Of a DNA stretch of 64,000 nt, positions 1 to 64,000 are shown piece by piece (the first letter of the stretch is position 1; each line of letters begins with the position of its first letter). Position numbers and translations under genes: made by a program. The notes below the pieces were generated by a model, which saw nothing but the letters and a program-made list of their open reading frames with translations, was not told where the DNA came from and did not search any database. Origin of the DNA: Bacillota bacterium (GTDB lineage: Bacteria; Bacillota; JADQBR01). The DNA lies in NCBI GenBank assembly GCA_016278515.1, contig JADQBR010000067.1, positions 1 to 64,000 on the forward strand, written 5' to 3'.

Positions 1-189
1 TTTAGCTGTGAGTCATTTTTTATCTGTGTTTGGGCACTTAATTATACAACTTATCAAATATTAAATAAAATATCTACTGTAGAAGGAATAACATTTCACA
101 TGTAGAAATAGTAGTTAAATGTGGTAAGAAATATTTTGTTGAATACAAATGTTTAGTTTAATATTTAAAAACCTTATGGAGGTGTATTA

Positions 190-621
190 ATGCTATTTAG
201 GCGGTGTGCGGGAGGAATTTTATTTGACGGAGACAAAGTGTTAATTCTACAGAACAATAAGAACGAATGGGTACTTCCAAAAGGGATTATTAGAGATAAT
301 GCAAGTGCAGGTGAAGTTGCTTTAAATCGTGTTAAAAAAGAGACTGGTATTGACGGCAATATTGTCGGTGCTGCGGGTGAAACCAGCTACGAGTTTTATT
401 CTTTTTCTCGACGGCAGCCAGTATGTAATCAAATCAGTTGGTTTTTGATGGAACCCTTACACGACAATGTAAATGTGAATATAAGTAAAGAAGATGGCTT
501 TAAAGATGGTGGTTTTTTCCCTATAGCGGACGCAATAGAAAGGATTACTTATAGTCAGGATAAATCATTGGTAAGAGTATCTTATGAAAAAATAAAAAAG
601 GAAGCACAAATAGGGGCTTAG
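190..621 (+). CDS. Nudix-fold protein with degenerate Nudix box
   Basis: A 143-residue single-domain protein with the Nudix layout: an N-terminal strand with AGGILF, a WVLPKG turn, then the Nudix box at residues 32-54. Read against G-x5-E-x7-R-E-U-x-E-E-x-G-U, the G, one Glu (E51) and the final G-I are kept. The first Glu is Ala38, the R-E pair is Asn46-Arg47, and the first Glu of the E-E pair is Lys50. Most metal-ligand acids are therefore missing, so hydrolysis of a nucleoside diphosphate compound is doubtful and a binding or regulatory role is possible. The start ATG follows a GGAGG at a good distance. The stop codon sits inside a terminator hairpin, so the gene is probably monocistronic. 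The family call is good; the substrate is unknown. Confidence 0.8.
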   Translation: MLFRRCAGGILFDGDKVLILQNNKNEWVLPKGIIRDNASAGEVALNRVKKETGIDGNIVGAAGETSYEFYSFSRRQPVCNQISWFLMEPLHDNVNVNISKEDGFKDGGFFPIADAIERITYSQDKSLVRVSYEKIKKEAQIGA

Positions 622-635
622 CTAGCCCTTTTTTT
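612..635 (+). terminator. Rho-independent terminator of the Nudix gene
   Basis: GGGCT (614-618) pairs with AGCCC (624-628) around a five-base loop and is followed by seven T. The stop codon of the Nudix gene lies inside the loop. Confidence 0.75.
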
Positions 636-771
636 GTACAATCAGATTGTATGAATTTATGATCGTCTAGTGTGTTTAAAAAGTCATATTAATTTTTACT
701 GTCTATCTTAGTTATAATAGTAAGATAAGTTGATACGTTTTTGATAGCCGCCAAAATGGAGGTGATGTTGA

Positions 772-1656
772 GTGGATTTCTATGAAGGAAACATCTTTAG
801 GCCGCCCAGCGAGGCTAATAGTCTAATACTTCAAGTTACCATTGGATGCACACATAATAAATGCAGTTTTTGTAATATGTATCGTGATAAGAAGTATCGT
901 GAAAGGGATTGGAAAGAAATTGAAACACTTATTACAATTGCTGCTTCACAGCAGCATCCAGAAGTAGTTGAGAAAATATTTCTGGCAGACGGGGATGCGC
1001 TTGCAATGAGCCAAAATAAACTATTGGCCTTATTAAAAGTTCTTTTTGAAACATTCCCAAAACTTAAAAGAGTTGGTGTTTATGCTGGACCTAAGTCACT
1101 ATTAAACAAAAGTGACCAGCAGTTGCATAATCTTTTTGATGCTGGTTTAAAAATTATATATTTAGGGTTGGAAACTGGTCATAGTCCTACAATGAAATTT
1201 ATAAATAAAGGGTGCACAGTTGAGGAAATGCTGGAAGCAGGTAAGAAGGTTAAAAGAGCAGGTATTAAGTTGTCCGTGATGGTAATTGGTGGCATCGGGG
1301 GTAAATCCTTTTCTTTCGAACATGCAAAAGCATCTGCAGTTGTAGTTAACCAAATGAAGCCGGAATACTTAGCAGTGCTAACTTTGCGTTTTAACCCTGG
1401 AACACCATTGTATATGCAGATAGAGAAAGGTCTTTTTAAATCGTTAAAATCTATGGAGTTGGTTCAGGAATTAAAATGGTTTCTTGAGGATTTAGATTTA
1501 AGCAATACAATATTTAGAACCAACCATGCATCTAATTATTTAGTATTAGGCGGGACCCTTAATAAAGACAAGGAAAAAATCATTGCAACAATTAATAAAG
1601 TTTTAAATGAAAACGAAACTTCTTTTTTAAGAGCAGAAAATAGTAGAGGCTTTTGA
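772..1656 (+). CDS. Radical SAM protein, CX4CX2C type
   Basis: A 294-residue radical SAM protein. The cluster motif is C26-x4-C31-x2-C34 in the context QVTIGCTHNKCSFC. This is a spacing variant of the usual CX3CX2C and is typical of a conserved, uncharacterised group of bacterial radical SAM proteins that begin with a YRPPSEA-like segment (here FRPPSEAN). YAGPKSLL and YLGLETGH are the usual barrel and SAM-contact segments. The start is GTG at 772: GGAGGTGAT at 758-766 gives the right spacing and a stop codon lies just upstream in frame. No partner gene suggests a substrate. Expected to bind one [4Fe-4S] cluster and SAM in the cytoplasm. The reaction is unknown. Confidence 0.85.
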   Translation: MDFYEGNIFRPPSEANSLILQVTIGCTHNKCSFCNMYRDKKYRERDWKEIETLITIAASQQHPEVVEKIFLADGDALAMSQNKLLALLKVLFETFPKLKRVGVYAGPKSLLNKSDQQLHNLFDAGLKIIYLGLETGHSPTMKFINKGCTVEEMLEAGKKVKRAGIKLSVMVIGGIGGKSFSFEHAKASAVVVNQMKPEYLAVLTLRFNPGTPLYMQIEKGLFKSLKSMELVQELKWFLEDLDLSNTIFRTNHASNYLVLGGTLNKDKEKIIATINKVLNENETSFLRAENSRGF

Positions 1657-1875
1657 AACCTATGGATAAATGTATGGACGTATTATTGATTAAATCAAAT
1701 TTAACGAATATAATTATTATTGTCTTTTATATGTCGGAATAAGGTATCTTTGGGAAAGCCTAAGAAACACTAAAGATAAATAGTTAAAACTAATATCTTG
1801 GCGAATACTTTTTTAAGGCATTAAACAAGGCACACTATAGGAAATAAGGCTTTACTAGTTAGAGGTGATAAATTA

Positions 1876-3189
1876 ATGAAGTATATAATCGAAACCTGGG
1901 GATGCCAAATGAATGAACATGATTCTGAAGTTTTGGCTGGTATGTTAGCCGACCTTGGCTATAAGCGTACTGATGACGAAATGGATGCAGATGTAATGTT
2001 GTTAAATACCTGCTGTGTAAGAGAAAAAGCAGAGAGTAAAGTGCTTGGCCGGCTGGGTCTTTTAAAGAAATTAAAACAAAATAATCCAGATGTTATTCTT
2101 GGAGTGTGCGGATGTATGATGCAGCAGCCGGCAATGGCTGACCGAATTAAAAAGAGAATGCCCCATATGGATTTAGTATTTGGGACCCATAATATTCATG
2201 AACTTCCTCAGATGATTAATGAAGCAAAAGCAAGCCGTACTACCCATATTCAAGTTTGGCCTGAACAAGGAGAAGTTAAAGAAGGATTACCAATTAAACG
2301 AACTCATGGCATAAAAGCTTTTGTCAATATAATGTATGGATGCAACAATTTTTGCACTTATTGCATCGTTCCATATGTAAGAGGAAGAGAGCGCAGTAGG
2401 TTATCAAAAGAAATACTAGTTGAAATCAAAGATTTAGTTAATGATGGTTATAGGGAAATCATGCTACTGGGGCAAAACGTTAATTCGTATGGAAAAGACT
2501 TGCAGGATGAAGGTGACTTTGCAGATCTTTTAAAAGCAGTTAACGAAATTAAGGGATTGGATAGAATACGTTTTATGACTTCACACCCACGGGATTTTAA
2601 CTTAAGATTAGTTAATACTTTGGCAAGTTGTAATAAAGTCTGCGAACATTACCATCTCCCAATACAAGCAGGAAGTTCTCGTATTCTGAAAAAAATGAAC
2701 AGAGGCTATACTAAAGAAGAATATTTAGAACTAATTTCCCAGATTAAAGACAGGGTTCCACATGCCAGTATTACCACAGATATAATTGTTGGCTTTCCTG
2801 GCGAAACTGAAGAAGACTTCGACGATACTATGGAAGTTATTAGTAAAGTGCGATTTGACGGTGCCTATACTTTTCTCTATTCTTCGCGTCCTAATACCCC
2901 TGCTGCTAAAATATCAGAGCAGGTGCCTCAAGAACTTAAAAAGAAACGATTTCAAAAATTATTAGCTTTACAAAATTCAATTACTGAAGAAATTAACAAA
3001 CAGCTTATTGGGCAAACTCTGCCTGTATTGTTTGAGGGAACAAGCAAAAATGATGATACGGTTCTTATGGGAAGAACTAGAACAAATAAAATTGTGCATG
3101 TTTCCGGACACGCTGAGTTAATTGGTAAAATAGTTGATGTTAATATTCAGGGGGCACAAATGTTTAGTTTATCTGGTAAGATTATTTAA
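1876..3189 (+). CDS. miaB: tRNA-2-methylthio-N6-dimethylallyladenosine synthase
   Basis: Methylthiotransferase of 437 residues that adds the 2-methylthio group to i6A37 of tRNAs reading UNN codons. The N-terminal domain holds the auxiliary cluster cysteines C10 (WGCQMNEHDSE), C46 (NTCCVRE) and C80 (CGCMMQ). The radical SAM domain has C156-x3-C160-x2-C163 followed by VPYVRGRERSR, a MiaB hallmark. The C-terminal 60 residues form the TRAM RNA-binding domain. The length is normal. The substrate is made by MiaA, encoded 5 kb downstream. It heads the same-strand miaB - YlbF-like - mutS - mutL - miaA - hfq series, matching Bacillus order. The start ATG is preceded by AGAGGTGAT. Confidence 0.97.
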   Translation: MKYIIETWGCQMNEHDSEVLAGMLADLGYKRTDDEMDADVMLLNTCCVREKAESKVLGRLGLLKKLKQNNPDVILGVCGCMMQQPAMADRIKKRMPHMDLVFGTHNIHELPQMINEAKASRTTHIQVWPEQGEVKEGLPIKRTHGIKAFVNIMYGCNNFCTYCIVPYVRGRERSRLSKEILVEIKDLVNDGYREIMLLGQNVNSYGKDLQDEGDFADLLKAVNEIKGLDRIRFMTSHPRDFNLRLVNTLASCNKVCEHYHLPIQAGSSRILKKMNRGYTKEEYLELISQIKDRVPHASITTDIIVGFPGETEEDFDDTMEVISKVRFDGAYTFLYSSRPNTPAAKISEQVPQELKKKRFQKLLALQNSITEEINKQLIGQTLPVLFEGTSKNDDTVLMGRTRTNKIVHVSGHAELIGKIVDVNIQGAQMFSLSGKII

Positions 3190-3243
3190 AGATAAAAAGG
3201 ATATTCAACGCATTTCAAGAATTCATGAACTGGAGGTGAAGAG

Positions 3244-3615
3244 ATGTCAGTAATTATGGAAAAAGCACATGAGCTAGCCAATGCATTAAAAGATAGCGAA
3301 GAATTGGATAGTATGCGTGTACAAGAAGCAGTTATGGCTAATGACCCAGAGGCGCAGAATATTTTGTTAGAGTATCAACAAATTCGACAAAAAATTGAAA
3401 GCAAGCAAGCTTCTGGCGAGGTCACAGAAGAAGACAATGAAACATTGGCCAAGGCAGAGCAGAAAATGCAGGAAAATGAAGTTATTAGTAAATATCTTAA
3501 AGCCCAGCAAAACTTTAACGCTACTTTGCAAGGAGTAAACTTTATAATAACAAAAGCGCTTAGTGGTGAAGATGCTAACTCTTGTGGTCCCGGTTGCGGG
3601 GGCAATTGTTGTTAA
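3244..3615 (+). CDS. YlbF/YmcA (RicA/RicF-type) family protein with Cys-rich tail
   Basis: A 123-residue, mostly helical protein of the YlbF/YmcA family. In B. subtilis, RicA (YmcA), RicF (YlbF) and RicT form an iron-sulfur complex that helps RNase Y-dependent mRNA processing and affects sporulation and competence. Here the gene lies directly after miaB and before mutS, the position of ymcA in Bacillus. The tail CGPGCGGNCC contributes four cysteines (114, 118, 122, 123), consistent with Fe-S ligation. The start is set by GGAGGTGAAG 5 bases upstream. Whether it is the RicA or the RicF equivalent cannot be decided from sequence reading. Confidence 0.8.
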   Translation: MSVIMEKAHELANALKDSEELDSMRVQEAVMANDPEAQNILLEYQQIRQKIESKQASGEVTEEDNETLAKAEQKMQENEVISKYLKAQQNFNATLQGVNFIITKALSGEDANSCGPGCGGNCC

Positions 3616-3616
3616 G

Positions 3617-3647
3617 TAACTGGCCGGGTTTCTAATCCGGCCAGTTA
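3617..3647 (+). terminator. Strong 11-bp hairpin between ylbF-like gene and mutS
   Basis: TAACTGGCCGG (3617-3627) pairs perfectly with CCGGCCAGTTA (3637-3647) around a nine-base loop, right after the stop codon. It lacks a T run, so it may be an mRNA-processing or 3'-stabilising element rather than a full terminator before mutS. Confidence 0.5.
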
Positions 3648-3686
3648 TATTATATAGAGATATATCAACCAGGGGAGAAACTAATT

Positions 3687-6254
3687 ATGACAACACCAAT
3701 GATGCTGCAATACACAAAAATCAAAGCTCAAAATCCCGATGCAATACTTTTTTTTAGATTGGGCGATTTCTATGAAATGTTTGATGAAGACGCAAAGATT
3801 GCTTCTAAGTTACTGGAAATTACGTTAACTACTCGGGATGCTAATAAAGAAAACCCAATGCCAATGTGCGGCATACCTTATCATTCTGTTAACAACTACA
3901 TTGGAAAGTTACTAAGCAAAGGTTATAAAGTAGCTATTTGTGAACAGGTTGAAGACCCCGACCAAACAAAGGGTATTGTAAAAAGGGAAGTTGTAAGGGT
4001 TATTACACCAGGAACTGTTATTGACAGAGAGCTTCTTTCGGAAAAAAATAATAACTATCTGGCCGCTGTGCATCGTGTAGATAATAGCTGGGGACTGGCT
4101 TTGGTAGATGTATCCACCGGGGAATTTATTGTTACAGAACTACCAACTGGCAACGACAACAAAGTTGTTGATGAAATCAATAGGTTTGAAGTGAAGGAAT
4201 GTTTGCTGTCAAGTAATAGTCTGGGATCCTTATTGGAGCGGGATTGCATCTTGACTGAATATCCCTCAACGCCCATTTCAACTGCTAAAGCATATACGAT
4301 ATTGGAAAGAGTGTTTGGTAAGCCTGACCTGGACACTTTCGGTATTACCGGCTGTAATGCAGCAGTTGGAGCATCTGCAATTTTGATAAGATATTTGGAA
4401 GAAACTCAAAAACAATCTTTAAACCACATTAATAACATAAAATCTTATTCTTCTTCTGATTACATGTTACTAGATGGAGCAACTCGTAGAAATCTGGAAT
4501 TATTGGAGACCATGAGGGGTAAAGAAAGACGTGGTAGTCTATTATGGGTGATGGATCGCACTGTTACAGCCATGGGGGGAAGACGCCTAAAAAAGATTAT
4601 TCTTCAACCGCTGTTACAAGCCAAGGAGATAAAGCAGAGACAGAATTCAGTCTCTGAGTTGGTCAATAATGTATTTGCCATGCAGGAGTTAAAAGGCCAG
4701 CTAAAGCATGTTTATGACTTAGAAAGGTTAATCAGTAAAATTGTCTTCCAATCGGCGAATGCGCGAGATTTATTGGCTTTGGGTCAGTCATTAGAGAAAC
4801 TTCCTTCTTTAAAAGCAACACTTGGAAAAATGAATTCTTTACTAATAAAACAGTCCTATAATAATTTAGACACTCTAGAGGATGTTTCTAGAACTATCCA
4901 AAAAGCAATTAAAGATAATCCACCAGTGTCTATTACCGATGGTGGAGTTATCAAGGCAGGCTATAATGAGGAAATAGATCGATTAAAAGAAGCAGCTCTG
5001 TCTGGTAAGCACTGGCTTGCTAAGTTAGAACAATCTGAGAAGGAACAAACTGGTATTAAATCCTTAAAAGTAAGGTATAACAAGGTGTTTGGATATTATA
5101 TCGAAATAACTAAGGCTAACCTAAATCTTGTTCCCGAATACTACCAAAGGAAACAGACTCTTGTTAATTCGGAACGTTTCGTCACACCCAGGCTAAAAGA
5201 ACTAGAAAATACAATACTGGGTGCTGAAGAGAAGCAAATGAAACTGGAATACGAGTGTTTCTGCCAAGTAAGAGACTTTATTAAAAATGAAACCAAGCGT
5301 ATACAACAGACTTCTCAAGTTGTTGCTATTATTGATGTGTTGTTATCATTCTCTATTATTGCTAAGGAAAATAACTACGTTTGCCCTAAGATTGTTGAAG
5401 GTGATAAGTTGGTTATTAACGATGGCCGCCATCCTGTATTAGAGAAATTAGCTGATATCGGTGAGTTTGTTGCCAATGATGTGGCCTTAGGCGGGGATAC
5501 TGAGTTAATGATTATTACGGGCCCCAATATGGCAGGTAAGTCTACATTTATGCGGCAAGTAGCATTGATAGTATTAATGGCTCAGATTGGCAGCTTTGTT
5601 CCTGCGAAGAGCGCGGAAATTTGCTTGATTGACCGCATTTTCACAAGAGTTGGTGCTGCTGATGATCTTTCTACTGGTCAAAGTACTTTTATGGTTGAGA
5701 TGAACGAAGTTGCCAATATCTTACACAATGCAACCGGAAAAAGCTTAATAATTCTTGATGAAATTGGACGAGGCACCAGTACCTATGATGGAATGGCAAT
5801 AGCGTGGTCCGTAATTGAATATATCACAATGAATAAACAAGGTGCCAAGACATTATTTGCAACGCATTATCACAAGTTAACCAACTTAGAGCAGCTGTAT
5901 CCCGAAATAAGGAACTGTCAGGTGGCAGTACAAGAAAATGGCGAAGATATTGTTTTTCTACGAAAAATTATTCCTGGCGGAACAGATAGAAGTTATGGGA
6001 TACAAGTTGCAAAATTGGCAGGGCTTCCGAGGCAAGTAGTTAAAAGAGCAGAACAGATTTTACATGACCTCGAGTACGAAACTCAATCTTCTTATGTAGA
6101 AATAGCGGCTTCAGAGGAGGAGCCTTATCATAATCAGATGTTAATGACCATATCCGAAGAATTGATAGACTTAGACATTTCTAATACTACTCCCCTAGAC
6201 GCATTAAATATTTTAAATAAGCTGCAGAAAACCCTTAAGGAGGAAACTTCTTAA
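3687..6254 (+). CDS. mutS: DNA mismatch repair protein MutS
   Basis: An 855-residue mismatch recognition ATPase. Domain I carries the mismatch-wedge motif GDFYEMF, with F28 and E30 as the Phe-x-Glu pair. The connector, lever (around 260-530) and clamp follow. The C-terminal ABC ATPase has Walker A GPNMAGKST at 612-620, the Q-loop, the STFMVEM signature, and Walker B LIILDEIGRGTST. The C-terminal tail is short but normal. The stop codon overlaps the mutL ATG by one base (TAATG), so the two proteins are translationally coupled. RBS AGGGGAG before the ATG. Confidence 0.98.
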   Translation: MTTPMMLQYTKIKAQNPDAILFFRLGDFYEMFDEDAKIASKLLEITLTTRDANKENPMPMCGIPYHSVNNYIGKLLSKGYKVAICEQVEDPDQTKGIVKREVVRVITPGTVIDRELLSEKNNNYLAAVHRVDNSWGLALVDVSTGEFIVTELPTGNDNKVVDEINRFEVKECLLSSNSLGSLLERDCILTEYPSTPISTAKAYTILERVFGKPDLDTFGITGCNAAVGASAILIRYLEETQKQSLNHINNIKSYSSSDYMLLDGATRRNLELLETMRGKERRGSLLWVMDRTVTAMGGRRLKKIILQPLLQAKEIKQRQNSVSELVNNVFAMQELKGQLKHVYDLERLISKIVFQSANARDLLALGQSLEKLPSLKATLGKMNSLLIKQSYNNLDTLEDVSRTIQKAIKDNPPVSITDGGVIKAGYNEEIDRLKEAALSGKHWLAKLEQSEKEQTGIKSLKVRYNKVFGYYIEITKANLNLVPEYYQRKQTLVNSERFVTPRLKELENTILGAEEKQMKLEYECFCQVRDFIKNETKRIQQTSQVVAIIDVLLSFSIIAKENNYVCPKIVEGDKLVINDGRHPVLEKLADIGEFVANDVALGGDTELMIITGPNMAGKSTFMRQVALIVLMAQIGSFVPAKSAEICLIDRIFTRVGAADDLSTGQSTFMVEMNEVANILHNATGKSLIILDEIGRGTSTYDGMAIAWSVIEYITMNKQGAKTLFATHYHKLTNLEQLYPEIRNCQVAVQENGEDIVFLRKIIPGGTDRSYGIQVAKLAGLPRQVVKRAEQILHDLEYETQSSYVEIAASEEEPYHNQMLMTISEELIDLDISNTTPLDALNILNKLQKTLKEETS

Positions 6255-8071
6255 TGACTCGAATTAAAATACTAGACAGTGCTACAGCTAATCAGATTGC
6301 CGCAGGAGAAGTCATTGAACGTCCTGCTTCGGTTGTTAAAGAATTAATTGAAAACGCTATTGATTCTGAAGCTCAAAATATTTCTATTAAGATTGAAAAT
6401 GGCGGCAAAAGTAAAATCCTAATTCAGGACGATGGGATTGGCATGACTCATGAGGACTTAAAATTAGCATTTGTGCGTCACGCAACAAGTAAAATATCTC
6501 TCGTCGATGACTTAAACACATTAGCAACTTTGGGCTTTCGGGGAGAAGCATTGGCAAGTATCGCGGCTGTTTCCAAAATTGATATTAGATCCTGCCAGAA
6601 CAGTAGTTTAGGTGGAACTCAATTACTACTTGAAGGAGGAAATATAACTGATTCCGCTCCTGTCGGTTGTTCCTCAGGTACTAGAATATGTGTAAATGAA
6701 CTTTTTTATAATGCACCGGCAAGAAAGAGATTTCTAGCTGGCGACAGTAAGGAGACTGTCGCTGTTTCAGAGATTATAAATCGCTTAGCATTGTCACATA
6801 CAGACGTGCGGTTTTCCTACTATAATGGTTCCCGTATAAGTTTAACAACGCCTGGAGACAATACCTTATTAGGTACTATAGCGTCAATCTATGGGGCTGA
6901 AGTTGCCCAACAGCTATTACGTGTTGATTATTCCATGGACTTTATAACTATCAAGGGTTATATATCTCGGCCAGTTTTACACCGAGCAACATCCAACCAT
7001 ATTTCCTTTTACATTAATGGCAGGTACATAAAAGATGCACAACTCGTCAATTTCCTTAGAGATACATATAGTGCACGCATACCAAGTCGTAAATTTCCAC
7101 TGGCGGTAATTCATTTTACGTTACCGCCGAACGTAATTGATGTGAACGTACATCCACAAAAGCTGGCTGTTAAATTTGGTAATCCGACTATGGTTCAATC
7201 CATATTTAAAGCTGCTATTGAAAATGCTCTGGATACAGTGCATAATTCAGAATCACTAATTCCAGGCATTGTTTTTAGTGATAAATTGAAGGATAGTTAT
7301 GATATAACCAATGCCAATGCAAACAAGAGCGACGATCTGGAACCAGCAGTAAAACAAGAAACATTTACTATTTATGAAGAAGTGGAACCTAAAGGCAATA
7401 TAGAAGTTCCAACAACGTTACGCCCTGAAAAGCATAATATAGTTGTTAATGAAAACTACAAAGAAAAACCTTATAAACATGATGATACTGTCGTTGAAGC
7501 CCTGCCGTCTCTTAGGGTAATTGGACAATTTAAGGCAAGCCATATTTTGGCTGAGGATGAGAATACCCTTTACTTGATAGATCAGCATGGTGCCCATGAA
7601 CGTATACTTTATGAAGAAATCATTCAAGGTAACGTTAACAACACTTCTCAGTTGTCCGTGCCTCAAACTGTTACCCTGACCTCGGTCGAAACAGAATTCA
7701 TGATAGATAATATTTTTTTACTTCAGCAATTGGGATTTTTAATTGAACATTTTGGTGGCAATTCCTTTATAATTAGAGCTGTACCAGATTTCATAATTGG
7801 TACACAAGCGGAGGAAATTCTTAATGACATAATAAATAGTCTGATAAACGAGCAAAAAGTAACAAGCAACCAACTACGTCACCACTTATTATTACAAAGC
7901 AGTTGTAAAAATGCAGTCAAAGCAGGACAGTATCTGGATCTCGGAGAATTAGATTTTTTGGTTAAGCGCTTGTCTAAAACCAACTATCCTTTTTCTTGTC
8001 CCCATGGTCGTCCCATTATTATTAAGTTGACTTTGCGTGAAATTGAAAAAATGTTTTTGCGTCAGGAGTAA
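6254..8071 (+). CDS. mutL: DNA mismatch repair endonuclease MutL
   Basis: A 605-residue GHKL ATPase (ENAIDSEA, DDGIGM, TLGFRGEAL, NVHPQK) with a C-terminal dimerisation/endonuclease domain. The metal-binding motif DQHGAHERILYE starts at D443; the usual Ala after DQH is Gly here. CPHGRP at 582-587 supplies zinc ligands. These show the nicking type of MutL found in bacteria without MutH. Its ATG overlaps the mutS stop. It is followed after 6 bases by miaA, so mutS-mutL-miaA is read as one operon. Confidence 0.97.
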   Translation: MTRIKILDSATANQIAAGEVIERPASVVKELIENAIDSEAQNISIKIENGGKSKILIQDDGIGMTHEDLKLAFVRHATSKISLVDDLNTLATLGFRGEALASIAAVSKIDIRSCQNSSLGGTQLLLEGGNITDSAPVGCSSGTRICVNELFYNAPARKRFLAGDSKETVAVSEIINRLALSHTDVRFSYYNGSRISLTTPGDNTLLGTIASIYGAEVAQQLLRVDYSMDFITIKGYISRPVLHRATSNHISFYINGRYIKDAQLVNFLRDTYSARIPSRKFPLAVIHFTLPPNVIDVNVHPQKLAVKFGNPTMVQSIFKAAIENALDTVHNSESLIPGIVFSDKLKDSYDITNANANKSDDLEPAVKQETFTIYEEVEPKGNIEVPTTLRPEKHNIVVNENYKEKPYKHDDTVVEALPSLRVIGQFKASHILAEDENTLYLIDQHGAHERILYEEIIQGNVNNTSQLSVPQTVTLTSVETEFMIDNIFLLQQLGFLIEHFGGNSFIIRAVPDFIIGTQAEEILNDIINSLINEQKVTSNQLRHHLLLQSSCKNAVKAGQYLDLGELDFLVKRLSKTNYPFSCPHGRPIIIKLTLREIEKMFLRQE

Positions 8072-8077
8072 AGTCCC

Positions 8078-9034
8078 ATGAAAAAGCCATTAACGGTTAT
8101 TGTTGGCCCTACAGCGGTAGGTAAGTCTAATGTCGCAGTAGAAGTTGCTAGTAGATTAAATTGCGAAATAATATCGGTTGATTCAATGCAAATTTATAAA
8201 GGCATGAACATTGGAACCGCTAAAATATCACCCATGGAAATGATATCCGAGGATGGTAAGTCTGTCCCGCATCACTTAATTGATATAGTAGAACCATGGG
8301 ATAACTATAGTGTTGCAACTTTCCAAACCCAAGCACGGGCACTAATAGATGAAATACACAATAGAGATAAACTCCCTTTATTGGTTGGCGGCACCGGATT
8401 ATATATCCAAGCTGTAATTGATCAGTATGAATTTAGTGACCATGAAAAAGAAAACGAACTCCGCCGGCAGCTAATTAGTCGTGGAGAAACACTTGGATAT
8501 GAAATACTTCACGGTGAACTTAAAGATGTTGATGAAAAAGCGGCAGATAAAATTCACCCAAATGATAAAAAAAGAATAATTAGAGCATTGGAGTATTATT
8601 ATAGTACAAGGAAAAAGTTTTCTGATAAGGTAGTAAATAAATACGATAGTCTGTACAAATTAGCTATGGTCGGTTTGACCATGGAACGAAAGTTATTGTA
8701 TGAAAAAATAAACTTACGGGTAGATGATATGTTATCTTCGGGATTGGTGAATGAGGTAAAAGATTTGTTAAATAAAGGTGTTTCATTGGAAGCGACTTCC
8801 ATGCAGGGTTTAGGTTATAAACAGATTGCTGAGTTTTGCTTGGGTAGGCTTAACTATGATGAGTCGGTTCGCCAATTAAAACGCGATACCAGGCGGTTTG
8901 CGAAGCGGCAATTAACCTGGTTTAATAGGGATAAACGGATTGAATGGCTTGATGTAGATCATAAAGACAAAGTATTATTATCTGAAGAAATAGCAGATAT
9001 ATTTTGCAGGAGACTAGAATTAATTGTAGAATAA
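8078..9034 (+). CDS. miaA: tRNA dimethylallyltransferase MiaA
   Basis: A 318-residue enzyme transferring dimethylallyl from DMAPP to A37 of tRNAs, giving the i6A substrate of MiaB. P-loop GPTAVGKS at 10-17; DSMQIYKGMNIGTAK is the tRNA-binding/catalytic Asp region; LLVGGTGLY and the MQGLGYKQ segment are family signatures. It sits 6 bases after mutL and 32 bases before hfq, the miaA-hfq pair common in many bacteria. Confidence 0.98.
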   Translation: MKKPLTVIVGPTAVGKSNVAVEVASRLNCEIISVDSMQIYKGMNIGTAKISPMEMISEDGKSVPHHLIDIVEPWDNYSVATFQTQARALIDEIHNRDKLPLLVGGTGLYIQAVIDQYEFSDHEKENELRRQLISRGETLGYEILHGELKDVDEKAADKIHPNDKKRIIRALEYYYSTRKKFSDKVVNKYDSLYKLAMVGLTMERKLLYEKINLRVDDMLSSGLVNEVKDLLNKGVSLEATSMQGLGYKQIAEFCLGRLNYDESVRQLKRDTRRFAKRQLTWFNRDKRIEWLDVDHKDKVLLSEEIADIFCRRLELIVE

Positions 9035-9066
9035 GTTTATTAGAAAAATATGGAGGTCGGTATTAA

Positions 9067-9297
9067 ATGACAAAGTCGCAAATTAATTTACAGGACACAT
9101 TTTTAAATCAGGTTCGGAAAGAAAACATTCCGGTAACAATTTTTTTAGTAAATGGCTTTCAAATTAAGGGTAATGTAAGAGGTTTTGATAATTTTACAGT
9201 TCTTCTTGACGCAGATGGCAAGCAGCAGATGATTTATAAACATGCCATATCTACTATTGTCCCGGCAAAAGCCATAAATTTAATGGCTGATAATTAA
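9067..9297 (+). CDS. hfq: RNA chaperone Hfq
   Basis: A 76-residue Sm-like protein. Sm1 covers [27 protein letters not shown]; Sm2 carries YKHAIS, the Hfq form of the YKHA proximal RNA-binding loop. It forms a hexameric ring that binds sRNAs and mRNAs. The length is typical for Firmicutes, with no extended C-terminal tail. GGAGG precedes the ATG. A terminator lies directly downstream. Confidence 0.97.
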
Positions 9298-9312
9298 GAT
9301 AAATGTATAAAG

Positions 9313-9339
9313 AAGTTCCCAGAAAAGGGAGCTTTTTTT
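9313..9339 (+). terminator. Terminator of the miaA-hfq transcript
   Basis: AAGTTCCC (9313-9320) pairs with GGGAGCTT (9327-9334), one G-U pair, six-base loop, followed by five more T. Confidence 0.85.
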
Positions 9340-9468
9340 ATTCCACTAATAAATAGACCGTATATTAGTTATGCTTTCACGAAACAGAAGGCAGTTATTA
9401 TTAAATAATCAAATTGGTACGGTAGTTTTGCTCGGTCTAAGTCGTTTATGTAAGTGACAGAGATTGTA

Positions 9469-9502
9469 AACGGGAGTAAATTATTTACTCCCGTTATTTT
9501 TT
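9469..9502 (+). terminator. Second strong terminator downstream of hfq
   Basis: A perfect 12-bp stem AACGGGAGTAAA (9469-9480) / TTTACTCCCGTT (9484-9495) with a three-base loop, then A and six T. It lies 130 bases after the hfq terminator with no ORF in between, so it would end a separate short transcript or readthrough before spoVK. Confidence 0.85.
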
Positions 9503-9561
9503 ACGAAAACATTAAGGGGGAGATGCGTATAATTATAATACAAACGAGGTGAGCACATTCC

Positions 9562-10602
9562 ATGGAGATTAACTTACGCTACGGGTTTAATAAATATTCT
9601 CTGCGCAAAAAAAATATCAATGCAGCTAGCGATACTGCAGCGCATAATACTGACCTTATAAATCTTGTCGAAACTGGGGAAATAAGCCCATCGAGGGCGC
9701 TCCAACTTTGGATTGATAAAGAAAAGATTCCAGTCAATAATAATGCTAAGGACGTTTCTGAAAGTGTTCAGTTACAAAGTTCCATCGATACTGTTTTAAA
9801 AGAATTAGATGAATTAATTGGGTTAGATACAATTAAAGTTTTGGTAAAGGAATTACAAGCATTTATCACAATACAACGTCATCGTACGAAACAACAACTG
9901 TTAACTCAGCCGTTAGTGTTGCATATGATTTTCAAAGGGAATCCGGGTACTGGCAAAACCACTGTGGCTAGGGTAATTGGTAAGCTGCTTAATGAACTAG
10001 AAGTTCTGCCAAAAGGACACATGATTGAAGTTGAACGGGCCGACTTGGTAGGCGAATATATCGGGCACACCGCGCAGAGAACTAGAGAACATGTAAAGAA
10101 AGCGCTCGGCGGGATATTGTTTATTGACGAAGCCTACTCATTGGCCAGAGGTGGCGAAAAGGATTTCGGTAAAGAAGCAATAGATGTGTTAGTTAAGGCA
10201 ATGGAAGATCATAAAGACGATTTCATACTTATTCTAGCCGGGTATAAGGACGAAATGGAATGGTTTCTTCTTACTAACCCGGGCTTACGCTCTAGACTTC
10301 CAATACATATGGAGTTTCCAGATTATACGGTGGAAGAGCTATTGAGTATTGCGGATTTGATGCTGGAACTTAGACAGTATACCATGTCAGATTCAGCTCG
10401 GGAAGAACTTAAACGAATAATAACAAAACAATGCTTGTTGGGACACCAACATGGTGGTAATGCCAGATTAGTTCGTAATGTTATAGAAAAGGCTATTAGA
10501 AGGCAAGCAGTGCGACTTATTAAAAAAGATGAACTCTCTAGAGAAGATTTATTAAATATTCGCATTGACGATTTACTGGAGGCTGTTGAGGATGGTGATT
10601 AA
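9562..10602 (+). CDS. spoVK: Stage V sporulation protein K (CbxX/CfqX AAA+ ATPase)
   Basis: A 346-residue AAA+ ATPase. After about 85 unconserved residues comes the AAA module with Walker A GNPGTGKT at 126-133, Walker B ILFIDEA (D189-E190), sensor 1 and the arginine-finger segment NPGLRSRLP. The C-terminal lid has GNARLVRNVIEKA. The closest known relatives are SpoVK, needed for spore maturation in B. subtilis, and the CbxX/CfqX Rubisco activases. The position after hfq matches the B. subtilis map, which supports SpoVK. GAGGTGAG precedes the ATG. It overlaps the next gene by 11 bases. Confidence 0.9.
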   Translation: MEINLRYGFNKYSLRKKNINAASDTAAHNTDLINLVETGEISPSRALQLWIDKEKIPVNNNAKDVSESVQLQSSIDTVLKELDELIGLDTIKVLVKELQAFITIQRHRTKQQLLTQPLVLHMIFKGNPGTGKTTVARVIGKLLNELEVLPKGHMIEVERADLVGEYIGHTAQRTREHVKKALGGILFIDEAYSLARGGEKDFGKEAIDVLVKAMEDHKDDFILILAGYKDEMEWFLLTNPGLRSRLPIHMEFPDYTVEELLSIADLMLELRQYTMSDSAREELKRIITKQCLLGHQHGGNARLVRNVIEKAIRRQAVRLIKKDELSREDLLNIRIDDLLEAVEDGD

Positions 10603-11179
10603 GAGTATTATACTAACGGGTCAAACAAATTCGGGAAAGAGTTCGTTAACACTAACGTTGGCCAGATTTTTGGGTACTAATAAATTTCAAGTTGAGACCC
10701 AAACTTCAGATAAAAAAAAGAAACATTTAAAGTGTAATTTTACCACGGCACAGCAACGATTTGTAAGTTCCCAACAGTATTTTACTCGAGGTATTAACTG
10801 TTTTCTTATTGATATTTCTAAGTCACTTAAATGGAAATTAATTGACACAACAGGATTAAGTAACGTAATAGCGCCATGCGAAGATTTAAGGATAGGGATG
10901 GCCATGACAATTGAGAAATTGCAAAATTGTGATTGTATAATTCACGTATTAGATACGGTTCAATATACCGATGGCAGCTACTATGAGATAGATGATGCAT
11001 TAGCAGGTTTACATACGAAAATCAGTTATATTCCTGTAGCAAGTAAGATTGACAATGTGAAGGCAAACATTGGTTTAATTAATATAAAAAAAGTTGTTGA
11101 AGAACCGATACCATGTTCAACTATTACAGGCGAAGGAATAGTTAATTTGCGGCAAGAATTGTTAAAGAAATTAAAATAA
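10592..11179 (+). CDS. Small P-loop GTPase coupled to spoVK
   Basis: A 195-residue Ras-like GTPase domain alone. G1 GQTNSGKSS at 10-18, G3 DTTG at 85-88, G4 SKID at 151-154 (Ser in place of the usual Asn), and G5 probably ST near 180. It is closest in style to the G domains of FeoB/HydF/ribosome-binding GTPases, without their extra domains. I choose the ATG at 10592: GGAGG at 10578-10582 gives normal spacing, while an in-frame TTG at 10565 lacks one. It overlaps the end of spoVK, so a functional link with the AAA+ ATPase is likely. In B. subtilis the gene after spoVK is hflX (ynbA), a much larger GTPase; this one is not HflX. Confidence 0.75.
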   Translation: MVIKSIILTGQTNSGKSSLTLTLARFLGTNKFQVETQTSDKKKKHLKCNFTTAQQRFVSSQQYFTRGINCFLIDISKSLKWKLIDTTGLSNVIAPCEDLRIGMAMTIEKLQNCDCIIHVLDTVQYTDGSYYEIDDALAGLHTKISYIPVASKIDNVKANIGLINIKKVVEEPIPCSTITGEGIVNLRQELLKKLK

Positions 11180-11263
11180 AGAAATCAAAACAGAAAAAAT
11201 ATCTTAACAAATTTTTGCACAAATATTACAATAAAACTAAAGCAAATAATGGAGGGCTGATTT

Positions 11264-12061
11264 TTGAAATTAACTGAAGGTCAAGTTAGAAGGTATTCAA
11301 GACAAATAATACTGCCGGAAGTGGGGGGGAAGGGCCAAAAGACTTTACTGAATTCTAAGGTCTTGGTAGTAGGTGCCGGTGGTTTGGGTTCACCAGTTAC
11401 TTATTATCTTGCAGCTGCCGGAGTTGGTACCATTGGGATAGTTGACTACGATGTTGTGGATATCTCAAATTTACAGCGCCAAATACTGCACAGTACGTCC
11501 GATATTGGCAGGCCTAAAGTTATTTCTGCTAAGGAAACTTTAGAAGGTTTAAATCCTGATGTGAAGATCAAGGCTTATCCGGACAAGCTTACTAAAGATA
11601 ATGTGGTTTCATTGATATCTGATTACGATTTAGTTATTGATGGTGTGGATAATTTTACAGCAAGATATTTATTAAATGATGCGTGTGTGTTAGAAGGTAA
11701 AACTATGATTGAAGCAGGAGTGCTTCGTTGGGATGGCATGGTAATGACAATATTGCCGAGGAAGGGGCCATGCTATCGATGTATTTTCCCTACACCCCCA
11801 TCGCCTGAAAATGCTCCTACCTGTCAAGAAGCGGGTATTATAGGCGCATCTGCCGGATTAATAGGAATTGTCGAGGCTACGGAGGCAATCAAATATTTAT
11901 TAAATGTTGGGGACCTTTTAGTAGGTCGAATGCTTATATATAATGCTTTGGAGTCTCGTTTTCAAGAAGTAGAAGTAGCTCGCGATGAGAATTGTCCTGT
12001 TTGTGGCGATAACCCAACAATAACCAGTTTACATGAATACGGTGAGTATTGTATAACTTAG
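11264..12061 (+). CDS. ThiF/MoeB/HesA-family E1-like adenylyltransferase
   Basis: A 265-residue E1-like enzyme that adenylates the C-terminus of a small ubiquitin-like sulfur carrier (ThiS or MoaD type). GAGGLGSP at 37-44 is the nucleotide-binding loop. Zinc ligands are C170/C173 (CYRC) and C244/C247 (CPVC). The candidate catalytic Cys is C187 in APTCQEAG. All functional residues are present and no rhodanese domain is fused. The start is TTG at 11264, 7 bases after GGAGGG. No thi or moa genes are nearby, so the acceptor protein is not known. It starts the unit with the M20 and YnbB-like genes. Confidence 0.88.
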   Translation: MKLTEGQVRRYSRQIILPEVGGKGQKTLLNSKVLVVGAGGLGSPVTYYLAAAGVGTIGIVDYDVVDISNLQRQILHSTSDIGRPKVISAKETLEGLNPDVKIKAYPDKLTKDNVVSLISDYDLVIDGVDNFTARYLLNDACVLEGKTMIEAGVLRWDGMVMTILPRKGPCYRCIFPTPPSPENAPTCQEAGIIGASAGLIGIVEATEAIKYLLNVGDLLVGRMLIYNALESRFQEVEVARDENCPVCGDNPTITSLHEYGEYCIT

Positions 12062-12082
12062 GACTGGAGGTGAGAAGAAAAT

Positions 12083-13270
12083 ATGCAAATAAATGATAGT
12101 ATAAAAGATATTTCAGTTAAATTGAAAAGGATTTATCGTGATCTGCATCAGATTCCAGAGCTTGCTTTTGAGGAACATAGAACGGCTGAATATATCAAAC
12201 GTACTTTAGAAGAAGAAAATTTCTCTAACATTCATTCCGAAATAGGAGGCACAGGTGTTACAGCAACGATAGGAAAGGGAGAGCCAATAGTTGCAATCAG
12301 AGCAGATATGGATGCTTTACCTATTGAGGAAGAAACTAACCTGCCTTATAGTTCTAAACATATAGGAATGATGCATGCTTGCGGACACGATGCCCACATG
12401 ACGGCAGTATTGGGGGCGGGTATGGTACTTAAACATGAAATTAACGAGTTACCCGGCGCAATTAAGTTTATTTTTCAACCTGCTGAGGAGACTCCCCCAG
12501 GTGGAGCGCAAGAAATGATAAAGGCGAATATATTAAATAAGGAATTAAAGACAATATTAGCTCTTCATACGGAACCACACTTACCTTCTGGTACAATAGG
12601 TGTCAAAGATGGTGCCATTATGGCTGCGGCTGATATGTTTACTATAAAACTGATAGGAAGTGGCGGACATGGTGCTATGCCCCATCAAACTCGTGATGTT
12701 ATCGTAGCCGGTAGTTACCTAGTACAAGCTATCCAAACAGTAATTAGTCGTATGGTAAATCCTTTACAACCTGCAGTAGTTACTGTTGGCAGTTTTAATG
12801 CTGGCACCAAAGCAAATATTATTGCAGGCAAGGCGGAATTAAAGGGTACAGTAAGAACATTAGATCCCAAGCTAAGGGAATCGATGCCTAAACTTATTGA
12901 TCAAGTTATTAATGGGGTTTGTAATTCCTATGGGGTTCAGTATACCTTTAATTATGATTGGGGGTACCCCCCAGTAATAAATGACTCTACCGCCGTAAAG
13001 ACATTGAGAGAAGCTGCTAAAAAGACAATAGGTATAGAAAATGTTATCAATGTCGACTCTCCTTCAATGGGAGGAGAAGATTTTAGTTATTATTTAGAAC
13101 GGATACCTGGAGTATATTTCTATTTAGGGGTTGGCAAGAGAAACCAAACAGATATTAAACCTTGGCATCATCCTTGTTACCAGATTGATGAAGAAGCTTT
13201 GTTGGTAGGAGCGGAAGTACTAGCTCAAACAACCATGGACGTGTTAAGGAGAGAAAATAGTGGATCATAA
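12083..13270 (+). CDS. M20 family amidohydrolase (N-acyl-L-amino acid / hippurate hydrolase type)
   Basis: A 395-residue metal-dependent amidohydrolase of the M20D group. HACGHDAHM provides the Cys and His ligands, AEETPPGGA the general-base Glu pair, and a C-terminal HHPCYQIDEEAL the last ligand region. The inserted lid domain (about 180-300) has GSGGHGAMPH. Relatives deacylate N-acetylated or aminoacyl compounds (hippurate, IAA-amino acids, N-acetyl-diaminopimelate). The substrate here is not determined. AGGTGAGAAG lies before the ATG. It overlaps the next gene by 11 bases. Confidence 0.88.
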   Translation: MQINDSIKDISVKLKRIYRDLHQIPELAFEEHRTAEYIKRTLEEENFSNIHSEIGGTGVTATIGKGEPIVAIRADMDALPIEEETNLPYSSKHIGMMHACGHDAHMTAVLGAGMVLKHEINELPGAIKFIFQPAEETPPGGAQEMIKANILNKELKTILALHTEPHLPSGTIGVKDGAIMAAADMFTIKLIGSGGHGAMPHQTRDVIVAGSYLVQAIQTVISRMVNPLQPAVVTVGSFNAGTKANIIAGKAELKGTVRTLDPKLRESMPKLIDQVINGVCNSYGVQYTFNYDWGYPPVINDSTAVKTLREAAKKTIGIENVINVDSPSMGGEDFSYYLERIPGVYFYLGVGKRNQTDIKPWHHPCYQIDEEALLVGAEVLAQTTMDVLRRENSGS

Positions 13271-14522
13271 TGATAAATTGGATGAAGCAGTAAAGGCGGC
13301 ATTGGCCAAGGTTAATGAATTGGAACCATCGTTTAAGAAAATAAATTCAATAAACCACGCTCGGGTGCTGTCTGCATTTATAAAAAACAAGGTTAGCGAC
13401 TTTCATTTTAGCCCCAGTACTGGCTATGGTTATGGAGATATAGGTAGAAATGTGTTAGAGAGTTTATTCGCCGACATATTTGGCGGAGAGTCAGCTTTAG
13501 TACGTAGTCAAATAGTTAGTGGAACCCATGCGATTTATTTGGCTTTAAAAGCTGCTACTTTTCCAGACGTAAAGCTGTTTTATATTGGAATGCCCTATGA
13601 TACTTTAAAATCTGCATTGGGTTTGAACGAAGCAGATGGAGCATGCCATAACCCGTTGTCATCGGAGTTAAATACGGAAGTCATCCCTATTAATGCTGAC
13701 AGAGATGAATTTATTAGAGTCCTACAAAACAAAATTAATGAAACTAATGGAAATTGCGTTATTGCCATACAACGGTCGGCAGGTTATTGTACTGACCGAG
13801 GTGCTTTTAGTATTGACTACATCAAATATCTTATAACAGTCGTAAAAAATACTCACCCAAATGCTATTGTCTTTGTTGATAACTGTTATGGAGAATTTGT
13901 AGAAACAAAAGAACCCCCAATGGTGGGCGCCGACCTGACTGCCGGATCTTTAATTAAAAATCCGGGTGGCAGCCTTGCACCGGGTGGTGGATACTTAGTT
14001 GGAAACAGTTCCTTAATTGAACTAGCAGCCGAAATGTCTACTGCTCCATCTTTGGGTAAGGAGATTGGCGCTAGTTTTTGGGATAAACGGCTGGTTTTCC
14101 AAGGCTTATACGTCGCTCCTCTATTTGTAACAGAAGCAATCTGCGGCATGGTTTTTACATCAGAATTAATGGGGCAGTTAGGGCTTAATGTTATTCCTAA
14201 AGCTTCGGACAAGCGTACTGATATTATTCAGCGTATTGATTTCAACTCGCCTGATACGTTAGTAAAGTTTTGTCAACACATACAGCATTTTTCTCCCGTA
14301 GATTCGCATGTAACACCTCAACCCGCCCTGCTACCGGGTTACGCAGAGAAAGTAATAATGGCTGCTGGTACTTTTGTCCAAGGGGCATCTTTGGAATTAA
14401 GCGCAGATGCTCCAATCAGACCACCTTACAGTGTGTTTCTTCAGGGGGGTATATCAAGAGAGTATACCATGCAGATTATAAAGAAAACAGTCAAGGCTCT
14501 AATGGAGGAGCACTACATTTAA
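13260..14522 (+). CDS. YnbB-like PLP-dependent enzyme (aluminium resistance / methionine gamma-lyase-like family)
   Basis: A 420-residue fold-type I PLP protein. TGYGYGDIGR near the N-terminus and SLIKNPGGSLAPGGGYLVG are the family signatures, with K233 as the Schiff-base lysine; FVDNCYGEF holds the PLP-pyridine Asp. The family is often labelled methionine gamma-lyase family or aluminium resistance protein, without firm enzymology. In B. subtilis ynbB also lies between hflX and glnR-glnA, so its place upstream of glnA here is conserved synteny. GTG start overlapping the M20 gene. Confidence 0.85.
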   Translation: MDHNDKLDEAVKAALAKVNELEPSFKKINSINHARVLSAFIKNKVSDFHFSPSTGYGYGDIGRNVLESLFADIFGGESALVRSQIVSGTHAIYLALKAATFPDVKLFYIGMPYDTLKSALGLNEADGACHNPLSSELNTEVIPINADRDEFIRVLQNKINETNGNCVIAIQRSAGYCTDRGAFSIDYIKYLITVVKNTHPNAIVFVDNCYGEFVETKEPPMVGADLTAGSLIKNPGGSLAPGGGYLVGNSSLIELAAEMSTAPSLGKEIGASFWDKRLVFQGLYVAPLFVTEAICGMVFTSELMGQLGLNVIPKASDKRTDIIQRIDFNSPDTLVKFCQHIQHFSPVDSHVTPQPALLPGYAEKVIMAAGTFVQGASLELSADAPIRPPYSVFLQGGISREYTMQIIKKTVKALMEEHYI

Positions 14523-14733
14523 AACTTAATGCAGGAATTAGTTTATTTTTATAGAAATTTAAAAAAATAACACAACAGGCTAGGGCTGACAATGGTTAAC
14601 TATAATTTCAATATTCCCATTCATGATATTTCTACAATAGCTGCTAAATTGAAACACGAAGGAAAACTGAACCCGCTATTTCTTTTGTAATAAAAAGACT
14701 AGTGTAGCCGGGTCATATATGAGGTAGTTTGCA

Positions 14734-15219
14734 ATGAGTACCTTTATACTTATTATTGCCATTGGCATCATAATACTGGGCATTTTGGGCACGGTAGTAC
14801 CATTATTACCGGGACTACCTTTGGTTTTTGTTGCCATTTTCATGTATGCAATGATTACTAACTTCCAAGTAATTTCTTTAGCCAATGTATTTGTCTATCT
14901 AGTCCTTGCTGCTTTGGGGATGGGTATAGATATTTTTGCCGGAACCTATGGTGCAAAGAGATTTGGAGCTTCTAAATTCGGAATTATTGGAAGCATTCTG
15001 GGATTGGTGGCGGGTCTAATTACTTTAGGACCGGTCGGGCTAATTTTAGGTCCTATTATTGGCTCAGTTTCCGGTGAACTGTTTACAGGAAAATCATTCA
15101 ATAAGGCTGTTAAGATTGGATTTGGGAGTTTAATAGGCTTTTTAGGAGGGGCGGTTGCACAATTATTAATTTCATTAATTATGGCTGGAACTTTTATTTT
15201 TAAAGTATTTTTTTCCTGA
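14734..15219 (+). CDS. DUF456 membrane protein
   Basis: A 161-residue integral membrane protein, five to six hydrophobic segments, rich in Gly and small residues (GTVVPLLPGLPLV; GPVGLILGPIIGSVSGEL). This glycine-zipper-like pattern is typical of DUF456 (B. subtilis YqgC family). Function unknown. A GAGG lies 11 bases before the ATG. It is followed by glnA after 74 bases. Confidence 0.85.
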   Translation: MSTFILIIAIGIIILGILGTVVPLLPGLPLVFVAIFMYAMITNFQVISLANVFVYLVLAALGMGIDIFAGTYGAKRFGASKFGIIGSILGLVAGLITLGPVGLILGPIIGSVSGELFTGKSFNKAVKIGFGSLIGFLGGAVAQLLISLIMAGTFIFKVFFS

Positions 15220-15293
15220 TTGGAAAATGTTGCTGACATGGTTCGGGTATGCTAGTATTATTGAAGGATGTTATATTGAAAGGGGTTACGTTT

Positions 15294-16625
15294 ATGGTCT
15301 CTTTGTCAAAACAAGATGTATTAAAGATGGCTAAGGAGCACGATGTTCGTTTTATTCGTTTGCAGTTTACCGACATGTTCGGTGTGCTTAAAAATGTGGC
15401 GATAACTGCAGCACAACTTGAAAAAGCTTTAGACGGGGAATTAATGTTCGACGGGTCCTCTATTGATGGATTTGTACGTATTGAAGAATCTGACATGTAC
15501 TTAAAGCCAGACCCTTCTACTTTTACAGTTTTTCCTTGGCGACCTCAGGAAGGAGCAGTTGCTCGTTTAATTTGTGATGTTTATAATTCTGATGAAACTC
15601 CTTTCATCGGTTGTCCCAGAAACACATTGAAACGTGTATTAGATGAGGCTGCATCAATGGGCTATACTGTCAATGTGGGACCGGAAGCGGAGTTTTTTTT
15701 GTTCTTGGTAGATGATAAAGGAAAACCTACTACCATCACCCACGATAAAGCCAGCTACTTTGACCTCACACCTGTAGATTTAGGTGAAAACGCCCGCCGC
15801 GATATGGTGATAGCATTACAGGAGATGGGATTTGAAGTAGAAGCTTCCCATCACGAAGTTGCTCCGGGACAACATGAAATTGACTTTAAATATGATGACG
15901 CATTAATCACAGCAGATAAGATTGTAACTTTTAAATTTGTTGTTCGTACTATAGCTCAAAGACATGGATTACATGCTACCTTTATGCCGAAGCCTGTTTA
16001 TGGTATTCCCGGATCAGGAATGCACACTCACATTTCCTTCTTTCAGAACGGGGAAAATGTGTTCTATGATCCTAGTGACAAAAGACAATTGAGTGAAACA
16101 TCTTATTATTTCATAGGAGGTCTATTAAAGCACGCCAGAGCCTTTTGTGCTATTACTAACCCTAATGTTAACTCCTATAAACGTTTGGTCTCGGGTTATG
16201 AAGCACCTGTCTACGTAGCTTGGTCAGAGAAGAATAGAAGTCCTCTATTAAGAATACCTGCTCGAAGGGGAATAGGCACAAGAGTTGAGGTAAGAAACCC
16301 AGATCCTTCTACAAACCCGTATCTAGCATTAGCGGCTGTTATCAAGGCAGGCTTGGACGGAATAAAAAATAAGATTCAACCACCAGAACCAACTGATAGA
16401 AACATCTATGACATGAATGAGGAAGAAAGAAAAAGCTTGGGCATCCCTAGTTTGCCATCCAATTTACAAGAGGCTCTTGAGGAATTGAAAGGCAGCACTG
16501 TAATTAGAGATGCCTTAGGTGAGCACCTTTTCAGCCGGTTTATAAACGCCAAAACTATTGAATGGGATAATTATAGAATTCAAGTTCATGACTGGGAACT
16601 GCAAGAATACTTGACAAAATTTTAA
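15294..16625 (+). CDS. glnA: Glutamine synthetase type I
   Basis: Ammonia-assimilating enzyme: glutamate + NH3 + ATP to glutamine. The N-terminal beta-grasp includes [11 protein letters not shown] and [10 protein letters not shown]; catalytic segments are [28 protein letters not shown] and RIPARRG. With the start at 15294 (AAAGGGG 9 bases upstream) it is 443 residues, the exact length of the Firmicute GSI-alpha group. An in-frame ATG at 15249 would add 15 non-homologous residues. The adenylylation-site region of GSI-beta is absent. No glnR is next to it, unlike in Bacillus, and I see no clear TGTNA-N7-TNACA box upstream. Confidence 0.97.
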
Positions 16626-16626
16626 T

Positions 16627-16742
16627 TACATAGACACCATTTTGGAATGTCTATGTATCCGATTGGGCAAAATTCACGTGCGCTAAGCAGAAAGTTATAC
16701 TATCTTTAAGTGCAAAAAAGAAGACCGAGAGGTCTTCTTTTA
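16627..16742. terminator. glnA 3' hairpin and shared bidirectional terminator glnA / lexA
   Basis: First a 10-bp stem TACATAGACA (16627-16636) / TGTCTATGTA (16648-16657) without T run. Then AAAAGAAGACC (16716-16726), GAGA loop, GGTCTTCTTTT (16731-16741), flanked by A and T runs so that it works in both directions. The lexA stop codon lies at its edge. Confidence 0.8.
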
Positions 16743-17366
16743 ATATATAGTTCTAAACAAACCGACAACTTTGCCAATTATCTTAACATCGCGACTAATA
16801 ATAGGCGTTAAACTTTTGTTTTCCGGCTGAAGTCTGATAGCATGTTTTTCCTTGTAGAATGTCTTTACAGTAGCTTCTTCACCTAAGAGGGCAACTACTA
16901 TATCTCCATCATTTGCAATGGACTGCTGCCTAACCAGAATGTAATCCCCATCATGAATACCGGCTTCAATCATGCTATCTCCGCGAACTTTTAACATAAA
17001 AATACTTTCTCCGCCGTGATTAAGCAAGTTTAATGGGAGAGGGAAGGTATCCTCAATATTTTCTGAAGCTAAAATAGGTTGGCCAGCCGTAATTTGCCCC
17101 ACCAAAGGTATAGAGGCCAGTTCCTTATTACTGATGAAGTTGTCATTACCTAGAAGTTCAATCGCGCGTGGTTTAGTTGGATCTCGTCTAATGTAACCTG
17201 TTTTTTCCAAAGACGCCAAATGACTGTGGACTGTGGAACTAGAACTTAAACCAACTGCTTTACCGATTTCTCTAACAGAAGGCGGGTAGCCTTTAGAATT
17301 TATCTCAGTACGGATAAAATCCAATATTGATTGCTGACGCTTGGATAATTCCTCATGATTGCTCAA
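16740..17366 (-). CDS. lexA: SOS repressor LexA
   Basis: A 208-residue repressor-protease. Winged HTH in residues 1-70 ([20 protein letters not shown] is the recognition region). The self-cleavage bond is A94-G95 in VGQITAGQP, and the catalytic dyad is S131 (GDSMIEAG) and K168 (EATVKTF). Cleavage is stimulated by RecA on single-stranded DNA. The start is TTG at 17366 with GGGAGG upstream. Its own promoter carries an SOS box, so it is autoregulated. Divergent from yneA as in B. subtilis. Confidence 0.98.
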
Positions 17367-17409
17367 GAATATACCTCCCTGGAAAATATTATATAATTAT
17401 CTACTAAAA

Positions 17410-17449
17410 ATTATAACAAAATTTAGAAAAAATATCAAACAAATGTTCG
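17410..17449 (-). promoter_or_regulatory. lexA promoter with SOS box 1
   Basis: On the minus strand: -35 TTGATA (17433-17438), 17-base spacer, -10 TATAAT (17410-17415). The SOS box CAAACAAATGTTCG (17436-17449, + strand reading) overlaps the -35. It is one arm-mismatched relative of the Gram-positive consensus CGAACATATGTTCG. Confidence 0.85.
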
Positions 17450-17468
17450 CATTTTTTACAAAAAAGAC

Positions 17469-17520
17469 TTGACCAGAACATATGTTCCTGGTAATATATA
17501 GCTAATAGAACATTTGTTTG
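17469..17520 (+). promoter_or_regulatory. yneA promoter with SOS boxes 2 and 3
   Basis: -35 TTGACC (17469-17474), 17-base spacer, -10 TAATAT (17492-17497). The near-perfect box AGAACATATGTTCC (17475-17488; core palindrome GAACATATGTTC) fills the spacer. A weaker box AGAACATTTGTTTG (17507-17520) runs into the ribosome binding site, so LexA would block both initiation and early elongation. Confidence 0.88.
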
Positions 17521-17533
17521 GAGGTTGATCAGC

Positions 17534-17875
17534 ATGAGGGATAATGATGTGGAATATGCTAGTAGAAGATATGTTTACAATAATAAAAAATTAAGGAAGC
17601 AGCTGATGTTTATTATTTTTGTAATTTTTCTTTTAATATTAACCGTCTTAACCTGGTTAGGTATTGGTCTCGTTGATTATCAAGAGGCATCCGCAGGAAA
17701 CCAGAGTGGCTTAACTAAAGTGGTGGTAGAAGAAGGAGATACTCTATGGGCCATATCCCGGAGATTTAATTCAAACGAAGATATGAGGAAAATAGTTTAC
17801 AGAGTTAAGAAAATTAACAATCTAACCAATGCAAATATCTATCCGGGGCAGCAGCTAATTATACCCGTTAAATAA
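17534..17875 (+). CDS. yneA: YneA-like SOS cell-division inhibitor (LysM)
   Basis: A 113-residue membrane-anchored protein: basic N-terminus, one transmembrane helix at about 24-46, then a LysM domain (VVVEEGDTLWAISRRF ... NIYPGQQLIIPV). Size, topology and the position divergent to lexA match B. subtilis YneA, which delays septation during the SOS response. The start is ATG 17534, 9 bases after GGAGG; the in-frame TTG at 17525 directly abuts the GGAGG and is unlikely. Expression is expected only after DNA damage. Confidence 0.88.
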   Translation: MRDNDVEYASRRYVYNNKKLRKQLMFIIFVIFLLILTVLTWLGIGLVDYQEASAGNQSGLTKVVVEEGDTLWAISRRFNSNEDMRKIVYRVKKINNLTNANIYPGQQLIIPVK

Positions 17876-17896
17876 ATTAATATTTTTTTCCGTCCT

Positions 17897-17931
17897 ACTC
17901 TCTGAGATTTAATTTTATCAGAGAGTTTTTT
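17897..17931 (+). terminator. Terminator of yneA
   Basis: ACTCTCTGA (17897-17905) pairs with TCAGAGAGT (17918-17926), then five T. Confidence 0.85.
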
Positions 17932-17971
17932 ATCTAAAACCTAGCAAAAATACTCCTATCCTCTAAATACA

Positions 17972-18157
17972 GCCATATCAAAATTCCTTAATGCTTACAA
18001 ATCAGCAAGCAGCAGACTTATCAAAAAAGAATTTCCAAATATCAGGAAATACCTCTGGAAGGAAATGTTTTGGAGTAAATCTTTCTGTCTACTGACTACA
18101 GGCGGAGCAACGATTAACGCAATCAAACAGTACCTAGAAAAGCAAGGTGAAAAATGA
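17972..18157 (+). pseudogene. tnpA remnant (IS200/IS605 Y1 transposase C-terminus)
   Basis: One open frame reads as the last about 60 residues of an IS605-type TnpA: SSRLIKKEFPNIRKYLW, then WSKSFCLLTTGG and INAIKQYLEKQGEK before the stop. The HUH and catalytic Tyr segments would lie upstream and partly beyond the break; no start codon is present. The stop overlaps the tnpB ATG, the normal arrangement in this family. Confidence 0.8.
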
Positions 18158-18848
18158 TGAAATATAACAAGGCTTACAAATTCAGGATATACCCAAATGA
18201 AGAACAAAAGGTATTGCTTGCTAAAACCTTTGGTTATGTTCGCCTTGTCTATAATTACTACCTTGATATGAGAATCAAAACCTATGAAGATAATAAGCAG
18301 TCATTATCTTATAATGACTGCGCCAAGGACCTTGTTTCTTTCAAAAAGGAGAAGGATTTTTTGAAAGAGGTTGACAGCATAGCATTACAGTAATCATTAA
18401 GACAGATCGCCAAAAAGGAAGTAACCGCTATTATCAGCAGAAAAAGAAAATAGCCAAAATTCACGAGAAGGTAACAAATCAACGTAAAGACTTCTTACAC
18501 AAACAGTCTAGGGAGATAGCCAATCTCTATGACGTTGTTTGTGTTGAGGACTTAAATATGCAAGATATGTCACAAGCTTTGAATTTTGGTAAATCCGTTG
18601 CCGATAATGGCTGGGGAATGTTCAATGCATTCCTATCCTACAAACTAGCGGATCAAGGAAAACAATTTGTGAAAATTGACAAGTGGTACCCTAGTTCCAA
18701 AACCTGTCACATCTGCGGAGATATCTACAAGGAATTGCAACTGTCTGAAAGAACATGGACTTGTCCAAAATGTAATACTATGCATAACCGTGATGATAAT
18801 GCTAGTGTCAATATCAAAAATAAGGGGTTGGAAATGCTGTCGGCATAA
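18154..18848 (+). pseudogene. tnpB pseudogene with central deletion
   Basis: Two pieces of one TnpB. The first, 79 residues (18154-18393), starts MKYNKAYKFRIYPNEEQ, the usual N-terminus, and ends in a stop at DSIALQ. The second is in another frame from about 18399 and reads DRQKGSNRYYQQKKK, then the RuvC-II segment VVCVEDLNM, the zinc finger CHICG...CPKC, and the RuvC-III segment NRDDNASVNI. Roughly 140-150 central residues, including the RuvC-I aspartate, are missing at the junction 18390-18399. The nuclease is therefore dead. Confidence 0.88.
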
Positions 18849-18957
18849 ATCCCTTACATAGAACCGTAGGGCATACGGGGATAGCCTAGTGATACTGTAA
18901 TCATTAGATTGCTTGACTAGGAAGCTCCCACTTCTATAAGTGGTGAGAGTATGTCAC
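18849..18957 (+). ncRNA. OmegaRNA-like scaffold / IS605 right end
   Basis: The 3' flank of tnpB through the right-end hairpin CTCCCACTT...AAGTGG(T)GAG (18924-18946) and the terminal TATGTCAC has the layout of IS605-group right ends, which are transcribed as TnpB guide RNAs. It looks complete even though TnpB is broken. Transcription is not shown. Confidence 0.5.
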
Positions 18958-19994
<1,037 letters not shown>

Positions 19995-21188
19995 TTAAAA
20001 AAGTAACAAACCTAATATAATCAATCCAATAATTGCCGGCAACAATAAGGTTCCAATACGTTTTGCAAAGTCCATTGCCGGCAACTGGAAATAGCCAGCA
20101 GTAACTGCATGAGAGTCATTTATGGGAGAAGCAGCACAAGATAATCTTACCAGAGTATACACTACCGCAAGCTGCAATACGCCTGAATAAGAAGTAGAAA
20201 ATACCGATAAAACTATTCCAATTGTTGCAATCTGAGATCCCGTTACAAATGCGACAACAGCCGGTAAAACAATAACAGTAATATTTTGAGATATCCCTGC
20301 ATTTACCATGGTTAACATTAGTTTTTCAATGACACCTATACCTGATATTATCTCTTTAAATACAAATATTCCGAATATTACTAGGGTGAGATTTAATGAT
20401 AGTTTTCTCAGAATATCCTTAATTTCTTTTAACCCCATCTTGATTACTATTAATTCATATATAAGAACTAATCCAGTGCTAATACTGATTGCAACACCAC
20501 TTAGTACTAGTCCCATAATAAAAATCAAGAAAAGACAGTCTTTTAGTAATTCTATTGACTTCTCTACCCTACTAACATCCCTATTTAACTTCTGTTTCTT
20601 CTCAAGATGAAGGGGTTTTATAATTGTTAAATAACCCAAAATCGAAAAAATAATCCCAAATGGAATAAGTGAAAATAAAAATTTTAAAGGGTTAACATCA
20701 AAAATTCCTATAGTAATGAAAAAAGCAAAAGAAAGTGGTGTAAATATCAGAACAGCAATTCTAAACCAAAATGTAATTAGAGCCATGTCTTTCTTTTTTA
20801 GCTGGTGGCCTTCTGCAACCTCGGCTACTAAAGGCGAAGCCAGAGCAATTACGCCTGGACCCGGCATAAATCCCACGAACGCAGGTATCACAGTCAGCAA
20901 TAACCAAGGATAAGGGATCAAGCCTTTTAGATTGTAAATAATTCTTTTAAAGATACCCTTCTCTTCTAGGATAATTGAAAGAAGCAGAATGAAATTTACC
21001 GCAATGATTATATTCCAAGTGTCAAAACTAAAAATAACTGCCATAAAAAAATCAGGTAGTTGCTCTACTCTACCAATTAATATTAGAAACATTATTCCTG
21101 ATATTATTAGTGTTAACCCAATATTAATCCCACGACTGACAGACATAACTATAACAATTAAAATAACTAATAGAAAAAACAACTGCAA
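19995..21188 (-). CDS. DUF401 family membrane transporter-like protein
   Basis: A 397-residue polytopic membrane protein with about 10-11 helices and the paired motifs GFMPGPGVIALASPLV and SCAASPINDSHAVTAGYF, resembling the ion-transporter superfamily fold (DUF401). The last motif is typical of family members thought to be carboxylate or amino-acid carriers. The start is TTG at 21188 with AGAAGGTG upstream. It is the most downstream gene of the island and is lower in GC than its neighbours, so it may belong to a different acquisition event. Substrate unknown. Confidence 0.8.
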   Translation of the reverse strand: MQLFFLLVILIVIVMSVSRGINIGLTLIISGIMFLILIGRVEQLPDFFMAVIFSFDTWNIIIAVNFILLLSIILEEKGIFKRIIYNLKGLIPYPWLLLTVIPAFVGFMPGPGVIALASPLVAEVAEGHQLKKKDMALITFWFRIAVLIFTPLSFAFFITIGIFDVNPLKFLFSLIPFGIIFSILGYLTIIKPLHLEKKQKLNRDVSRVEKSIELLKDCLFLIFIMGLVLSGVAISISTGLVLIYELIVIKMGLKEIKDILRKLSLNLTLVIFGIFVFKEIISGIGVIEKLMLTMVNAGISQNITVIVLPAVVAFVTGSQIATIGIVLSVFSTSYSGVLQLAVVYTLVRLSCAASPINDSHAVTAGYFQLPAMDFAKRIGTLLLPAIIGLIILGLLLF

Positions 21189-21343
21189 AAAAACACCTTC
21201 TCAAGTATGTAATTTTAAGCCATCTTTTAGTGGCTCAATATTTTACCAACATTTTTAATAAAATGGAACACTTTTTTATTGACAACCCCAATAAAAAGCA
21301 AATAGTACCTCCCCATGCCATACTCAAGAAAACGTCATCATTT

Positions 21344-22060
21344 CTATTTATTCTTTGCCACAGTAATTAGTCTGGTGAAGATGTTTTTCCAGTTGGGGGC
21401 TCTTGGGGTTAGTGTTTCGGGGTGGAATTGTACGCCAAGAATGAAGCTGTGGTCGATGCTTTCGATAGCTTCGATTAGGCCGTCCGTGGACCAGGCGGAT
21501 GCTTGGAAGCCCGGGGCAGGTTTTTCCACTACCTGCTGGTGGAAGCTGTTCACCATGATTTGATCTTGGTCTAGTAATCCTGACAGCAGGGATCCTTGTT
21601 TGATTCTAATAGAATGAGTGGCTGTCCGCCTAGGGTCTGGTTGATTGTGTGTGATGTCTGTCAATCCGGTAATACTGAGGTTCAAACTACCGCCGGCTGC
21701 TGCATTAATGGTTTGGTGGCCGCGGCAAATACCCACTGTTGGCAGGTCAATTTTTAAAGCTTCGGTAACCAATAGAGTATCAAACCGATGACGTATTGGG
21801 TTCTGCTCTTTTAAGTCGGGTAGAGGGTCCACGCCTTGAAATTTAGGATGGAGACCACCGCCACCAGTCAGCAATAGCCCGTCAATGATGGACAGGTAAT
21901 AGTCTAATATTTCCTTGTCTTCCACAATAGGAAGCAGTAAAGGTATACCGCCGTTTTTTTCTATCGCTTCAACATAGGGTTTATAGAGGTGGAGTTTCTT
22001 TTTGGTTGGATCTTCGGTGTCGTTATAGAAAGCACAGTTGATGCCTATTACGGGGCGCAT
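21344..22060 (-). CDS. Class I glutamine amidotransferase-like gamma-glutamyl hydrolase (PuuD-like, peptidase C26)
   Basis: A 238-residue hydrolase with the class I amidotransferase triad: nucleophile C112 in VGICRGHQ, plus the His-Glu pair in LGVQFHPE near the C-terminus. GLLLTGGGGLHP is the oxyanion-side loop. The family cleaves gamma-glutamyl amides such as gamma-glutamyl-GABA (PuuD) or folate polyglutamates. Being alone with catabolic neighbours, it probably releases glutamate from a gamma-glutamyl conjugate. GGAGG precedes the ATG. It is separated from the upstream fusion gene by a repeat-rich 240-base spacer. Confidence 0.88.
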   Translation of the reverse strand: MRPVIGINCAFYNDTEDPTKKKLHLYKPYVEAIEKNGGIPLLLPIVEDKEILDYYLSIIDGLLLTGGGGLHPKFQGVDPLPDLKEQNPIRHRFDTLLVTEALKIDLPTVGICRGHQTINAAAGGSLNLSITGLTDITHNQPDPRRTATHSIRIKQGSLLSGLLDQDQIMVNSFHQQVVEKPAPGFQASAWSTDGLIEAIESIDHSFILGVQFHPETLTPRAPNWKNIFTRLITVAKNK

Positions 22061-22083
22061 GTTTGGGCCTCCTTTCAGGTTTT

Positions 22084-22234
22084 AGTTGGAAAGTTGGACA
22101 GTTGGAAAGTTGGTCAGGAGTTCAAAACCTTTCCAACCTTCTTTTCCAACGTAAAGAACCCTATCTAACAGGGTTCTTTACAGTTGGCTAGGGTCTTAAC
22201 CTGTCCAACTGACCAACTAACCAACTGTCCAACT
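22084..22234. repeat. AGTTGG repeat array forming a nested inverted repeat
   Basis: Left arm of AGTTGG-type units (22092-22115) and right arm of CCAACT units (22211-22234) match over 24 bases with two mismatches. Inside is a perfect 12-bp hairpin GTAAAGAACCCT (22151-22162) / AGGGTTCTTTAC (22170-22181) with a seven-base loop. A related array lies at 27486-27583. The inner hairpin may act as a terminator or processing site between the fusion gene and the amidotransferase gene. Confidence 0.8.
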
Positions 22235-22243
22235 GGTTAATGG

Positions 22244-22300
22244 AATGGGGACACACCTGCTGAAGCTCTGGTATTTTTTTAGGGCAGGAATGTCCCCAAT
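22244..22300. repeat. GGGGACA / TGTCCCC interrupted hairpin
   Basis: GGGGACA (22247-22253) pairs with TGTCCCC (22291-22297), with inner CTGC/GCAG pairs and a T-rich loop. It lies immediately downstream of the mutase-fusion stop codon and may be its 3' processing or termination structure. Confidence 0.6.
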
Positions 22301-22304
22301 TATG

Positions 22305-25300
22305 TTATGCTGTTTCTTTATTATCTAGTACTTCTTCTTCTAGTTCTTCCGCTGATGTTTCGTCTAGTAGTTTTCTGAGGTGTTTTTTCATTACTCTTAA
22401 TGCTCTTTCGGGGTCTAAGCGTCCGTATAAGCCGCCTAGGATGGATACCAGATAGGAGGCGTCCATCAGCACTTGACCCTTAGGCCGTAGGAGTTGGGGT
22501 TCCTGGGGATTAAACTGGGAACCTTCTGCAATCAGCTCTAAGTCTTCAATATGCCTAGGATCATTCTCCTTACACTTATGGTAGATAGTACCGCCGATTA
22601 AGATGGTGGTTGTAGATTCGTTAAAGAAGTTAACCCCATACTGCAGGAAATAGGTTTCTGTTTCATCTACCCAGCCGACATTGTTGCCTGTAGCGACGGC
22701 CATAATTTCCCTGGCCAGCCAGGAGTAAACCGTAGTCCACTCAGGCGTAGAAGGCATGTCGTGGGGGTTTGCGTTGTTCCACTTTAAGAAGTTTTCCAGG
22801 TCAATGTCCCACTTTCCGGCTTTTTTAGAGACAAATTGGCTAAAACCGTCACTACCCGGCTTGAAGTTAGAGAAATGGATATTAAAGAAGTCATTTAATT
22901 CTCTGTTTAAAGAGCCGTCCCGGAATCTTTTTAGTTCCATCAGGTTTTCAGCATTATAGCTGAGACCATACTTGCCTTCCACCCTGCGGTATGCTTTAGG
23001 TGCGTTAGGCGTTTTTAAAATTGTCCGTTTTACCTTACGCCGGGAATCTTCCCAAGGGAAGGCGTAGAGTGGGTTCTCTTTCACATTGGCATAGAAATCG
23101 GTGGTACAGCCGCCGATATCTAGGGCGACAATATTACCCAATCCTTTTTCCTCGCCAAACCCTTTGGCCAACAGGTTGATGCCTAAAAACGCTGCCCGCG
23201 GTGTGGGAATAAATTTTGCACTCATAAATTCTTCCACCACATCAAAGCCCTTACCCCGGATAATGATAGTCTGGAATAGTTCTCTGATGGCCTCGTTGAC
23301 GGACTCTATATTAAACTGGTTCACTTCCGGCATGACGTTACTAGTGATGCGGATATCCACACTGGCATCCTTAAATATTTTTTGGATTTCTGCTTGAATA
23401 TCTTCATTACCGGCATAGATGATTGGTACGCCGTATTTTGCATAATCGGTATACTTAGCGCCATCGGCTAGTAATCTTGCGTTATGGAGCTGGGTGCCCG
23501 TATCGCCGCCTTCATTGGTACCGCCGGCCAATAGTATCAGTTCCGGCTGGTCTTCTTGATAGATGCGCCGCGCTTCTTCTTCGGTTAACTTTCCATCATA
23601 GGAGTTAAGCAGCTTAGCTCCGGCCGTTAGGGCCGCCAATTCTGATGCAAACCCACTCTCTTCTTTGGATAAGGAGACATTGACCATCTTCAGGCCGCCT
23701 TTAGCGCTGCTGCAGGGGAGCTTAATATCAAACTCATTCATTTTTTTTGCTAAAGGTTCCCAATTTCCTGCCGCTTCACAAGCTGCCAAAACGCCCAAGC
23801 CGTTAGCTAAGCCGCTTCGCAGGTCTTCAGTAGTAGTGGGTACATACTCTAAGCTGAACTCTTCAGTGGATGCATCAAATATCCCGACTTTGGTAAAGGT
23901 GCTGCCAAAGTCTACAACTAAGACTTTCTTATCTTCAAATTGGTATAGATCTAAGGCTTTCCGGAATTCGGCTACTGCTTCCTCTAAATCTTCGCCGGTT
24001 TCTTTAATATATGACTTATCATCGGCAAAGCTGATATTTTTATCAAAGTACCAGGGGGAACGCTCCCTGACTAAATCCACCCGCTCAAATTCGTCCTTAA
24101 CTTTAGAGCCTCTAAACTCATCAATGCGGCAGGTGCCGTCTATCACCTTGGTGCGGCATTTACCCACCATTTCATAGCGCTTATCTGTGACGGTCAGCTG
24201 AGGTGCCTGTAAGAGACCGGTCTGAAGTCCCAAATCAAGGGTATCAGCACTGACAATGCCGCAATTATCGCCGGGGTAGTTGGCATGGTCTACTAGGTCT
24301 AAAATCATGCTCTCAAAGTGCTTCTCTCTATCTTCCGGCTGCTCTCTTTTAGCAGCTTCTTCGGCACTAACGGCGAACTGGAAGAAATTATCTACAGTCA
24401 CTTTACCTTCATAGCCGCCGGCTAAAGCCAGGTGGAGAATATTGTACATGGCTCCTCTTTTTAGTTCTTCCTTACGGCTGACAAACTGTGGGTCCATAGC
24501 AATATTTGGCCGCGGTCCCTTGTTCCAATCGGCAAAGACCTGCTTGACGATGTCACAGCTTTCAATGATATCAGCGGCTTTCGCTTCATGATGCGCTTCG
24601 GGGAAGCTGACCACGTGAACAATTTCCGGCTCCATAAAGAGCTGCCAGTAGGTTGTGATGGCTAGGTGCCCTTTTGCCATATCCAAGTTGGGCGGGAAAC
24701 TAGATAGTCCGCCTCTGGTTTCCTTGATAATGTTATAGTCATAGTTTCTGGTCAGCGGTTCGAGTATTTCGTATGCTGCGCTCATTTTGGCCAGATCATT
24801 GATAGGCGCGATCTCCGGCGGCAAGTCAAACATCATCTGCATAACATAATTTTTGACACCAGCTTCAAGTGCAACAACTCCGCAGATAAAATGATCAGTG
24901 ACATACATATCATCAGAACAGTTTCTTAACTGCCACTGGTGAGGGTCGTTTATTTCCACCGGCTTATCTTGTTCGGCCCACCAACGGATCACTTCAAAGT
25001 GCTCGTCAAAACCGGGCTTAATGGCGATTGGGCCTCGGCCGTCCAGTTGATTATAGAAAAAGATCGGTACTGCCGGAAAAGGCATAGTTAAGGTATCCTC
25101 AAATATTTGGGCCAGTTCCAAGAGTTCATCGGTGCCGGAATAGATTCTCGTCATCGGCCAATTACCACACTTGGTGGCGTCTTTTAAGCGCACTAGTTCT
25201 TCCCTGGTGCGAATGGGTACGCCGCCTTGTCCTCGCAGGTATCTTTCCGGGTCTTCTTCACCTCTGATAAACTTAGCGAGATAAGCTTGAGTCGGCTGGT

Positions 25301-26006
25301 CAGGGCCTAACGAGACTATTTCCAAGGCACCGGATTCGCTGACTTTTTTTATATCTTCCACTGTCGGATCAATGGTTTCTGCAGCGATACCGATATGGGC
25401 ACGGAGAATTGGCCGGTCTTCTAATTCCTTTACCTGCTTAATCCGCTCCAAAAGATCGTCTGCCCACTTAATCTTTTCTAAATCCATGGGCGGCAGCCCT
25501 TTTGAAAAACGCTCCAGTTCGTCCATGGTAACGTAATCGTCTACAATCAATTCAAAGAAACCCTGATATTTTTTATTGTTTTGATAGTCTTTGGCTATTT
25601 GTTCCAAATCGTAGTTCTGGTCTTCCGGTGGAGAAAACTTATCCTCTAGCATTTCCCCGCCTGTCATGGCTCGGACCAGGTTAGCCGCCGGTCTTAAGCC
25701 CCCGAAGGTATAGCGGATACCGCTGGTCTCAGGGTCTATCTCATATTTATAGGCCAGTTCGACAAATTGAATGATTAGTTTATCCACATGCAGATCGCCT
25801 AAACGGGTGGATACAGCTACCACAGAAGGCCGGGATTCCCTGATTTTGTTGATGATATCGGGTATGGGGACCGCTGGGCCAAGTTTTACTGCTGTATAAC
25901 CGTCGCCTCTATCCTCCATCCATTCTGCAAATGTCTCTACTCCCAGGGAATGGACACAATCGCCGATGGAACCGGCTAATACTCGCTTTTTACCTATGCT
26001 GCTCAT
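22305..26006 (-). CDS. Fusion protein: B12-binding domain + mutase-like barrel + GlmL/MutL reactivase
   Basis: A single 1233-residue ORF. Residues 1-160 look like a cobalamin-binding Rossmann domain: GDCVHSLG (H19 as axial ligand; the usual Asp of DxHxxG is C17), STRL at 66-69 and TFGG at 101-104. Residues about 195-600 look like the catalytic TIM barrel of glutamate mutase E: IGIAAETIDPTVEDI, EINDPHQW, VALEAGVKNYVMQM, FPEAHHEAKAADI. Residues about 690-1220 are an ASKHA ATPase of the GlmL/MutL type: DFGSTFTKVG at 699-708, PCSSAKGGLKM at 764-774, LLAGGTNEGGD at 825-835 and ALDIGGCTTD at 961-970. Glutamate mutase has these as separate proteins (MutS/GlmS, GlmE, GlmL). The barrel assignment is by recalled similarity and is the weaker part. 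ATG with GGAGAGG. Follows the opine-dehydrogenase-like gene after 63 bases. Substrate unknown. Confidence 0.75.
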   Translation of the reverse strand: MSSIGKKRVLAGSIGDCVHSLGVETFAEWMEDRGDGYTAVKLGPAVPIPDIINKIRESRPSVVAVSTRLGDLHVDKLIIQFVELAYKYEIDPETSGIRYTFGGLRPAANLVRAMTGGEMLEDKFSPPEDQNYDLEQIAKDYQNNKKYQGFFELIVDDYVTMDELERFSKGLPPMDLEKIKWADDLLERIKQVKELEDRPILRAHIGIAAETIDPTVEDIKKVSESGALEIVSLGPDQPTQAYLAKFIRGEEDPERYLRGQGGVPIRTREELVRLKDATKCGNWPMTRIYSGTDELLELAQIFEDTLTMPFPAVPIFFYNQLDGRGPIAIKPGFDEHFEVIRWWAEQDKPVEINDPHQWQLRNCSDDMYVTDHFICGVVALEAGVKNYVMQMMFDLPPEIAPINDLAKMSAAYEILEPLTRNYDYNIIKETRGGLSSFPPNLDMAKGHLAITTYWQLFMEPEIVHVVSFPEAHHEAKAADIIESCDIVKQVFADWNKGPRPNIAMDPQFVSRKEELKRGAMYNILHLALAGGYEGKVTVDNFFQFAVSAEEAAKREQPEDREKHFESMILDLVDHANYPGDNCGIVSADTLDLGLQTGLLQAPQLTVTDKRYEMVGKCRTKVIDGTCRIDEFRGSKVKDEFERVDLVRERSPWYFDKNISFADDKSYIKETGEDLEEAVAEFRKALDLYQFEDKKVLVVDFGSTFTKVGIFDASTEEFSLEYVPTTTEDLRSGLANGLGVLAACEAAGNWEPLAKKMNEFDIKLPCSSAKGGLKMVNVSLSKEESGFASELAALTAGAKLLNSYDGKLTEEEARRIYQEDQPELILLAGGTNEGGDTGTQLHNARLLADGAKYTDYAKYGVPIIYAGNEDIQAEIQKIFKDASVDIRITSNVMPEVNQFNIESVNEAIRELFQTIIIRGKGFDVVEEFMSAKFIPTPRAAFLGINLLAKGFGEEKGLGNIVALDIGGCTTDFYANVKENPLYAFPWEDSRRKVKRTILKTPNAPKAYRRVEGKYGLSYNAENLMELKRFRDGSLNRELNDFFNIHFSNFKPGSDGFSQFVSKKAGKWDIDLENFLKWNNANPHDMPSTPEWTTVYSWLAREIMAVATGNNVGWVDETETYFLQYGVNFFNESTTTILIGGTIYHKCKENDPRHIEDLELIAEGSQFNPQEPQLLRPKGQVLMDASYLVSILGGLYGRLDPERALRVMKKHLRKLLDETSAEELEEEVLDNKETA

Positions 26007-26069
26007 GAAAAATTCCTCTCCTTTTTGGGTATTAAACTCGTTTTAGTAGCAAACTTGTTAGCGAACATC

Positions 26070-27302
26070 TCATTTAGCATCAACCAAATGAACATTCCCC
26101 CTTATGTCTCCTGATACTGTAAAGTTAACCAACTGCTCAAGGGTGGTTATGCCGTAATTTTGCGGTATTCTGGTCTCACTCACATGTTGGCCGATTAATT
26201 GGCCATCTAGTAGATATTCCTTACCAATCCACCGCCCGCCGACAGTAATCACTTCATTAATGACTGGTGTCTCCACCTGGGCTAAATCTGCTATAGCCTT
26301 AGTAACAACCAAGCCGTAGGGAACATCCTCTACCAGGTAGCGATTGGCGAAATCAGGCCGATAACCGGCATCTTCTTTACGCATGGGCGCTTTGAGACCG
26401 TCGTAGTCTCGGTTGGTGACAAAGGCTCGAGTTAAAGTGCTGTCGTCCTCAATGGAGTGGGCGTATGATTCTTTCAGCCATTGTTCCACCCCTTTGACAG
26501 CATCGATAGCTAGCAGGGGATACTGATTATTAATAGCTAATGCCGTATTCCTGATTTCCATACTGATGTCCGATAGGATAGCGGCGATTTTCGGGACCAT
26601 CCCTTGGTAAAATAGCGGGATGTCTTTTTCACCATAAAGCTCTCCTTGGTAACCTTTAAACAATCCGTACATGATGCCCGGATGAACTACTTGACCTATA
26701 TTTGCCAAGGTGACTGCCAGCATATTATCTATGGGATAGACATTAACCCCTAATACTTCCTGGGCCATGGGTATTAGCTTAGGCGCCGCCGATGCGGGCA
26801 CGGCGGCCAATCCAACTGCTTCTTTTTTTCCCATTAGTTCTATTTTTTGGCCGTAGCCGCGAATACGGCAGGCCCATGGCAGAGTCTGCAAACCGCAGAC
26901 CACGGCTTTCTTGTTGTGTTTTTTTAACACATCCATGGCCATATATTCAAACCCGCTCCGGGCCGGCATAGCACCGATAATAACTCCGTTGGGTAGATGA
27001 GGCACCAATTCCTCAAGCATCGGCCGGTGTGAAAAAGCGGGAGCTACCAACATCACTAAATCGCTATCCACCGCGGCTTCCGCCGGCTTATTAGTGATAA
27101 CAGCCGGTCTGCTCTTGGTACCGCCGTATCTTCCGACGGTTTCCAAACCGCCGTTTATGCGCAGACCTTCTCGCATCTTCTGGGCTTCATCCTGCCACGG
27201 TGCGTAAATTCGCACTTCCCAGCCATTAAGACTTCCCGCCAAAGCTGCTAAAGCTTGGGCGCCGTTACCACCGCCGCAAACAGTAAGAACTTTTTTTTGC
27301 AA
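26070..27302 (-). CDS. NAD(P)-dependent opine (octopine/nopaline) dehydrogenase-family protein
   Basis: About 410 residues. The N-terminal Rossmann domain has VCGGGNGAQALA; the C-terminal helical domain has the family mark NIGQVVHPGIMYG with the catalytic His. Family members join or split an amino acid and a 2-oxo acid by N-(carboxyalkyl) reductive condensation. I place the start at TTG 27302: a GGGGAGGGA lies just upstream, and the Rossmann fold starts six residues later. A GTG at 27338 would add 12 residues without homology and abut the operator palindrome. Two 18-bp operators precede it. Followed by the B12 fusion gene, suggesting consecutive steps on the same compound. Confidence 0.85.
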   Translation of the reverse strand: MQKKVLTVCGGGNGAQALAALAGSLNGWEVRIYAPWQDEAQKMREGLRINGGLETVGRYGGTKSRPAVITNKPAEAAVDSDLVMLVAPAFSHRPMLEELVPHLPNGVIIGAMPARSGFEYMAMDVLKKHNKKAVVCGLQTLPWACRIRGYGQKIELMGKKEAVGLAAVPASAAPKLIPMAQEVLGVNVYPIDNMLAVTLANIGQVVHPGIMYGLFKGYQGELYGEKDIPLFYQGMVPKIAAILSDISMEIRNTALAINNQYPLLAIDAVKGVEQWLKESYAHSIEDDSTLTRAFVTNRDYDGLKAPMRKEDAGYRPDFANRYLVEDVPYGLVVTKAIADLAQVETPVINEVITVGGRWIGKEYLLDGQLIGQHVSETRIPQNYGITTLEQLVNFTVSGDIRGNVHLVDAK

Positions 27303-27338
27303 TACTCCCTCCCCCTTCTTTGGTATTTGCGTTGTCAC

Positions 27339-27356
27339 TACTGGTAATTACCAGTA
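27339..27356. promoter_or_regulatory. Operator palindrome 1 (probable GntR site)
   Basis: TACTGGTAATTACCAGTA, a perfect 18-bp palindrome 37 bases before the chosen start of the opine-dehydrogenase-like gene. Matches the TGGT-N-ACCA type sites of HutC-subfamily GntR regulators. Confidence 0.8.
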
Positions 27357-27407
27357 AGGGTAAAAAAACAACCCGCTTGCCTTTTTCTTTTAAATACTAT
27401 AGTCGCA

Positions 27408-27425
27408 AACTGGTAATTACCAGTT
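27408..27425. promoter_or_regulatory. Operator palindrome 2 (probable GntR site)
   Basis: AACTGGTAATTACCAGTT, a perfect 18-bp palindrome sharing the 14-bp core with site 1. The centres are 69 bp apart, allowing DNA looping or control over a promoter lying between them. Confidence 0.8.
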
Positions 27426-27485
27426 GTTATTTATCTTATTCACCGCTCTCTTTAATTTTCCTGTTTAATTTTGTTAATTTTTTAA

Positions 27486-27583
27486 AAAGTTGGACAGTTA
27501 GTAAGTTGGTAAGTTGGACAGTTGGTCAGGGGAAGTCAAGACATTAAACCATTCCAACTTTATACTTTCCAACATTCCAACTT
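27486..27583. repeat. Second AGTTGG repeat array
   Basis: AGTTGGACAGTTAG and AAGTTGGACAGTTGGTCAGG (27511-27530) on the left; TTCCAACTT and CCAACATTCCAACTT on the right (27552-27583). Same units as the array at 22084-22234, again between two genes of the island, and it runs up to the oppF stop codon. Confidence 0.75.
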
Positions 27584-28595
27584 AATCGAGCAAATGGCAG
27601 CTGACCATGTGCCCCGGGGCTGCTTCCTTCAGTTGGGGTATTTCTTCGCTGCATATCTTCCCTTTCTTTTGGTAGCACCGAGTATGGAAACGGCAGCCGC
27701 TGGGAGGATTAATGGGACTGGGTACGGACCCTTCCAGTAAAATTCGCTCGCGCCGCTTACTTTTATCAACATAGGGTATGGCAGATAACAGTGCCTTAGT
27801 ATAAGGATGCAGCGGATGCATAAACAATTCTTCCGTAGTGGCTAATTCCACAATCTTCCCTAAATACATCACTGCCACTCGGTCGCTGACGTAGTTAATG
27901 ACACTGAGGTCATGGGCAATAAATAGATAGGTCAGCTGATATTCTTCCTGCAGTTCCTGCATCAAATTGATTATCTGCGCCTGTACGGAAACATCCAACG
28001 CCGAAACCGGTTCGTCAGCTACAATAAACTTTGGCTGCATGGCTAATGCCCGGGCAATACCGATTCGTTGTCTTTGTCCACCGCTAAACTGGTGCGGATA
28101 GCTGTCGATATGTCTCTTATTGAGGCCGACTCTATCTAGCAGATGCAATATTTCTTGCTCTCTTTTAATAAAGTCTCCTCCCTGGCTTTTTAGCGGCACG
28201 GACAGGATATTCCTGACAGTTTTTCGGGGGTTAAGGGATGCATAGGGATTTTGAAATATTATCTGGGCGTTGCTGCGAAACTGCTTCATCTGCTGCTTTG
28301 AGTAACGGGTAATATCATCTCCGCCAAAGGTTACCTTCCCCATGGTTGGTTCATGTAAACGCAACACAACCCTGCCTAAAGTAGATTTACCACAGCCGCT
28401 CTCTCCCACCAGACCTAAGGTTTCTCCGGGATATACCTCTAGACTGACATCGTCAACTGCTTTGACAATTATATCGTCAGTGCGCACCAATTTCTTTTCC
28501 AAAAAGGAACGTTTTTTTGTGAAATATTTTTTTATTCCATCAATTTTCACTAATGGTTTTACATTTTTAATTAGTTCTTTCTCTACTGCCGCCAT
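27582..28595 (-). CDS. oppF: Peptide ABC transporter ATPase OppF/DppF
   Basis: ATPase of 337 residues energising uptake of di/oligopeptides or similar solutes, paired with OppD. Walker [10 protein letters not shown], signature [14 protein letters not shown], Walker [13 protein letters not shown]. The C-terminal oligopeptide extension has [16 protein letters not shown], the Cys-containing segment of this subgroup. The start ATG at 28595 follows AAGGAGGGAGG; an upstream in-frame ATG at 28634 overlaps the oppD end and lacks a site. Last gene before the operator pair. Confidence 0.93.
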
Positions 28596-28615
28596 CCGAG
28601 ACACCTCCCTCCTTG

Positions 28616-29602
28616 TTAACCATATAGATAACACCGAACCGTATGACCCTCGCCCGCATCAAACATCGGTACTTCTTGACTAAGACACTTATCATGGGCT
28701 TTAGCACAGCGAGGGTAAAATGCACACTCTTCCTTTAATTCAGCTAAGTCAGGGACGCCGCCCGGTATGGGCTCAATTCTATCTTTCTTGCTGCTCATCT
28801 TTGGAATAGACCTAAGAAGCCCTTGGGTGTAAGGATGGTGTGGATTATCCATTACCTGTTCCGTCCTGCCCTGTTCCACAATTCTACCGGCATACATAAC
28901 GGCTATTTTATGGCAAAATTCGGCGGCCACTCCTAAATCATGGGTAACTAAGATAATGCCGGCACCGTGCTCTTGATTAATTTTTTGCATCAAGGCCAAA
29001 ATTTGTGCCTGGATTGTCACGTCTAAAGCTGTGGTGGGTTCATCAGCCAGCAGCAATTTTGGTTTGCAAGACAGTCCGATGGCTATTAACGCTCGCTGCT
29101 GCATGCCGCCGCTAAACTCATGCGGAAAGTTATGATAGCGGGTTTCCGGCGATGGGATACCCACTTCCTCCATCAGCTCTACCGCTCTGTCTTTTTCGGC
29201 ATGTTTGCGGGCACTTTTAAAAAAGCCGCCTTTAACATCCTTAAACAGTCCGTGGATACGCATGGATTCTCTAATTTGTTCTCCTATTCGAAAAACTGGG
29301 TTTAGTGTAGTCATGGGGTCTTGAAATATCATGGCGATATCCTTGCCGCGAATATCCCGCATTTCTTTTTTGCTTTTTTTCAATAAATCCTCGCCCTGAA
29401 ACATAATTTCACCCGACAGAACCTTGCCGGGATGGGGAACCAGTCCCAGGATATTCAAAAGGGTGACGCTTTTGCCGCAGCCGGATTCCCCGACGATACC
29501 CATAACCTCTCCCTCTGCTACTGATAAATCAACTTTATTGACTGCCCTGACCAATCCTCTTTCGGTTTCAAAAGCCATAGCAAGATTCTTTATCTCCAGC
29601 AT
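28616..29602 (-). CDS. oppD: Peptide ABC transporter ATPase OppD/DppD
   Basis: A 328-residue ATPase partner of OppF. Walker [10 protein letters not shown], signature [14 protein letters not shown], Walker [14 protein letters not shown]-loop VTHDLGV. Ends with the oligopeptide C-terminal domain ([14 protein letters not shown]) that carries the conserved cysteines. Start ATG with AAGGAAGTGAG upstream, 33 bases after oppC. Confidence 0.93.
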
Positions 29603-29635
29603 CTGCTCACTTCCTTTTTTCCTGCTAGTACCGGA

Positions 29636-30589
29636 TTATTCTATCTTTAATCTCGGGTCTAAAATATCTCGTAAGCCTTCACCAAATAGATTTATACTCA
29701 ACACCAGCACTAATATTGCTGCACCGGGAAATGTTGACAGCCACCAGGCGTTTAGCATGAACTGACGTCCTTCGTTGACCATGCTGCCCCAGGCGGGATC
29801 CGGCGGTTGAATGCCTAATCCTAAGAAGCTGAGTGAAGCTTCCATAATGATAAAGAAACCCATCCGCAAGGTACCCAACACAATAATGGTATGAATAATA
29901 TTGGGCAACACCTCAGACAGTATAATCCGCAAGTTGCTTTGGCCGTTGGCCTTGGCAGCTTCTACGTATTCCTTAGTTTTTTCTGACAGCATCTCTCCCC
30001 GAACCAGCCGGAAAAACTCTACCCAGCCTTTAAAGGTGAGGGCTAAGATTAAATTTATTAAGCCAGGCCCCAGAAAGGACATCACCGCTACGGCAAAAAT
30101 CAAAAATGGAAAAGCCAGAAGCAGGTCCGCTGTGCGGGATAAGAATAGATCAAGTTTGCCTCTGAAGTATCCTGCAGCAGCTCCTAACAAGGTGCCAATT
30201 AAGACAGAAATAGTCACTGAGATAAACCCTACCCACAAGGAGATGCGCGCGCCGTAAATAATTCTCGATAATAGGTCTCTCCCCTGTTGGTCGGTACCTA
30301 AAATATATTGGGAAACTCCCCCCTCTAACCAACTAGGAGCAATGAGACGTTCACTCAACTCGCCAACAAATGGGTCGTGGGGAGCAACGGCAGGTGCAAA
30401 AAAAGCCACAACTAGGAAAAGAATAATCAGCAGTGCCCCGATTAAGGCAGAAGGATGGTGTTTTAATTTACGTATGAATCCCCGGAAATCTGCAAGAAAT
30501 ATCCTTGTTTTTATCTGCAAAAGATGTATTAGCGGATGTCCTGGAGTTATTTCCTCGGATAGTCCATCAGGTGTCTTCGTTACTGGCAT
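29636..30589 (-). CDS. oppC: Peptide ABC transporter permease OppC/DppC
   Basis: A 317-residue inner membrane permease with six helices. The N-terminal cytoplasmic arm leads to a first helix at about 50-70; the segment GTDQQGRDLLSRIIYGARISLWVGF is the OppC signature start, and EAAKANGQSNLRIILSEVLPN is the coupling EAA loop contacting the ATPases. It follows oppB by 12 bases and has a GGGGGTG ribosome site. Confidence 0.93.
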   Translation of the reverse strand: MPVTKTPDGLSEEITPGHPLIHLLQIKTRIFLADFRGFIRKLKHHPSALIGALLIILFLVVAFFAPAVAPHDPFVGELSERLIAPSWLEGGVSQYILGTDQQGRDLLSRIIYGARISLWVGFISVTISVLIGTLLGAAAGYFRGKLDLFLSRTADLLLAFPFLIFAVAVMSFLGPGLINLILALTFKGWVEFFRLVRGEMLSEKTKEYVEAAKANGQSNLRIILSEVLPNIIHTIIVLGTLRMGFFIIMEASLSFLGLGIQPPDPAWGSMVNEGRQFMLNAWWLSTFPGAAILVLVLSINLFGEGLRDILDPRLKIE

Positions 30590-30601
30590 TGATGCACCCC
30601 C

Positions 30602-31621
30602 TTATAAGGTAATTTTAGGATTAATGTAGGTATATAAAACATCTACTACTAGATTAGCAATGACATAGGTAAATGCATAAATCATAACAACGCCTTGAAT
30701 CAAGGGGAAATCACGACTAAAGATGGAGTCCACTGCCAGTCTGCCCAATCCGGGCCAAGCAAAGACGGTCTCAATAATCATATTTCCTCCCAGCAGCACC
30801 CCAATTTGGATACCTAGTACAGTAATAGTCGGTATCAAGGCATTCCTCAGGGCATGCTTGACGATAACAATAAATTCCCTCAGTCCTTTCGCCCTGGCTA
30901 AGGTAACATAGTCCTGGCGCAGTACTTCCAGCATACTTGACCTAGTTACTCTAGCCAATACTGCCAAAAGCTGCATGCCGAGGGCTATAGAAGGCAGTAT
31001 CAGATGCAGTACTGCATTTTTTAAAGCTGGCCAATCACGTGCCAATACTGTATCGATTAGATAGAGTCCGGTCACGCTGGGAAAGTTAAACCCGTAGTCT
31101 AACCGTCCGGAAATGGGTAACCACCCTAATTTCACGCCAAAGACAATAATCAAAATAATTCCAAACCAAAAGGCAGGCATCGAGATTCCCAAGAAAGAGA
31201 AAGCCATGCTTAGTCTGTCTGTGATGGAATTCTGCTTGACTGCAGAATAGACGCCAATGGGAATCGCAAAGAGGACTGCGAAGAAAGCTGCACCAAAGGC
31301 CAATTCTATGGTAGCCGGCAGAGCTCGGCCAATAATATCGGTGACCGGTTCTCGCTGGGTAAATGAGTCACCTAAGTCTCCCCGGACCACATCTTTTAGG
31401 AAAATATACAACTGAACGTGTAGAGGCTTATCTAAATCAAATTCTTCTTGTAGGGCCTGTATTTCTTGCTGTGAAACGCTTCCGGCACTGCCCATCATTA
31501 AGTCTACGGGGTCACCGGGTGTCAGGCGCACAAATAAGAATACCAATATGGCTACACCAATCATAATGGGTATTGCCGCCAACAACCTTTCAAGAATTTT
31601 AATACTTTTCAAAAAAATCAC
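30602..31621 (-). CDS. oppB: Peptide ABC transporter permease OppB/DppB
   Basis: A 339-residue permease with six helices. FLFVRLTPGDPVDLM is the typical N-terminal OppB segment and TLARAKGLREFIVIVKHALRNALIP is the EAA coupling loop. The start is GTG at 31621; an in-frame TTG at 31612 with CAGGTGAT upstream is also possible. First gene of the permease-ATPase block, 84 bases after the regulator. Confidence 0.92.
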   Translation of the reverse strand: MIFLKSIKILERLLAAIPIMIGVAILVFLFVRLTPGDPVDLMMGSAGSVSQQEIQALQEEFDLDKPLHVQLYIFLKDVVRGDLGDSFTQREPVTDIIGRALPATIELAFGAAFFAVLFAIPIGVYSAVKQNSITDRLSMAFSFLGISMPAFWFGIILIIVFGVKLGWLPISGRLDYGFNFPSVTGLYLIDTVLARDWPALKNAVLHLILPSIALGMQLLAVLARVTRSSMLEVLRQDYVTLARAKGLREFIVIVKHALRNALIPTITVLGIQIGVLLGGNMIIETVFAWPGLGRLAVDSIFSRDFPLIQGVVMIYAFTYVIANLVVDVLYTYINPKITL

Positions 31622-31704
31622 CTGCTTTCCCCAATTGGGCTCTAGTGTGTGTGTTCGAAAGTTGGTGAAGTAAGTTAAGGGAACTTAGTTATTGCCCAAA
31701 CCTA

Positions 31705-32457
31705 TTAAATGTCGTACTGTCTGTTGATACTAAACCTGTACCGGTCGCCTCGGTAATATGAGCTGCGATATTCTATCGGTTTCCCTTCCTGAGAATAAAC
31801 AACAGCAGTCAAGAGAAACAGCGGCGATCCTTGATCGATTCTTAAGAGCTCGGTTACTTCTTGGTCGGCAACTGTAGCCTCAAAGGTTTGTTGAGAAGTT
31901 TCCGGCGTATTGCCGGTATTCTGGTGATATTTGATAAACATGGAAAATAGGTCGCCTCGGCTGGCATTATTCAGTAATTCTTCCACCTGGTCCTTACCTA
32001 ATAAGGACAGCAGATAAACATCCGACAATATCATCGGCTCATCATCAGCTAATCCCAGCAGCTTTAGGTGCAGTACTTCATCACCTATGTCGATCTGCAA
32101 AATACCCGCTAATGCCACATCGGCACTGATAACGGACATTTCTAGTATCTTCATGGACGGTTTCAGTCCTCTCAGCTGCATGGTTTCTTTAAAACCGGTA
32201 ATCTTCACCAGGCTCTGATCAATTTTAGGTTGGGCGACAAAGGTTCCTTTGCCGTGAATACGATATAATAATCCTTCATTGACGGCTTCAGCAATAGTTT
32301 GCCTAACCGTGGTCCGGCTGAGGTCATACTTTGTACACAACTCTCTTTCGGATGGCAAACGATCGTGGGGTGTTAGCTTACCCTCGGTAATTTCCTTTTT
32401 TAACATTGATTTTAACTGTTGGTATAACGGTTGGGGGTTATTGACACTTAATTTCAT
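31705..32457 (-). CDS. GntR family regulator, HutC subfamily (UTRA domain)
   Basis: A 250-residue transcription factor. Residues 1-70 form the GntR winged helix (LPSERELCTKYDLSRTTVRQTI, HGKGTFVA). The rest is a UTRA ligand-binding domain (LRGLKPSMKILEM, YRSSYYRGDRYRFSI at the end). HutC-type regulators usually sense a metabolite of the controlled pathway. Sites of the CTGGTAATTACCAG type occur upstream of this gene, of the binding-protein gene and of the dehydrogenase gene, so it is the likely local controller. Inducer unknown. Confidence 0.92.
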   Translation of the reverse strand: MKLSVNNPQPLYQQLKSMLKKEITEGKLTPHDRLPSERELCTKYDLSRTTVRQTIAEAVNEGLLYRIHGKGTFVAQPKIDQSLVKITGFKETMQLRGLKPSMKILEMSVISADVALAGILQIDIGDEVLHLKLLGLADDEPMILSDVYLLSLLGKDQVEELLNNASRGDLFSMFIKYHQNTGNTPETSQQTFEATVADQEVTELLRIDQGSPLFLLTAVVYSQEGKPIEYRSSYYRGDRYRFSINRQYDI

Positions 32458-32509
32458 ATTTAGTTCCTGAAAGCCCTGATAGTGCTTTCAGATAGCACCT
32501 CCTGCTTGA

Positions 32510-32522
32510 CTGGTCATTACCA
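32510..32522. promoter_or_regulatory. Operator-like site upstream of the GntR gene
   Basis: CTGGTCATTACCA, the same core as the two perfect palindromes but with one asymmetric pair. Lies 53 bases before the regulator start, consistent with autoregulation. Confidence 0.65.
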
Positions 32523-32608
32523 CATATTCTTTTCATAGACAATTAATTCCTCTAAAAGAACAGTATTTTCTGCATTATTTATTGTATTCTACTGGAATTT
32601 GATTTGGG

Positions 32609-32635
32609 AAGGCCTTCAAAATACGAAGGCCTTCT
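32609..32635. terminator. Hairpin between solute-binding protein gene and GntR gene
   Basis: Two copies of the self-complementary GAAGGCCTTC (32609-32618 and 32626-32635) seven bases apart, giving a 10-bp stem. No clear T run on the minus strand, so it may be a partial terminator or an mRNA-stability element that lets the binding protein be made in excess. Confidence 0.55.
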
Positions 32636-32663
32636 CAATCATATCAGGAAGTACGTTGCTCTC

Positions 32664-34277
32664 TTATTCTAATCCGACGTCATGTAGATTGATTCTACCG
32701 TCGGGGCTAGGTTCCCAATTTGTGACATTAGCACGCTGAGCATAGAGTTCTTGGGTAATATAGCCAAATACGGCCGGTGCTTCATCATAGATTATTTGCT
32801 GGATTTCCTTCCAATAGTCTGCACGCTTTTGTGAATCAGTTTCTACCATGGCCTTAGCAATCAGTTCATCTACCCGTGCATTACCGTAGAATGAAAAGTT
32901 TCCGCGGCCGCCTGACTTAAATTTTGGTTCTAAGATCCCCGTAGGGTCTAAACTGCCGTTGCCCCAGTTAGCGGCGATCATCAGCCGGCTGCCTTCGGCA
33001 ATTTTTTCTTTCAGTACGGCGTAGTCCCAGACACGAACACTGGCGTTGACATCGACATCTCGCAGCTGGTTTGCTACTGCTTCTGCTACATCTTTTTCGT
33101 CTGCCTTGGCATCAATGACCACATCAAAACCGTCCGGATAGCCGGCTTCTGTGAGCAGTTCTTTCGCCTTTTCAGGGTTATAGTCATAGCCTGGAATTTG
33201 GTCATTATATGCGAAACCCTTAGGCATATATGGACCTTTTAAAGCTTCTCCGTTACCGTTTAAGATATACTTTACTATTTCTTCGTAGTTAACAGCGTAA
33301 TTCATGGCCTGACGCACTTTCACATTATCGAATGGCGGTTTATTTACATTCAGCTCGATAAATCTCTCTCTGGTGCTGTCTGCACCTTTCACCTCTATAT
33401 TTGAATCTGCTTCTAACTGTTCAATCATATCAGGTGGGATTTCTTGAACAATCTGTACTTGGCCTGCCTGAAGAGCAGCTATCCGTGATGCTGTTTCGGG
33501 CATAATTTTAAATATTACTACATCCACCTGCGCATTGCCTACGGGTGATATGTCAGGAGAACCACCCCAGTAATTTTCGTATCGTTCCATGATAACTTGT
33601 TCATTAAGCTTACTGTCTTTTTTAATAAACTTGAAAGGTCCAGCTCCAACAGGGTTTTTAGCAAAATACTCTGAACCATTTTCCTCGATATAATCCTTAG
33701 GAACTACTTCCTGGAAGGGAAGCATAGCCAAGAATACAGGAGACGGCTCTGTCAGGGTAAATTTGGCCGTATACTCATCCGTTGCTTCTACCTTTTCTAC
33801 AGGGCCAAGCAATCCATTACGGGGTGATGACTCGCCATCTACGGCTCCTTCAGTGACTAAGCGGTTAAAGGTGAAGGCCACGTCATCGGCAGTCAGGGCC
33901 TCACCATTGTGGAAGGTAATACCTTGTCTAATCTTAAAAACCCACTCGGTGGGAGAAGTCTGTTCCCATGATTCTGCTATCTCGGGCACAATCTCCATAT
34001 CGGTAGTACGTGTTACCAATCCGTCAAACATGTTTCTGATAACAGTTTCTGTCACCCGGTCACGGTGCATAGCCGGGTCTAAAGTAAGTACCTCAGTAGG
34101 AATAGCAACGGTCAGAACTTCTTTCTTAGCCACCGGCTTTTCAGCCTGTTCTTTTTCTTCTTGTTCCTGGCTTGTCTGATTAGTTCCTTCTTGGTCGTTA
34201 TTACCCGAGGAACAACCGGCAAACACAAATAAAATTGTCAGAAGCATAACCAAGCTCAATAAAATCTTATTTTTCAT
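32664..34277 (-). CDS. Extracytoplasmic peptide/opine-binding lipoprotein (SBP family 5)
   Basis: A 537-residue ABC solute-binding protein. Signal peptide with lipobox FAGC (Cys21), then a low-complexity Gln/Glu/Lys linker to about residue 52. The mature domain has the family-5 pattern: LTVAIPTEVLTLDPAMHRD, ITFHNGEALTADDVAFTFNRL, PVGAGPFKF, VRQAMNYAVN and GYDYNPEKAKELL. It is expected to capture the substrate at the outer face for OppBCDF. Transcribed first in the island, with an operator-like site 82 bases upstream. Confidence 0.92.
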   Translation of the reverse strand: MKNKILLSLVMLLTILFVFAGCSSGNNDQEGTNQTSQEQEEKEQAEKPVAKKEVLTVAIPTEVLTLDPAMHRDRVTETVIRNMFDGLVTRTTDMEIVPEIAESWEQTSPTEWVFKIRQGITFHNGEALTADDVAFTFNRLVTEGAVDGESSPRNGLLGPVEKVEATDEYTAKFTLTEPSPVFLAMLPFQEVVPKDYIEENGSEYFAKNPVGAGPFKFIKKDSKLNEQVIMERYENYWGGSPDISPVGNAQVDVVIFKIMPETASRIAALQAGQVQIVQEIPPDMIEQLEADSNIEVKGADSTRERFIELNVNKPPFDNVKVRQAMNYAVNYEEIVKYILNGNGEALKGPYMPKGFAYNDQIPGYDYNPEKAKELLTEAGYPDGFDVVIDAKADEKDVAEAVANQLRDVDVNASVRVWDYAVLKEKIAEGSRLMIAANWGNGSLDPTGILEPKFKSGGRGNFSFYGNARVDELIAKAMVETDSQKRADYWKEIQQIIYDEAPAVFGYITQELYAQRANVTNWEPSPDGRINLHDVGLE

Positions 34278-34358
34278 TGTTGTTATAAGCCCTCCTTTGA
34301 TACTCTTCAGTTCGTGCGACAGCTTCCTTAATGAACACCTCCTTTTATGTGGTTATGA

Positions 34359-34372
34359 CTGGTAATGACCAG
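34359..34372. promoter_or_regulatory. Operator-like site upstream of the binding-protein gene
   Basis: CTGGTAATGACCAG, differing from the perfect core CTGGTAATTACCAG at one position. Places the transporter under the same probable GntR control as the catabolic genes. Confidence 0.7.
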
Positions 34373-34380
34373 CTAGGTTA

Positions 34381-35394
34381 AAAATAAAAGCCCCTCTAAT
34401 TGCAATTTTCAATTAATATCCCTTTGGTATAATGTTATTCTAGACATGCTAAATAAATTCCTTCTTATTAGTCAGAATTTTTTAAGAAAAATGAGAATTT
34501 CTAAAAAATACCCGGTGGACGTGCATCAAAAGATTGCTACCCATTTTTCGTATTAGACATTATAAAGATACCCATCCCCTAGATTAAATTTTTGTTGCTA
34601 TTAATATATGTTTAGCGGTTGTAATGTTTGCTCGCGCCACCTCTTACACCTTCTTGTAGCTCAATGAACCTTCTCTTACCTCAATAATCTCCTTACAGAA
34701 TTTAAAAATAATGCTACAGCTATCTTCGCGTTACTAGGTAAAGGTATTTTTTCAAACTTCAAACCACCGGGCTCGGCAACATGCTTCGCAAACTAAAAAG
34801 GGGTTTGCTATATAGCAAACCCCTTTAAGCAACCATCCTTATAGCTTTTTCATAAATACTACCAATTTAATTCTAGACTTTGCTGGAATTCCTTCTACTA
34901 TTGAAATCATAAAAATACTTTAACACACTTCCTAACTACCAATTACTTTTTCCTAGCTTGAACATACTAAGTTAAAACTGAACAACTTAACCTAACTACT
35001 TAAATACACAAAAAACACTATCCGTAAGACTGGTTAAACTACTTGCCAACAACTGATAAAACATGTTCTCGCAAAAGTCATTAAAACCTAAGTCACTATA
35101 AGGATGGTGCCTATTAATATAATAGCATATATTATTAAGCTTTGCAAGCAACTTGAATAACAATTTTGTGGTTAAGTAAGTTACATAATATTACTAATTT
35201 GGGGACGTTAAGTCTAATTATGCTTCGGCAATATTGGTCATGTCTATCAATTCATAACCTAATGAAAAAATCAGTGCATGTTACTAGTTTTGTTGGAGCG
35301 AACAACTCTTCACATTCTGAAAATTTTTTTCTCTTCTCGGAAATTGTTTAAAGAATAGCGTCCACATTATTAGAATCTTTCCCTTTTCGTTACA
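34381..35394. other. 1-kb gene-free region with a 30-bp perfect palindrome
   Basis: No convincing ORF. Its one clear structure is 34797-34826: arms AAAGGGGTTTGCTAT and ATAGCAAACCCCTTT, 15 bp, perfect, no loop. It could be a bidirectional terminator-like hairpin or a protein-binding palindrome. AT-rich otherwise; it marks the upstream limit of the GC-rich island. Confidence 0.6.
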
Positions 35395-36324
35395 TTAGAC
35401 ATTACCGCTATCTACTGCCTTAGTTGTGACACTACTTAATTTTACTGGTCTTTTGGAAGTTAGGTATACTCCAGACATAATAAGTAGAGCCCCTATAAGT
35501 TGGGGTAATATAATATTCTCTTTAAGTATAATGGCTGCCAGCAACATGGTCCATAACGGCACAAGATTAATAAAAATAGATGCACGCCCCGCACCCAATG
35601 CATTAATACCGCTATACCACCAATTAAATGAGATAACAGAGGCAAATACAGCCATATAGACAATGGCGCTCCAACTAGCAACAGAAATAGCTGTCCAATT
35701 GGTTCCCTCCCAAATGGCAAACGGTAATAGTATTAAAGTTCCTATTAAACAAGCGTATGTAGTGGCGACAAGTGGAGAAAAGACAGCCATAGCCTTTTTC
35801 CCTAGTACAGAATAAAATGCCCAGGCTATTGGTGCACCACTAATTATCAAATCTCCTTTATTAAAGTCCAGAGTGCTAAAAACGTCCAAAGATCCACCAG
35901 TGACAACCATTGCCACCCCTGAAAAAGAAACTAAAATGCCCAATATCTGCCTCCAACTTACGGTTTCCCGTAAAATTAATGCAGCTATAATTGTAGTTAC
36001 CACTGGGTTAGTAGCGATAATAAGGGAGCCGTTGATTGCCGTAGTATATTTAAGACCCGTAAAGAATAAAGCATTATAAATGAAAATTCCCGTAAGACCT
36101 AGCGGAATTAACAACCACCATTCAGTATGTTTAATTTTCACCGATTGTCCGGTAAATCGCAAAAATCCCCACAATACAGCACTCGCTATTGCAAAGCGCC
36201 AGAACGCCACTGTAAATGGACCTACCTCGCCAACGGTAAAACGCCCCGCTACAAAAGCCCCACCCCACGTTAAAGTTACAAATGCTAAACGAATGTAGTG
36301 AAACCATAATTTTTTTGTCTCCAA
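35395..36324 (-). CDS. EamA/DMT family transporter
   Basis: A 309-residue drug/metabolite transporter: ten helices in two EamA repeats (WGGAFVAGRFTVGEVGPFTVAFWRF starts the first; GDLIISGAPIAWAFYSVLGKK starts the second; NLVPLWTMLLAAIILKE near the end). Such proteins export amino acids, nucleotides or other small metabolites. TTG start at 36324 with a G-rich site upstream. Stands alone. Confidence 0.88.
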   Translation of the reverse strand: METKKLWFHYIRLAFVTLTWGGAFVAGRFTVGEVGPFTVAFWRFAIASAVLWGFLRFTGQSVKIKHTEWWLLIPLGLTGIFIYNALFFTGLKYTTAINGSLIIATNPVVTTIIAALILRETVSWRQILGILVSFSGVAMVVTGGSLDVFSTLDFNKGDLIISGAPIAWAFYSVLGKKAMAVFSPLVATTYACLIGTLILLPFAIWEGTNWTAISVASWSAIVYMAVFASVISFNWWYSGINALGAGRASIFINLVPLWTMLLAAIILKENIILPQLIGALLIMSGVYLTSKRPVKLSSVTTKAVDSGNV

Positions 36325-36649
36325 TTTCTATGCCCCCATTTGCTACTCCATCCAAATCTTTATTTTTTTTACTGACCTTCGGCTATTATATCATAATCTT
36401 TCAATTGCTAAAGACTATAAATGCATATTCGGCATATCTGGAACATCCTGATGTTTGAACTGATATTATTATAAGAAAATATTAATTCAACTTTCAACCA
36501 AGGAACATTACTCCGTTACACTCGGGCTTACGCGATCATCCTCACTAACATTAGTCATAAATTACCATTGACATTTCATTCTGAAAATAGTGTATTATGT
36601 AACTGAGTAAGTTTAATAAGTAGAAAATATATGTAAGCTGAGGTGAGAT
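36325..36649. other. Divergent intergenic region with candidate promoter
   Basis: Between the EamA gene and the next + strand gene. TTGACA (36568-36573) and TATTAT (36593-36598) preceded by TG could form an extended -10 promoter with a long, 19-base spacer for the gene at 36650. Nothing else seen. Confidence 0.4.
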
Positions 36650-37105
36650 ATGGTTTCAATGGTTCTTATTATACCAGTTTTGGGTGTTGTACTAATTGTT
36701 TTTCTAATTGCTGGATTTAAAACAGAATCAGAAGAAGGAGGCGAAGAAATGATAAAAAACGTGTATGTTTACTTAGTATTATTTGCAACCTTAATGATGA
36801 CTATCGGTGGCAGTGTAGGTATTTTCATGGCAGCAGCAGATATCATAGCCCCTGCACCGTACCATCAATCTTTTGAAGAATATCAACGTTGGGGTGGGGA
36901 AAAACCGCGTCTCGAAAATGAAGTTGAAGAGCCTCAACTGTCCGAAAAAGAATTACAAGAACAGTATGAGGCTATGGTATCGTCTGAAAAGGAACGACAA
37001 GTGAATAGGGCAAAAAATAGTCTCATTAAGAGTTTCGGCTGGATTATTATTCCTCTACCAATTTTTATATATTTCCAGCGTCGTTTAGTCAAAAAAGAGT
37101 CTTAA
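36650..37105 (+). CDS. Membrane protein of unknown function with acidic-basic soluble loop
   Basis: A 151-residue protein not recognised by name. Hydrophobic segments at about 4-22, 40-65 (YVYLVLFATLMMTIGGSVGIFMA) and 127-143, with a charged region rich in Glu/Lys at 80-122 that is probably helical. A GAGGTGAG site precedes the ATG. Composition and clear ribosome site indicate a real gene. The next gene on the same strand is also a small membrane protein of unknown role. Confidence 0.75.
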   Translation: MVSMVLIIPVLGVVLIVFLIAGFKTESEEGGEEMIKNVYVYLVLFATLMMTIGGSVGIFMAAADIIAPAPYHQSFEEYQRWGGEKPRLENEVEEPQLSEKELQEQYEAMVSSEKERQVNRAKNSLIKSFGWIIIPLPIFIYFQRRLVKKES

Positions 37106-37225
37106 ATAGATTAGGCTATTACCTTTATCACTCGGGGTACGAATAATTCGTACCCTATATTCTTGCATAAATATTCTTGCAACCTTTTTAATGTTTTGAC
37201 TGTCTAATTAATGGAGGTGTTTAAA

Positions 37226-37567
37226 ATGAGTCAAACTAAAGAGTTAATTAGGCCCTTTTTAAAATTGGGTCAAAGTAAGGTTGAAGAGTTGGTTGATTGG
37301 TTTTTCAAGGTAGGTATTGTAATAGCTTTTATCAAGTCTCTTGCCGTTGGGTATCTAATATACAATACTTCAACTTATGACAAAACCATTAGTTATTTTC
37401 AAAACGGTGTGAAATATTTTACTTCTAGCCCTGCTCCGAACCTTCCACTTGCAATTATTAGTGCCATTATATTATTTTTAGTCGCAGTGGTGTTGTGGAA
37501 GTTTATTTGTGAATTCCTTTTTATTGTCTTAAAGTACTTTCAAAGCAACACAAAAATTTCTGAATAA
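37226..37567 (+). CDS. Small membrane protein, possibly DUF4282-like
   Basis: A 113-residue protein with two helices (about 25-47 and 80-105). The ending LWKFICEFLFIVLKYFQ recalls the DUF4282 pattern, but this is a weak match made by eye. The start is the ATG at 37226; the GGAGGTG before it lies inside an in-frame upstream ATG (37211) that therefore cannot be the true start. Function unknown. Confidence 0.7.
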   Translation: MSQTKELIRPFLKLGQSKVEELVDWFFKVGIVIAFIKSLAVGYLIYNTSTYDKTISYFQNGVKYFTSSPAPNLPLAIISAIILFLVAVVLWKFICEFLFIVLKYFQSNTKISE

Positions 37568-37631
37568 ATCCTATAACAATAAAATTTTACTAAGCATCAT
37601 ACATTTTGCTGGTGTTAATTATACTGTGGCG

Positions 37632-37668
37632 AACAAATAAAACGCAGCAACCGGTGTGGAGCTGCGTT
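37632..37668. terminator. Hairpin terminator, stronger for the minus strand
   Basis: AACGCAGC (37641-37648) / GCTGCGTT (37661-37668). On the minus strand the stem continues into TTTTATTT, fitting the end of the hbd transcript; on the + strand it ends in CTTT. Confidence 0.65.
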
Positions 37669-37718
37669 CTTTGCCGCCATATTTGGAGCGTTTTACAATT
37701 GAGCCCCTCTCTTTAACT

Positions 37719-37758
37719 ATATATATCTATTGTAAATCAATGTACAATAGATATATAT
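37719..37758. repeat. AT-rich 16-bp hairpin downstream of hbd
   Basis: ATATATATCTATTGTA (37719-37734) and its reverse complement (37743-37758) around an eight-base loop, just after the hbd stop. Possibly stabilises the 3' end. Confidence 0.55.
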
Positions 37759-37771
37759 ATATTTCTTTTCT

Positions 37772-38623
37772 TTAGTCATACTTGTAGAAACCTTCCCCGG
37801 TCTTTCGACCTAAGCATCCACCCTGTACATACTGACGAAGCAATGGGCATGGGCGATACTTTGAATCACCAAACCCTTGATGTAGTACTTCCATAACAGC
37901 CAAACAAGTATCAAGCCCAATTAAATCTGCTAAGGCCAGTGGGCCCATTGGCTGATTAGCTCCTAGGGTCATAACTTGATCAACTGCCTCTGGAGTTGCC
38001 ACCCCTTCAAAAACCGTATATATGGCTTCATTAATCATTGGTATTAAAATGCGATTTAGGGCAAATCCGGGATAATCATTAACCTCTACAGCAGTTTTGC
38101 CCATCTGCTCGGTAGTTTCTTTGATAATATGAAAGACCTCATCAGATGTGATTAAACCCCGGATCACCTCTACTAATTTCATGACTGGCACCGGATTCAT
38201 AAAATGCATACCGATTACTTTCTCCGGCCTTTTGGTAACACCGGCAATTTGAGTTATTGGTAAAGAAGATGTGTTAGTAGCTAAAATTGTCTCAGGTGGA
38301 CATATGTCATCGAGTTGTTGGAAGATAGTAGTTTTTATTTCTAAGTTTTCGACTGCAGCTTCAATTACCAAATCAGCCTTAGCAGCATCATCCAAACTGG
38401 TTGATCCTTGAATACGGCCAATTATTTCACCCTTCTCTTCTTCAGTGATACGCTCCTTTTTTAGTAACCGGGATAAGTTCCTATCTATATTACTTATCCC
38501 CTTGTCTACAAACCGCTGCTCGAGATCATTTAAAATTACGGAATATCCACTATGTGCAGCAACTTGCGCTATACCACTTCCCATCTGTCCTGCCCCTATA
38601 ACCATAATTGACTTAATTTCCAT
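37772..38623 (-). CDS. hbd: 3-hydroxybutyryl-CoA dehydrogenase
   Basis: A 283-residue NAD(P)-dependent enzyme interconverting acetoacetyl-CoA and 3-hydroxybutyryl-CoA, as in butyrate fermentation or fatty acid and amino acid degradation. [11 protein letters not shown] at 10-20 is the dinucleotide loop; [27 protein letters not shown] (catalytic His) and [20 protein letters not shown] are family signatures. Normal length. It is alone; no thiolase, crotonase or acyl-CoA dehydrogenase is adjacent. Confidence 0.95.
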
Positions 38624-38760
38624 GAAAATCCTCCTTAGACTTGTGCCTTGTACTACTTTTACTGCAATTTTAGTGCCACCATTGTTATTGGGTGTGAAGA
38701 ACCCTAAGCCTAGTATTAAATGAATTTATACTCTTTAAAAACTAAAAAGTTCTCAATTTT

Positions 38761-38838
38761 ATAATGCAATTATTCATGGTCCACTGCATTTCTGCAATAT
38801 GAGAAAAGAGGTTGGCCATCTATTGATAATTGCATTAT
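38761..38838. promoter_or_regulatory. Long-range 13-bp inverted repeat upstream of the MFS gene
   Basis: ATAATGCAATTAT (38761-38773) and its exact reverse complement ATAATTGCATTAT (38826-38838) enclose 52 bases, 108 bases before the MFS start. AAGTTC/GAACTT (38744-38749 / 38840-38845) could extend the stem. Either a paired operator or a structured leader. Confidence 0.55.
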
Positions 38839-38946
38839 GAACTTTATTGTCTATAAATCTTACCATGTTTCAAAAAATCTGATAAGATATATAACAATAA
38901 TAGTAATTACCTTATTATGTTTTCTAATTTACGGAGGTTATCATAA

Positions 38947-40233
38947 ATGAAACACCGCTTTGTCCATTATGGATGGATAATACTTGCTATGGGAGTACTT
39001 ATAATTGCCGCTTCGTTGGGACTGGATAGATACGGATATGCTGCAATCCTGCCAGCCATGCAGAAAGGGCTACATTTAAGCGATGCCCAAGTTGGCGTCA
39101 TTGGATCTGCTAATGTGCTTGGCTACCTAATAGCAGCCATGGTTGCCGGACTGATGGCCTTTCGTTTTGGTCCTAGATTAATAATAACTTTATCTTTGAT
39201 TTGGATGGCCTTAGGTATGGTATTACTATCATTTGTTAATAGCTTCACTTTATTAGCTTTTTTACGTTTTCTTACTGGGATTGCCGGTGCCGGCGGTTAT
39301 ATTTCCATGGTAGGCTTGCTTTCCAGTTGGTTTTCCCAATGCCGAAGGGGGTTGGCCAACGGTATTTTGGTTGGTGGTTCAGGAATTGCTATAGCAGTGA
39401 CTGGTTGGTTTGTGCCAGAAATTAATAGATTGTATCCGATTAACGGGTGGCGCTATAACTGGTTCATTCTCGGAGTTGCAATTGGTATTCTAGGAGTATT
39501 GACGCTAATTATGCTCCGCAATTCACCTGAGGATAAAGGTTTAACTCCTATAGGAAGTAATGGAGAAGTTTTCATGCCAACGAAAGAAAGTAATAAAAAG
39601 TTCATTATCAAAGATATTATTAGTTTAGGCGAAATGCGTATGTTATTATTAGCCTATTTCTGCTTTGGCATGTCATATGTAATTTATGGTACCTTTTTCT
39701 TGAATTATCTGGTAACTGAGAAAGGCATAACTGAGGCGCTGGCAGGTAATATCTGGAGCACTGCCGGCATTTTATCCATCGCCAGTGCAATAGTATGGGG
39801 TAGTCTATCAGATTTAATCGGACGGAGATTAGTTTTAACATCCATATTTACTCTGCATGCAGTTAGTTATTCTTTGGCGGCAGTAGCAGGTATTAACGAC
39901 ACACTACTTTTGTGGATTTCAGCTATCGTTTTTGGTTTAGTTGCGTGGAGTGTCCCGGCGGTAGTAGCATCTTACTGTGCTGACATAGTCGGCCCTAAAC
40001 ATACAGCAGCAGCAATGGGTATAGTGACAATATTTTTTGGAGTTGGCCAGGTTTTAGGTCCGGTTAGTGCAGGCTTAATTAAAGAATTTAGCAATTCTTA
40101 CGTAGGAGCGTTTGTTCTCGCTGCTATATTAGCTTTATTAGGGGCCCTTACTCCTGTTTTATTTAGGACAGGAGAAAAACAGCGTTCTAAAGAATCTGAC
40201 CTATTGGAAAGTTCTAAAGGTACACTCCCTTAG
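38947..40233 (+). CDS. MFS transporter (YbfB/YjiJ-like)
   Basis: A 428-residue major facilitator with 12 helices. HYGWIILAMGVLIIAASLGLDRYGYAAILPAMQ is the N-terminal segment of the YbfB/YjiJ or oxalate/formate-like groups; LSDLIGRRLVLT is the loop 8-9 motif, matching RxGRR. The middle loop (about 200-220) is short. Substrate unknown. GGAGG lies before the ATG. Confidence 0.85.
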   Translation: MKHRFVHYGWIILAMGVLIIAASLGLDRYGYAAILPAMQKGLHLSDAQVGVIGSANVLGYLIAAMVAGLMAFRFGPRLIITLSLIWMALGMVLLSFVNSFTLLAFLRFLTGIAGAGGYISMVGLLSSWFSQCRRGLANGILVGGSGIAIAVTGWFVPEINRLYPINGWRYNWFILGVAIGILGVLTLIMLRNSPEDKGLTPIGSNGEVFMPTKESNKKFIIKDIISLGEMRMLLLAYFCFGMSYVIYGTFFLNYLVTEKGITEALAGNIWSTAGILSIASAIVWGSLSDLIGRRLVLTSIFTLHAVSYSLAAVAGINDTLLLWISAIVFGLVAWSVPAVVASYCADIVGPKHTAAAMGIVTIFFGVGQVLGPVSAGLIKEFSNSYVGAFVLAAILALLGALTPVLFRTGEKQRSKESDLLESSKGTLP

Positions 40234-40257
40234 TCTAACGGTTTTATGCTTTACTAC

Positions 40258-40503
40258 CTAAGTTCTGACTAATAACTTTTTCTCTTGATGTGTAAGTCTC
40301 TTAAGTCGATATTCCCTTTTGGAAGCCTCACTTCTATTGGCACATTGCTCAAAATAATGCAACTCTACCGGGCCTCTGCCTTTAGTATACTTAGCGCCTT
40401 TTCCTTCATTATGTTTCTTTATTCTTGCGTTAAGATCATTGGTTATTCCTACATAATAAGTATTATCAATACATTTTAAAACGTAGACATAGTAGCTGCT
40501 CAC
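40258..40503 (-). CDS. GIY-YIG domain protein (UPF0213/YhbQ-like)
   Basis: A compact GIY-YIG nuclease-fold protein of about 81 residues: YYVYVLKCIDNTYYVGITNDLNARI holds the paired YVY/YVG strands and the catalytic Arg, and KYTKGRGPVELHYFE is the second signature. The final Glu-like residue lies in SEASKREYRLK. The start is GTG at 40503, with AAGGAGAG 7 bases upstream; a further in-frame TTG at 40527 lacks a site. Family members may cut branched or damaged DNA, but most are uncharacterised. Confidence 0.88.
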   Translation of the reverse strand: MSSYYVYVLKCIDNTYYVGITNDLNARIKKHNEGKGAKYTKGRGPVELHYFEQCANRSEASKREYRLKRLTHQEKKLLVRT

Positions 40504-40690
40504 TCTAGTCTCTCCTTCTTCTTTCAAAATTGTTAAAAAGGGTCTTTGTCTTAACTATTTATCCCTCCATCTTCCGCACAAAATATGTTATTACCTTTTT
40601 TAAAATTCCGCGACATAAAAAAACAACCCCCTTTTGCCTTTGATAAAAAAGAGAATTACGAACCTAAAGTATCTAGTTGAAAACGTGGGG

Positions 40691-41149
40691 CTAATACCAC
40701 ATTGGCGCAGCAGCTATTGCACAACCGATTTTTTTCACTACATGTTCTACAGAAGAAACTCTTATTTCTGATAGTTCCATTTTTCTTAATTCAAAAGACT
40801 CCTTGACCATGTTTTTAATTTTTTCTTCCGCTTCTTGCTGGGCAAATTTTCCTACTAATTCCATAATAATTCCGAACGTATCCTTCGATAAGCCAACTGC
40901 AATAGCCGCAGCAATCACCTCTCCGGGCTCCTGACTAACAATAGTACCAAATGCAGTAGGTACAAGGGCCCCAGGAGGAAGTGCCAGTTTTTGTACGTAA
41001 TTTGCTTGAGGGGGTAATATACTACTTACTTTTAGTAAATTAACATTTCCAATACCTGCATTTAAGAGTGCTCCATCAAAAGCCGTTAAATCGGATTCCC
41101 CTTCAGCGCTACCGCTAGTTAAATAATATTTTTTTGGTATCGGAAGCAT
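40691..41149 (-). CDS. pdaD: Pyruvoyl-dependent arginine decarboxylase proenzyme
   Basis: A 152-residue proenzyme converting arginine to agmatine. Self-cleavage between S42 and S43 in KVSSILPP creates the pyruvoyl group, as known for the archaeal and chlamydial enzymes. ALVPTAFGTIVSQEPGEVIAAAIAVG is the active-site half of the alpha chain. Length is normal. It follows speD by 18 bases on the same strand, forming a polyamine pair. Confidence 0.95.
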   Translation of the reverse strand: MLPIPKKYYLTSGSAEGESDLTAFDGALLNAGIGNVNLLKVSSILPPQANYVQKLALPPGALVPTAFGTIVSQEPGEVIAAAIAVGLSKDTFGIIMELVGKFAQQEAEEKIKNMVKESFELRKMELSEIRVSSVEHVVKKIGCAIAAAPMWY

Positions 41150-41167
41150 TGCTAGATCCCCTTTCCT

Positions 41168-41989
41168 TTATTTGCGTGTTATATTTCTATCATAAAAAAT
41201 CTCTAACATTTCCTTCTCGATGCGTTTTTTTATCTTAGTCCTATCTGCCGGTTTTAGTTCTTTTTCCTTTACTCCAAACAAATAATGGTCTAAATCAAAT
41301 TCCTTTAGCAGCATCTTAGTATGAAAAATATTTTCTTGATAAACATTTACATCAATCATTTGATATAGCTCTTGTGTTTCACGGGTCATGTAATTTTGGA
41401 TTGAATTAATTTTATGATCGATAAAAAACTTTTTTCCATTTACGTTTCGCGTAAAGCCTCTTACCTTGTAATCTATTACGCCAATATCCGGTTCAAAACT
41501 AGTTATTAAGTAATTTAACGCTTTCAGTGGGGAGATTTCCCCACAGGTTGATACATCAATGTCAACACGAAAAGTACTGATTCCTTTATCAGGATGACTT
41601 TCCGGATATGTATGTACAGCAATATGGCTTTTATCTAAATGTCCAACAATGTCTTCCGAAGGTGGTCCAGGTGATTCATTATCAATAATTTTAACGCTTT
41701 TCTCATCTTCAATCACTTGGTTTTCTGCCACTAACATAGTAACGCTTGCTCCCTGCGGATGGTAATCTTGGTTAGCTACGTTTAAGATGTTAGCACCTAT
41801 TATTTTGGCTACATCTTTAAGAATTTTTACCAAGCGGTCTGCATTATATTCGGTGTCTATGTACTCAAAGTAATCTTTGCGATGCTCAGGGCTTATTGTA
41901 TAACAAATGTCATACAGATTAAAACTTAAGGTTTTAGTAAGGTTATTAAAACCATATAGCTTAATTGATTTATTCCTTGGAATTTGCAT
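41168..41989 (-). CDS. speD: S-adenosylmethionine decarboxylase proenzyme, long (E. coli) type
   Basis: A 273-residue proenzyme making decarboxylated SAM, the aminopropyl donor for spermidine. Cleavage is before S121 in [16 protein letters not shown], which yields the pyruvoyl group; [18 protein letters not shown] is the second signature. At 273 residues it is of the E. coli class, not the about 130-residue form usual in Bacillus. GGAAGGTG precedes the ATG. No aminopropyltransferase or agmatine ureohydrolase gene is in the window. Confidence 0.95.
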
Positions 41990-42051
41990 TTCACACCTTC
42001 CACATCAAGTCAATCCCTGTGACTTATTAATAAAGCATTTAGTTTTTTACG

Positions 42052-42092
42052 AAAAAAGTCACTACCTTTATTTTGAATACATATGGTAGTGA
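42052..42092 (-). terminator. Terminator after the 37-residue ORF
   Basis: On the minus strand TCACTACC (42085-42092) pairs with GGTAGTGA (42059-42066), followed by C and six T (42057-42052). It separates the small ORF from speD. Confidence 0.75.
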
Positions 42093-42106
42093 TATTAATT
42101 TTGTTG

Positions 42107-42220
42107 CTACTTGTTTTTACGTCTAGAATCGCTATTATATAAAATCTGATCCATTAGCCACTGTATCTTGGTCCCTTTTCGTTTAATGCGGTCTTCTGTA
42201 TCCTTTTTTCTTTTGTCCAC
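42107..42220 (-). CDS. Small basic protein of 37 residues
   Basis: GTG start with a near-ideal GGAGGTGATTTTA ribosome site. The predicted product begins VDKRKKDTEDRIKRKG, continues with WLMDQILYNSDS, and ends RRKNK. About 40 percent of residues are charged, mostly Lys/Arg. It has its own downstream terminator. I do not recognise the family. It lies upstream of speD on the same strand and might be a regulatory or leader peptide, or an independent small protein. Confidence 0.65.
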   Translation of the reverse strand: MDKRKKDTEDRIKRKGTKIQWLMDQILYNSDSRRKNK

Positions 42221-42279
42221 TAAAATCACCTCCTATATCTAAGCGAGTGTCCAAATTATTATTCCCCTTTAAAACAATC

Positions 42280-43035
42280 CTATTCTACGCGCTTGTTTTC
42301 TAATTCTACTAATTTGTTAAAGGCAGCCAGAGCAACCTCTAATTGGTCTGTACTAGGCCTAGAAGTAAAGAACAAATATTGAAATAAACCTCCTACTTTA
42401 TAAAATAATTGTGAAAACATTTTTGCAGTTTTTCGCTTACTTTTAAATATTTCATAACCTAGAGAAAGACTGACAAGCATAGAAATCTCAAATGGCAATA
42501 CCATAGCAAACAAAAAGCTGAATAATAATATAAAAATTACTAAGTTGCTGCCGCATCTTTGTGATACCCTGCTAGATTTTTTCACATTATCTAGCGTCAG
42601 TGTTTTATTTTCACTATAAGTGTTGAAAACCATATGTTCTGCCCCATGATATTTACCTATAAATACCTTGAGGAATAATATTAGAATTACCAGCATTGCA
42701 ACATCTGGCAGATAAATCATCCCTATCGGTTTGACATGGATATAACTATAGTCCAAATAAGGAACTACAAAAAAGAAGTCAAGAAGGAACTCCAACCCAA
42801 CAATAAACAGCAACAAAAAAACTGTTGCCTTAGTTCTCAATATCATGGACAAAACTCTCGCAGCTCCCCGCATAAAGGGTATTTCATACAACTTATTTAA
42901 GTTGCTATCTGAAGATTTTTTTGATATAGAATGGGTAACTATAATATTGTCTCCCTTTTTCCGTGCTGTTACCCGATAATTCTTTGAAAAAAAGGAAATT
43001 TGATTAAAAAATGCAACGCCACCTAAAATGTTCAA
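42280..43035 (-). CDS. DUF1385 membrane protein
   Basis: A 251-residue protein with four to five hydrophobic segments in the middle. KYHGAEHMVFNTYSENK is the family hallmark (HGAEHK-like), followed by RVSQRCGSNLVIF; the C-terminal SRPSTDQLEVALAAFNKLVE is also conserved in DUF1385 (YqhQ). The His/Glu/Arg/Cys pattern suggests a metal-dependent membrane enzyme, but this is unproven. TTG start with AAGGTGAT upstream. Confidence 0.85.
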   Translation of the reverse strand: MNILGGVAFFNQISFFSKNYRVTARKKGDNIIVTHSISKKSSDSNLNKLYEIPFMRGAARVLSMILRTKATVFLLLFIVGLEFLLDFFFVVPYLDYSYIHVKPIGMIYLPDVAMLVILILFLKVFIGKYHGAEHMVFNTYSENKTLTLDNVKKSSRVSQRCGSNLVIFILLFSFLFAMVLPFEISMLVSLSLGYEIFKSKRKTAKMFSQLFYKVGGLFQYLFFTSRPSTDQLEVALAAFNKLVELENKRVE

Positions 43036-43130
43036 AGCTAAATCACCTTCCCTTACTACCTCTCTTATACATTATAGTCTAACATCCTATAATTTAGATG
43101 ACTACCTTATTATTTACCTTAATAAAACAG

Positions 43131-43158
43131 AAAGAGAACCGGAAAACCGGCTCTCTTT
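43131..43158. terminator. Hairpin upstream of DUF1385 gene (end of lipase transcript)
   Basis: AAAGAGAACCGG (43131-43142), AAAA loop, CCGGCTCTCTTT (43147-43158) with one mismatch. A second perfect 10-bp stem GTAAAGGGTA / TACCCTTTAC (43280-43301) overlaps the lipase stop codon. Confidence 0.6.
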
Positions 43159-43297
43159 GGTTGGTATGTTTTATAATTAAAACATGACTATAACTCACTG
43201 GCAACTTTATTATATGATAAATGATTTCAATTGTAAATATATATCATTAGATAATTTTCTGTATAATTATGTCAGCTAGGTAAAGGGTATTTACCCT

Positions 43298-44131
43298 TTA
43301 CTGGTTGGGACCATTATCATCCAACCATTTTGTAAGGTCCCGAAATATCTTTCTTCTTTCAGGTTCTTGCAGTAGTTCATGGTAAAGTCCATCATAGATA
43401 ATTAATGTCTTATTATCAATAGATAGAGCACCATAAATGTTAGTTGAAGATTGAAAGGGAATGATTTTATCTTTGTTACCATGAATCAATAAACATGGTA
43501 CTTTATATTTGTCTTTATAGTTTTTCATCATTCCTATTCCTTTAAATAAAAACTCATATAAAAGGCCTGTAGTTGCATACTTAATTGCATATGGATCATT
43601 TTTCAAATGTTTGCTAAACTCTTTGTTTCTTGAGGATTTTCTTTTAATAACCGGATATATCTTAAATTTAGGGAACTTCTTCAATAAGCGAAAAAATATT
43701 TTAGGTATAAACCTTACTCCGAAAGGCAGCGTTAGCGCAGCCGCAGAAAAAACCTGCCCATTAATAGTTTCAGGATATAGCGCGCCATAAATAAAAGAAG
43801 TGAGCCCCCCCATACTATGACCTACCGTAAATATTGGTAAGCTTGTCTCATTTGCTTTCATCAACGCAATCATATGTTTTATATCTACAATAAAATCTTC
43901 AAAATTATCAACATAGCCGGGTAATTCTGCAGAGCGACCATGGCCCCGTTGATCAAAACCATATACCCCGTAGTTATTCATATTTAAGTACTTAACCAGC
44001 TCTTCATACTGCCCCGAATGACCTCTGAAACCATGAATAATTAATATAATAGCTTTAGCATCATTTGGTACATTTTTATAGTAGAACAGGTTATAATTAT
44101 TTAACGACAGTGTTTGATAGTTCAGACTCAT
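43298..44131 (-). CDS. Alpha/beta hydrolase, monoacylglycerol lipase-like
   Basis: A 277-residue serine hydrolase. Nucleophile elbow GHSMGG, oxyanion segment HGFRGHSGQY, acid in HGNKDKIIPF, His in YDGLYHELLQEPER. These match the monoglyceride lipase/lysophospholipase group (Hydrolase_4). A basic surface patch (KKFPKFKIYPVIKRKSSRNK) may touch membranes. No signal peptide. GGAGG before the ATG. Confidence 0.9.
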   Translation of the reverse strand: MSLNYQTLSLNNYNLFYYKNVPNDAKAIILIIHGFRGHSGQYEELVKYLNMNNYGVYGFDQRGHGRSAELPGYVDNFEDFIVDIKHMIALMKANETSLPIFTVGHSMGGLTSFIYGALYPETINGQVFSAAALTLPFGVRFIPKIFFRLLKKFPKFKIYPVIKRKSSRNKEFSKHLKNDPYAIKYATTGLLYEFLFKGIGMMKNYKDKYKVPCLLIHGNKDKIIPFQSSTNIYGALSIDNKTLIIYDGLYHELLQEPERRKIFRDLTKWLDDNGPNQ

Positions 44132-44437
44132 GTCATGCCTCCACTGCTAAATTTGATTAAAATTTGAGATAGCAGGTTCTTTTCTCCACTATCTTCATTT
44201 AGTACTTTCTCTTATATTATCCAAACTAGCAAGTATTTCTCTAAAATTATCTGCTAATGGCCAATATTTGCCTAACAGGATTAAATCTTTAGGAAGAATT
44301 CTGACCGCTCATCCCAGAAGATCTGGGGAAATATATGTGATACATTTTAATTATAAAGTAATTTTGAAATTGTAGAAAGGCCATGAATTAAATATTTTGA
44401 TAGGTAAAAACTATAAGGTAAAGGAGGTTATTATGAA
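44132..44437. other. Divergent intergenic region
   Basis: About 300 bases between the lipase gene and the small ORF at 44438. I see no RNA structure or operator here, only the AAGGAGG site at 44421-44427. Confidence 0.4.
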
Positions 44438-44695
44438 ATGCTGCTTGACCAAACTATGAATATATTTGAGAAAGTAGTGCAGGAAATAAAAGAAGCTGAC
44501 CAAGAAAAACGAAATCATTTTACCAGCATCGCTATCGATCTCTTAAACGTGTCGACTGAGGCACTTAAGACCAGTCCTGAATTCCGTGAAGCATTTGCAG
44601 TGGTTCATGCAGAGTTTTTTAAATATCCTGAATGTCGCATTACTATTTCTGAAGCTCAGGCAGCCTTTACGAAATACCAAAAACCGAATAATTAA
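44438..44695 (+). CDS. Small soluble protein of unknown function (85 residues)
   Basis: A predicted all-helical, acidic protein: MNIFEKVVQEIKEADQEKR, then IAIDLLNVSTEALKTSPEFREAF and ISEAQAAFTKYQ. Preceded by AAGGAGG 10 bases upstream and followed by its own terminator, which supports a real gene. Not recognised. Confidence 0.65.
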   Translation: MLLDQTMNIFEKVVQEIKEADQEKRNHFTSIAIDLLNVSTEALKTSPEFREAFAVVHAEFFKYPECRITISEAQAAFTKYQKPNN

Positions 44696-44699
44696 TGAC

Positions 44700-44728
44700 A
44701 AAGCGGTCTTATCATTAGATCGCTTTTT
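44700..44728 (+). terminator. Terminator of the 85-residue gene
   Basis: AAGCGGTCT (44701-44709) pairs with AGATCGCTT (44717-44725) with one G-U pair, followed by T. Confidence 0.75.
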
Positions 44729-44931
44729 CTATACATATAAAGCGAAACTTGTATCAGGTGTCCCTTTCCTTAACAGAAGCTAGGGTATAAGTGACGGTTA
44801 GCTATCGGATAAAAATAAGTAAAAAGATTATTTTAACTAAGCACACATCAACCAGTTGACTGACGTAGTTAAGAAATATATCATGTTGTAATAGGAGTAC
44901 GTTATGTAATCTTCCCGGGAGAGGAGAAAAA

Positions 44932-45453
44932 ATGAAACCTGTGAAGAAAGTGAATTTGCACAAGCTTGGTAGGTTGAAATCTGCTGCAATGCAATTGATT
45001 TTGGCGATAACAGGCATACTTTTGCCAAGCTTTCTATTAATAGATGTTAAAGTCGGTATTCCACGTAGCATAGTAATTATTGCCATATTAGCAATTTCAG
45101 GTGTATTCTTTGCTCAAATCTTACATCCATATTATCATTTATTAGTGACAAGGTTGATTACTATTAGTAAATATGGTACAAGTAAACATGAGGATAAGAT
45201 TATTCTCCCAGTATTTTTTAGCAGGTGGGAGGCAATCTTCATTAAGGTAGCGCCTTGTACCGACCTTACCCTTTTAGGTATCATAGGGTTAGTGTTTCTG
45301 CCAGGTTTTTTGTTTCCACTGTTTTTAACTTTTGTTTCTACCAATTTACTTCAATCTGCATCAGATCTTTTGCATGCATTATATATTTTAAAGTATACTC
45401 AGCCTACCCAACGTGTGCGCTGGATAAGTGAAGGCTTTGAGGTCTGGGAATAA
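44932..45453 (+). CDS. Membrane protein, DUF3267-like without a clear zinc motif
   Basis: A 173-residue protein with about four helices. The C-terminal part SASDLLHALYILKYTQPTQRVRWISEGFEVWE follows the ending of DUF3267 proteins, which are site-2-protease-like. The expected HExxH is not seen; QILHPYYH at the corresponding place could be a degenerate form. GAGAGGAG before the ATG. Followed closely by the ABC-F gene. Function unknown. Confidence 0.6.
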   Translation: MKPVKKVNLHKLGRLKSAAMQLILAITGILLPSFLLIDVKVGIPRSIVIIAILAISGVFFAQILHPYYHLLVTRLITISKYGTSKHEDKIILPVFFSRWEAIFIKVAPCTDLTLLGIIGLVFLPGFLFPLFLTFVSTNLLQSASDLLHALYILKYTQPTQRVRWISEGFEVWE

Positions 45454-45472
45454 ACAGGATTTGGGTGATGTT

Positions 45473-47386
45473 ATGATACTATTGCAAGCTTCTCATGTTT
45501 CTAAGTCTTTTGGTACAGAGAAGGTATTAGATAATGTAAATCTGGCTGTAAAAACAAATGAACGAATAGGGCTCATCGGTGCAAATGGAGCCGGGAAATC
45601 AACTCTCTTAAAAATAATAAACGGACAAGTTGAGCCTGATAACGGAAAAATTATTAGCTCCAAGGACGTAAGCATCGGATACTTGGAACAGAATAGTTTT
45701 GTTAATTCCCAAAAGAATGTTTGGGACGAGATGATGGTTGCATTTGAACATTTAGTCACATTAGAAAAGCAGTTACGTACTTTAGAAAAAGAGTTGGAAT
45801 ATTTCAATTTAAGTACTGACGAAACAAAATACAATCAAGTTAGTGAGAAATATTCCATTGTTCAAGAACAATTCCGCAATAGTGATGGATACACCTTTCG
45901 CTCATCCATAAAAAGTGTGCTATACGGTCTTAGTTTTTCTGATGAAGACTTTACGAGACCAATTTCCACTTTGAGCGGCGGACAGCAGACAAGATTAGCA
46001 TTGGGCAAGCTGTTAACTGTTCAGCCAAATTTACTTATCCTTGATGAACCGACAAACTATCTTGATATGGACACAGTGACGTGGTTGGAAAAATATCTAT
46101 TAAATTACTCAGGAACAATTTTAATTGTCTCTCATGATAGATATTTTCTTGATAAAACAGTTAATATTATTTATGAACTGGAGAGCAGCACTCTAACTAA
46201 ATATAGCGGTAACTATTCGCAGTTTCTCCAGTTGAAGGCTGAACAAATAAAATTAAAACAAAAAGAATTCATTAACCAGCAAAATGAAATAAAAAAATTA
46301 CGTAATTTTGTAGACCGCAATAAGGCCCGCGCCTCCACGAGTGGTCGCGCCAAGGCTAAAGAAAAGCAACTCTTAAAATTAGATCCGGTTGAGAAACCTG
46401 TTTCTTTGGATAAACAACCTAAAATAGGATTTAAGTTAAATCAATCAAGTGGGACAGATGTATTGCGGGTGAATAATCTATCCATCGGTTATAGTTCAAA
46501 ACTAACTATTAAGCCTATTAACTTTACTATCTATAAAGAAGACCGTATTGCTTTATTGGGGGCCAACGGGATTGGCAAAACTACCTTATTAAAAACCATT
46601 ACAGGCCAACTTTTACCATTAGCGGGTGAATGCTGGGAAGGTCACAATGTTAGCTTCGGCCTACATCGTCAGCAGCAAGAAGATTTATCGACAAATAAAT
46701 CTGTCCTAGCTGAATTATGGGACGATAACCCCACAACCGATGAAAAAATAGTTCGTGGAATGTTGGGTCGCTTCTTGTTTACTGGAGACGAGGTTTATAA
46801 AGAAGTATCTAATCTCAGTGGGGGAGAAAAATCTCGGTTATCCTTAGCAAAGTTAATGTGTCAGAACGCTAATTTTTTAATTTTGGATGAGCCGACTAAC
46901 CATCTAGATTTCTTTAGCAAAGAAGCCTTAGAAGATGCTCTTCAAGACTTTCCTGGAACAATTCTTTTTGTTTCTCATGACCGGTATTTTATTAACAAAC
47001 TTGCCAACAGAATATTTGAACTGAATCCGGAAGGCGTCTTAGAATATGAAGGAAACTATGAACATTACCTTGAAAAGCGAAACAAGCAAACTGAAAGTGT
47101 CAAAGAAAAGAATAGTTCGGATGTCACTTGCGGGCAAGCAAAGCTTCATTACCTTAAAACAAAAGAAATGCAGCGGCATGAGCGTAAACGTAGGCAGAGA
47201 ATTGAACAACTAGAAAAACTTATTAAAGAGACCGAGCAAGAAATTGTGTTTCAAGAATCTGAACTAACTAATGCCAGTTCCTCGACAGATTTTAGTGTTT
47301 ATCAAGATATAAGCACTAAGTTAGAAGCATTTCGTACTAAACTGGAACTGTGTCTAGAAGAATGGGTAGATCTGCAGGAACAGTGA
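45473..47386 (+). CDS. ABC-F family ATPase (YdiF/Uup-like)
   Basis: A 637-residue soluble protein with two ABC domains and no membrane segments. Walker A GANGAGKST at 36-44 and GANGIGKTT at 363-371; signatures LSGGQQTR and LSGGEKSR; Walker B LLILDEPTNYLD and FLILDEPTNHLD. The linker (FVDRNKARASTSGRAKAKEKQL) is the P-site tRNA interaction motif region, and the C-terminal about 80 residues form a coiled coil. ABC-F proteins act on ribosomes as translation factors or antibiotic protection factors; which one cannot be told here. The start chosen is ATG 45473; an in-frame GTG at 45428 overlaps the upstream gene. Confidence 0.93.
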   Translation: MILLQASHVSKSFGTEKVLDNVNLAVKTNERIGLIGANGAGKSTLLKIINGQVEPDNGKIISSKDVSIGYLEQNSFVNSQKNVWDEMMVAFEHLVTLEKQLRTLEKELEYFNLSTDETKYNQVSEKYSIVQEQFRNSDGYTFRSSIKSVLYGLSFSDEDFTRPISTLSGGQQTRLALGKLLTVQPNLLILDEPTNYLDMDTVTWLEKYLLNYSGTILIVSHDRYFLDKTVNIIYELESSTLTKYSGNYSQFLQLKAEQIKLKQKEFINQQNEIKKLRNFVDRNKARASTSGRAKAKEKQLLKLDPVEKPVSLDKQPKIGFKLNQSSGTDVLRVNNLSIGYSSKLTIKPINFTIYKEDRIALLGANGIGKTTLLKTITGQLLPLAGECWEGHNVSFGLHRQQQEDLSTNKSVLAELWDDNPTTDEKIVRGMLGRFLFTGDEVYKEVSNLSGGEKSRLSLAKLMCQNANFLILDEPTNHLDFFSKEALEDALQDFPGTILFVSHDRYFINKLANRIFELNPEGVLEYEGNYEHYLEKRNKQTESVKEKNSSDVTCGQAKLHYLKTKEMQRHERKRRQRIEQLEKLIKETEQEIVFQESELTNASSSTDFSVYQDISTKLEAFRTKLELCLEEWVDLQEQ

Positions 47387-47464
47387 TTATAACCTACGTT
47401 AAACCATGGAATGCTTTCTTCCGATAAAGGGGACTCTCATCAATGGATCTTTATAACCCATCTG

Positions 47465-47483
47465 ATTACTAGTAATTTTTTTT
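47465..47483 (+). terminator. Weak terminator after the ABC-F gene
   Basis: ATTAC-TA-GTAAT (47465-47476) followed by a run of eight to nine T. A second hairpin, GGACTGGCAGAAC / GTTCTCCCAGTCC (47512-47543, one mismatch), lies between the convergent genes. Confidence 0.5.
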
Positions 47484-47648
47484 AACACAAATATTTTTAC
47501 TGTATGATAAAGGACTGGCAGAACAATTATGTTCTCCCAGTCCCATATGTTAAGCTTTTTTCATGCTCTGCTACCTTTCTCCCTGATAGTTTCTCAATAT
47601 ATTTAGGTTTGGAAAGGCCTTTATTTGATTTTGCTGCAATCTTGATGT

Positions 47649-47748
47649 TTAGAACGAGTGACACTTATTACAGAAAGTAATCGATACGTTTTCATCTTCA
47701 TTAGATTGATTCTTATTGTGACAAGTGTAACAATTCGCTAATCCTTTC
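47649..47748 (-). pseudogene. Frameshifted tail of the multiheme cytochrome (two more heme sites)
   Basis: In the +1 frame right after the cytochrome stop codon the minus strand reads on with EKGLANCYTCHNKNQ and then ITFCNKCHSF before a TAA at 47649-47651. It carries two further CxxCH heme sites. The shift occurs in the about 20 bases before the present stop. The ancestral or intended protein therefore had ten hemes. Confidence 0.75.
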
Positions 47749-48615
47749 TCAACGATTTTGACTAGTATGATTAGTTAACATACTTTCATTATGGCTACCA
47801 GGTTTCTTTAAATGGCACTCATAACAGAATTGGTTGGCGCGGGCAAAATCTGCTATTTCATCACCAGTACTAGGTTTTATAAATTTCTCTTCTCCGGGAA
47901 TTGAGTGGCAACTTATACATTCGTCAATATTTTCTCTGCCTTTATCACCATGAATTACTTCCCATTCATTCACTTCGTGAGAAGGCAAGCCGTCGATACC
48001 ACTGTGGCATGCAGAACATTCCGTGGTAATCTCCTTCTCCTTATGACAACCTATACAGCTCCACATGTTGAGTTGATTATAATTAGCTACAACTTCTTCA
48101 GCCATCTTTGCATCCCATTGGGGATAATCATCAGTTATCTTTTGATTAGCAATCTCCCATTCGGCGAGGTGTGCGTGGGCGACACCGCTATGGCACTGTA
48201 CGCAATTAATTCCAGCTTTATCATGCTTTTCATGATGAATAATTAAGTCCCCTGACGTTTTAATTTTTCGCTCAGTAGAGTGACACTGTTTACAATTTTC
48301 ACTTTTTACTTCGTCAGCGATTTCTATCGGTAAAGAAGGGGTAATATCGCTAACGTTGGAAACTTCCTCTCCATGACACGCAGTACAAGGTAGATTGCTG
48401 TGAGAAGTTAGTTTCCATGTCTCTACAGCCGGCACCATAGCATGACAGTCATCACAATTTCCTGCCTTAAACGCAGCCGACGTCTCTACTCCTTTATTTG
48501 CGTTACTTTCAGTTTGGTCTTCATCTGTAACTTTAGCGCTACACCCGTTTAATAAAAGTACTAAGACTATTACAAAGAGAACTGATACTATTACTAACAT
48601 TTGTTTTCTTTTCAT
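47749..48615 (-). CDS. Octaheme c-type cytochrome lipoprotein (truncated by frameshift)
   Basis: A 288-residue exported lipoprotein: hydrophobic signal and lipobox LLNGC (Cys25), then eight CxxCH heme sites: CDDCH, CTACH, CKQCH, CVQCH, CIGCH, CSACH, CISCH, CYECH. Extra His residues (for example HHEKHDKAG) suggest bis-His coordination, as in NapC/NrfH- and nitrite-reductase-like electron carriers. It lies at the distal end of the HybA-HybB-response regulator cluster on the same strand and would accept electrons from that membrane module on the outer face. The reading frame stops where two more heme sites follow out of frame. Confidence 0.88.
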   Translation of the reverse strand: MKRKQMLVIVSVLFVIVLVLLLNGCSAKVTDEDQTESNANKGVETSAAFKAGNCDDCHAMVPAVETWKLTSHSNLPCTACHGEEVSNVSDITPSLPIEIADEVKSENCKQCHSTERKIKTSGDLIIHHEKHDKAGINCVQCHSGVAHAHLAEWEIANQKITDDYPQWDAKMAEEVVANYNQLNMWSCIGCHKEKEITTECSACHSGIDGLPSHEVNEWEVIHGDKGRENIDECISCHSIPGEEKFIKPSTGDEIADFARANQFCYECHLKKPGSHNESMLTNHTSQNR

Positions 48616-48755
48616 AAAGCATTCTCCTCACGCTTATACATTCTGGCATTTCCCATCCCTTTAGATTGTGAATGTACCTACATTCACCTAGTTTGAGTAT
48701 GCTAATGGTTATTGAAACTAAACTAGCAGAGCATTTAAACCAAATAAGCTTTTTA

Positions 48756-49475
48756 TTATTTATCTCTACTTATAGCCAACCGATAACCTTTCCCTCTGAC
48801 AGTTTCAATATATTCAGGGTTAGAAGAGTCTTTCTCAATTTTTTCTCTAATTCGTTTTATTAACACGCTTATATTAAACTTCTCACTATTATCAACCTTG
48901 TTCCATATTTCCTCCGCAAGTTTTTCTTTTGAAAAAACAAAATTTGGGTTAGAAGCTAAAATGTTAAACAGTTGAAACTCCCTTGGGGTAAGAACCAATT
49001 TTTTATTGTTTACTAATACTTCATGCGTTCTTTGATTGACCTTAATTTTCCCCACCAACTGGTAGGAACACCCTACCGGGCTCTTTCTTCTTTTGATTAT
49101 CGCCTGGACCCTTAAAACTAATTCCCTAGAGCTACAAGGTTTTGCTACATAATCGTCACCGCCCATTCTAAACCCCATTAATCGGTCAAGTTCTCCATTC
49201 TTAGACGATAGAATTATTATCGGTACATTAGATATTTTTTTTACTTTACTGCATACTTCAAAACCATCCATCTTCGGTAAATTGACCTCTAGAATAATAA
49301 GATCCGGTTGCTCTTGTTTAAAAATTTCAAACCCCTTTTCTCCATCGGTTGCTACCACAACTTGAAAATTACTTTTTATTAATGCAGCGCTTACCTGTTC
49401 AAGCACTTCCTGTTGATTGTCAATAATAAGAATTTTCCCGTGTGACAGATTCTGTTTCTTATTTTTATCGACCAT
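48756..49475 (-). CDS. OmpR-type response regulator with atypical receiver
   Basis: A 239-residue protein with a CheY-like receiver (12-127) and a winged-helix DNA-binding domain (about 140-238, ending ETVRGKGYRLAI). The position of the phosphoacceptor Asp is Glu63 (ILEVNLPKMDG), and one of the two acidic-pocket residues is Asn20 (IIDNQQEV). The Lys of SSKNGE is kept. It is therefore probably not phosphorylated and may act as a constitutive or ligand-controlled regulator. It follows the HybB-like gene by 6 bases. Confidence 0.92.
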   Translation of the reverse strand: MVDKNKKQNLSHGKILIIDNQQEVLEQVSAALIKSNFQVVVATDGEKGFEIFKQEQPDLIILEVNLPKMDGFEVCSKVKKISNVPIIILSSKNGELDRLMGFRMGGDDYVAKPCSSRELVLRVQAIIKRRKSPVGCSYQLVGKIKVNQRTHEVLVNNKKLVLTPREFQLFNILASNPNFVFSKEKLAEEIWNKVDNSEKFNISVLIKRIREKIEKDSSNPEYIETVRGKGYRLAISRDK

Positions 49476-49481
49476 AGCAAC

Positions 49482-50645
49482 TTACACCAGACTTGAATGA
49501 TTATTTATATCTGTACCATTGCTATGTTCCTCAACTACCGGGAAATTTTCAATAACAAAGATATAAATTAAAACTTCTAAGGAAATCAATCCTAGTGTGA
49601 TTAATATTTCGGTAAGACTAGGTACGTAGACCTTGTTAAAGTAATGAGCTAGCCCCAATGAGCTGGCATTCAACCTGTTAAACAGTATTCCGATAATCAA
49701 TGCTATTGACGTCGTTAGTAATCCTGCTTCGTTACTACGTATTGATTTAAACAGCAGCAGGTAAGCTGGAATAATTATCACTAACATTTCAGTAATAAAT
49801 AACCCGCTCTCCATACTGTTAGTAAAGACTTGTGACAACTCACCGCGATTAATCAAATCTGCCAATTTAAGTATTACGTAGGCTAACACCACAGCAGGTA
49901 TCCCTTTGGTAAACCTTGAAAGCATTGGAATTTCATCGATCTTCATAGAACGCCCCACTAATATTGCTTCAAACACTACAACAGCTAATCCTAGTATGAT
50001 AGAGGATACGAAAAACATTAGAGGTAATAATGGTGTATACCACAAAGCATGCAGCTTATCAGGTAGGATTAATAATAATGTACCTAGAGATGATTGATGT
50101 AATGTTGATAATATTATCCCTGCAATGACCAATGGGATATACATACTTTTCACTAACCTAGTAGGCATTTGCCAACCAAATTTTTCAGAGATAGAAGGTA
50201 ACAATTCTAGAAAGAGTACTATTGTATATAGCATTACACACCATGCAACTTCAAACATTGCTGAATGGGGCTGCCACATTACAACTGGATGCCAAATGTC
50301 CCATGGCTGCCCCAAGTCAAGTAATAAACTGAATATTACCATGAGGTATCCAAGAAAACCTGTTAAAACGGCAGGTCTGGCTAATGAATGGAATTGGTCT
50401 TGACCAAAGATGTAGACGATTGCTGCAGTCGCAAATGCACCTGCCCCTAAGGCAACCCCTCCGATCACATCTAAACTTATCCACAGTCCCCATGGATACT
50501 GATCATTTAAATTAGTTACGGCACTCAACCCAAATACAAACCTACATACCATGGCTATCAGCCCAGCAAAAAATACTGTTGCTAATGCAATCCGTACCCG
50601 TGTCATTCGAAATATGAACTCACTATTCAGTATCCTTATTTCCAT
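49482..50645 (-). CDS. HybB/NrfD-like quinone-interacting membrane subunit
   Basis: A 387-residue membrane protein with about ten helices of the NrfD/PsrC/HybB family. DQYPWGLWISLDVIGGVALGAGAFATAA is the N-terminal hallmark, with DLGQPWDIWHPVVMWQPHSAMFEVAWCVMLY as the HybB-type quinone-site segment. It transfers electrons between menaquinone and the ferredoxin partner. The start is ATG 50645 with GAGGTGAAG upstream; longer in-frame starts overlap the ferredoxin gene. Ends 6 bases before the response regulator. Confidence 0.88.
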   Translation of the reverse strand: MEIRILNSEFIFRMTRVRIALATVFFAGLIAMVCRFVFGLSAVTNLNDQYPWGLWISLDVIGGVALGAGAFATAAIVYIFGQDQFHSLARPAVLTGFLGYLMVIFSLLLDLGQPWDIWHPVVMWQPHSAMFEVAWCVMLYTIVLFLELLPSISEKFGWQMPTRLVKSMYIPLVIAGIILSTLHQSSLGTLLLILPDKLHALWYTPLLPLMFFVSSIILGLAVVVFEAILVGRSMKIDEIPMLSRFTKGIPAVVLAYVILKLADLINRGELSQVFTNSMESGLFITEMLVIIIPAYLLLFKSIRSNEAGLLTTSIALIIGILFNRLNASSLGLAHYFNKVYVPSLTEILITLGLISLEVLIYIFVIENFPVVEEHSNGTDINNHSSLV

Positions 50646-51528
50646 TATCTTCACCTCTTTCTCCTTCAACTCTGGTCTTAAACTTAGTCCACGAGTAGGC
50701 ACCTACTAAAGACAGACCGCTGGCTACAACAATGGCCGGTATTTTAGACATAGTGTCCCATGTGTAGTCAGGAAGAGCCCTCTTAGTTACGTCCTCTCTA
50801 AAGCCTATATCCTTAAATGGTACGTCGGAAATGTAGAGAAAAGATGTGCCACCTGCTTCGTGTAAACCATAAATGTGCTGAATATATTTAGTAGGATTAT
50901 CTTTTAATCTTTTCTGAGCTAGCTCAACTAATTGTGACCGCTTTCCGAATGTGGTAGCACCAGACGGACAAGCTGCTGTGCAAACTGGCTGCTGGCCGTT
51001 TTTCAACCTTTGAAAACACATAATACATTTGGTAACCAGGGGTGCTTTGCTGTCCCACTCGTATCTAGGAATTCCAAATGGACAAGCAGTCATACAATAT
51101 CTACAGCCAATACACTTCCATCCTTCGTATACCACCGGACCACTTTCTTCTTTGTACAAAGCCCCAACGGGACAAGCAGATGCACAAGCTGGCTCTAAAC
51201 AATGGAAACACTGATTACGAACATTTCGTTTTTCTTGCTTTCCATTCACATCAACTTCAACAGTTCTAATGAAGGTCCAGGCTTCCGGCGACAGGTCCTC
51301 AACATTCTGTCCCCCGTTTAGCCCATAGTAGGACTGGCATGCCATCTGGCACATCTTGCACTCTACACATTTTGTCACATCCGTTAGAACTGCATATTGT
51401 TCCGTATTGTTATCATTAACATTTGGTAGGTCTAATGGCTCAGAAGCCATAGCAGGCAATGATTTGCCTCCAACAGTTAATATAGCTATGGAAGAACCCC
51501 CCAGTTTAAGAAACTCTCTTCTATTCAT
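50623..51528 (-). CDS. HybA-like exported four-cluster ferredoxin
   Basis: About 301 residues. Twin-arginine signal NRREFLKLGG, four [4Fe-4S] binding groups with 16 cysteines (CVECKMCQMAC; CFHCLEPACASAC; CIGCRYCMTAC; CIMC...CTAAC), and a C-terminal membrane helix (AIVVASGLSLVGAYSW). This is the HybA layout. It should sit outside the membrane and pass electrons to or from the NrfD-like partner, whose gene overlaps its end by 23 bases. No hydrogenase large/small subunit or molybdopterin subunit is nearby. An ATG 18 bases further upstream is an alternative start. Confidence 0.9.
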   Translation of the reverse strand: MNRREFLKLGGSSIAILTVGGKSLPAMASEPLDLPNVNDNNTEQYAVLTDVTKCVECKMCQMACQSYYGLNGGQNVEDLSPEAWTFIRTVEVDVNGKQEKRNVRNQCFHCLEPACASACPVGALYKEESGPVVYEGWKCIGCRYCMTACPFGIPRYEWDSKAPLVTKCIMCFQRLKNGQQPVCTAACPSGATTFGKRSQLVELAQKRLKDNPTKYIQHIYGLHEAGGTSFLYISDVPFKDIGFREDVTKRALPDYTWDTMSKIPAIVVASGLSLVGAYSWTKFKTRVEGERGEDNGNKDTE

Positions 51529-51573
51529 GAAATCGCCCCATTTCATTAGCTTTTTACTCTTATAGTTTCCTTG

Positions 51574-51717
51574 TTAGAAAACTGTATTGTAGGCAATAGT
51601 TCCTAAAATCCCTAACAGCACAATTCCAATGATAACAATAAGTGTGATAGCAATTTTTTCATTACCAAGTATCTTAGCTAATCCAGCTGTACAAATCATT
51701 AAACCTATTATTCTCAT
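51574..51717 (-). CDS. Small membrane protein, 47 residues (a)
   Basis: Starts MRIIGLMICTAGLAKILGNEK and continues with one long hydrophobic helix (IAITLIVIIGIVLLGILGTIAY). ATG with AGGAGG 8 bases upstream, 45 bases before the HybA gene, same strand. Probably a structural membrane partner of the HybAB module. Not recognised as a family. Confidence 0.7.
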   Translation of the reverse strand: MRIIGLMICTAGLAKILGNEKIAITLIVIIGIVLLGILGTIAYNTVF

Positions 51718-51794
51718 CTTCTTACAACCTCCTCTAACCCCAATAATTTTGCCTTCTTTGATGTAATAATACCTGCTTCAGTCAAGCATTGTGA

Positions 51795-51938
51795 TTAAAA
51801 GAACAACCTAAAGCAGACAAATCCAAGTAGTCCAAAATACACTACACCGGTTAATGTTAAGAAAGCCCCGGCTACAAAACGTTTACCTAGAAGACAGGTC
51901 AACCCTACGCCAGTAAGCATAATTAACAATGTATCCAT
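51795..51938 (-). CDS. Small membrane protein, 47 residues (b)
   Basis: Starts MDTLLIMLTGVGLTCLLGKR and has two short hydrophobic stretches with Gly/Leu bias. ATG at 51938 with AAAGGAGCG upstream; the frame continues upstream without homology or a ribosome site. Same length and strand as the small protein just downstream, giving a tandem pair at the head of the redox module. Confidence 0.65.
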   Translation of the reverse strand: MDTLLIMLTGVGLTCLLGKRFVAGAFLTLTGVVYFGLLGFVCFRLFF

Positions 51939-52150
51939 GAATGTCGCTCCTTTCTTTAACGTTCGTAAGATTAGTTTTCTTTCTAATTTGATTCTAACAA
52001 TAAAACATTGCCTAACAGTTAGACTCCTAATGCAGTCTCCATGCAATATAATTGGATTTCAATAAAGAAATGGGGTAAAAAATAAAGAACATCTTGCTAT
52101 TTTAATAGAATGATTGGTATATTCTTGCAGTATTGCTACTGATTCATAAC

Positions 52151-52190
52151 AAAAAAATACCGGCTTCCCCAAATGGGTAATTACCGGTAT
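52151..52190 (-). terminator. Terminator of the sensor kinase / response regulator operon
   Basis: On the minus strand ATACCGG (52190-52184) pairs with CCGGTAT (52163-52157), with inner TTACCC/GGGGAA pairs, followed by seven T. It separates the two-component operon from the HybA module. Confidence 0.8.
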
Positions 52191-52353
52191 CAACGCAGGA
52201 AATGACCTTGAATTTCACGTATTATATAGTTATATTTTTGCTTAAAGTTTGCAATAATGATTGCAAAAACATTTTAATATGAACATTATCATTACACCAC
52301 ATGTAATATTTTTCACAATTTATTAATAAAAAATAGACCAATCTCTAATTATA

Positions 52354-53046
52354 CTATTCAGATGACAATTTATAACCAACACCCCAAACTGTTTTCACAA
52401 AATCTATATCATTGGAAAATAATTTTAATTTTTCTCTCAACCTACTTACCATTACAGTAACATTATCAGTATCTCCAAGATAATCACTGTCCCATATTAT
52501 CTCCAACAATTCTTCTCTAGTAAAGACTTGATTTGGTCTACTGGCCAGCAACCAAAGTAAATTAAATTCTTTCGGTGTCACGAAGACTATTTTATCTTTC
52601 ACTCTAACTTCATGATTGTGTCTATTGATACTAAGTGCCCCAACTATCACTACACCAGTGTCTTGACTTACTGCAGGGGAACCTTCGCATCTTCTTAATA
52701 CAGCATTTACCCTCATAACCAGCTCTGACGGACTAAAGGGTTTGACCAGGTAATCATCTCCGCCTAATCGAAATCCCATCAGTCGATCCACTTCGTCTCC
52801 TTTTGCAGATAGTATTATTATCGGAACACCATGGTTCTGCCTTAGAAGACGGCAAACTTCATAACCATCAAGTTTTGGCAGCATTAAGTCGAGAATTACT
52901 AAATGAGGTTTCTCCATATCAAATACTTCCAGCGCAGCCTCTCCGTCCATAGCAGTCACAACCTCAAAACCTTCTTTAACCAATCTAAATTTTACAATTT
53001 TGATAATGTCCGGCTCATCATCAACTACTAAAATTTTTCTTTTCAT
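52354..53046 (-). CDS. OmpR-type response regulator
   Basis: A 230-residue regulator with a complete receiver: acidic pocket D9-D10, phosphoacceptor D53 (LVILDLMLPKLDG), Lys in LSAKGD, and a winged-helix output domain. The start is ATG 53046 after GGAGGG; it overlaps the kinase gene by 26 bases, so the pair is translationally coupled. Probable partner of the heme-binding kinase; the HybA-HybB-cytochrome module next door is its likely target. Confidence 0.93.
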   Translation of the reverse strand: MKRKILVVDDEPDIIKIVKFRLVKEGFEVVTAMDGEAALEVFDMEKPHLVILDLMLPKLDGYEVCRLLRQNHGVPIIILSAKGDEVDRLMGFRLGGDDYLVKPFSPSELVMRVNAVLRRCEGSPAVSQDTGVVIVGALSINRHNHEVRVKDKIVFVTPKEFNLLWLLASRPNQVFTREELLEIIWDSDYLGDTDNVTVMVSRLREKLKLFSNDIDFVKTVWGVGYKLSSE

Positions 53047-54727
53047 GGTATCCCTCCAAAAGTTTATGTTGGTCAAGCGGAAGTAACACGTGAAAGGTAC
53101 TTCCTACTCCGACTTTACTTTCAACCCATATGGTGCCATTATGTAAAACCATAAGACTTTTAGCTAGAGCTAGTCCTAAGCCGCTTCCTCGATGGCGTCG
53201 AGTAGAACTATTACCCACCTGCCTAAACGCCTCAAAAATTGTCTCCAGTTCATTTTGCGGTATTCCCGGCCCCGAATCTTCAACGGAGAATACTATACCT
53301 TCTTTTGCTTCATTTACCGACACTATTATCTTTTGTCCATGCTCTGAGAATTTTATGGCATTATCAACTAAATTCGTCAGCACGTGGCTTATTTTTGCGC
53401 GGTCCGCTAAAACATTAGGCAAATCAATATCTGGAATTTCAGTAACTAAGGCAATATCTTTTTTCATTGCTAATGGTTCTAAACATCTAACCACTGTTTT
53501 ACAGACATTTTTTGGTGAAATATTTTCCAGTGTTAGTTCCATCTTCCTTGCTTCGATGCGAGCCATGTCCAGTATATCATTGATATTATCTAATAGTTCT
53601 TTGCTGCTGCGCTGAATATCAGATAAATATTCCGTTTGTTCTTTAGTAACATTTCCGGCTAGACCTTCTTGCATCATTTCAGTAAAAGCCATAATAGAAG
53701 TTAAGGGAGTCCTTAATTCGTGGCTGACGCTGGCAAGAAATTCCGATTGTATTTTGTTAGCTTTCGCCAACTGGCGATTTACAGCAATTAAGTTTTGTTC
53801 TTGATCCCTTAGCTGTTTGTTGGCTTTCCTTAATTGTTCTGTTCTAGAAACAACTTGGCTTTCAAGTCCTTCGTAAAACTTCCGTAATTTTTCAGCCATC
53901 TTTTTAAATGCTTGATATAAAACCCCAAACTCTTCTGGCAATTTCTCTTCAGACCAAGTTTTTTTAAGCTTCCCATCCCCAATCTCTTGAGACATCCACA
54001 CTAAGTATTGTAATGGCTTATGTACAGTTACTCTCATTAGGTAATAAAGACTTATTATCAACAAAAAGATTAATAATAAGTTAATAACAGCGTGTGCCTT
54101 AATATCAGTCATGATTCTTTCTTGAAAGGCAGTCATAGGAATCGAAATACTTACCGCTCCTGCTAAGTCTCCTTCGTCGTATGCTGGAGCTCTGTAGTTA
54201 CCAGCAATTTCTTTACCATGACAGCCTAAACAACTATCATTAATGCTGATGGGTACCAAATAGAAGAATGTGGATATACCGTTATTATTATCAATATCAA
54301 AAGCACTTCGCTGGTTGGGGTTAGCTTGTAGTTCAGTGAGCAATTGTTTCTCAATGCTTTGCTGAACATGACTGATATCTTCATCGAGCAGCCAGATTTC
54401 CTTAAATCTCCAAACTATTTCGTCGTCAAACAGTGCTCTAACACCTTCTTCGGCTGCCTCAGGTGATAAGTGTTTAAACTCAGTTGGTTGTTCCAAATTA
54501 TTGTTGTTTTGATACGGTACCGGCTCATTATGTTGTGCTATGAATGCTCGAATTCCTAAAAATTGTGAAGCAATTAAGCGTGCTTGATAACACATTTCTG
54601 CCTCTGTCCTATCTTTCAAACGGTTTACACTTAAATATAGGTTAATGCCACCAGATAATAAGGTTAGCACTATTATTGCAGCCATTAGTCGGGCAAATAT
54701 ACTATGTCCTAATTGGAGTAAACCCAC
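53021..54727 (-). CDS. Membrane sensor histidine kinase with c-type heme site
   Basis: A 568-residue kinase. TM1 about 12-34, an outer domain with the heme site CLGCH at 166-170 (resembling Tll0287-like sensor domains), TM2 about 212-231, a HAMP-like linker with coiled coil to 325, HisKA with H336 (SVSHELRTPLTS), and HATPase (NLVDNAIKF, EDSGPGIP, GSGLGLALAKSLM). The heme suggests sensing of redox state or small ligands such as NO outside the membrane. Overlaps the response regulator gene. GTG/ATG start region is clear. Confidence 0.93.
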   Translation of the reverse strand: MGLLQLGHSIFARLMAAIIVLTLLSGGINLYLSVNRLKDRTEAEMCYQARLIASQFLGIRAFIAQHNEPVPYQNNNNLEQPTEFKHLSPEAAEEGVRALFDDEIVWRFKEIWLLDEDISHVQQSIEKQLLTELQANPNQRSAFDIDNNNGISTFFYLVPISINDSCLGCHGKEIAGNYRAPAYDEGDLAGAVSISIPMTAFQERIMTDIKAHAVINLLLIFLLIISLYYLMRVTVHKPLQYLVWMSQEIGDGKLKKTWSEEKLPEEFGVLYQAFKKMAEKLRKFYEGLESQVVSRTEQLRKANKQLRDQEQNLIAVNRQLAKANKIQSEFLASVSHELRTPLTSIMAFTEMMQEGLAGNVTKEQTEYLSDIQRSSKELLDNINDILDMARIEARKMELTLENISPKNVCKTVVRCLEPLAMKKDIALVTEIPDIDLPNVLADRAKISHVLTNLVDNAIKFSEHGQKIIVSVNEAKEGIVFSVEDSGPGIPQNELETIFEAFRQVGNSSTRRHRGSGLGLALAKSLMVLHNGTIWVESKVGVGSTFHVLLPLDQHKLLEGYHEKKNFSS

Positions 54728-54834
54728 TCATATCCCCCCATTACATGATATGCATAATTCCTGAAAAAATAGATATCAGTATTTCAGGGAAAAAAATTAG
54801 TTTATAAAGAATTTGGTAAGATTCGTAAAAATTA

Positions 54835-55096
54835 TTAAGGACTGCTTCCGTCTAATTTTATTTTATAGGTCTCCAGCTTTTTATCCCATAGCAAACTGTA
54901 GGAATAACGCAACCGATAATCCGGAATTAATTGTTCATTACTTGGTATTACTTCTCTGTTATAAACATCAAGACCTGCATAATTTACCTTAACTGCGTTA
55001 TTTTCCCAAAATTTTTCTTTATCCGGCCACACCTTAACCCAATCACTGTTAACACTCCAAAGGCCGCCCTTCCATTCTGTCCATCCAACCTAAATT
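54835..55096 (-). pseudogene. ORF remnant of unknown origin upstream of the kinase
   Basis: One open frame reads VGWTEWKGGLWSVNSDW, then about 65 more residues (YNREVIPSNEQLIPDYRLRYSYSLLW). It has protein-like composition but begins just after an in-frame stop, with no convincing start or ribosome site. It may be the C-terminal part of a lost gene. Confidence 0.35.
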
Positions 55097-55144
55097 CTTT
55101 TTTTTGATTGAATAATACATTTCCCCTCAATTTTGAAGTTAAAA

Positions 55145-55167
55145 GACCATATGCGTGGCATATGGTC
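55145..55167 (-). terminator. Terminator of the aminomutase-like gene
   Basis: A perfect 10-bp stem GACCATATGC / GCATATGGTC with a three-base loop, followed on the minus strand by TTTT. Confidence 0.7.
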
Positions 55168-55197
55168 AATGGTGTCAATTATAGAATATGCTTTAAT

Positions 55198-56271
55198 TTA
55201 TTCTGGAATGTTTGGTAAAGTCGTTGTCTGGCCTCTATGGTTTTGTAAGACGTATTCTTTTTCACTTTTATGTTTAATATAGTAATCAGGCATTAGCGGG
55301 ATTTTACCAATGTTTGTCGCAACTACGTACATCGGTTGAGCAAGTCCGGTCGTGTGACCTCTTAGTGTATTTCGAATTAATTCAGCTCCTCTTTCGATAT
55401 GCGTTCTAAAATGGTCAATTCCTGGAGCTGGTTCAGTATAGAAAACATAGTAGGGTCTGACTCTGATAGTCAGAAGTTTTTCATGTAACTCTTTAAATGA
55501 TTTTGCGTCGTCATTAATTCCCTTCAAAAGCACCGCTTGATTGCCGACGTTTATTCCTGCGGACATTAATTTGAAAACAGCTTCAGCAGTTTTCTCAGTT
55601 ATTTCCCTTGGGTGGTTACATTGAGTATTTAGCCAGATAGGTATTTTGTAAAATCCACCTAATACTTTCAGTAAATCATCAGTGATTCGATGAGGAAGAA
55701 CAATTGGAAGCCTGCTTCCAATGCGAATCATCTCTACATGCTCTATATCCCTAATGCTCCGAATGAGATATTCCAGCTTGTCATCGCTCAAAAGAAGTGG
55801 ATCACCACCGGTTATTAGAACATCCCTTATTTCCTTATGCTCTTTAATCCACTCCAGTCCTTCATTGATATTGAAATCTAACTCCAGTGATTTATCTACT
55901 ACCAGTTCCTTACGAAAACAGTGTCTGCAGTAATTTGCACAGGTTTTTAAGACTGTAAAGGCGATTCTGTTATGATATTGCCTAGCTATGGTATCAGGTC
56001 TATCTTCCTTGGTATCCCTATTCTCCTTATATACTAAATAGTTCTCTAGCCCAAATTCATTCTGTTCCTCTAATTTTGATGGTATGACTTGTTTTCTAAT
56101 AGGGCAATTGGGATCATTGTAATCCATTAAGGATGCAAAATATGGAGTTGTTCCCCATTTTGTTTTTGTTGATTGAATTGCCTCTCTTTCTTCAGGGGTA
56201 ACGCTAATATATTGTTCCAATTTTTCCAACGTGTTCACCTGATTTTGCATCTGCATTTGCCATTCCTGCAT
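55198..56271 (-). CDS. Lysine 2,3-aminomutase family radical SAM/PLP enzyme
   Basis: About 357 residues. Radical SAM motif C111-x3-C115-x2-C118 (CANYCRHCFRKE), ITGGDPLLL, and PLP lysine K323 in NIGKIPLMPDYY. These place it in the KamA/EpmB/AblA family that shifts amino groups from C2 to C3. The residues aligned with the lysine-holding aspartates of KamA (D293, D330) look like Glu280 and Ala318 here, so the substrate may not be lysine. Shorter than KamA (about 416). Start ATG 56271: the AAGGGG site is too near the upstream ATG at 56280. No beta-lysine acetyltransferase (ablB) gene nearby. Confidence 0.85.
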   Translation of the reverse strand: MQEWQMQMQNQVNTLEKLEQYISVTPEEREAIQSTKTKWGTTPYFASLMDYNDPNCPIRKQVIPSKLEEQNEFGLENYLVYKENRDTKEDRPDTIARQYHNRIAFTVLKTCANYCRHCFRKELVVDKSLELDFNINEGLEWIKEHKEIRDVLITGGDPLLLSDDKLEYLIRSIRDIEHVEMIRIGSRLPIVLPHRITDDLLKVLGGFYKIPIWLNTQCNHPREITEKTAEAVFKLMSAGINVGNQAVLLKGINDDAKSFKELHEKLLTIRVRPYYVFYTEPAPGIDHFRTHIERGAELIRNTLRGHTTGLAQPMYVVATNIGKIPLMPDYYIKHKSEKEYVLQNHRGQTTTLPNIPE

Positions 56272-56542
56272 AATAATCATCCCCTTTCATACTTACTATT
56301 AATATAGTTATTAATTAAGGTGTTGTTCAGGCATCCCAACAAATATTAGAAACTTATTAATCTTAAAAAAGTATTCTTCAATAAATTGAAAAAAGCCCTC
56401 AACTGCACTTCTAGAGAGGACTCCATTTTCCTACAAAAAAACTGATATTTTTAAATTAAATTTTTAGATGCAGGAAATACCGCAAATTTGTTCGAATTAG
56501 TACTATAAAATTAAAATAAATTTTAGGAGGATTGTTACAGAT

Positions 56543-56815
56543 ATGTCAAAACCATTTATTAAAAATCATATGGAAGATTTGGTGTGGGATATGCTGCCAG
56601 AAGTATTGGAAAAGTTCCCTGATGCTTGTCATTGCGACATCTGTCAGTATGATATCGCTGCGAAAGCATTAAATAGTTTGCAGCCAAAGTACGTAGCCCA
56701 TCACAAAGGTCTAGTTTATACAAGAATATCCGAATTAGCTCAACAATTTAGAACAGACATATTTACTGCACTAACAGGTGCAGCTTTGCTCATTACTAAA
56801 AACCCAAGCCATTAA
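56543..56815 (+). CDS. comFB: ComFB-like late competence protein
   Basis: A 90-residue protein matching ComFB: NHMEDLVWDMLPEVLEKFPDACHCDICQYDIAAKALNSLQPKYV with the CxCxxC-type Cys group, ending in an amphipathic helix region. In other Firmicutes the family is in the comF operon or stands alone; some homologues bind cyclic di-nucleotides. GGAGG lies before the ATG. A strong terminator lies downstream. Confidence 0.88.
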   Translation: MSKPFIKNHMEDLVWDMLPEVLEKFPDACHCDICQYDIAAKALNSLQPKYVAHHKGLVYTRISELAQQFRTDIFTALTGAALLITKNPSH

Positions 56816-56912
56816 CTTACTTTTATGAAAGATGAATGTCTTTAAATCCTTGCATTGCCTCTTCTTTCCGACATTTTAAGATAGCTTAGGCTTTCCGCCT
56901 ATATATTTTCAG

Positions 56913-56939
56913 AGTTGACATTGGTCAACTTTTTTTTTT
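56913..56939 (+). terminator. Terminator of comFB
   Basis: AGTTGAC (56913-56919) pairs with GTCAACT (56924-56930), four-base loop, followed by a ten-T run. Confidence 0.9.
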
Positions 56940-56970
56940 GATTGTAGTAACGGTTTGTACCTATCATAAA

Positions 56971-57606
56971 TTACGTAGATTTATCTAATCTTTTAGAAAT
57001 ATAAGCCCTTATTGCAAAGTAGCAGCAAACAACTATTAGGCCAATGGCGAGAGCACCTAACCAAGAATATTTATCAATTAAAGCCAAGGCGTACTGCCAA
57101 TTGCTCCCAAGAACGTAGCCTAACAATACCATGTATATTACCCAGGGGGTAACCCCCAGCCATGTATAAAAATAGAACTGAGGTTGGGCCATTTGGGTCA
57201 TTCCGGCAAAGTATGAAATATAGTTCCGGAAAAAAAGTAATCTTCCAAAGGCTACCACTGGTATGCCAAATTTTTCAAACCACTTTTCCGTCCGTATAAA
57301 TTTATGCTCAGATAGTCCAATATATCGGCCATAGTTTAAAAGAACCGGCCTTCCCCCTGCTCTACCAACCCAGTAAGGAAAACTACATGCTATGGTGTAT
57401 CCAACCGATGCACTTAATATGGCAAGAAATAGCGATACTGTACCTTGCGAAGCTAGAAACCCATAGAACAGTAGAAACGTTCCACCGGGAAAAGGAATGG
57501 ATAACCCTTCAATAAAAAGGGCAGCGGCAGCCCCCCAATAACCAATGTGTTTTGCCAGCATAAAAAGTTGTTTAAAATCTAAAGCGAAAATTTCCACTAG
57601 AAACAC
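56971..57606 (-). CDS. DedA family membrane protein
   Basis: A 211-residue DedA/SNARE-associated protein with about five helices. ALFIEGLSIPFPGGTFLLFYGFLASQ is the first conserved segment; YWVGRAGGRPVLLNYGRYIG and FGRLLFFRNYISYFAGMTQM follow, with the conserved GR...R pattern; YTWLGVTPWVIYMVLLGYVLG is the last one. DedA proteins flip or transport lipid carriers (undecaprenyl phosphate) or maintain membrane homeostasis. Located after a small membrane protein on the same strand. Confidence 0.9.
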   Translation of the reverse strand: MFLVEIFALDFKQLFMLAKHIGYWGAAAALFIEGLSIPFPGGTFLLFYGFLASQGTVSLFLAILSASVGYTIACSFPYWVGRAGGRPVLLNYGRYIGLSEHKFIRTEKWFEKFGIPVVAFGRLLFFRNYISYFAGMTQMAQPQFYFYTWLGVTPWVIYMVLLGYVLGSNWQYALALIDKYSWLGALAIGLIVVCCYFAIRAYISKRLDKST

Positions 57607-57750
57607 CTCGAAAAGTTCTTTAATTCACTTAGTAATAATTCTCCTATTAGTTTAAAAATTCCTGTTTGCAATTTTATTAACGCAAAAAAACTGTGAAGAA
57701 TAGTTACCTAGAAAGAAAATCGCTGGCAAGCACAGCCAACGGATTGGTAC

Positions 57751-57864
57751 TTAATAAATCTTTTTTGCTTTGAAAATATAGTAAACAATAAGCACAATTG
57801 ATCCAATTACGCCGAAAGTGATAACCGGATATACTCTCAGCAAAAATACTAATAAAACATCCAC
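57751..57864 (-). CDS. Small membrane protein, 37 residues
   Basis: GTG start (VDVLLVFLLRVYPVIT...) with a G-rich site (GGGGGG) about 6 bases upstream, one hydrophobic helix, and a Lys-rich end (FKAKKIY). It sits 145 bases upstream of the DedA gene on the same strand. Family not recognised; a real gene is plausible but not proven. Confidence 0.5.
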   Translation of the reverse strand: MDVLLVFLLRVYPVITFGVIGSIVLIVYYIFKAKKIY

Positions 57865-58023
57865 GGCATGCCCCCCCAATTTTTACTATTATAATATATT
57901 ATTGGCCATAAGTTTTGTTCTTAATCTCTCCCTTGTTAATAAAAAATTATTAATCGCTTAGTTTCTCATTAAATCCTTATAGTGGTATAATACATTTATC
58001 ATGCAACCGAGGAGTGAAAACCT

Positions 58024-59019
58024 TTGGAAAAACTGGTATCTGTGTATCGCGGTTCTATTGAAGAAAGTAGCCATTATGGGCATATCGCTGTCGTTGATGT
58101 GTCTAAGGGACTAACATCAGCATTGGGCGATCCTAACTATATAACGTACATTCGCTCTGCTGCAAAGCCATTACAAATAATAAATCTGTTTTTAAACGAC
58201 TTGGACAAGCAGTATGGTTTTACAGATGAGGAAATTGCAGTCATGTGCGGCTCTCATGGCGGTGAGGAAATTCATTGTAATGCAGTGAATAGTGTACTTG
58301 AAAAAATTGGACTATCTACTGACTATCTACAATGTGGCAGCCATCGTCCCTTTTCTAGAGAGGCCGCATCGCGTTTAAACCACTTACAACAAAAACCTAC
58401 AAGCTTACATAACAATTGTTCCGGCAAACACGCTGCAATGCTTTCGATGTGTGCTAAGTACGGGTGGGATACTGGCACTTACCTTGATCCTCACCATCCT
58501 GTGCAAATTAAGATGGCTGAAACAGTAGCATACATGTCAGACTTAAGGGTAACAGACCTCATTATTGGAATTGATGGCTGCGGCGTCCCAGTTTATGGTA
58601 TGCCTTTATATAACATGGCTCAAGCGTTTGGAAGACTTGCAAACCCAAACGGCTTATCGGAATCTTTTGCGTTAGCTTGTTCGAAAGTGACGAAGGCCAT
58701 AATAGCTAGCCCGCACATGTTGAGTGCCAGAGAAGCTATAGATTATAACCTAATGGTAGAAACCAAAGGTTCGGTAATAGCAAAAATTGGTGCAGAGGCC
58801 GTTTACTGTATAGGACTGCCAAATAAAGGCATAGGCATTGCCTTTAAAGTAATTGACGGAGGTCATCGTGCTATTCCGCCAGTAGTAATGAAACTATTAG
58901 CTAATTATGCTGTTTTGGATGAACACTCTATGCAGCGCCTTTCAAAGTTTGTTCAGCCGGAAATCATTAACCATGCTGGATTAAAGGTCGGATATCTATC
59001 GGCAGAATTTGATCTATAA
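58024..59019 (+). CDS. L-asparaginase II (Rhizobium-type)
   Basis: A 331-residue amidohydrolase of the Asparaginase_II group, which hydrolyses asparagine to aspartate and ammonia and is related to serine beta-lactamases rather than to E. coli AnsB. The SxxK dyad is S45-K48 (RSAAKPLQ). HNNCSGKHAAML and GIDGCGVPVYGMPL hold the conserved cysteines seen in the R. etli enzyme. Length normal, no signal peptide, so cytoplasmic. TTG start at 58024 with GAGGAG upstream. Confidence 0.92.
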   Translation: MEKLVSVYRGSIEESSHYGHIAVVDVSKGLTSALGDPNYITYIRSAAKPLQIINLFLNDLDKQYGFTDEEIAVMCGSHGGEEIHCNAVNSVLEKIGLSTDYLQCGSHRPFSREAASRLNHLQQKPTSLHNNCSGKHAAMLSMCAKYGWDTGTYLDPHHPVQIKMAETVAYMSDLRVTDLIIGIDGCGVPVYGMPLYNMAQAFGRLANPNGLSESFALACSKVTKAIIASPHMLSAREAIDYNLMVETKGSVIAKIGAEAVYCIGLPNKGIGIAFKVIDGGHRAIPPVVMKLLANYAVLDEHSMQRLSKFVQPEIINHAGLKVGYLSAEFDL

Positions 59020-59193
59020 TTTCATAATTTAGAAAAAATAGTAGGATTTATTAAACAGGGTTGTCACTAATCATTTGATTATTCTCCTTTGGCATACGGC
59101 TTTACTTAGATTGCCATATCTCGTCTCTTGCATAAAGTTTCATATAATGACAAACATTATGTTAGAAAATGTCGATATCAGTAACCATTATTA

Positions 59194-59225
59194 TTTAATC
59201 CACAGGTTTTTCCACATTTCCACAG
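59194..59225. promoter_or_regulatory. Cluster of DnaA-box-like sequences
   Basis: Within 32 bases: TTTAATCCACA, TTTTTCCACA and ATTTCCACAG. The second contains TTTTCCACA, an exact match to TTWTNCACA; the other two are off by one. They lie between two convergent genes with no other function seen. Confidence 0.35.
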
Positions 59226-59299
59226 ATTACCATTGATTATTCTTAAACATTCAAAATATCAGTTAAATAATCATGATTCTGACTAAATGACCTTTATTA

Positions 59300-62062
59300 C
59301 TACTGCTGGGCAGTTGAAGATTGTAGCTGCTGTAGAATTTCCTCTAAATTATTTATAGCCTGACCGTATCCTGCCCAATCCCCTTGCTGTAGGGCTTCTT
59401 GCGCCTTATTATATTCTTGATTAGCTTTATTGATTAGAGATGCCATATCTCCACTAATAGGTTCATCACTTGGAACACCATCAGGCCGTTGTGGTTCCTC
59501 AGGTGGTGCAGTCGGACCTTCGCCAAATAGCTTTGCTAATGCATCACCCAGGGTTCTTTCCATTGCAATATTGTTTTGATACGAAACAATAACTCTTCTT
59601 AATTCTGGCAACTTACTTTGTTCGCCTTGGAGAAAGACCGGCTCAATATAGAGTAATGAATTGTTTATAGGTAGTACTATCAAATTCCCTCTAATAACTT
59701 GAGACCCACGCTGGTTCCAAAGTGATAGTTGGCTGGAGATTTCAGAATCCTGGTCAATTCTTGCTTCAATTTGCATCGGTCCGAAAATTAGTTTATTTCT
59801 TGGGAATTCAAAATTAACCATGTCTCCATACTCTTCCTTGGAGTTCTTAACAGCCAGCCAAGCGGACATGTTTTGTTTCTTAGCTGGGGTAAATGGCAGC
59901 ATCAGTAGGTATTCTGGTTCATCCTTTTCAGGAAGCTTCATTATCACATAGTAAGGCTGCATAACTTCAGCTTCGCTGCCTATTATTTCTGAAGGAATGT
60001 TCCAAAGGTCTTCCTTATTATAAAAATTTCTTGTATTAGTCATATGGTAACTTTGATACTGTTGCGCTTGCAACGAGAACATATCAACCGGGTATCGAAT
60101 ATGCCCCTGTAAATATTCCGGCATTTGATTAAGAGGTTTAAAAGTATCAGGGAAAATGTCAGCAAAGACATTTATGATCGGATCTTCGGAATCTGAAACA
60201 TAAAAATCAACAGCACCGCTATATGCATCAATTACAACCTTTACTGAATTTCGGATATAGTTAATACCATTTACAGTTTGAGAGTATGGGTAACTGCTTG
60301 AAGTGGTATAGGCATCTTGTATCCAGAACATACGTCCATCTGCTGTAGCAATATACGGGTCTCTGTCGTAAGTAAGGTAAGGCATAATGCGATCTATTCG
60401 CTCTCTAATATTTCTGCGCATTAATAATCTAGTATCTTTATTGAACTCGTTAGCAAGTAGGATCTTATAATCTTGAAAATATACGGCCATCAGCAGCCTT
60501 CTTAACATCGAGCCTACTGATATGCCACTATCCTCCTCATAAGTCGTTTCTACATTTCCCCCATTCCCCGAGGGATAATCAAACTCCTGTGTGTTTGCTC
60601 TTACAAATACGTAATCATTGGTCTGCTCACCGAAATAGATTCCCGGCCTAGTAACATCAACACCGGAAACTGTTGATTGCGGCGGCAAATCTTTAACGTA
60701 AAAATTCGGTAACCCCTGTTCAGATACTGAACTTACAGGACTCATCACCAAACCATAGCCATGGGTATACCTTAATTTTTCGTTAATCCATGTTTTTGCC
60801 TGTTGGGGTAGTTGATCTTGGTTTAATTCCCTTGCAGAAAGCATTACTTGTTTCAACTGCCCATCTACCATGTAACGATCAATGTCCACGTTTGCAAAAT
60901 TATAATAAAGGGTTATCTCTTGGAGTTGAGAATATGTTTGTATTAACGGTCGCCAATCCCACAAACGAACATTACTCATTGTTCCATTGTTTACCTCCAA
61001 ATTACCTTGGGTAAGCTGACCATCCACCGCAAAAGGCTGAGAATCAACCATATCCAAATCAAAAGCTTTTCTAGTAAAATCTATATTATGCTGCAAATAG
61101 GGCTCTTCCTTACTAAACTCATCTGGGTCAACGATAAATTTTTGGATTAAACCCGGGAAAATGCCGCCAAGCACAATAGAGGATGCAACCAACAGTATAA
61201 TACTACCGACAACCCAACGCATTTTTTTTAGAAAAACATTAATAATTACCAATACAGCAGATATTAATGCAATAACCATTAATATCTTCAGCGCAGGCAG
61301 TTGGGCATGAACATCTGTATAACTGGCACCGTATGCAACCCCGCGAGAAGATTGAAGTAGTTTGTATGTTGATAACCAATAGTTCGCCGCTTGCAATATA
61401 AGAATAAACGCTACGAGCAAAGAAACGTGCAGTTTTGCGCGAGTAACTCCCCCTCCCCGTTGAAACTGTCTTGGATCAGCAAGGAAGTATAATGCCGCTA
61501 CAAGAATAATACCAATTACACTACTTAACATTAATAGACTATAGATAAACTCAAAAAACGGCAGAGTAAAAACATAAAAACCGACGTCCTTCCCAAATAG
61601 CGGGTCAACTACACCAAAGCTTTGTCTATGTAAGTACTTTTGAACTATCAGCCATTGGTTAGCACCAACTGAAGAAAACATAAAAGCTAATAAAAAGCTG
61701 GCAATAATATAAAAGATGGTAAGCCGTTTGGGTGATAAAATTTTCGATATTAAGGCTTCCTTGAGAGGTATAATGTTATCATTAGTGATATTATGTTTTT
61801 GTTTTAAAATTTCTCTCTTAGTAAATATTAGATTGATAAAGAAGAAAATAAACAACCAAACTGCTACTGAAATCCGTACTGCCAGGTTAGAAAGCAAAGC
61901 CGTTGTAAATACCTTTGTATAGCCTACTGCCGTAAACCATAACCAATCAACGTATAAATTTAAGCTTAATTTAAAAAACGACACAATAACTAACAAAATA
62001 ATAATAAATAATCCGATTATGTACTGCCTCTTAGTCAATTTTATCTTCCTTTCATGTTTCAT
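59300..62062 (-). CDS. UPF0182 large membrane protein
   Basis: A 920-residue protein of family UPF0182. Seven transmembrane helices lie within the first about 310 residues, followed by a large extracytoplasmic domain (FWIQDAYTTSSSYPYSQ and PYYVIMKLPEKDEPEYLLMLPFTP are family marks). The acidic, Gln-rich C-terminus (about 855-920: INKANQEYNKAQEALQQGDW) is helical and coiled-coil-like. Function unknown in all bacteria. ATG start after AAAGGAAG. Single gene. Confidence 0.93.
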   Translation of the reverse strand: MKHERKIKLTKRQYIIGLFIIILLVIVSFFKLSLNLYVDWLWFTAVGYTKVFTTALLSNLAVRISVAVWLFIFFFINLIFTKREILKQKHNITNDNIIPLKEALISKILSPKRLTIFYIIASFLLAFMFSSVGANQWLIVQKYLHRQSFGVVDPLFGKDVGFYVFTLPFFEFIYSLLMLSSVIGIILVAALYFLADPRQFQRGGGVTRAKLHVSLLVAFILILQAANYWLSTYKLLQSSRGVAYGASYTDVHAQLPALKILMVIALISAVLVIINVFLKKMRWVVGSIILLVASSIVLGGIFPGLIQKFIVDPDEFSKEEPYLQHNIDFTRKAFDLDMVDSQPFAVDGQLTQGNLEVNNGTMSNVRLWDWRPLIQTYSQLQEITLYYNFANVDIDRYMVDGQLKQVMLSARELNQDQLPQQAKTWINEKLRYTHGYGLVMSPVSSVSEQGLPNFYVKDLPPQSTVSGVDVTRPGIYFGEQTNDYVFVRANTQEFDYPSGNGGNVETTYEEDSGISVGSMLRRLLMAVYFQDYKILLANEFNKDTRLLMRRNIRERIDRIMPYLTYDRDPYIATADGRMFWIQDAYTTSSSYPYSQTVNGINYIRNSVKVVIDAYSGAVDFYVSDSEDPIINVFADIFPDTFKPLNQMPEYLQGHIRYPVDMFSLQAQQYQSYHMTNTRNFYNKEDLWNIPSEIIGSEAEVMQPYYVIMKLPEKDEPEYLLMLPFTPAKKQNMSAWLAVKNSKEEYGDMVNFEFPRNKLIFGPMQIEARIDQDSEISSQLSLWNQRGSQVIRGNLIVLPINNSLLYIEPVFLQGEQSKLPELRRVIVSYQNNIAMERTLGDALAKLFGEGPTAPPEEPQRPDGVPSDEPISGDMASLINKANQEYNKAQEALQQGDWAGYGQAINNLEEILQQLQSSTAQQ

Positions 62063-62241
62063 TATATTTCCTATTGTACGTAATAATTGGAAAAAATTAA
62101 ACCCCCTCTGATAAGAATAAATAAATTGAAGGTCAAATAAGCCATCTTTAGTATTTATTCTGAAGAAAAAATGGTAAAGTTATGCATAACTGCTTAAGAA
62201 AGACTATATTAAGATAATAATGGAAAGGATTGAGTCTCAAC

Positions 62242-62715
62242 ATGATATTAATCTCGGCCTGCCTCGCTGGAGCTTCTTGCAAATACAATGGCAGATCCAA
62301 CAACATATCAGAAATAGAAACTTTAAAACACGATTTAATTCAAGTCTGTCCAGAACAATTAGGGAACCTACCCACTCCAAGGCCACCGGCAGAAATACAA
62401 AATGGTACCGGTAAAGACGTTATTGATATGAAGACAGCCATCATTACCAAACAAGGCTCCGATGTTACTAAACAGTTTCTCACGGGTGCCCAAAGGGTCC
62501 TAGAATTAGCCAGAACACACAACATAACTTTCGCAATCTTTCAGGAGCGAAGTCCATCCTGTGGTGTTAGATATTGTTACGACGGCAGTTTTTCTGGAAA
62601 ATTAGTTCGAGGCCAAGGTATTACAACTGCCATGCTTACCCAAAATGGCTTTACTGTTTTTTCTGATGAAGAGTTTACTGCAGCGTTAAAGCTAAATAAT
62701 TTGATAAATTATTAG
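62242..62715 (+). CDS. DUF523 family protein
   Basis: A 157-residue protein with the DUF523 pattern: LISACLAGASCKYNG at the N-terminus, VCPEQLGNLPTPRPPAEI, and RSPSCGVRYCYDGSFSGKLVRGQGITTAML. The conserved cysteines and the CPE motif suggest a metal or Fe-S site, sometimes found fused to DUF1722 in photolyase-like operons. Function unknown. ATG 62242 is taken as start; a TTG at 62230 touches the AAAGGA site. Confidence 0.88.
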   Translation: MILISACLAGASCKYNGRSNNISEIETLKHDLIQVCPEQLGNLPTPRPPAEIQNGTGKDVIDMKTAIITKQGSDVTKQFLTGAQRVLELARTHNITFAIFQERSPSCGVRYCYDGSFSGKLVRGQGITTAMLTQNGFTVFSDEEFTAALKLNNLINY

Positions 62716-62738
62716 CACTTTTCTAAGGCATTTTCATC

Positions 62739-64000
62739 TTATACTTTCTTTCCCATAAGAGCCCTAAATGTTAGAAATGGGTGTTTAATTAGACCCATTG
62801 CAAAGAGAAATACTATCATTTTATAGGAAAGTTCTCCATTGGCTAAGGCACGAATTGCACTATGCACATAAGAGCCGTATTTATATTTGCTTTCCGATTG
62901 TGCAACCGCAATAAATGTCTTCGCAAACCAGTCTTTTTGACTCAACCAATTATTCAATTTGAATAAATTACGTCCATAGAAATTGTCTTTTGCAAAGTGT
63001 TTCAATCGATTATGATAACCCTTCCTTAAGCTTTGATAATCTGCTCCTAAGTGAACTAAAGTTTCAGCAGCTAACTGTGCCCCTAAAACTGCTGCAAAGT
63101 ACCCATCTTTTAACACGCGTCCATAACCTGTTAAATCTCCGATGACAAACCAGTTATCTCCATAAAATGTTTTTGAAGCTCCTAAGTATACTTTAGCACC
63201 ACAGATTGTGTGACAACGCAAACAATCGCTCGGATTACTTAATTCTATAAATTCTTGTACTTGTGGGTGGCCAAATATTATATCTAAATCTTCAATAGAT
63301 AGCTTCTTATTTAGTGTCGTTAATGTTAACCATTTTGGGCCCTTCGGAATAAACGCTACAACACAATCTGGAATAATACCGTCTAAAATAAACATCCGAT
63401 TGCTAATAAGGTTCTTAGTTGCTTTACTTGTATCAACCTCCGTTACGGATGCAGGAATATAAGGAGGCGGTTGGTAACCTGTCGTTTCTTGGAAATTTTT
63501 TAGCATCGGCTTATCGACAGAACGGAATCCACATGCCATAACTACTATATCTGTTTTGAGGACTTTATTAGTATTATCGGGGTTACGTTTACTCAACACT
63601 ACTTCCCATTTATGCTCTTGACCACTTAACCTTAAGACTTTTTTAGCTAAAGTTGGCTCAATTATTTCTATTCTTTCTATCGCTTCCTTAGGTAAACCCT
63701 GAGTGACTCTGTTTTTAATAGAATCATCGAATCCAATGTAGCCGAAACGACTTGTCCGCAATGTTGCTGTTAAGGGTTTAGCTAATTCTACATTAATACT
63801 ACCTGCTTTGTTTATGTAGATACATTCTGTTACCTGTTTTAACACTATATCATCAGGTATATCCAAATTGCATAATTCATCTAAAGTATCCATAGCCAAG
63901 TTCGTAATTAAACCACCGCAATAGTTACAATTAGTGCTATTGACCATAGTAATATTAATCTTCTTTCCTGCTTTATGGGCTTGTAAAGCTAACTGCCTCA
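62739..64000 (-). CDS. FAD-dependent oxidoreductase, cut by the window edge
   Basis: At least 420 residues and open to the right edge (upstream codons continue the frame: ALQAHKAGKKINITMVNSTNC), so the FAD-binding GxGxxG segment lies outside. Visible parts: CNYCGG, a central substrate domain, CLRCHTICGAKVYLGASKTFYGDNWFVIGDLTGYGRVLKDGYFAAVLGAQLAAETL, the FAD-contacting GD segment of the geranylgeranyl-reductase-like superfamily. The CLRCH sequence resembles a heme site, but in a cytoplasmic flavoprotein it is more likely structural. Exact substrate unknown. Confidence 0.75.
   Translation of the reverse strand, partial: RQLALQAHKAGKKINITMVNSTNCNYCGGLITNLAMDTLDELCNLDIPDDIVLKQVTECIYINKAGSINVELAKPLTATLRTSRFGYIGFDDSIKNRVTQGLPKEAIERIEIIEPTLAKKVLRLSGQEHKWEVVLSKRNPDNTNKVLKTDIVVMACGFRSVDKPMLKNFQETTGYQPPPYIPASVTEVDTSKATKNLISNRMFILDGIIPDCVVAFIPKGPKWLTLTTLNKKLSIEDLDIIFGHPQVQEFIELSNPSDCLRCHTICGAKVYLGASKTFYGDNWFVIGDLTGYGRVLKDGYFAAVLGAQLAAETLVHLGADYQSLRKGYHNRLKHFAKDNFYGRNLFKLNNWLSQKDWFAKTFIAVAQSESKYKYGSYVHSAIRALANGELSYKMIVFLFAMGLIKHPFLTFRALMGKKV

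Follow-up and report, generated by a model that had tools for sequence, protein, structure and literature searches.

The window, i.e. the whole 64,000-nucleotide stretch of contig JADQBR010000067.1 that was analysed, holds a 13 kb single-strand cluster of genes encoding a solute-binding protein, a GntR regulator, permeases, ABC ATPases, a dehydrogenase, a fused B12 mutase-MutL protein and a C26 hydrolase (Table 1). The first-pass annotation, made from the letters of the sequence, had described the fused gene as joining in one 1233-residue ORF three functions of glutamate mutase, namely a cobalamin-binding domain, a mutase barrel and an ASKHA ATPase. Both the coordinates and the length that it gave are right, and all three domain assignments are upheld by profile tests, two of them also by fold. 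The motifs that it quoted are likewise all found in the ORF: GDCVHSLG at residues 15-22 (including Cys17 and His19), STRL at 66-69, TFGG at 100-103, DFGSTFTKVG at 699-708, LLAGGTNEGGD at about 825-835 and ALDIGGCTTD at 961-970. No strand had been given for the ORF, which lies on the minus strand; a plus-strand reading of the same interval was ruled out by 56 in-frame stops.

Table 1. Features of the cluster, in positions of the window
Feature	Position	Strand	Evidence or remark
Peptidase C26 / gamma-glutamyl-hydrolase family gene, downstream	21344..22060	-	PF07722 4.7e-61
Fused B12 mutase-MutL ORF, 1233 aa	22305..26006	-	
MutL/GlmL-type ASKHA ATPase, residues 695-1210, predicted reactivase	22377..23924	-	PF13941 7.5e-82
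GlmE-like TIM barrel and C-terminal extension, about residues 160-640 (feature 198-640)	24087..25415	-	hhalign, Foldseek
B12-binding Rossmann domain, GlmS-like, about residues 5-120	25647..25994	-	PF02310, hhalign to GlmS, Foldseek to 1cb7_A
Variant DxHxxG motif C17-V-H19-S-L-G22	25941..25958	-	C17, H19, G22 invariant in 14 fused
Opine dehydrogenase, octopine dehydrogenase family	26070..27338	-	63 nt upstream of fused ORF; PF02317 3e-32
Two ABC transporter ATPase genes, OppD/OppF type	27582..29602	-	Walker A GESGCGKS; C-terminal CRFHTRC / CAFYPRC
Two oligopeptide-type permease genes	29636..31621	-	BPD_transp_1
GntR/UTRA regulator	31705..32457	-	PF00392, PF07702
Solute-binding protein family 5, dipeptide/opine type	32664..34277	-	PF00496 2.7e-92

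A continuous fused ORF at 60-77% identity recurs in 14 further loci, complete in 13 of them and truncated at a contig end in one; for the 13 loci from the GTDB scan, identity over the best segment is 61-74%. Since it recurs complete elsewhere it is not an assembly join, and it is a genuine conserved fusion. The combination of domains first read from the letters is thus confirmed by domain profiles, folds and recurrence, and we infer the enzyme activity and the substrate of the protein, as the first-pass annotation had done.

Domains and conserved residues of the fused protein

The match of the window protein to the B12-binding family PF02310 is weak (9e-6, residues 8-70, under the Pfam cut-off), two unfused relatives match the same family at 8e-11 and 3e-11, and a single-sequence PDB search with the window protein matched the B12 domain alone, also weakly. 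A family profile aligns with GlmS over 95 columns (hhalign, P 1.6e-7, residues 5-107) and, across 391 columns of the barrel, with GlmE (P 6.7e-8), both comparisons being one-against-one, without secondary structure, and with a profile built from fused as well as unfused members. The AlphaFold model that covers residues 1-690, built with 14 sequences (pLDDT 70, pTM 0.66), has as its best Foldseek matches glutamate mutase E (6h9e_B, E 2.2e-9, and 1cb7_B), followed by ornithine and lysine aminomutases, and also matches the GlmS chain 1cb7_A with a TM of 0.66 on the target. Low-confidence segments of this model, including residues 230-264 and 280-327 within the active-site loops (230-327), hold part of the active site, and consequently its fine geometry was left unread. 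The window protein shows no match to PF06368 (glutamate mutase E), and no Pfam family covers its TIM barrel, while unfused relatives match PF06368 at up to 1.1e-7, some just over and some just under the cut-off; the GlmE homology of the window barrel is therefore based on profile-profile comparison, on these relatives and on a moderate model. The N-terminal cobalamin-binding domain and the mutase E-like barrel (about residues 195-600) of the first-pass annotation are in accordance with these results, and the structure prediction that it had called for, which could have returned neither fold, recovered both the B12 Rossmann domain and the TIM barrel.

The annotation had also pointed to Cys17 in place of the first Asp of the DxHxxG motif, and suggested that corrinoid binding may differ. 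The substitution is real, the motif reading CxHxxG in all 14 fused sequences, with Cys at the same position in 24 of 26 unfused relatives and Asp in the other two. Nevertheless, this Cys is common to the family and thus a family trait, not decay, and since the ligand His19 and Gly22 are unchanged across all fused and unfused sequences compared, the replacement is no argument against corrinoid binding. His19 is predicted to be the lower cobalt ligand.

The alignment to GlmE places its R149 and E330 at R287 and E470, both invariant in 40 fused and unfused sequences, while R66, R100 and K326 correspond to H204, Q240 and V466, replacements that are invariant as well. From the structure 1I9C we take R66, R100 and R149 to be the residues of the glutamate site, and R287 is the sole survivor of this arginine claw. 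Residues D236, Q237, D322, R324, E351, N353, H356, W358, R361 and R431 are also invariant in all 40 sequences, and the mutase half has about 90 positions at which 95% or more of the fused and unfused proteins agree. Glu330 of GlmE contacts the adenosyl ribose (PMC3958899). The shared invariant polar residues suggest that fused and unfused proteins probably carry out the same chemistry on a substrate other than glutamate, and, with His and Gln replacing the equivalents of R66 and R100, the window enzyme is probably not a glutamate mutase.

The C-terminal half matches PF13941 over its full length (275.9 bits, profile positions 1-450 of 450, over the cut-off). Among NCBIfam models it is nearest to GlmL, yet lies under the equivalog cut-off of NF040745 (278.5 versus 475 bits), and it also misses the family threshold of TIGR01319 (196 versus 204 bits). 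The motifs DFGSTFTK, CSSAKGGLK, LLAGG and DIGGCTTD are kept in register with GlmL and the ASKHA phosphate motifs are intact, which together with the Pfam match bears out the GlmL-type ASKHA ATPase proposed at first reading. An AlphaFold model of this half was too poor for a fold search (pLDDT 55, pTM 0.39). Reactivation of glutamate mutase is the chaperone role described for MutL/GlmL (PMC4682846). A maximum-likelihood tree computed from 55 MutL sequences groups all 14 fused domains in a single clade (100/100) on a long branch, apart from both GlmL and the MutLs linked to OraE, and hence the fusion probably arose once; a single fusion event followed by horizontal spread would be the simplest reading of these sequences. 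Derivation of the fused domain from a MutL located beside an unfused mutase (L039) was also considered, and finds no support in the tree.

Relatives, distribution and gene neighborhood

Unfused relatives of 540-640 residues (typically about 550), consisting of the B12 domain and the barrel without MutL and 35-44% identical, are found in about 30 Bacillota-type and Chloroflexota genomes; this family is common in both groups and apparently uncharacterised. A few Chloroflexota genomes with an unfused mutase have a clear MutL and most do not, which indicates that not all members depend on MutL for reactivation. The fused gene is rare and patchy. Scanning GTDB genomes gave 13 loci, 12 of them complete and one (L013) cut by a contig end, from metagenome-assembled genomes labelled Bacillota, Chloroflexota, SAR324 and, in one case, Desulfovibrio, and a draw of 301 Chloroflexota genomes contained the fused form in two, yielding a further complete copy (L064). 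It occurs in one of 52 genomes from the phylum of the SAR324 genome, in one of 101 relatives from the phylum of the window, and, within the class of the window, which comprises three genomes, in the window genome only. Scans of plasmids for fused copies and of viral contigs with an unfused relative as query gave no matches. In six other genomes with the fusion, the fused gene is the sole match to the query.

The dehydrogenase gene upstream of the fused ORF scores 112 bits against PF02317 (cut-off 30), and its product has a relative in octopine dehydrogenase 3c7a (E 2e-74), the scallop enzyme. The partner dehydrogenase in unfused loci is a relative of N-(1-D-carboxylethyl)-L-norvaline dehydrogenase 1bg6 (E 8.6e-87), the Arthrobacter enzyme; the name opine dehydrogenase is used here by family alone and the activity, NAD(P)H-dependent synthesis or oxidation of opines, is predicted. 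Of 45 informative loci, 44 have such a gene next to the mutase gene; the loci are related and do not represent 45 independent events. The 44 comprise 31 of 32 unfused loci and all 13 fused loci with flanking sequence. In the only exception, the unfused L016/L039, the cluster has such a gene as well, three genes upstream. Unfused loci of the Bacillota type and of Chloroflexota have different gene orders, and the dehydrogenases belong to two subfamilies, both of which also occur among the fused copies (L010 and L013 versus the rest); this argues for a functional pair. Neither this neighbor nor the substrate-site changes relative to glutamate mutase had been mentioned by the first-pass annotation, and both are added here to its description of the system.

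The solute-binding protein of the window is related to DppA, to YliB and to the opine binders AccA and AgaA, a similarity that singles out no one ligand. Genes for solute-binding proteins stand beside most fused genes, and family 5 members of this kind as well as C26 family genes (also in L002 and L003) or gamma-glutamyltransferase genes are found in fused loci, as is an ornithine-racemase-like gene in three from Chloroflexota (L005, L006 and L013); these neighbors suggest that the fused loci serve uptake and breakdown. One unfused pair, L045, is located among sugar-nucleotide and ATP-grasp-like genes, a setting that suggests biosynthesis there. The window genome encodes three CobA-type adenosyltransferases and many B12-domain proteins, and a PduO-type adenosyltransferase, also sought in this genome, is absent. 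An Rfam scan of positions 15000-40000 gave no match, and thus no cobalamin riboswitch there.

Proposed function and alternative explanations

Based on these observations, we consider it likely that the fused protein is a one-chain AdoCbl-dependent radical mutase of the glutamate mutase type, with a C-terminal reactivase and a non-glutamate, opine-linked substrate. AdoCbl would be bound base-off on the N-terminal Rossmann domain through His19, and entry of the substrate into the TIM barrel would trigger homolysis of the Co-C bond; the adenosyl radical, positioned by Glu470, would take a hydrogen from the substrate, after which a carbon fragment would make a 1,2-shift. Exchange of inactivated cobalamin may then be driven in cis by the MutL ATPase. 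The substrate would be an amino acid or an opine-type secondary amine handled by the adjoining dehydrogenase, rather than glutamate, and in the window cluster the material is probably imported through the peptide/opine-type ABC transporter and then degraded. More tentatively, and with somewhat more doubt than confidence, we may hypothesize that dehydrogenase and mutase form a two-enzyme module, spread through Bacillota and Chloroflexota, for a B12 radical rearrangement of the opine or of its amino-acid half, the fused lineage having captured an ASKHA reactivase and being catabolic and self-repairing.

A true glutamate mutase, converting glutamate to 3-methylaspartate and fused to its own GlmL, would account for GlmE/GlmS being the closest fold and profile and for the GlmL type of the reactivase, but it is improbable in view of the single claw arginine kept in all 40 sequences, of a separate canonical GlmE (605 bits, without GlmL beside it) already encoded in the window genome, and of a neighborhood in which no methylaspartate ammonia-lyase was noticed and an opine dehydrogenase is nearly always present. 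The same GlmE gene could instead suggest a degenerate mutase half in a protein that works mainly as a MutL reactivase for GlmE, since that gene has no adjacent GlmL and the fused domain is the sole over-cut-off MutL of the genome. However, no match to the fused protein occurs in G001 or G002, which belong to the same family and are GlmE-only genomes, the mutase half retains its roughly 90 conserved positions, and the gene tracks the opine dehydrogenase and not GlmE, all of which makes this explanation very unlikely.

Methyltransferase corrinoid proteins occur among the single-sequence matches of the B12 domain, and an MttB gene is found near the fused copy L010, as would be expected of a methyl-transferring or sensing corrinoid protein rather than a radical mutase, with a methyl corrinoid on its B12 domain and a methyl donor or acceptor site in its barrel. 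Nevertheless, the barrel resembles GlmE and then the aminomutases in fold, not methyltransferases, and GlmE in profile, the MutL family serves to reactivate mutases (PMC4682846), the Glu that contacts the adenosyl group never varies and MttB appears in one locus only; we regard such a role as having little probability. A PLP-assisted aminomutase similar to ornithine 4,5- or lysine 5,6-aminomutase is less probable still, even though these enzymes are the next best fold matches and the ornithine-racemase-like gene lies near three fused copies. Ornithine aminomutase (OAM) binds PLP through Lys629, close behind the B12 histidine (PMC3958899), whereas Lys is absent from residues 8-40 of the window protein and directly behind the B12 histidine in the unfused L015, and the OraE model matches the B12 part only.

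Returning to the opine-linked radical mutase, the protein would, if active, join a carbon-skeleton mutase and a GlmL-type ATPase in cis, and be a natural single-chain system for the exchange of damaged B12 by MutL, as IcmF is for MeaB. The near-invariant link to opine dehydrogenase offers a substrate class that can be tested for a widespread, unassigned B12 mutase family. It suggests that a new reaction takes place in the metabolism of amino acids or opines, pointing to an uncharacterised B12 step in opine-like amino acid metabolism. If the module reading holds, it would represent a first B12 mutase directed at opines, and the idea behind IcmF would have been invented independently a second time.

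Comparison with known systems

No paper on a mutase-MutL fusion, on an opine-dehydrogenase-linked mutase or on the fused family was found in the open-access literature, although an earlier description is possible. With glutamate mutase GlmS/GlmE (1CCW/1CB7, 6H9E) the window protein shares the B12 Rossmann domain and TIM barrel, the His-ligand motif and the equivalents of R149 and E330, but it consists of one chain instead of two, carries Cys for D14, His for R66 and Gln for R100, and has an opine dehydrogenase neighbor in place of the methylaspartate pathway. Its MutL domain is full length and displays the DFGST, LLAGG and DIGG(C/A)TTD motifs of MutL/GlmL (PF13941), and differs from them in being fused to the mutase, in forming a separate long-branch clade and in lying under the GlmL and OraL equivalog cut-offs. 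OraE/OraS and lysine 5,6-aminomutase also combine a TIM barrel with a B12 domain, and OraE-linked MutL homologues exist; in contrast, the window protein lacks the PLP lysine and its B12 domain precedes the barrel. The unfused family (L015-L031, L065-L078) shares the two mutase domains, the invariant residues and the dehydrogenase neighbor, and lacks both MutL and an insert at roughly residues 535-585.

IcmF is a notable exception in having its G-protein chaperone as a domain of the mutase (PMC10481361), and, like the window protein, it carries a B12 mutase and a maintenance NTPase in one chain. However, IcmF uses a MeaB-type G-protein and an acyl-CoA substrate, whereas the window protein combines a C-terminal ASKHA ATPase with a GlmE-type barrel, and a MeaB-type P-loop GTPase domain is absent, no P-loop family being matched in the fused ORF with Pfam. 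The contrast between a MeaB-type GTPase in IcmF and a GlmL-type ATPase here, already drawn by the first-pass annotation, is right. IcmF is accordingly the nearest precedent by design, and not kin in the NTPase domain.

Barrel insert and surroundings of the fused gene

The fused mutase-MutL proteins carry an insert in the C-terminal region of the GlmE-like TIM barrel, at about residues 535-585 of the 1233-residue protein, that is absent from the unfused relatives, and this segment might contact the MutL domain. The window also holds a transporter gene just downstream of the cluster, which may or may not belong to it, and a short ORF that is probably a fragment, and in another locus, L010, a methyltransferase gene is found close to a fused copy.

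Coordinates of features in the window and in the loci fetched from other contigs and genomes
Feature	Location	Strand	Remark
DUF401 family membrane transporter	window 19995-21188	-	just downstream of cluster, same strand
Short ORF	window 18558-18848	+	resembles zinc-ribbon end of TnpB/OrfB transposon protein
Barrel insert	window 24252-24404		
Trimethylamine methyltransferase (MttB) family gene	L010:20821-22251	+	
Unfused mutase and opine dehydrogenase pair	L045:7282-11248		
Canonical GlmE gene and MurI	L038:4666-6922		contig 114, window's own genome

Unfused mutases and a separate MutL clade

In locus L045, the unfused mutase and dehydrogenase pair shares its cluster with sugar-nucleotide genes and with genes encoding one ATP-grasp-like and one aminotransferase-like protein, a context hinting at a biosynthetic role for the pair. 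The unfused mutase gene of L018 (genome G078) is broken by a single TAA stop codon, and is possibly a pseudogene or the product of a sequencing error. MutL genes of a separate clade (L118, L129 and L130) adjoin aconitase-like and PrpF-like genes, and no B12 mutase was seen near them within the 8 kb fetched.

A canonical GlmE gene

In the window's own genome, a canonical GlmE gene follows that of glutamate racemase (MurI) in locus L038, where neither GlmL nor an adjoining GlmS was seen. The MurI-GlmE pair recurs in several relatives (L102-L105 and L108).
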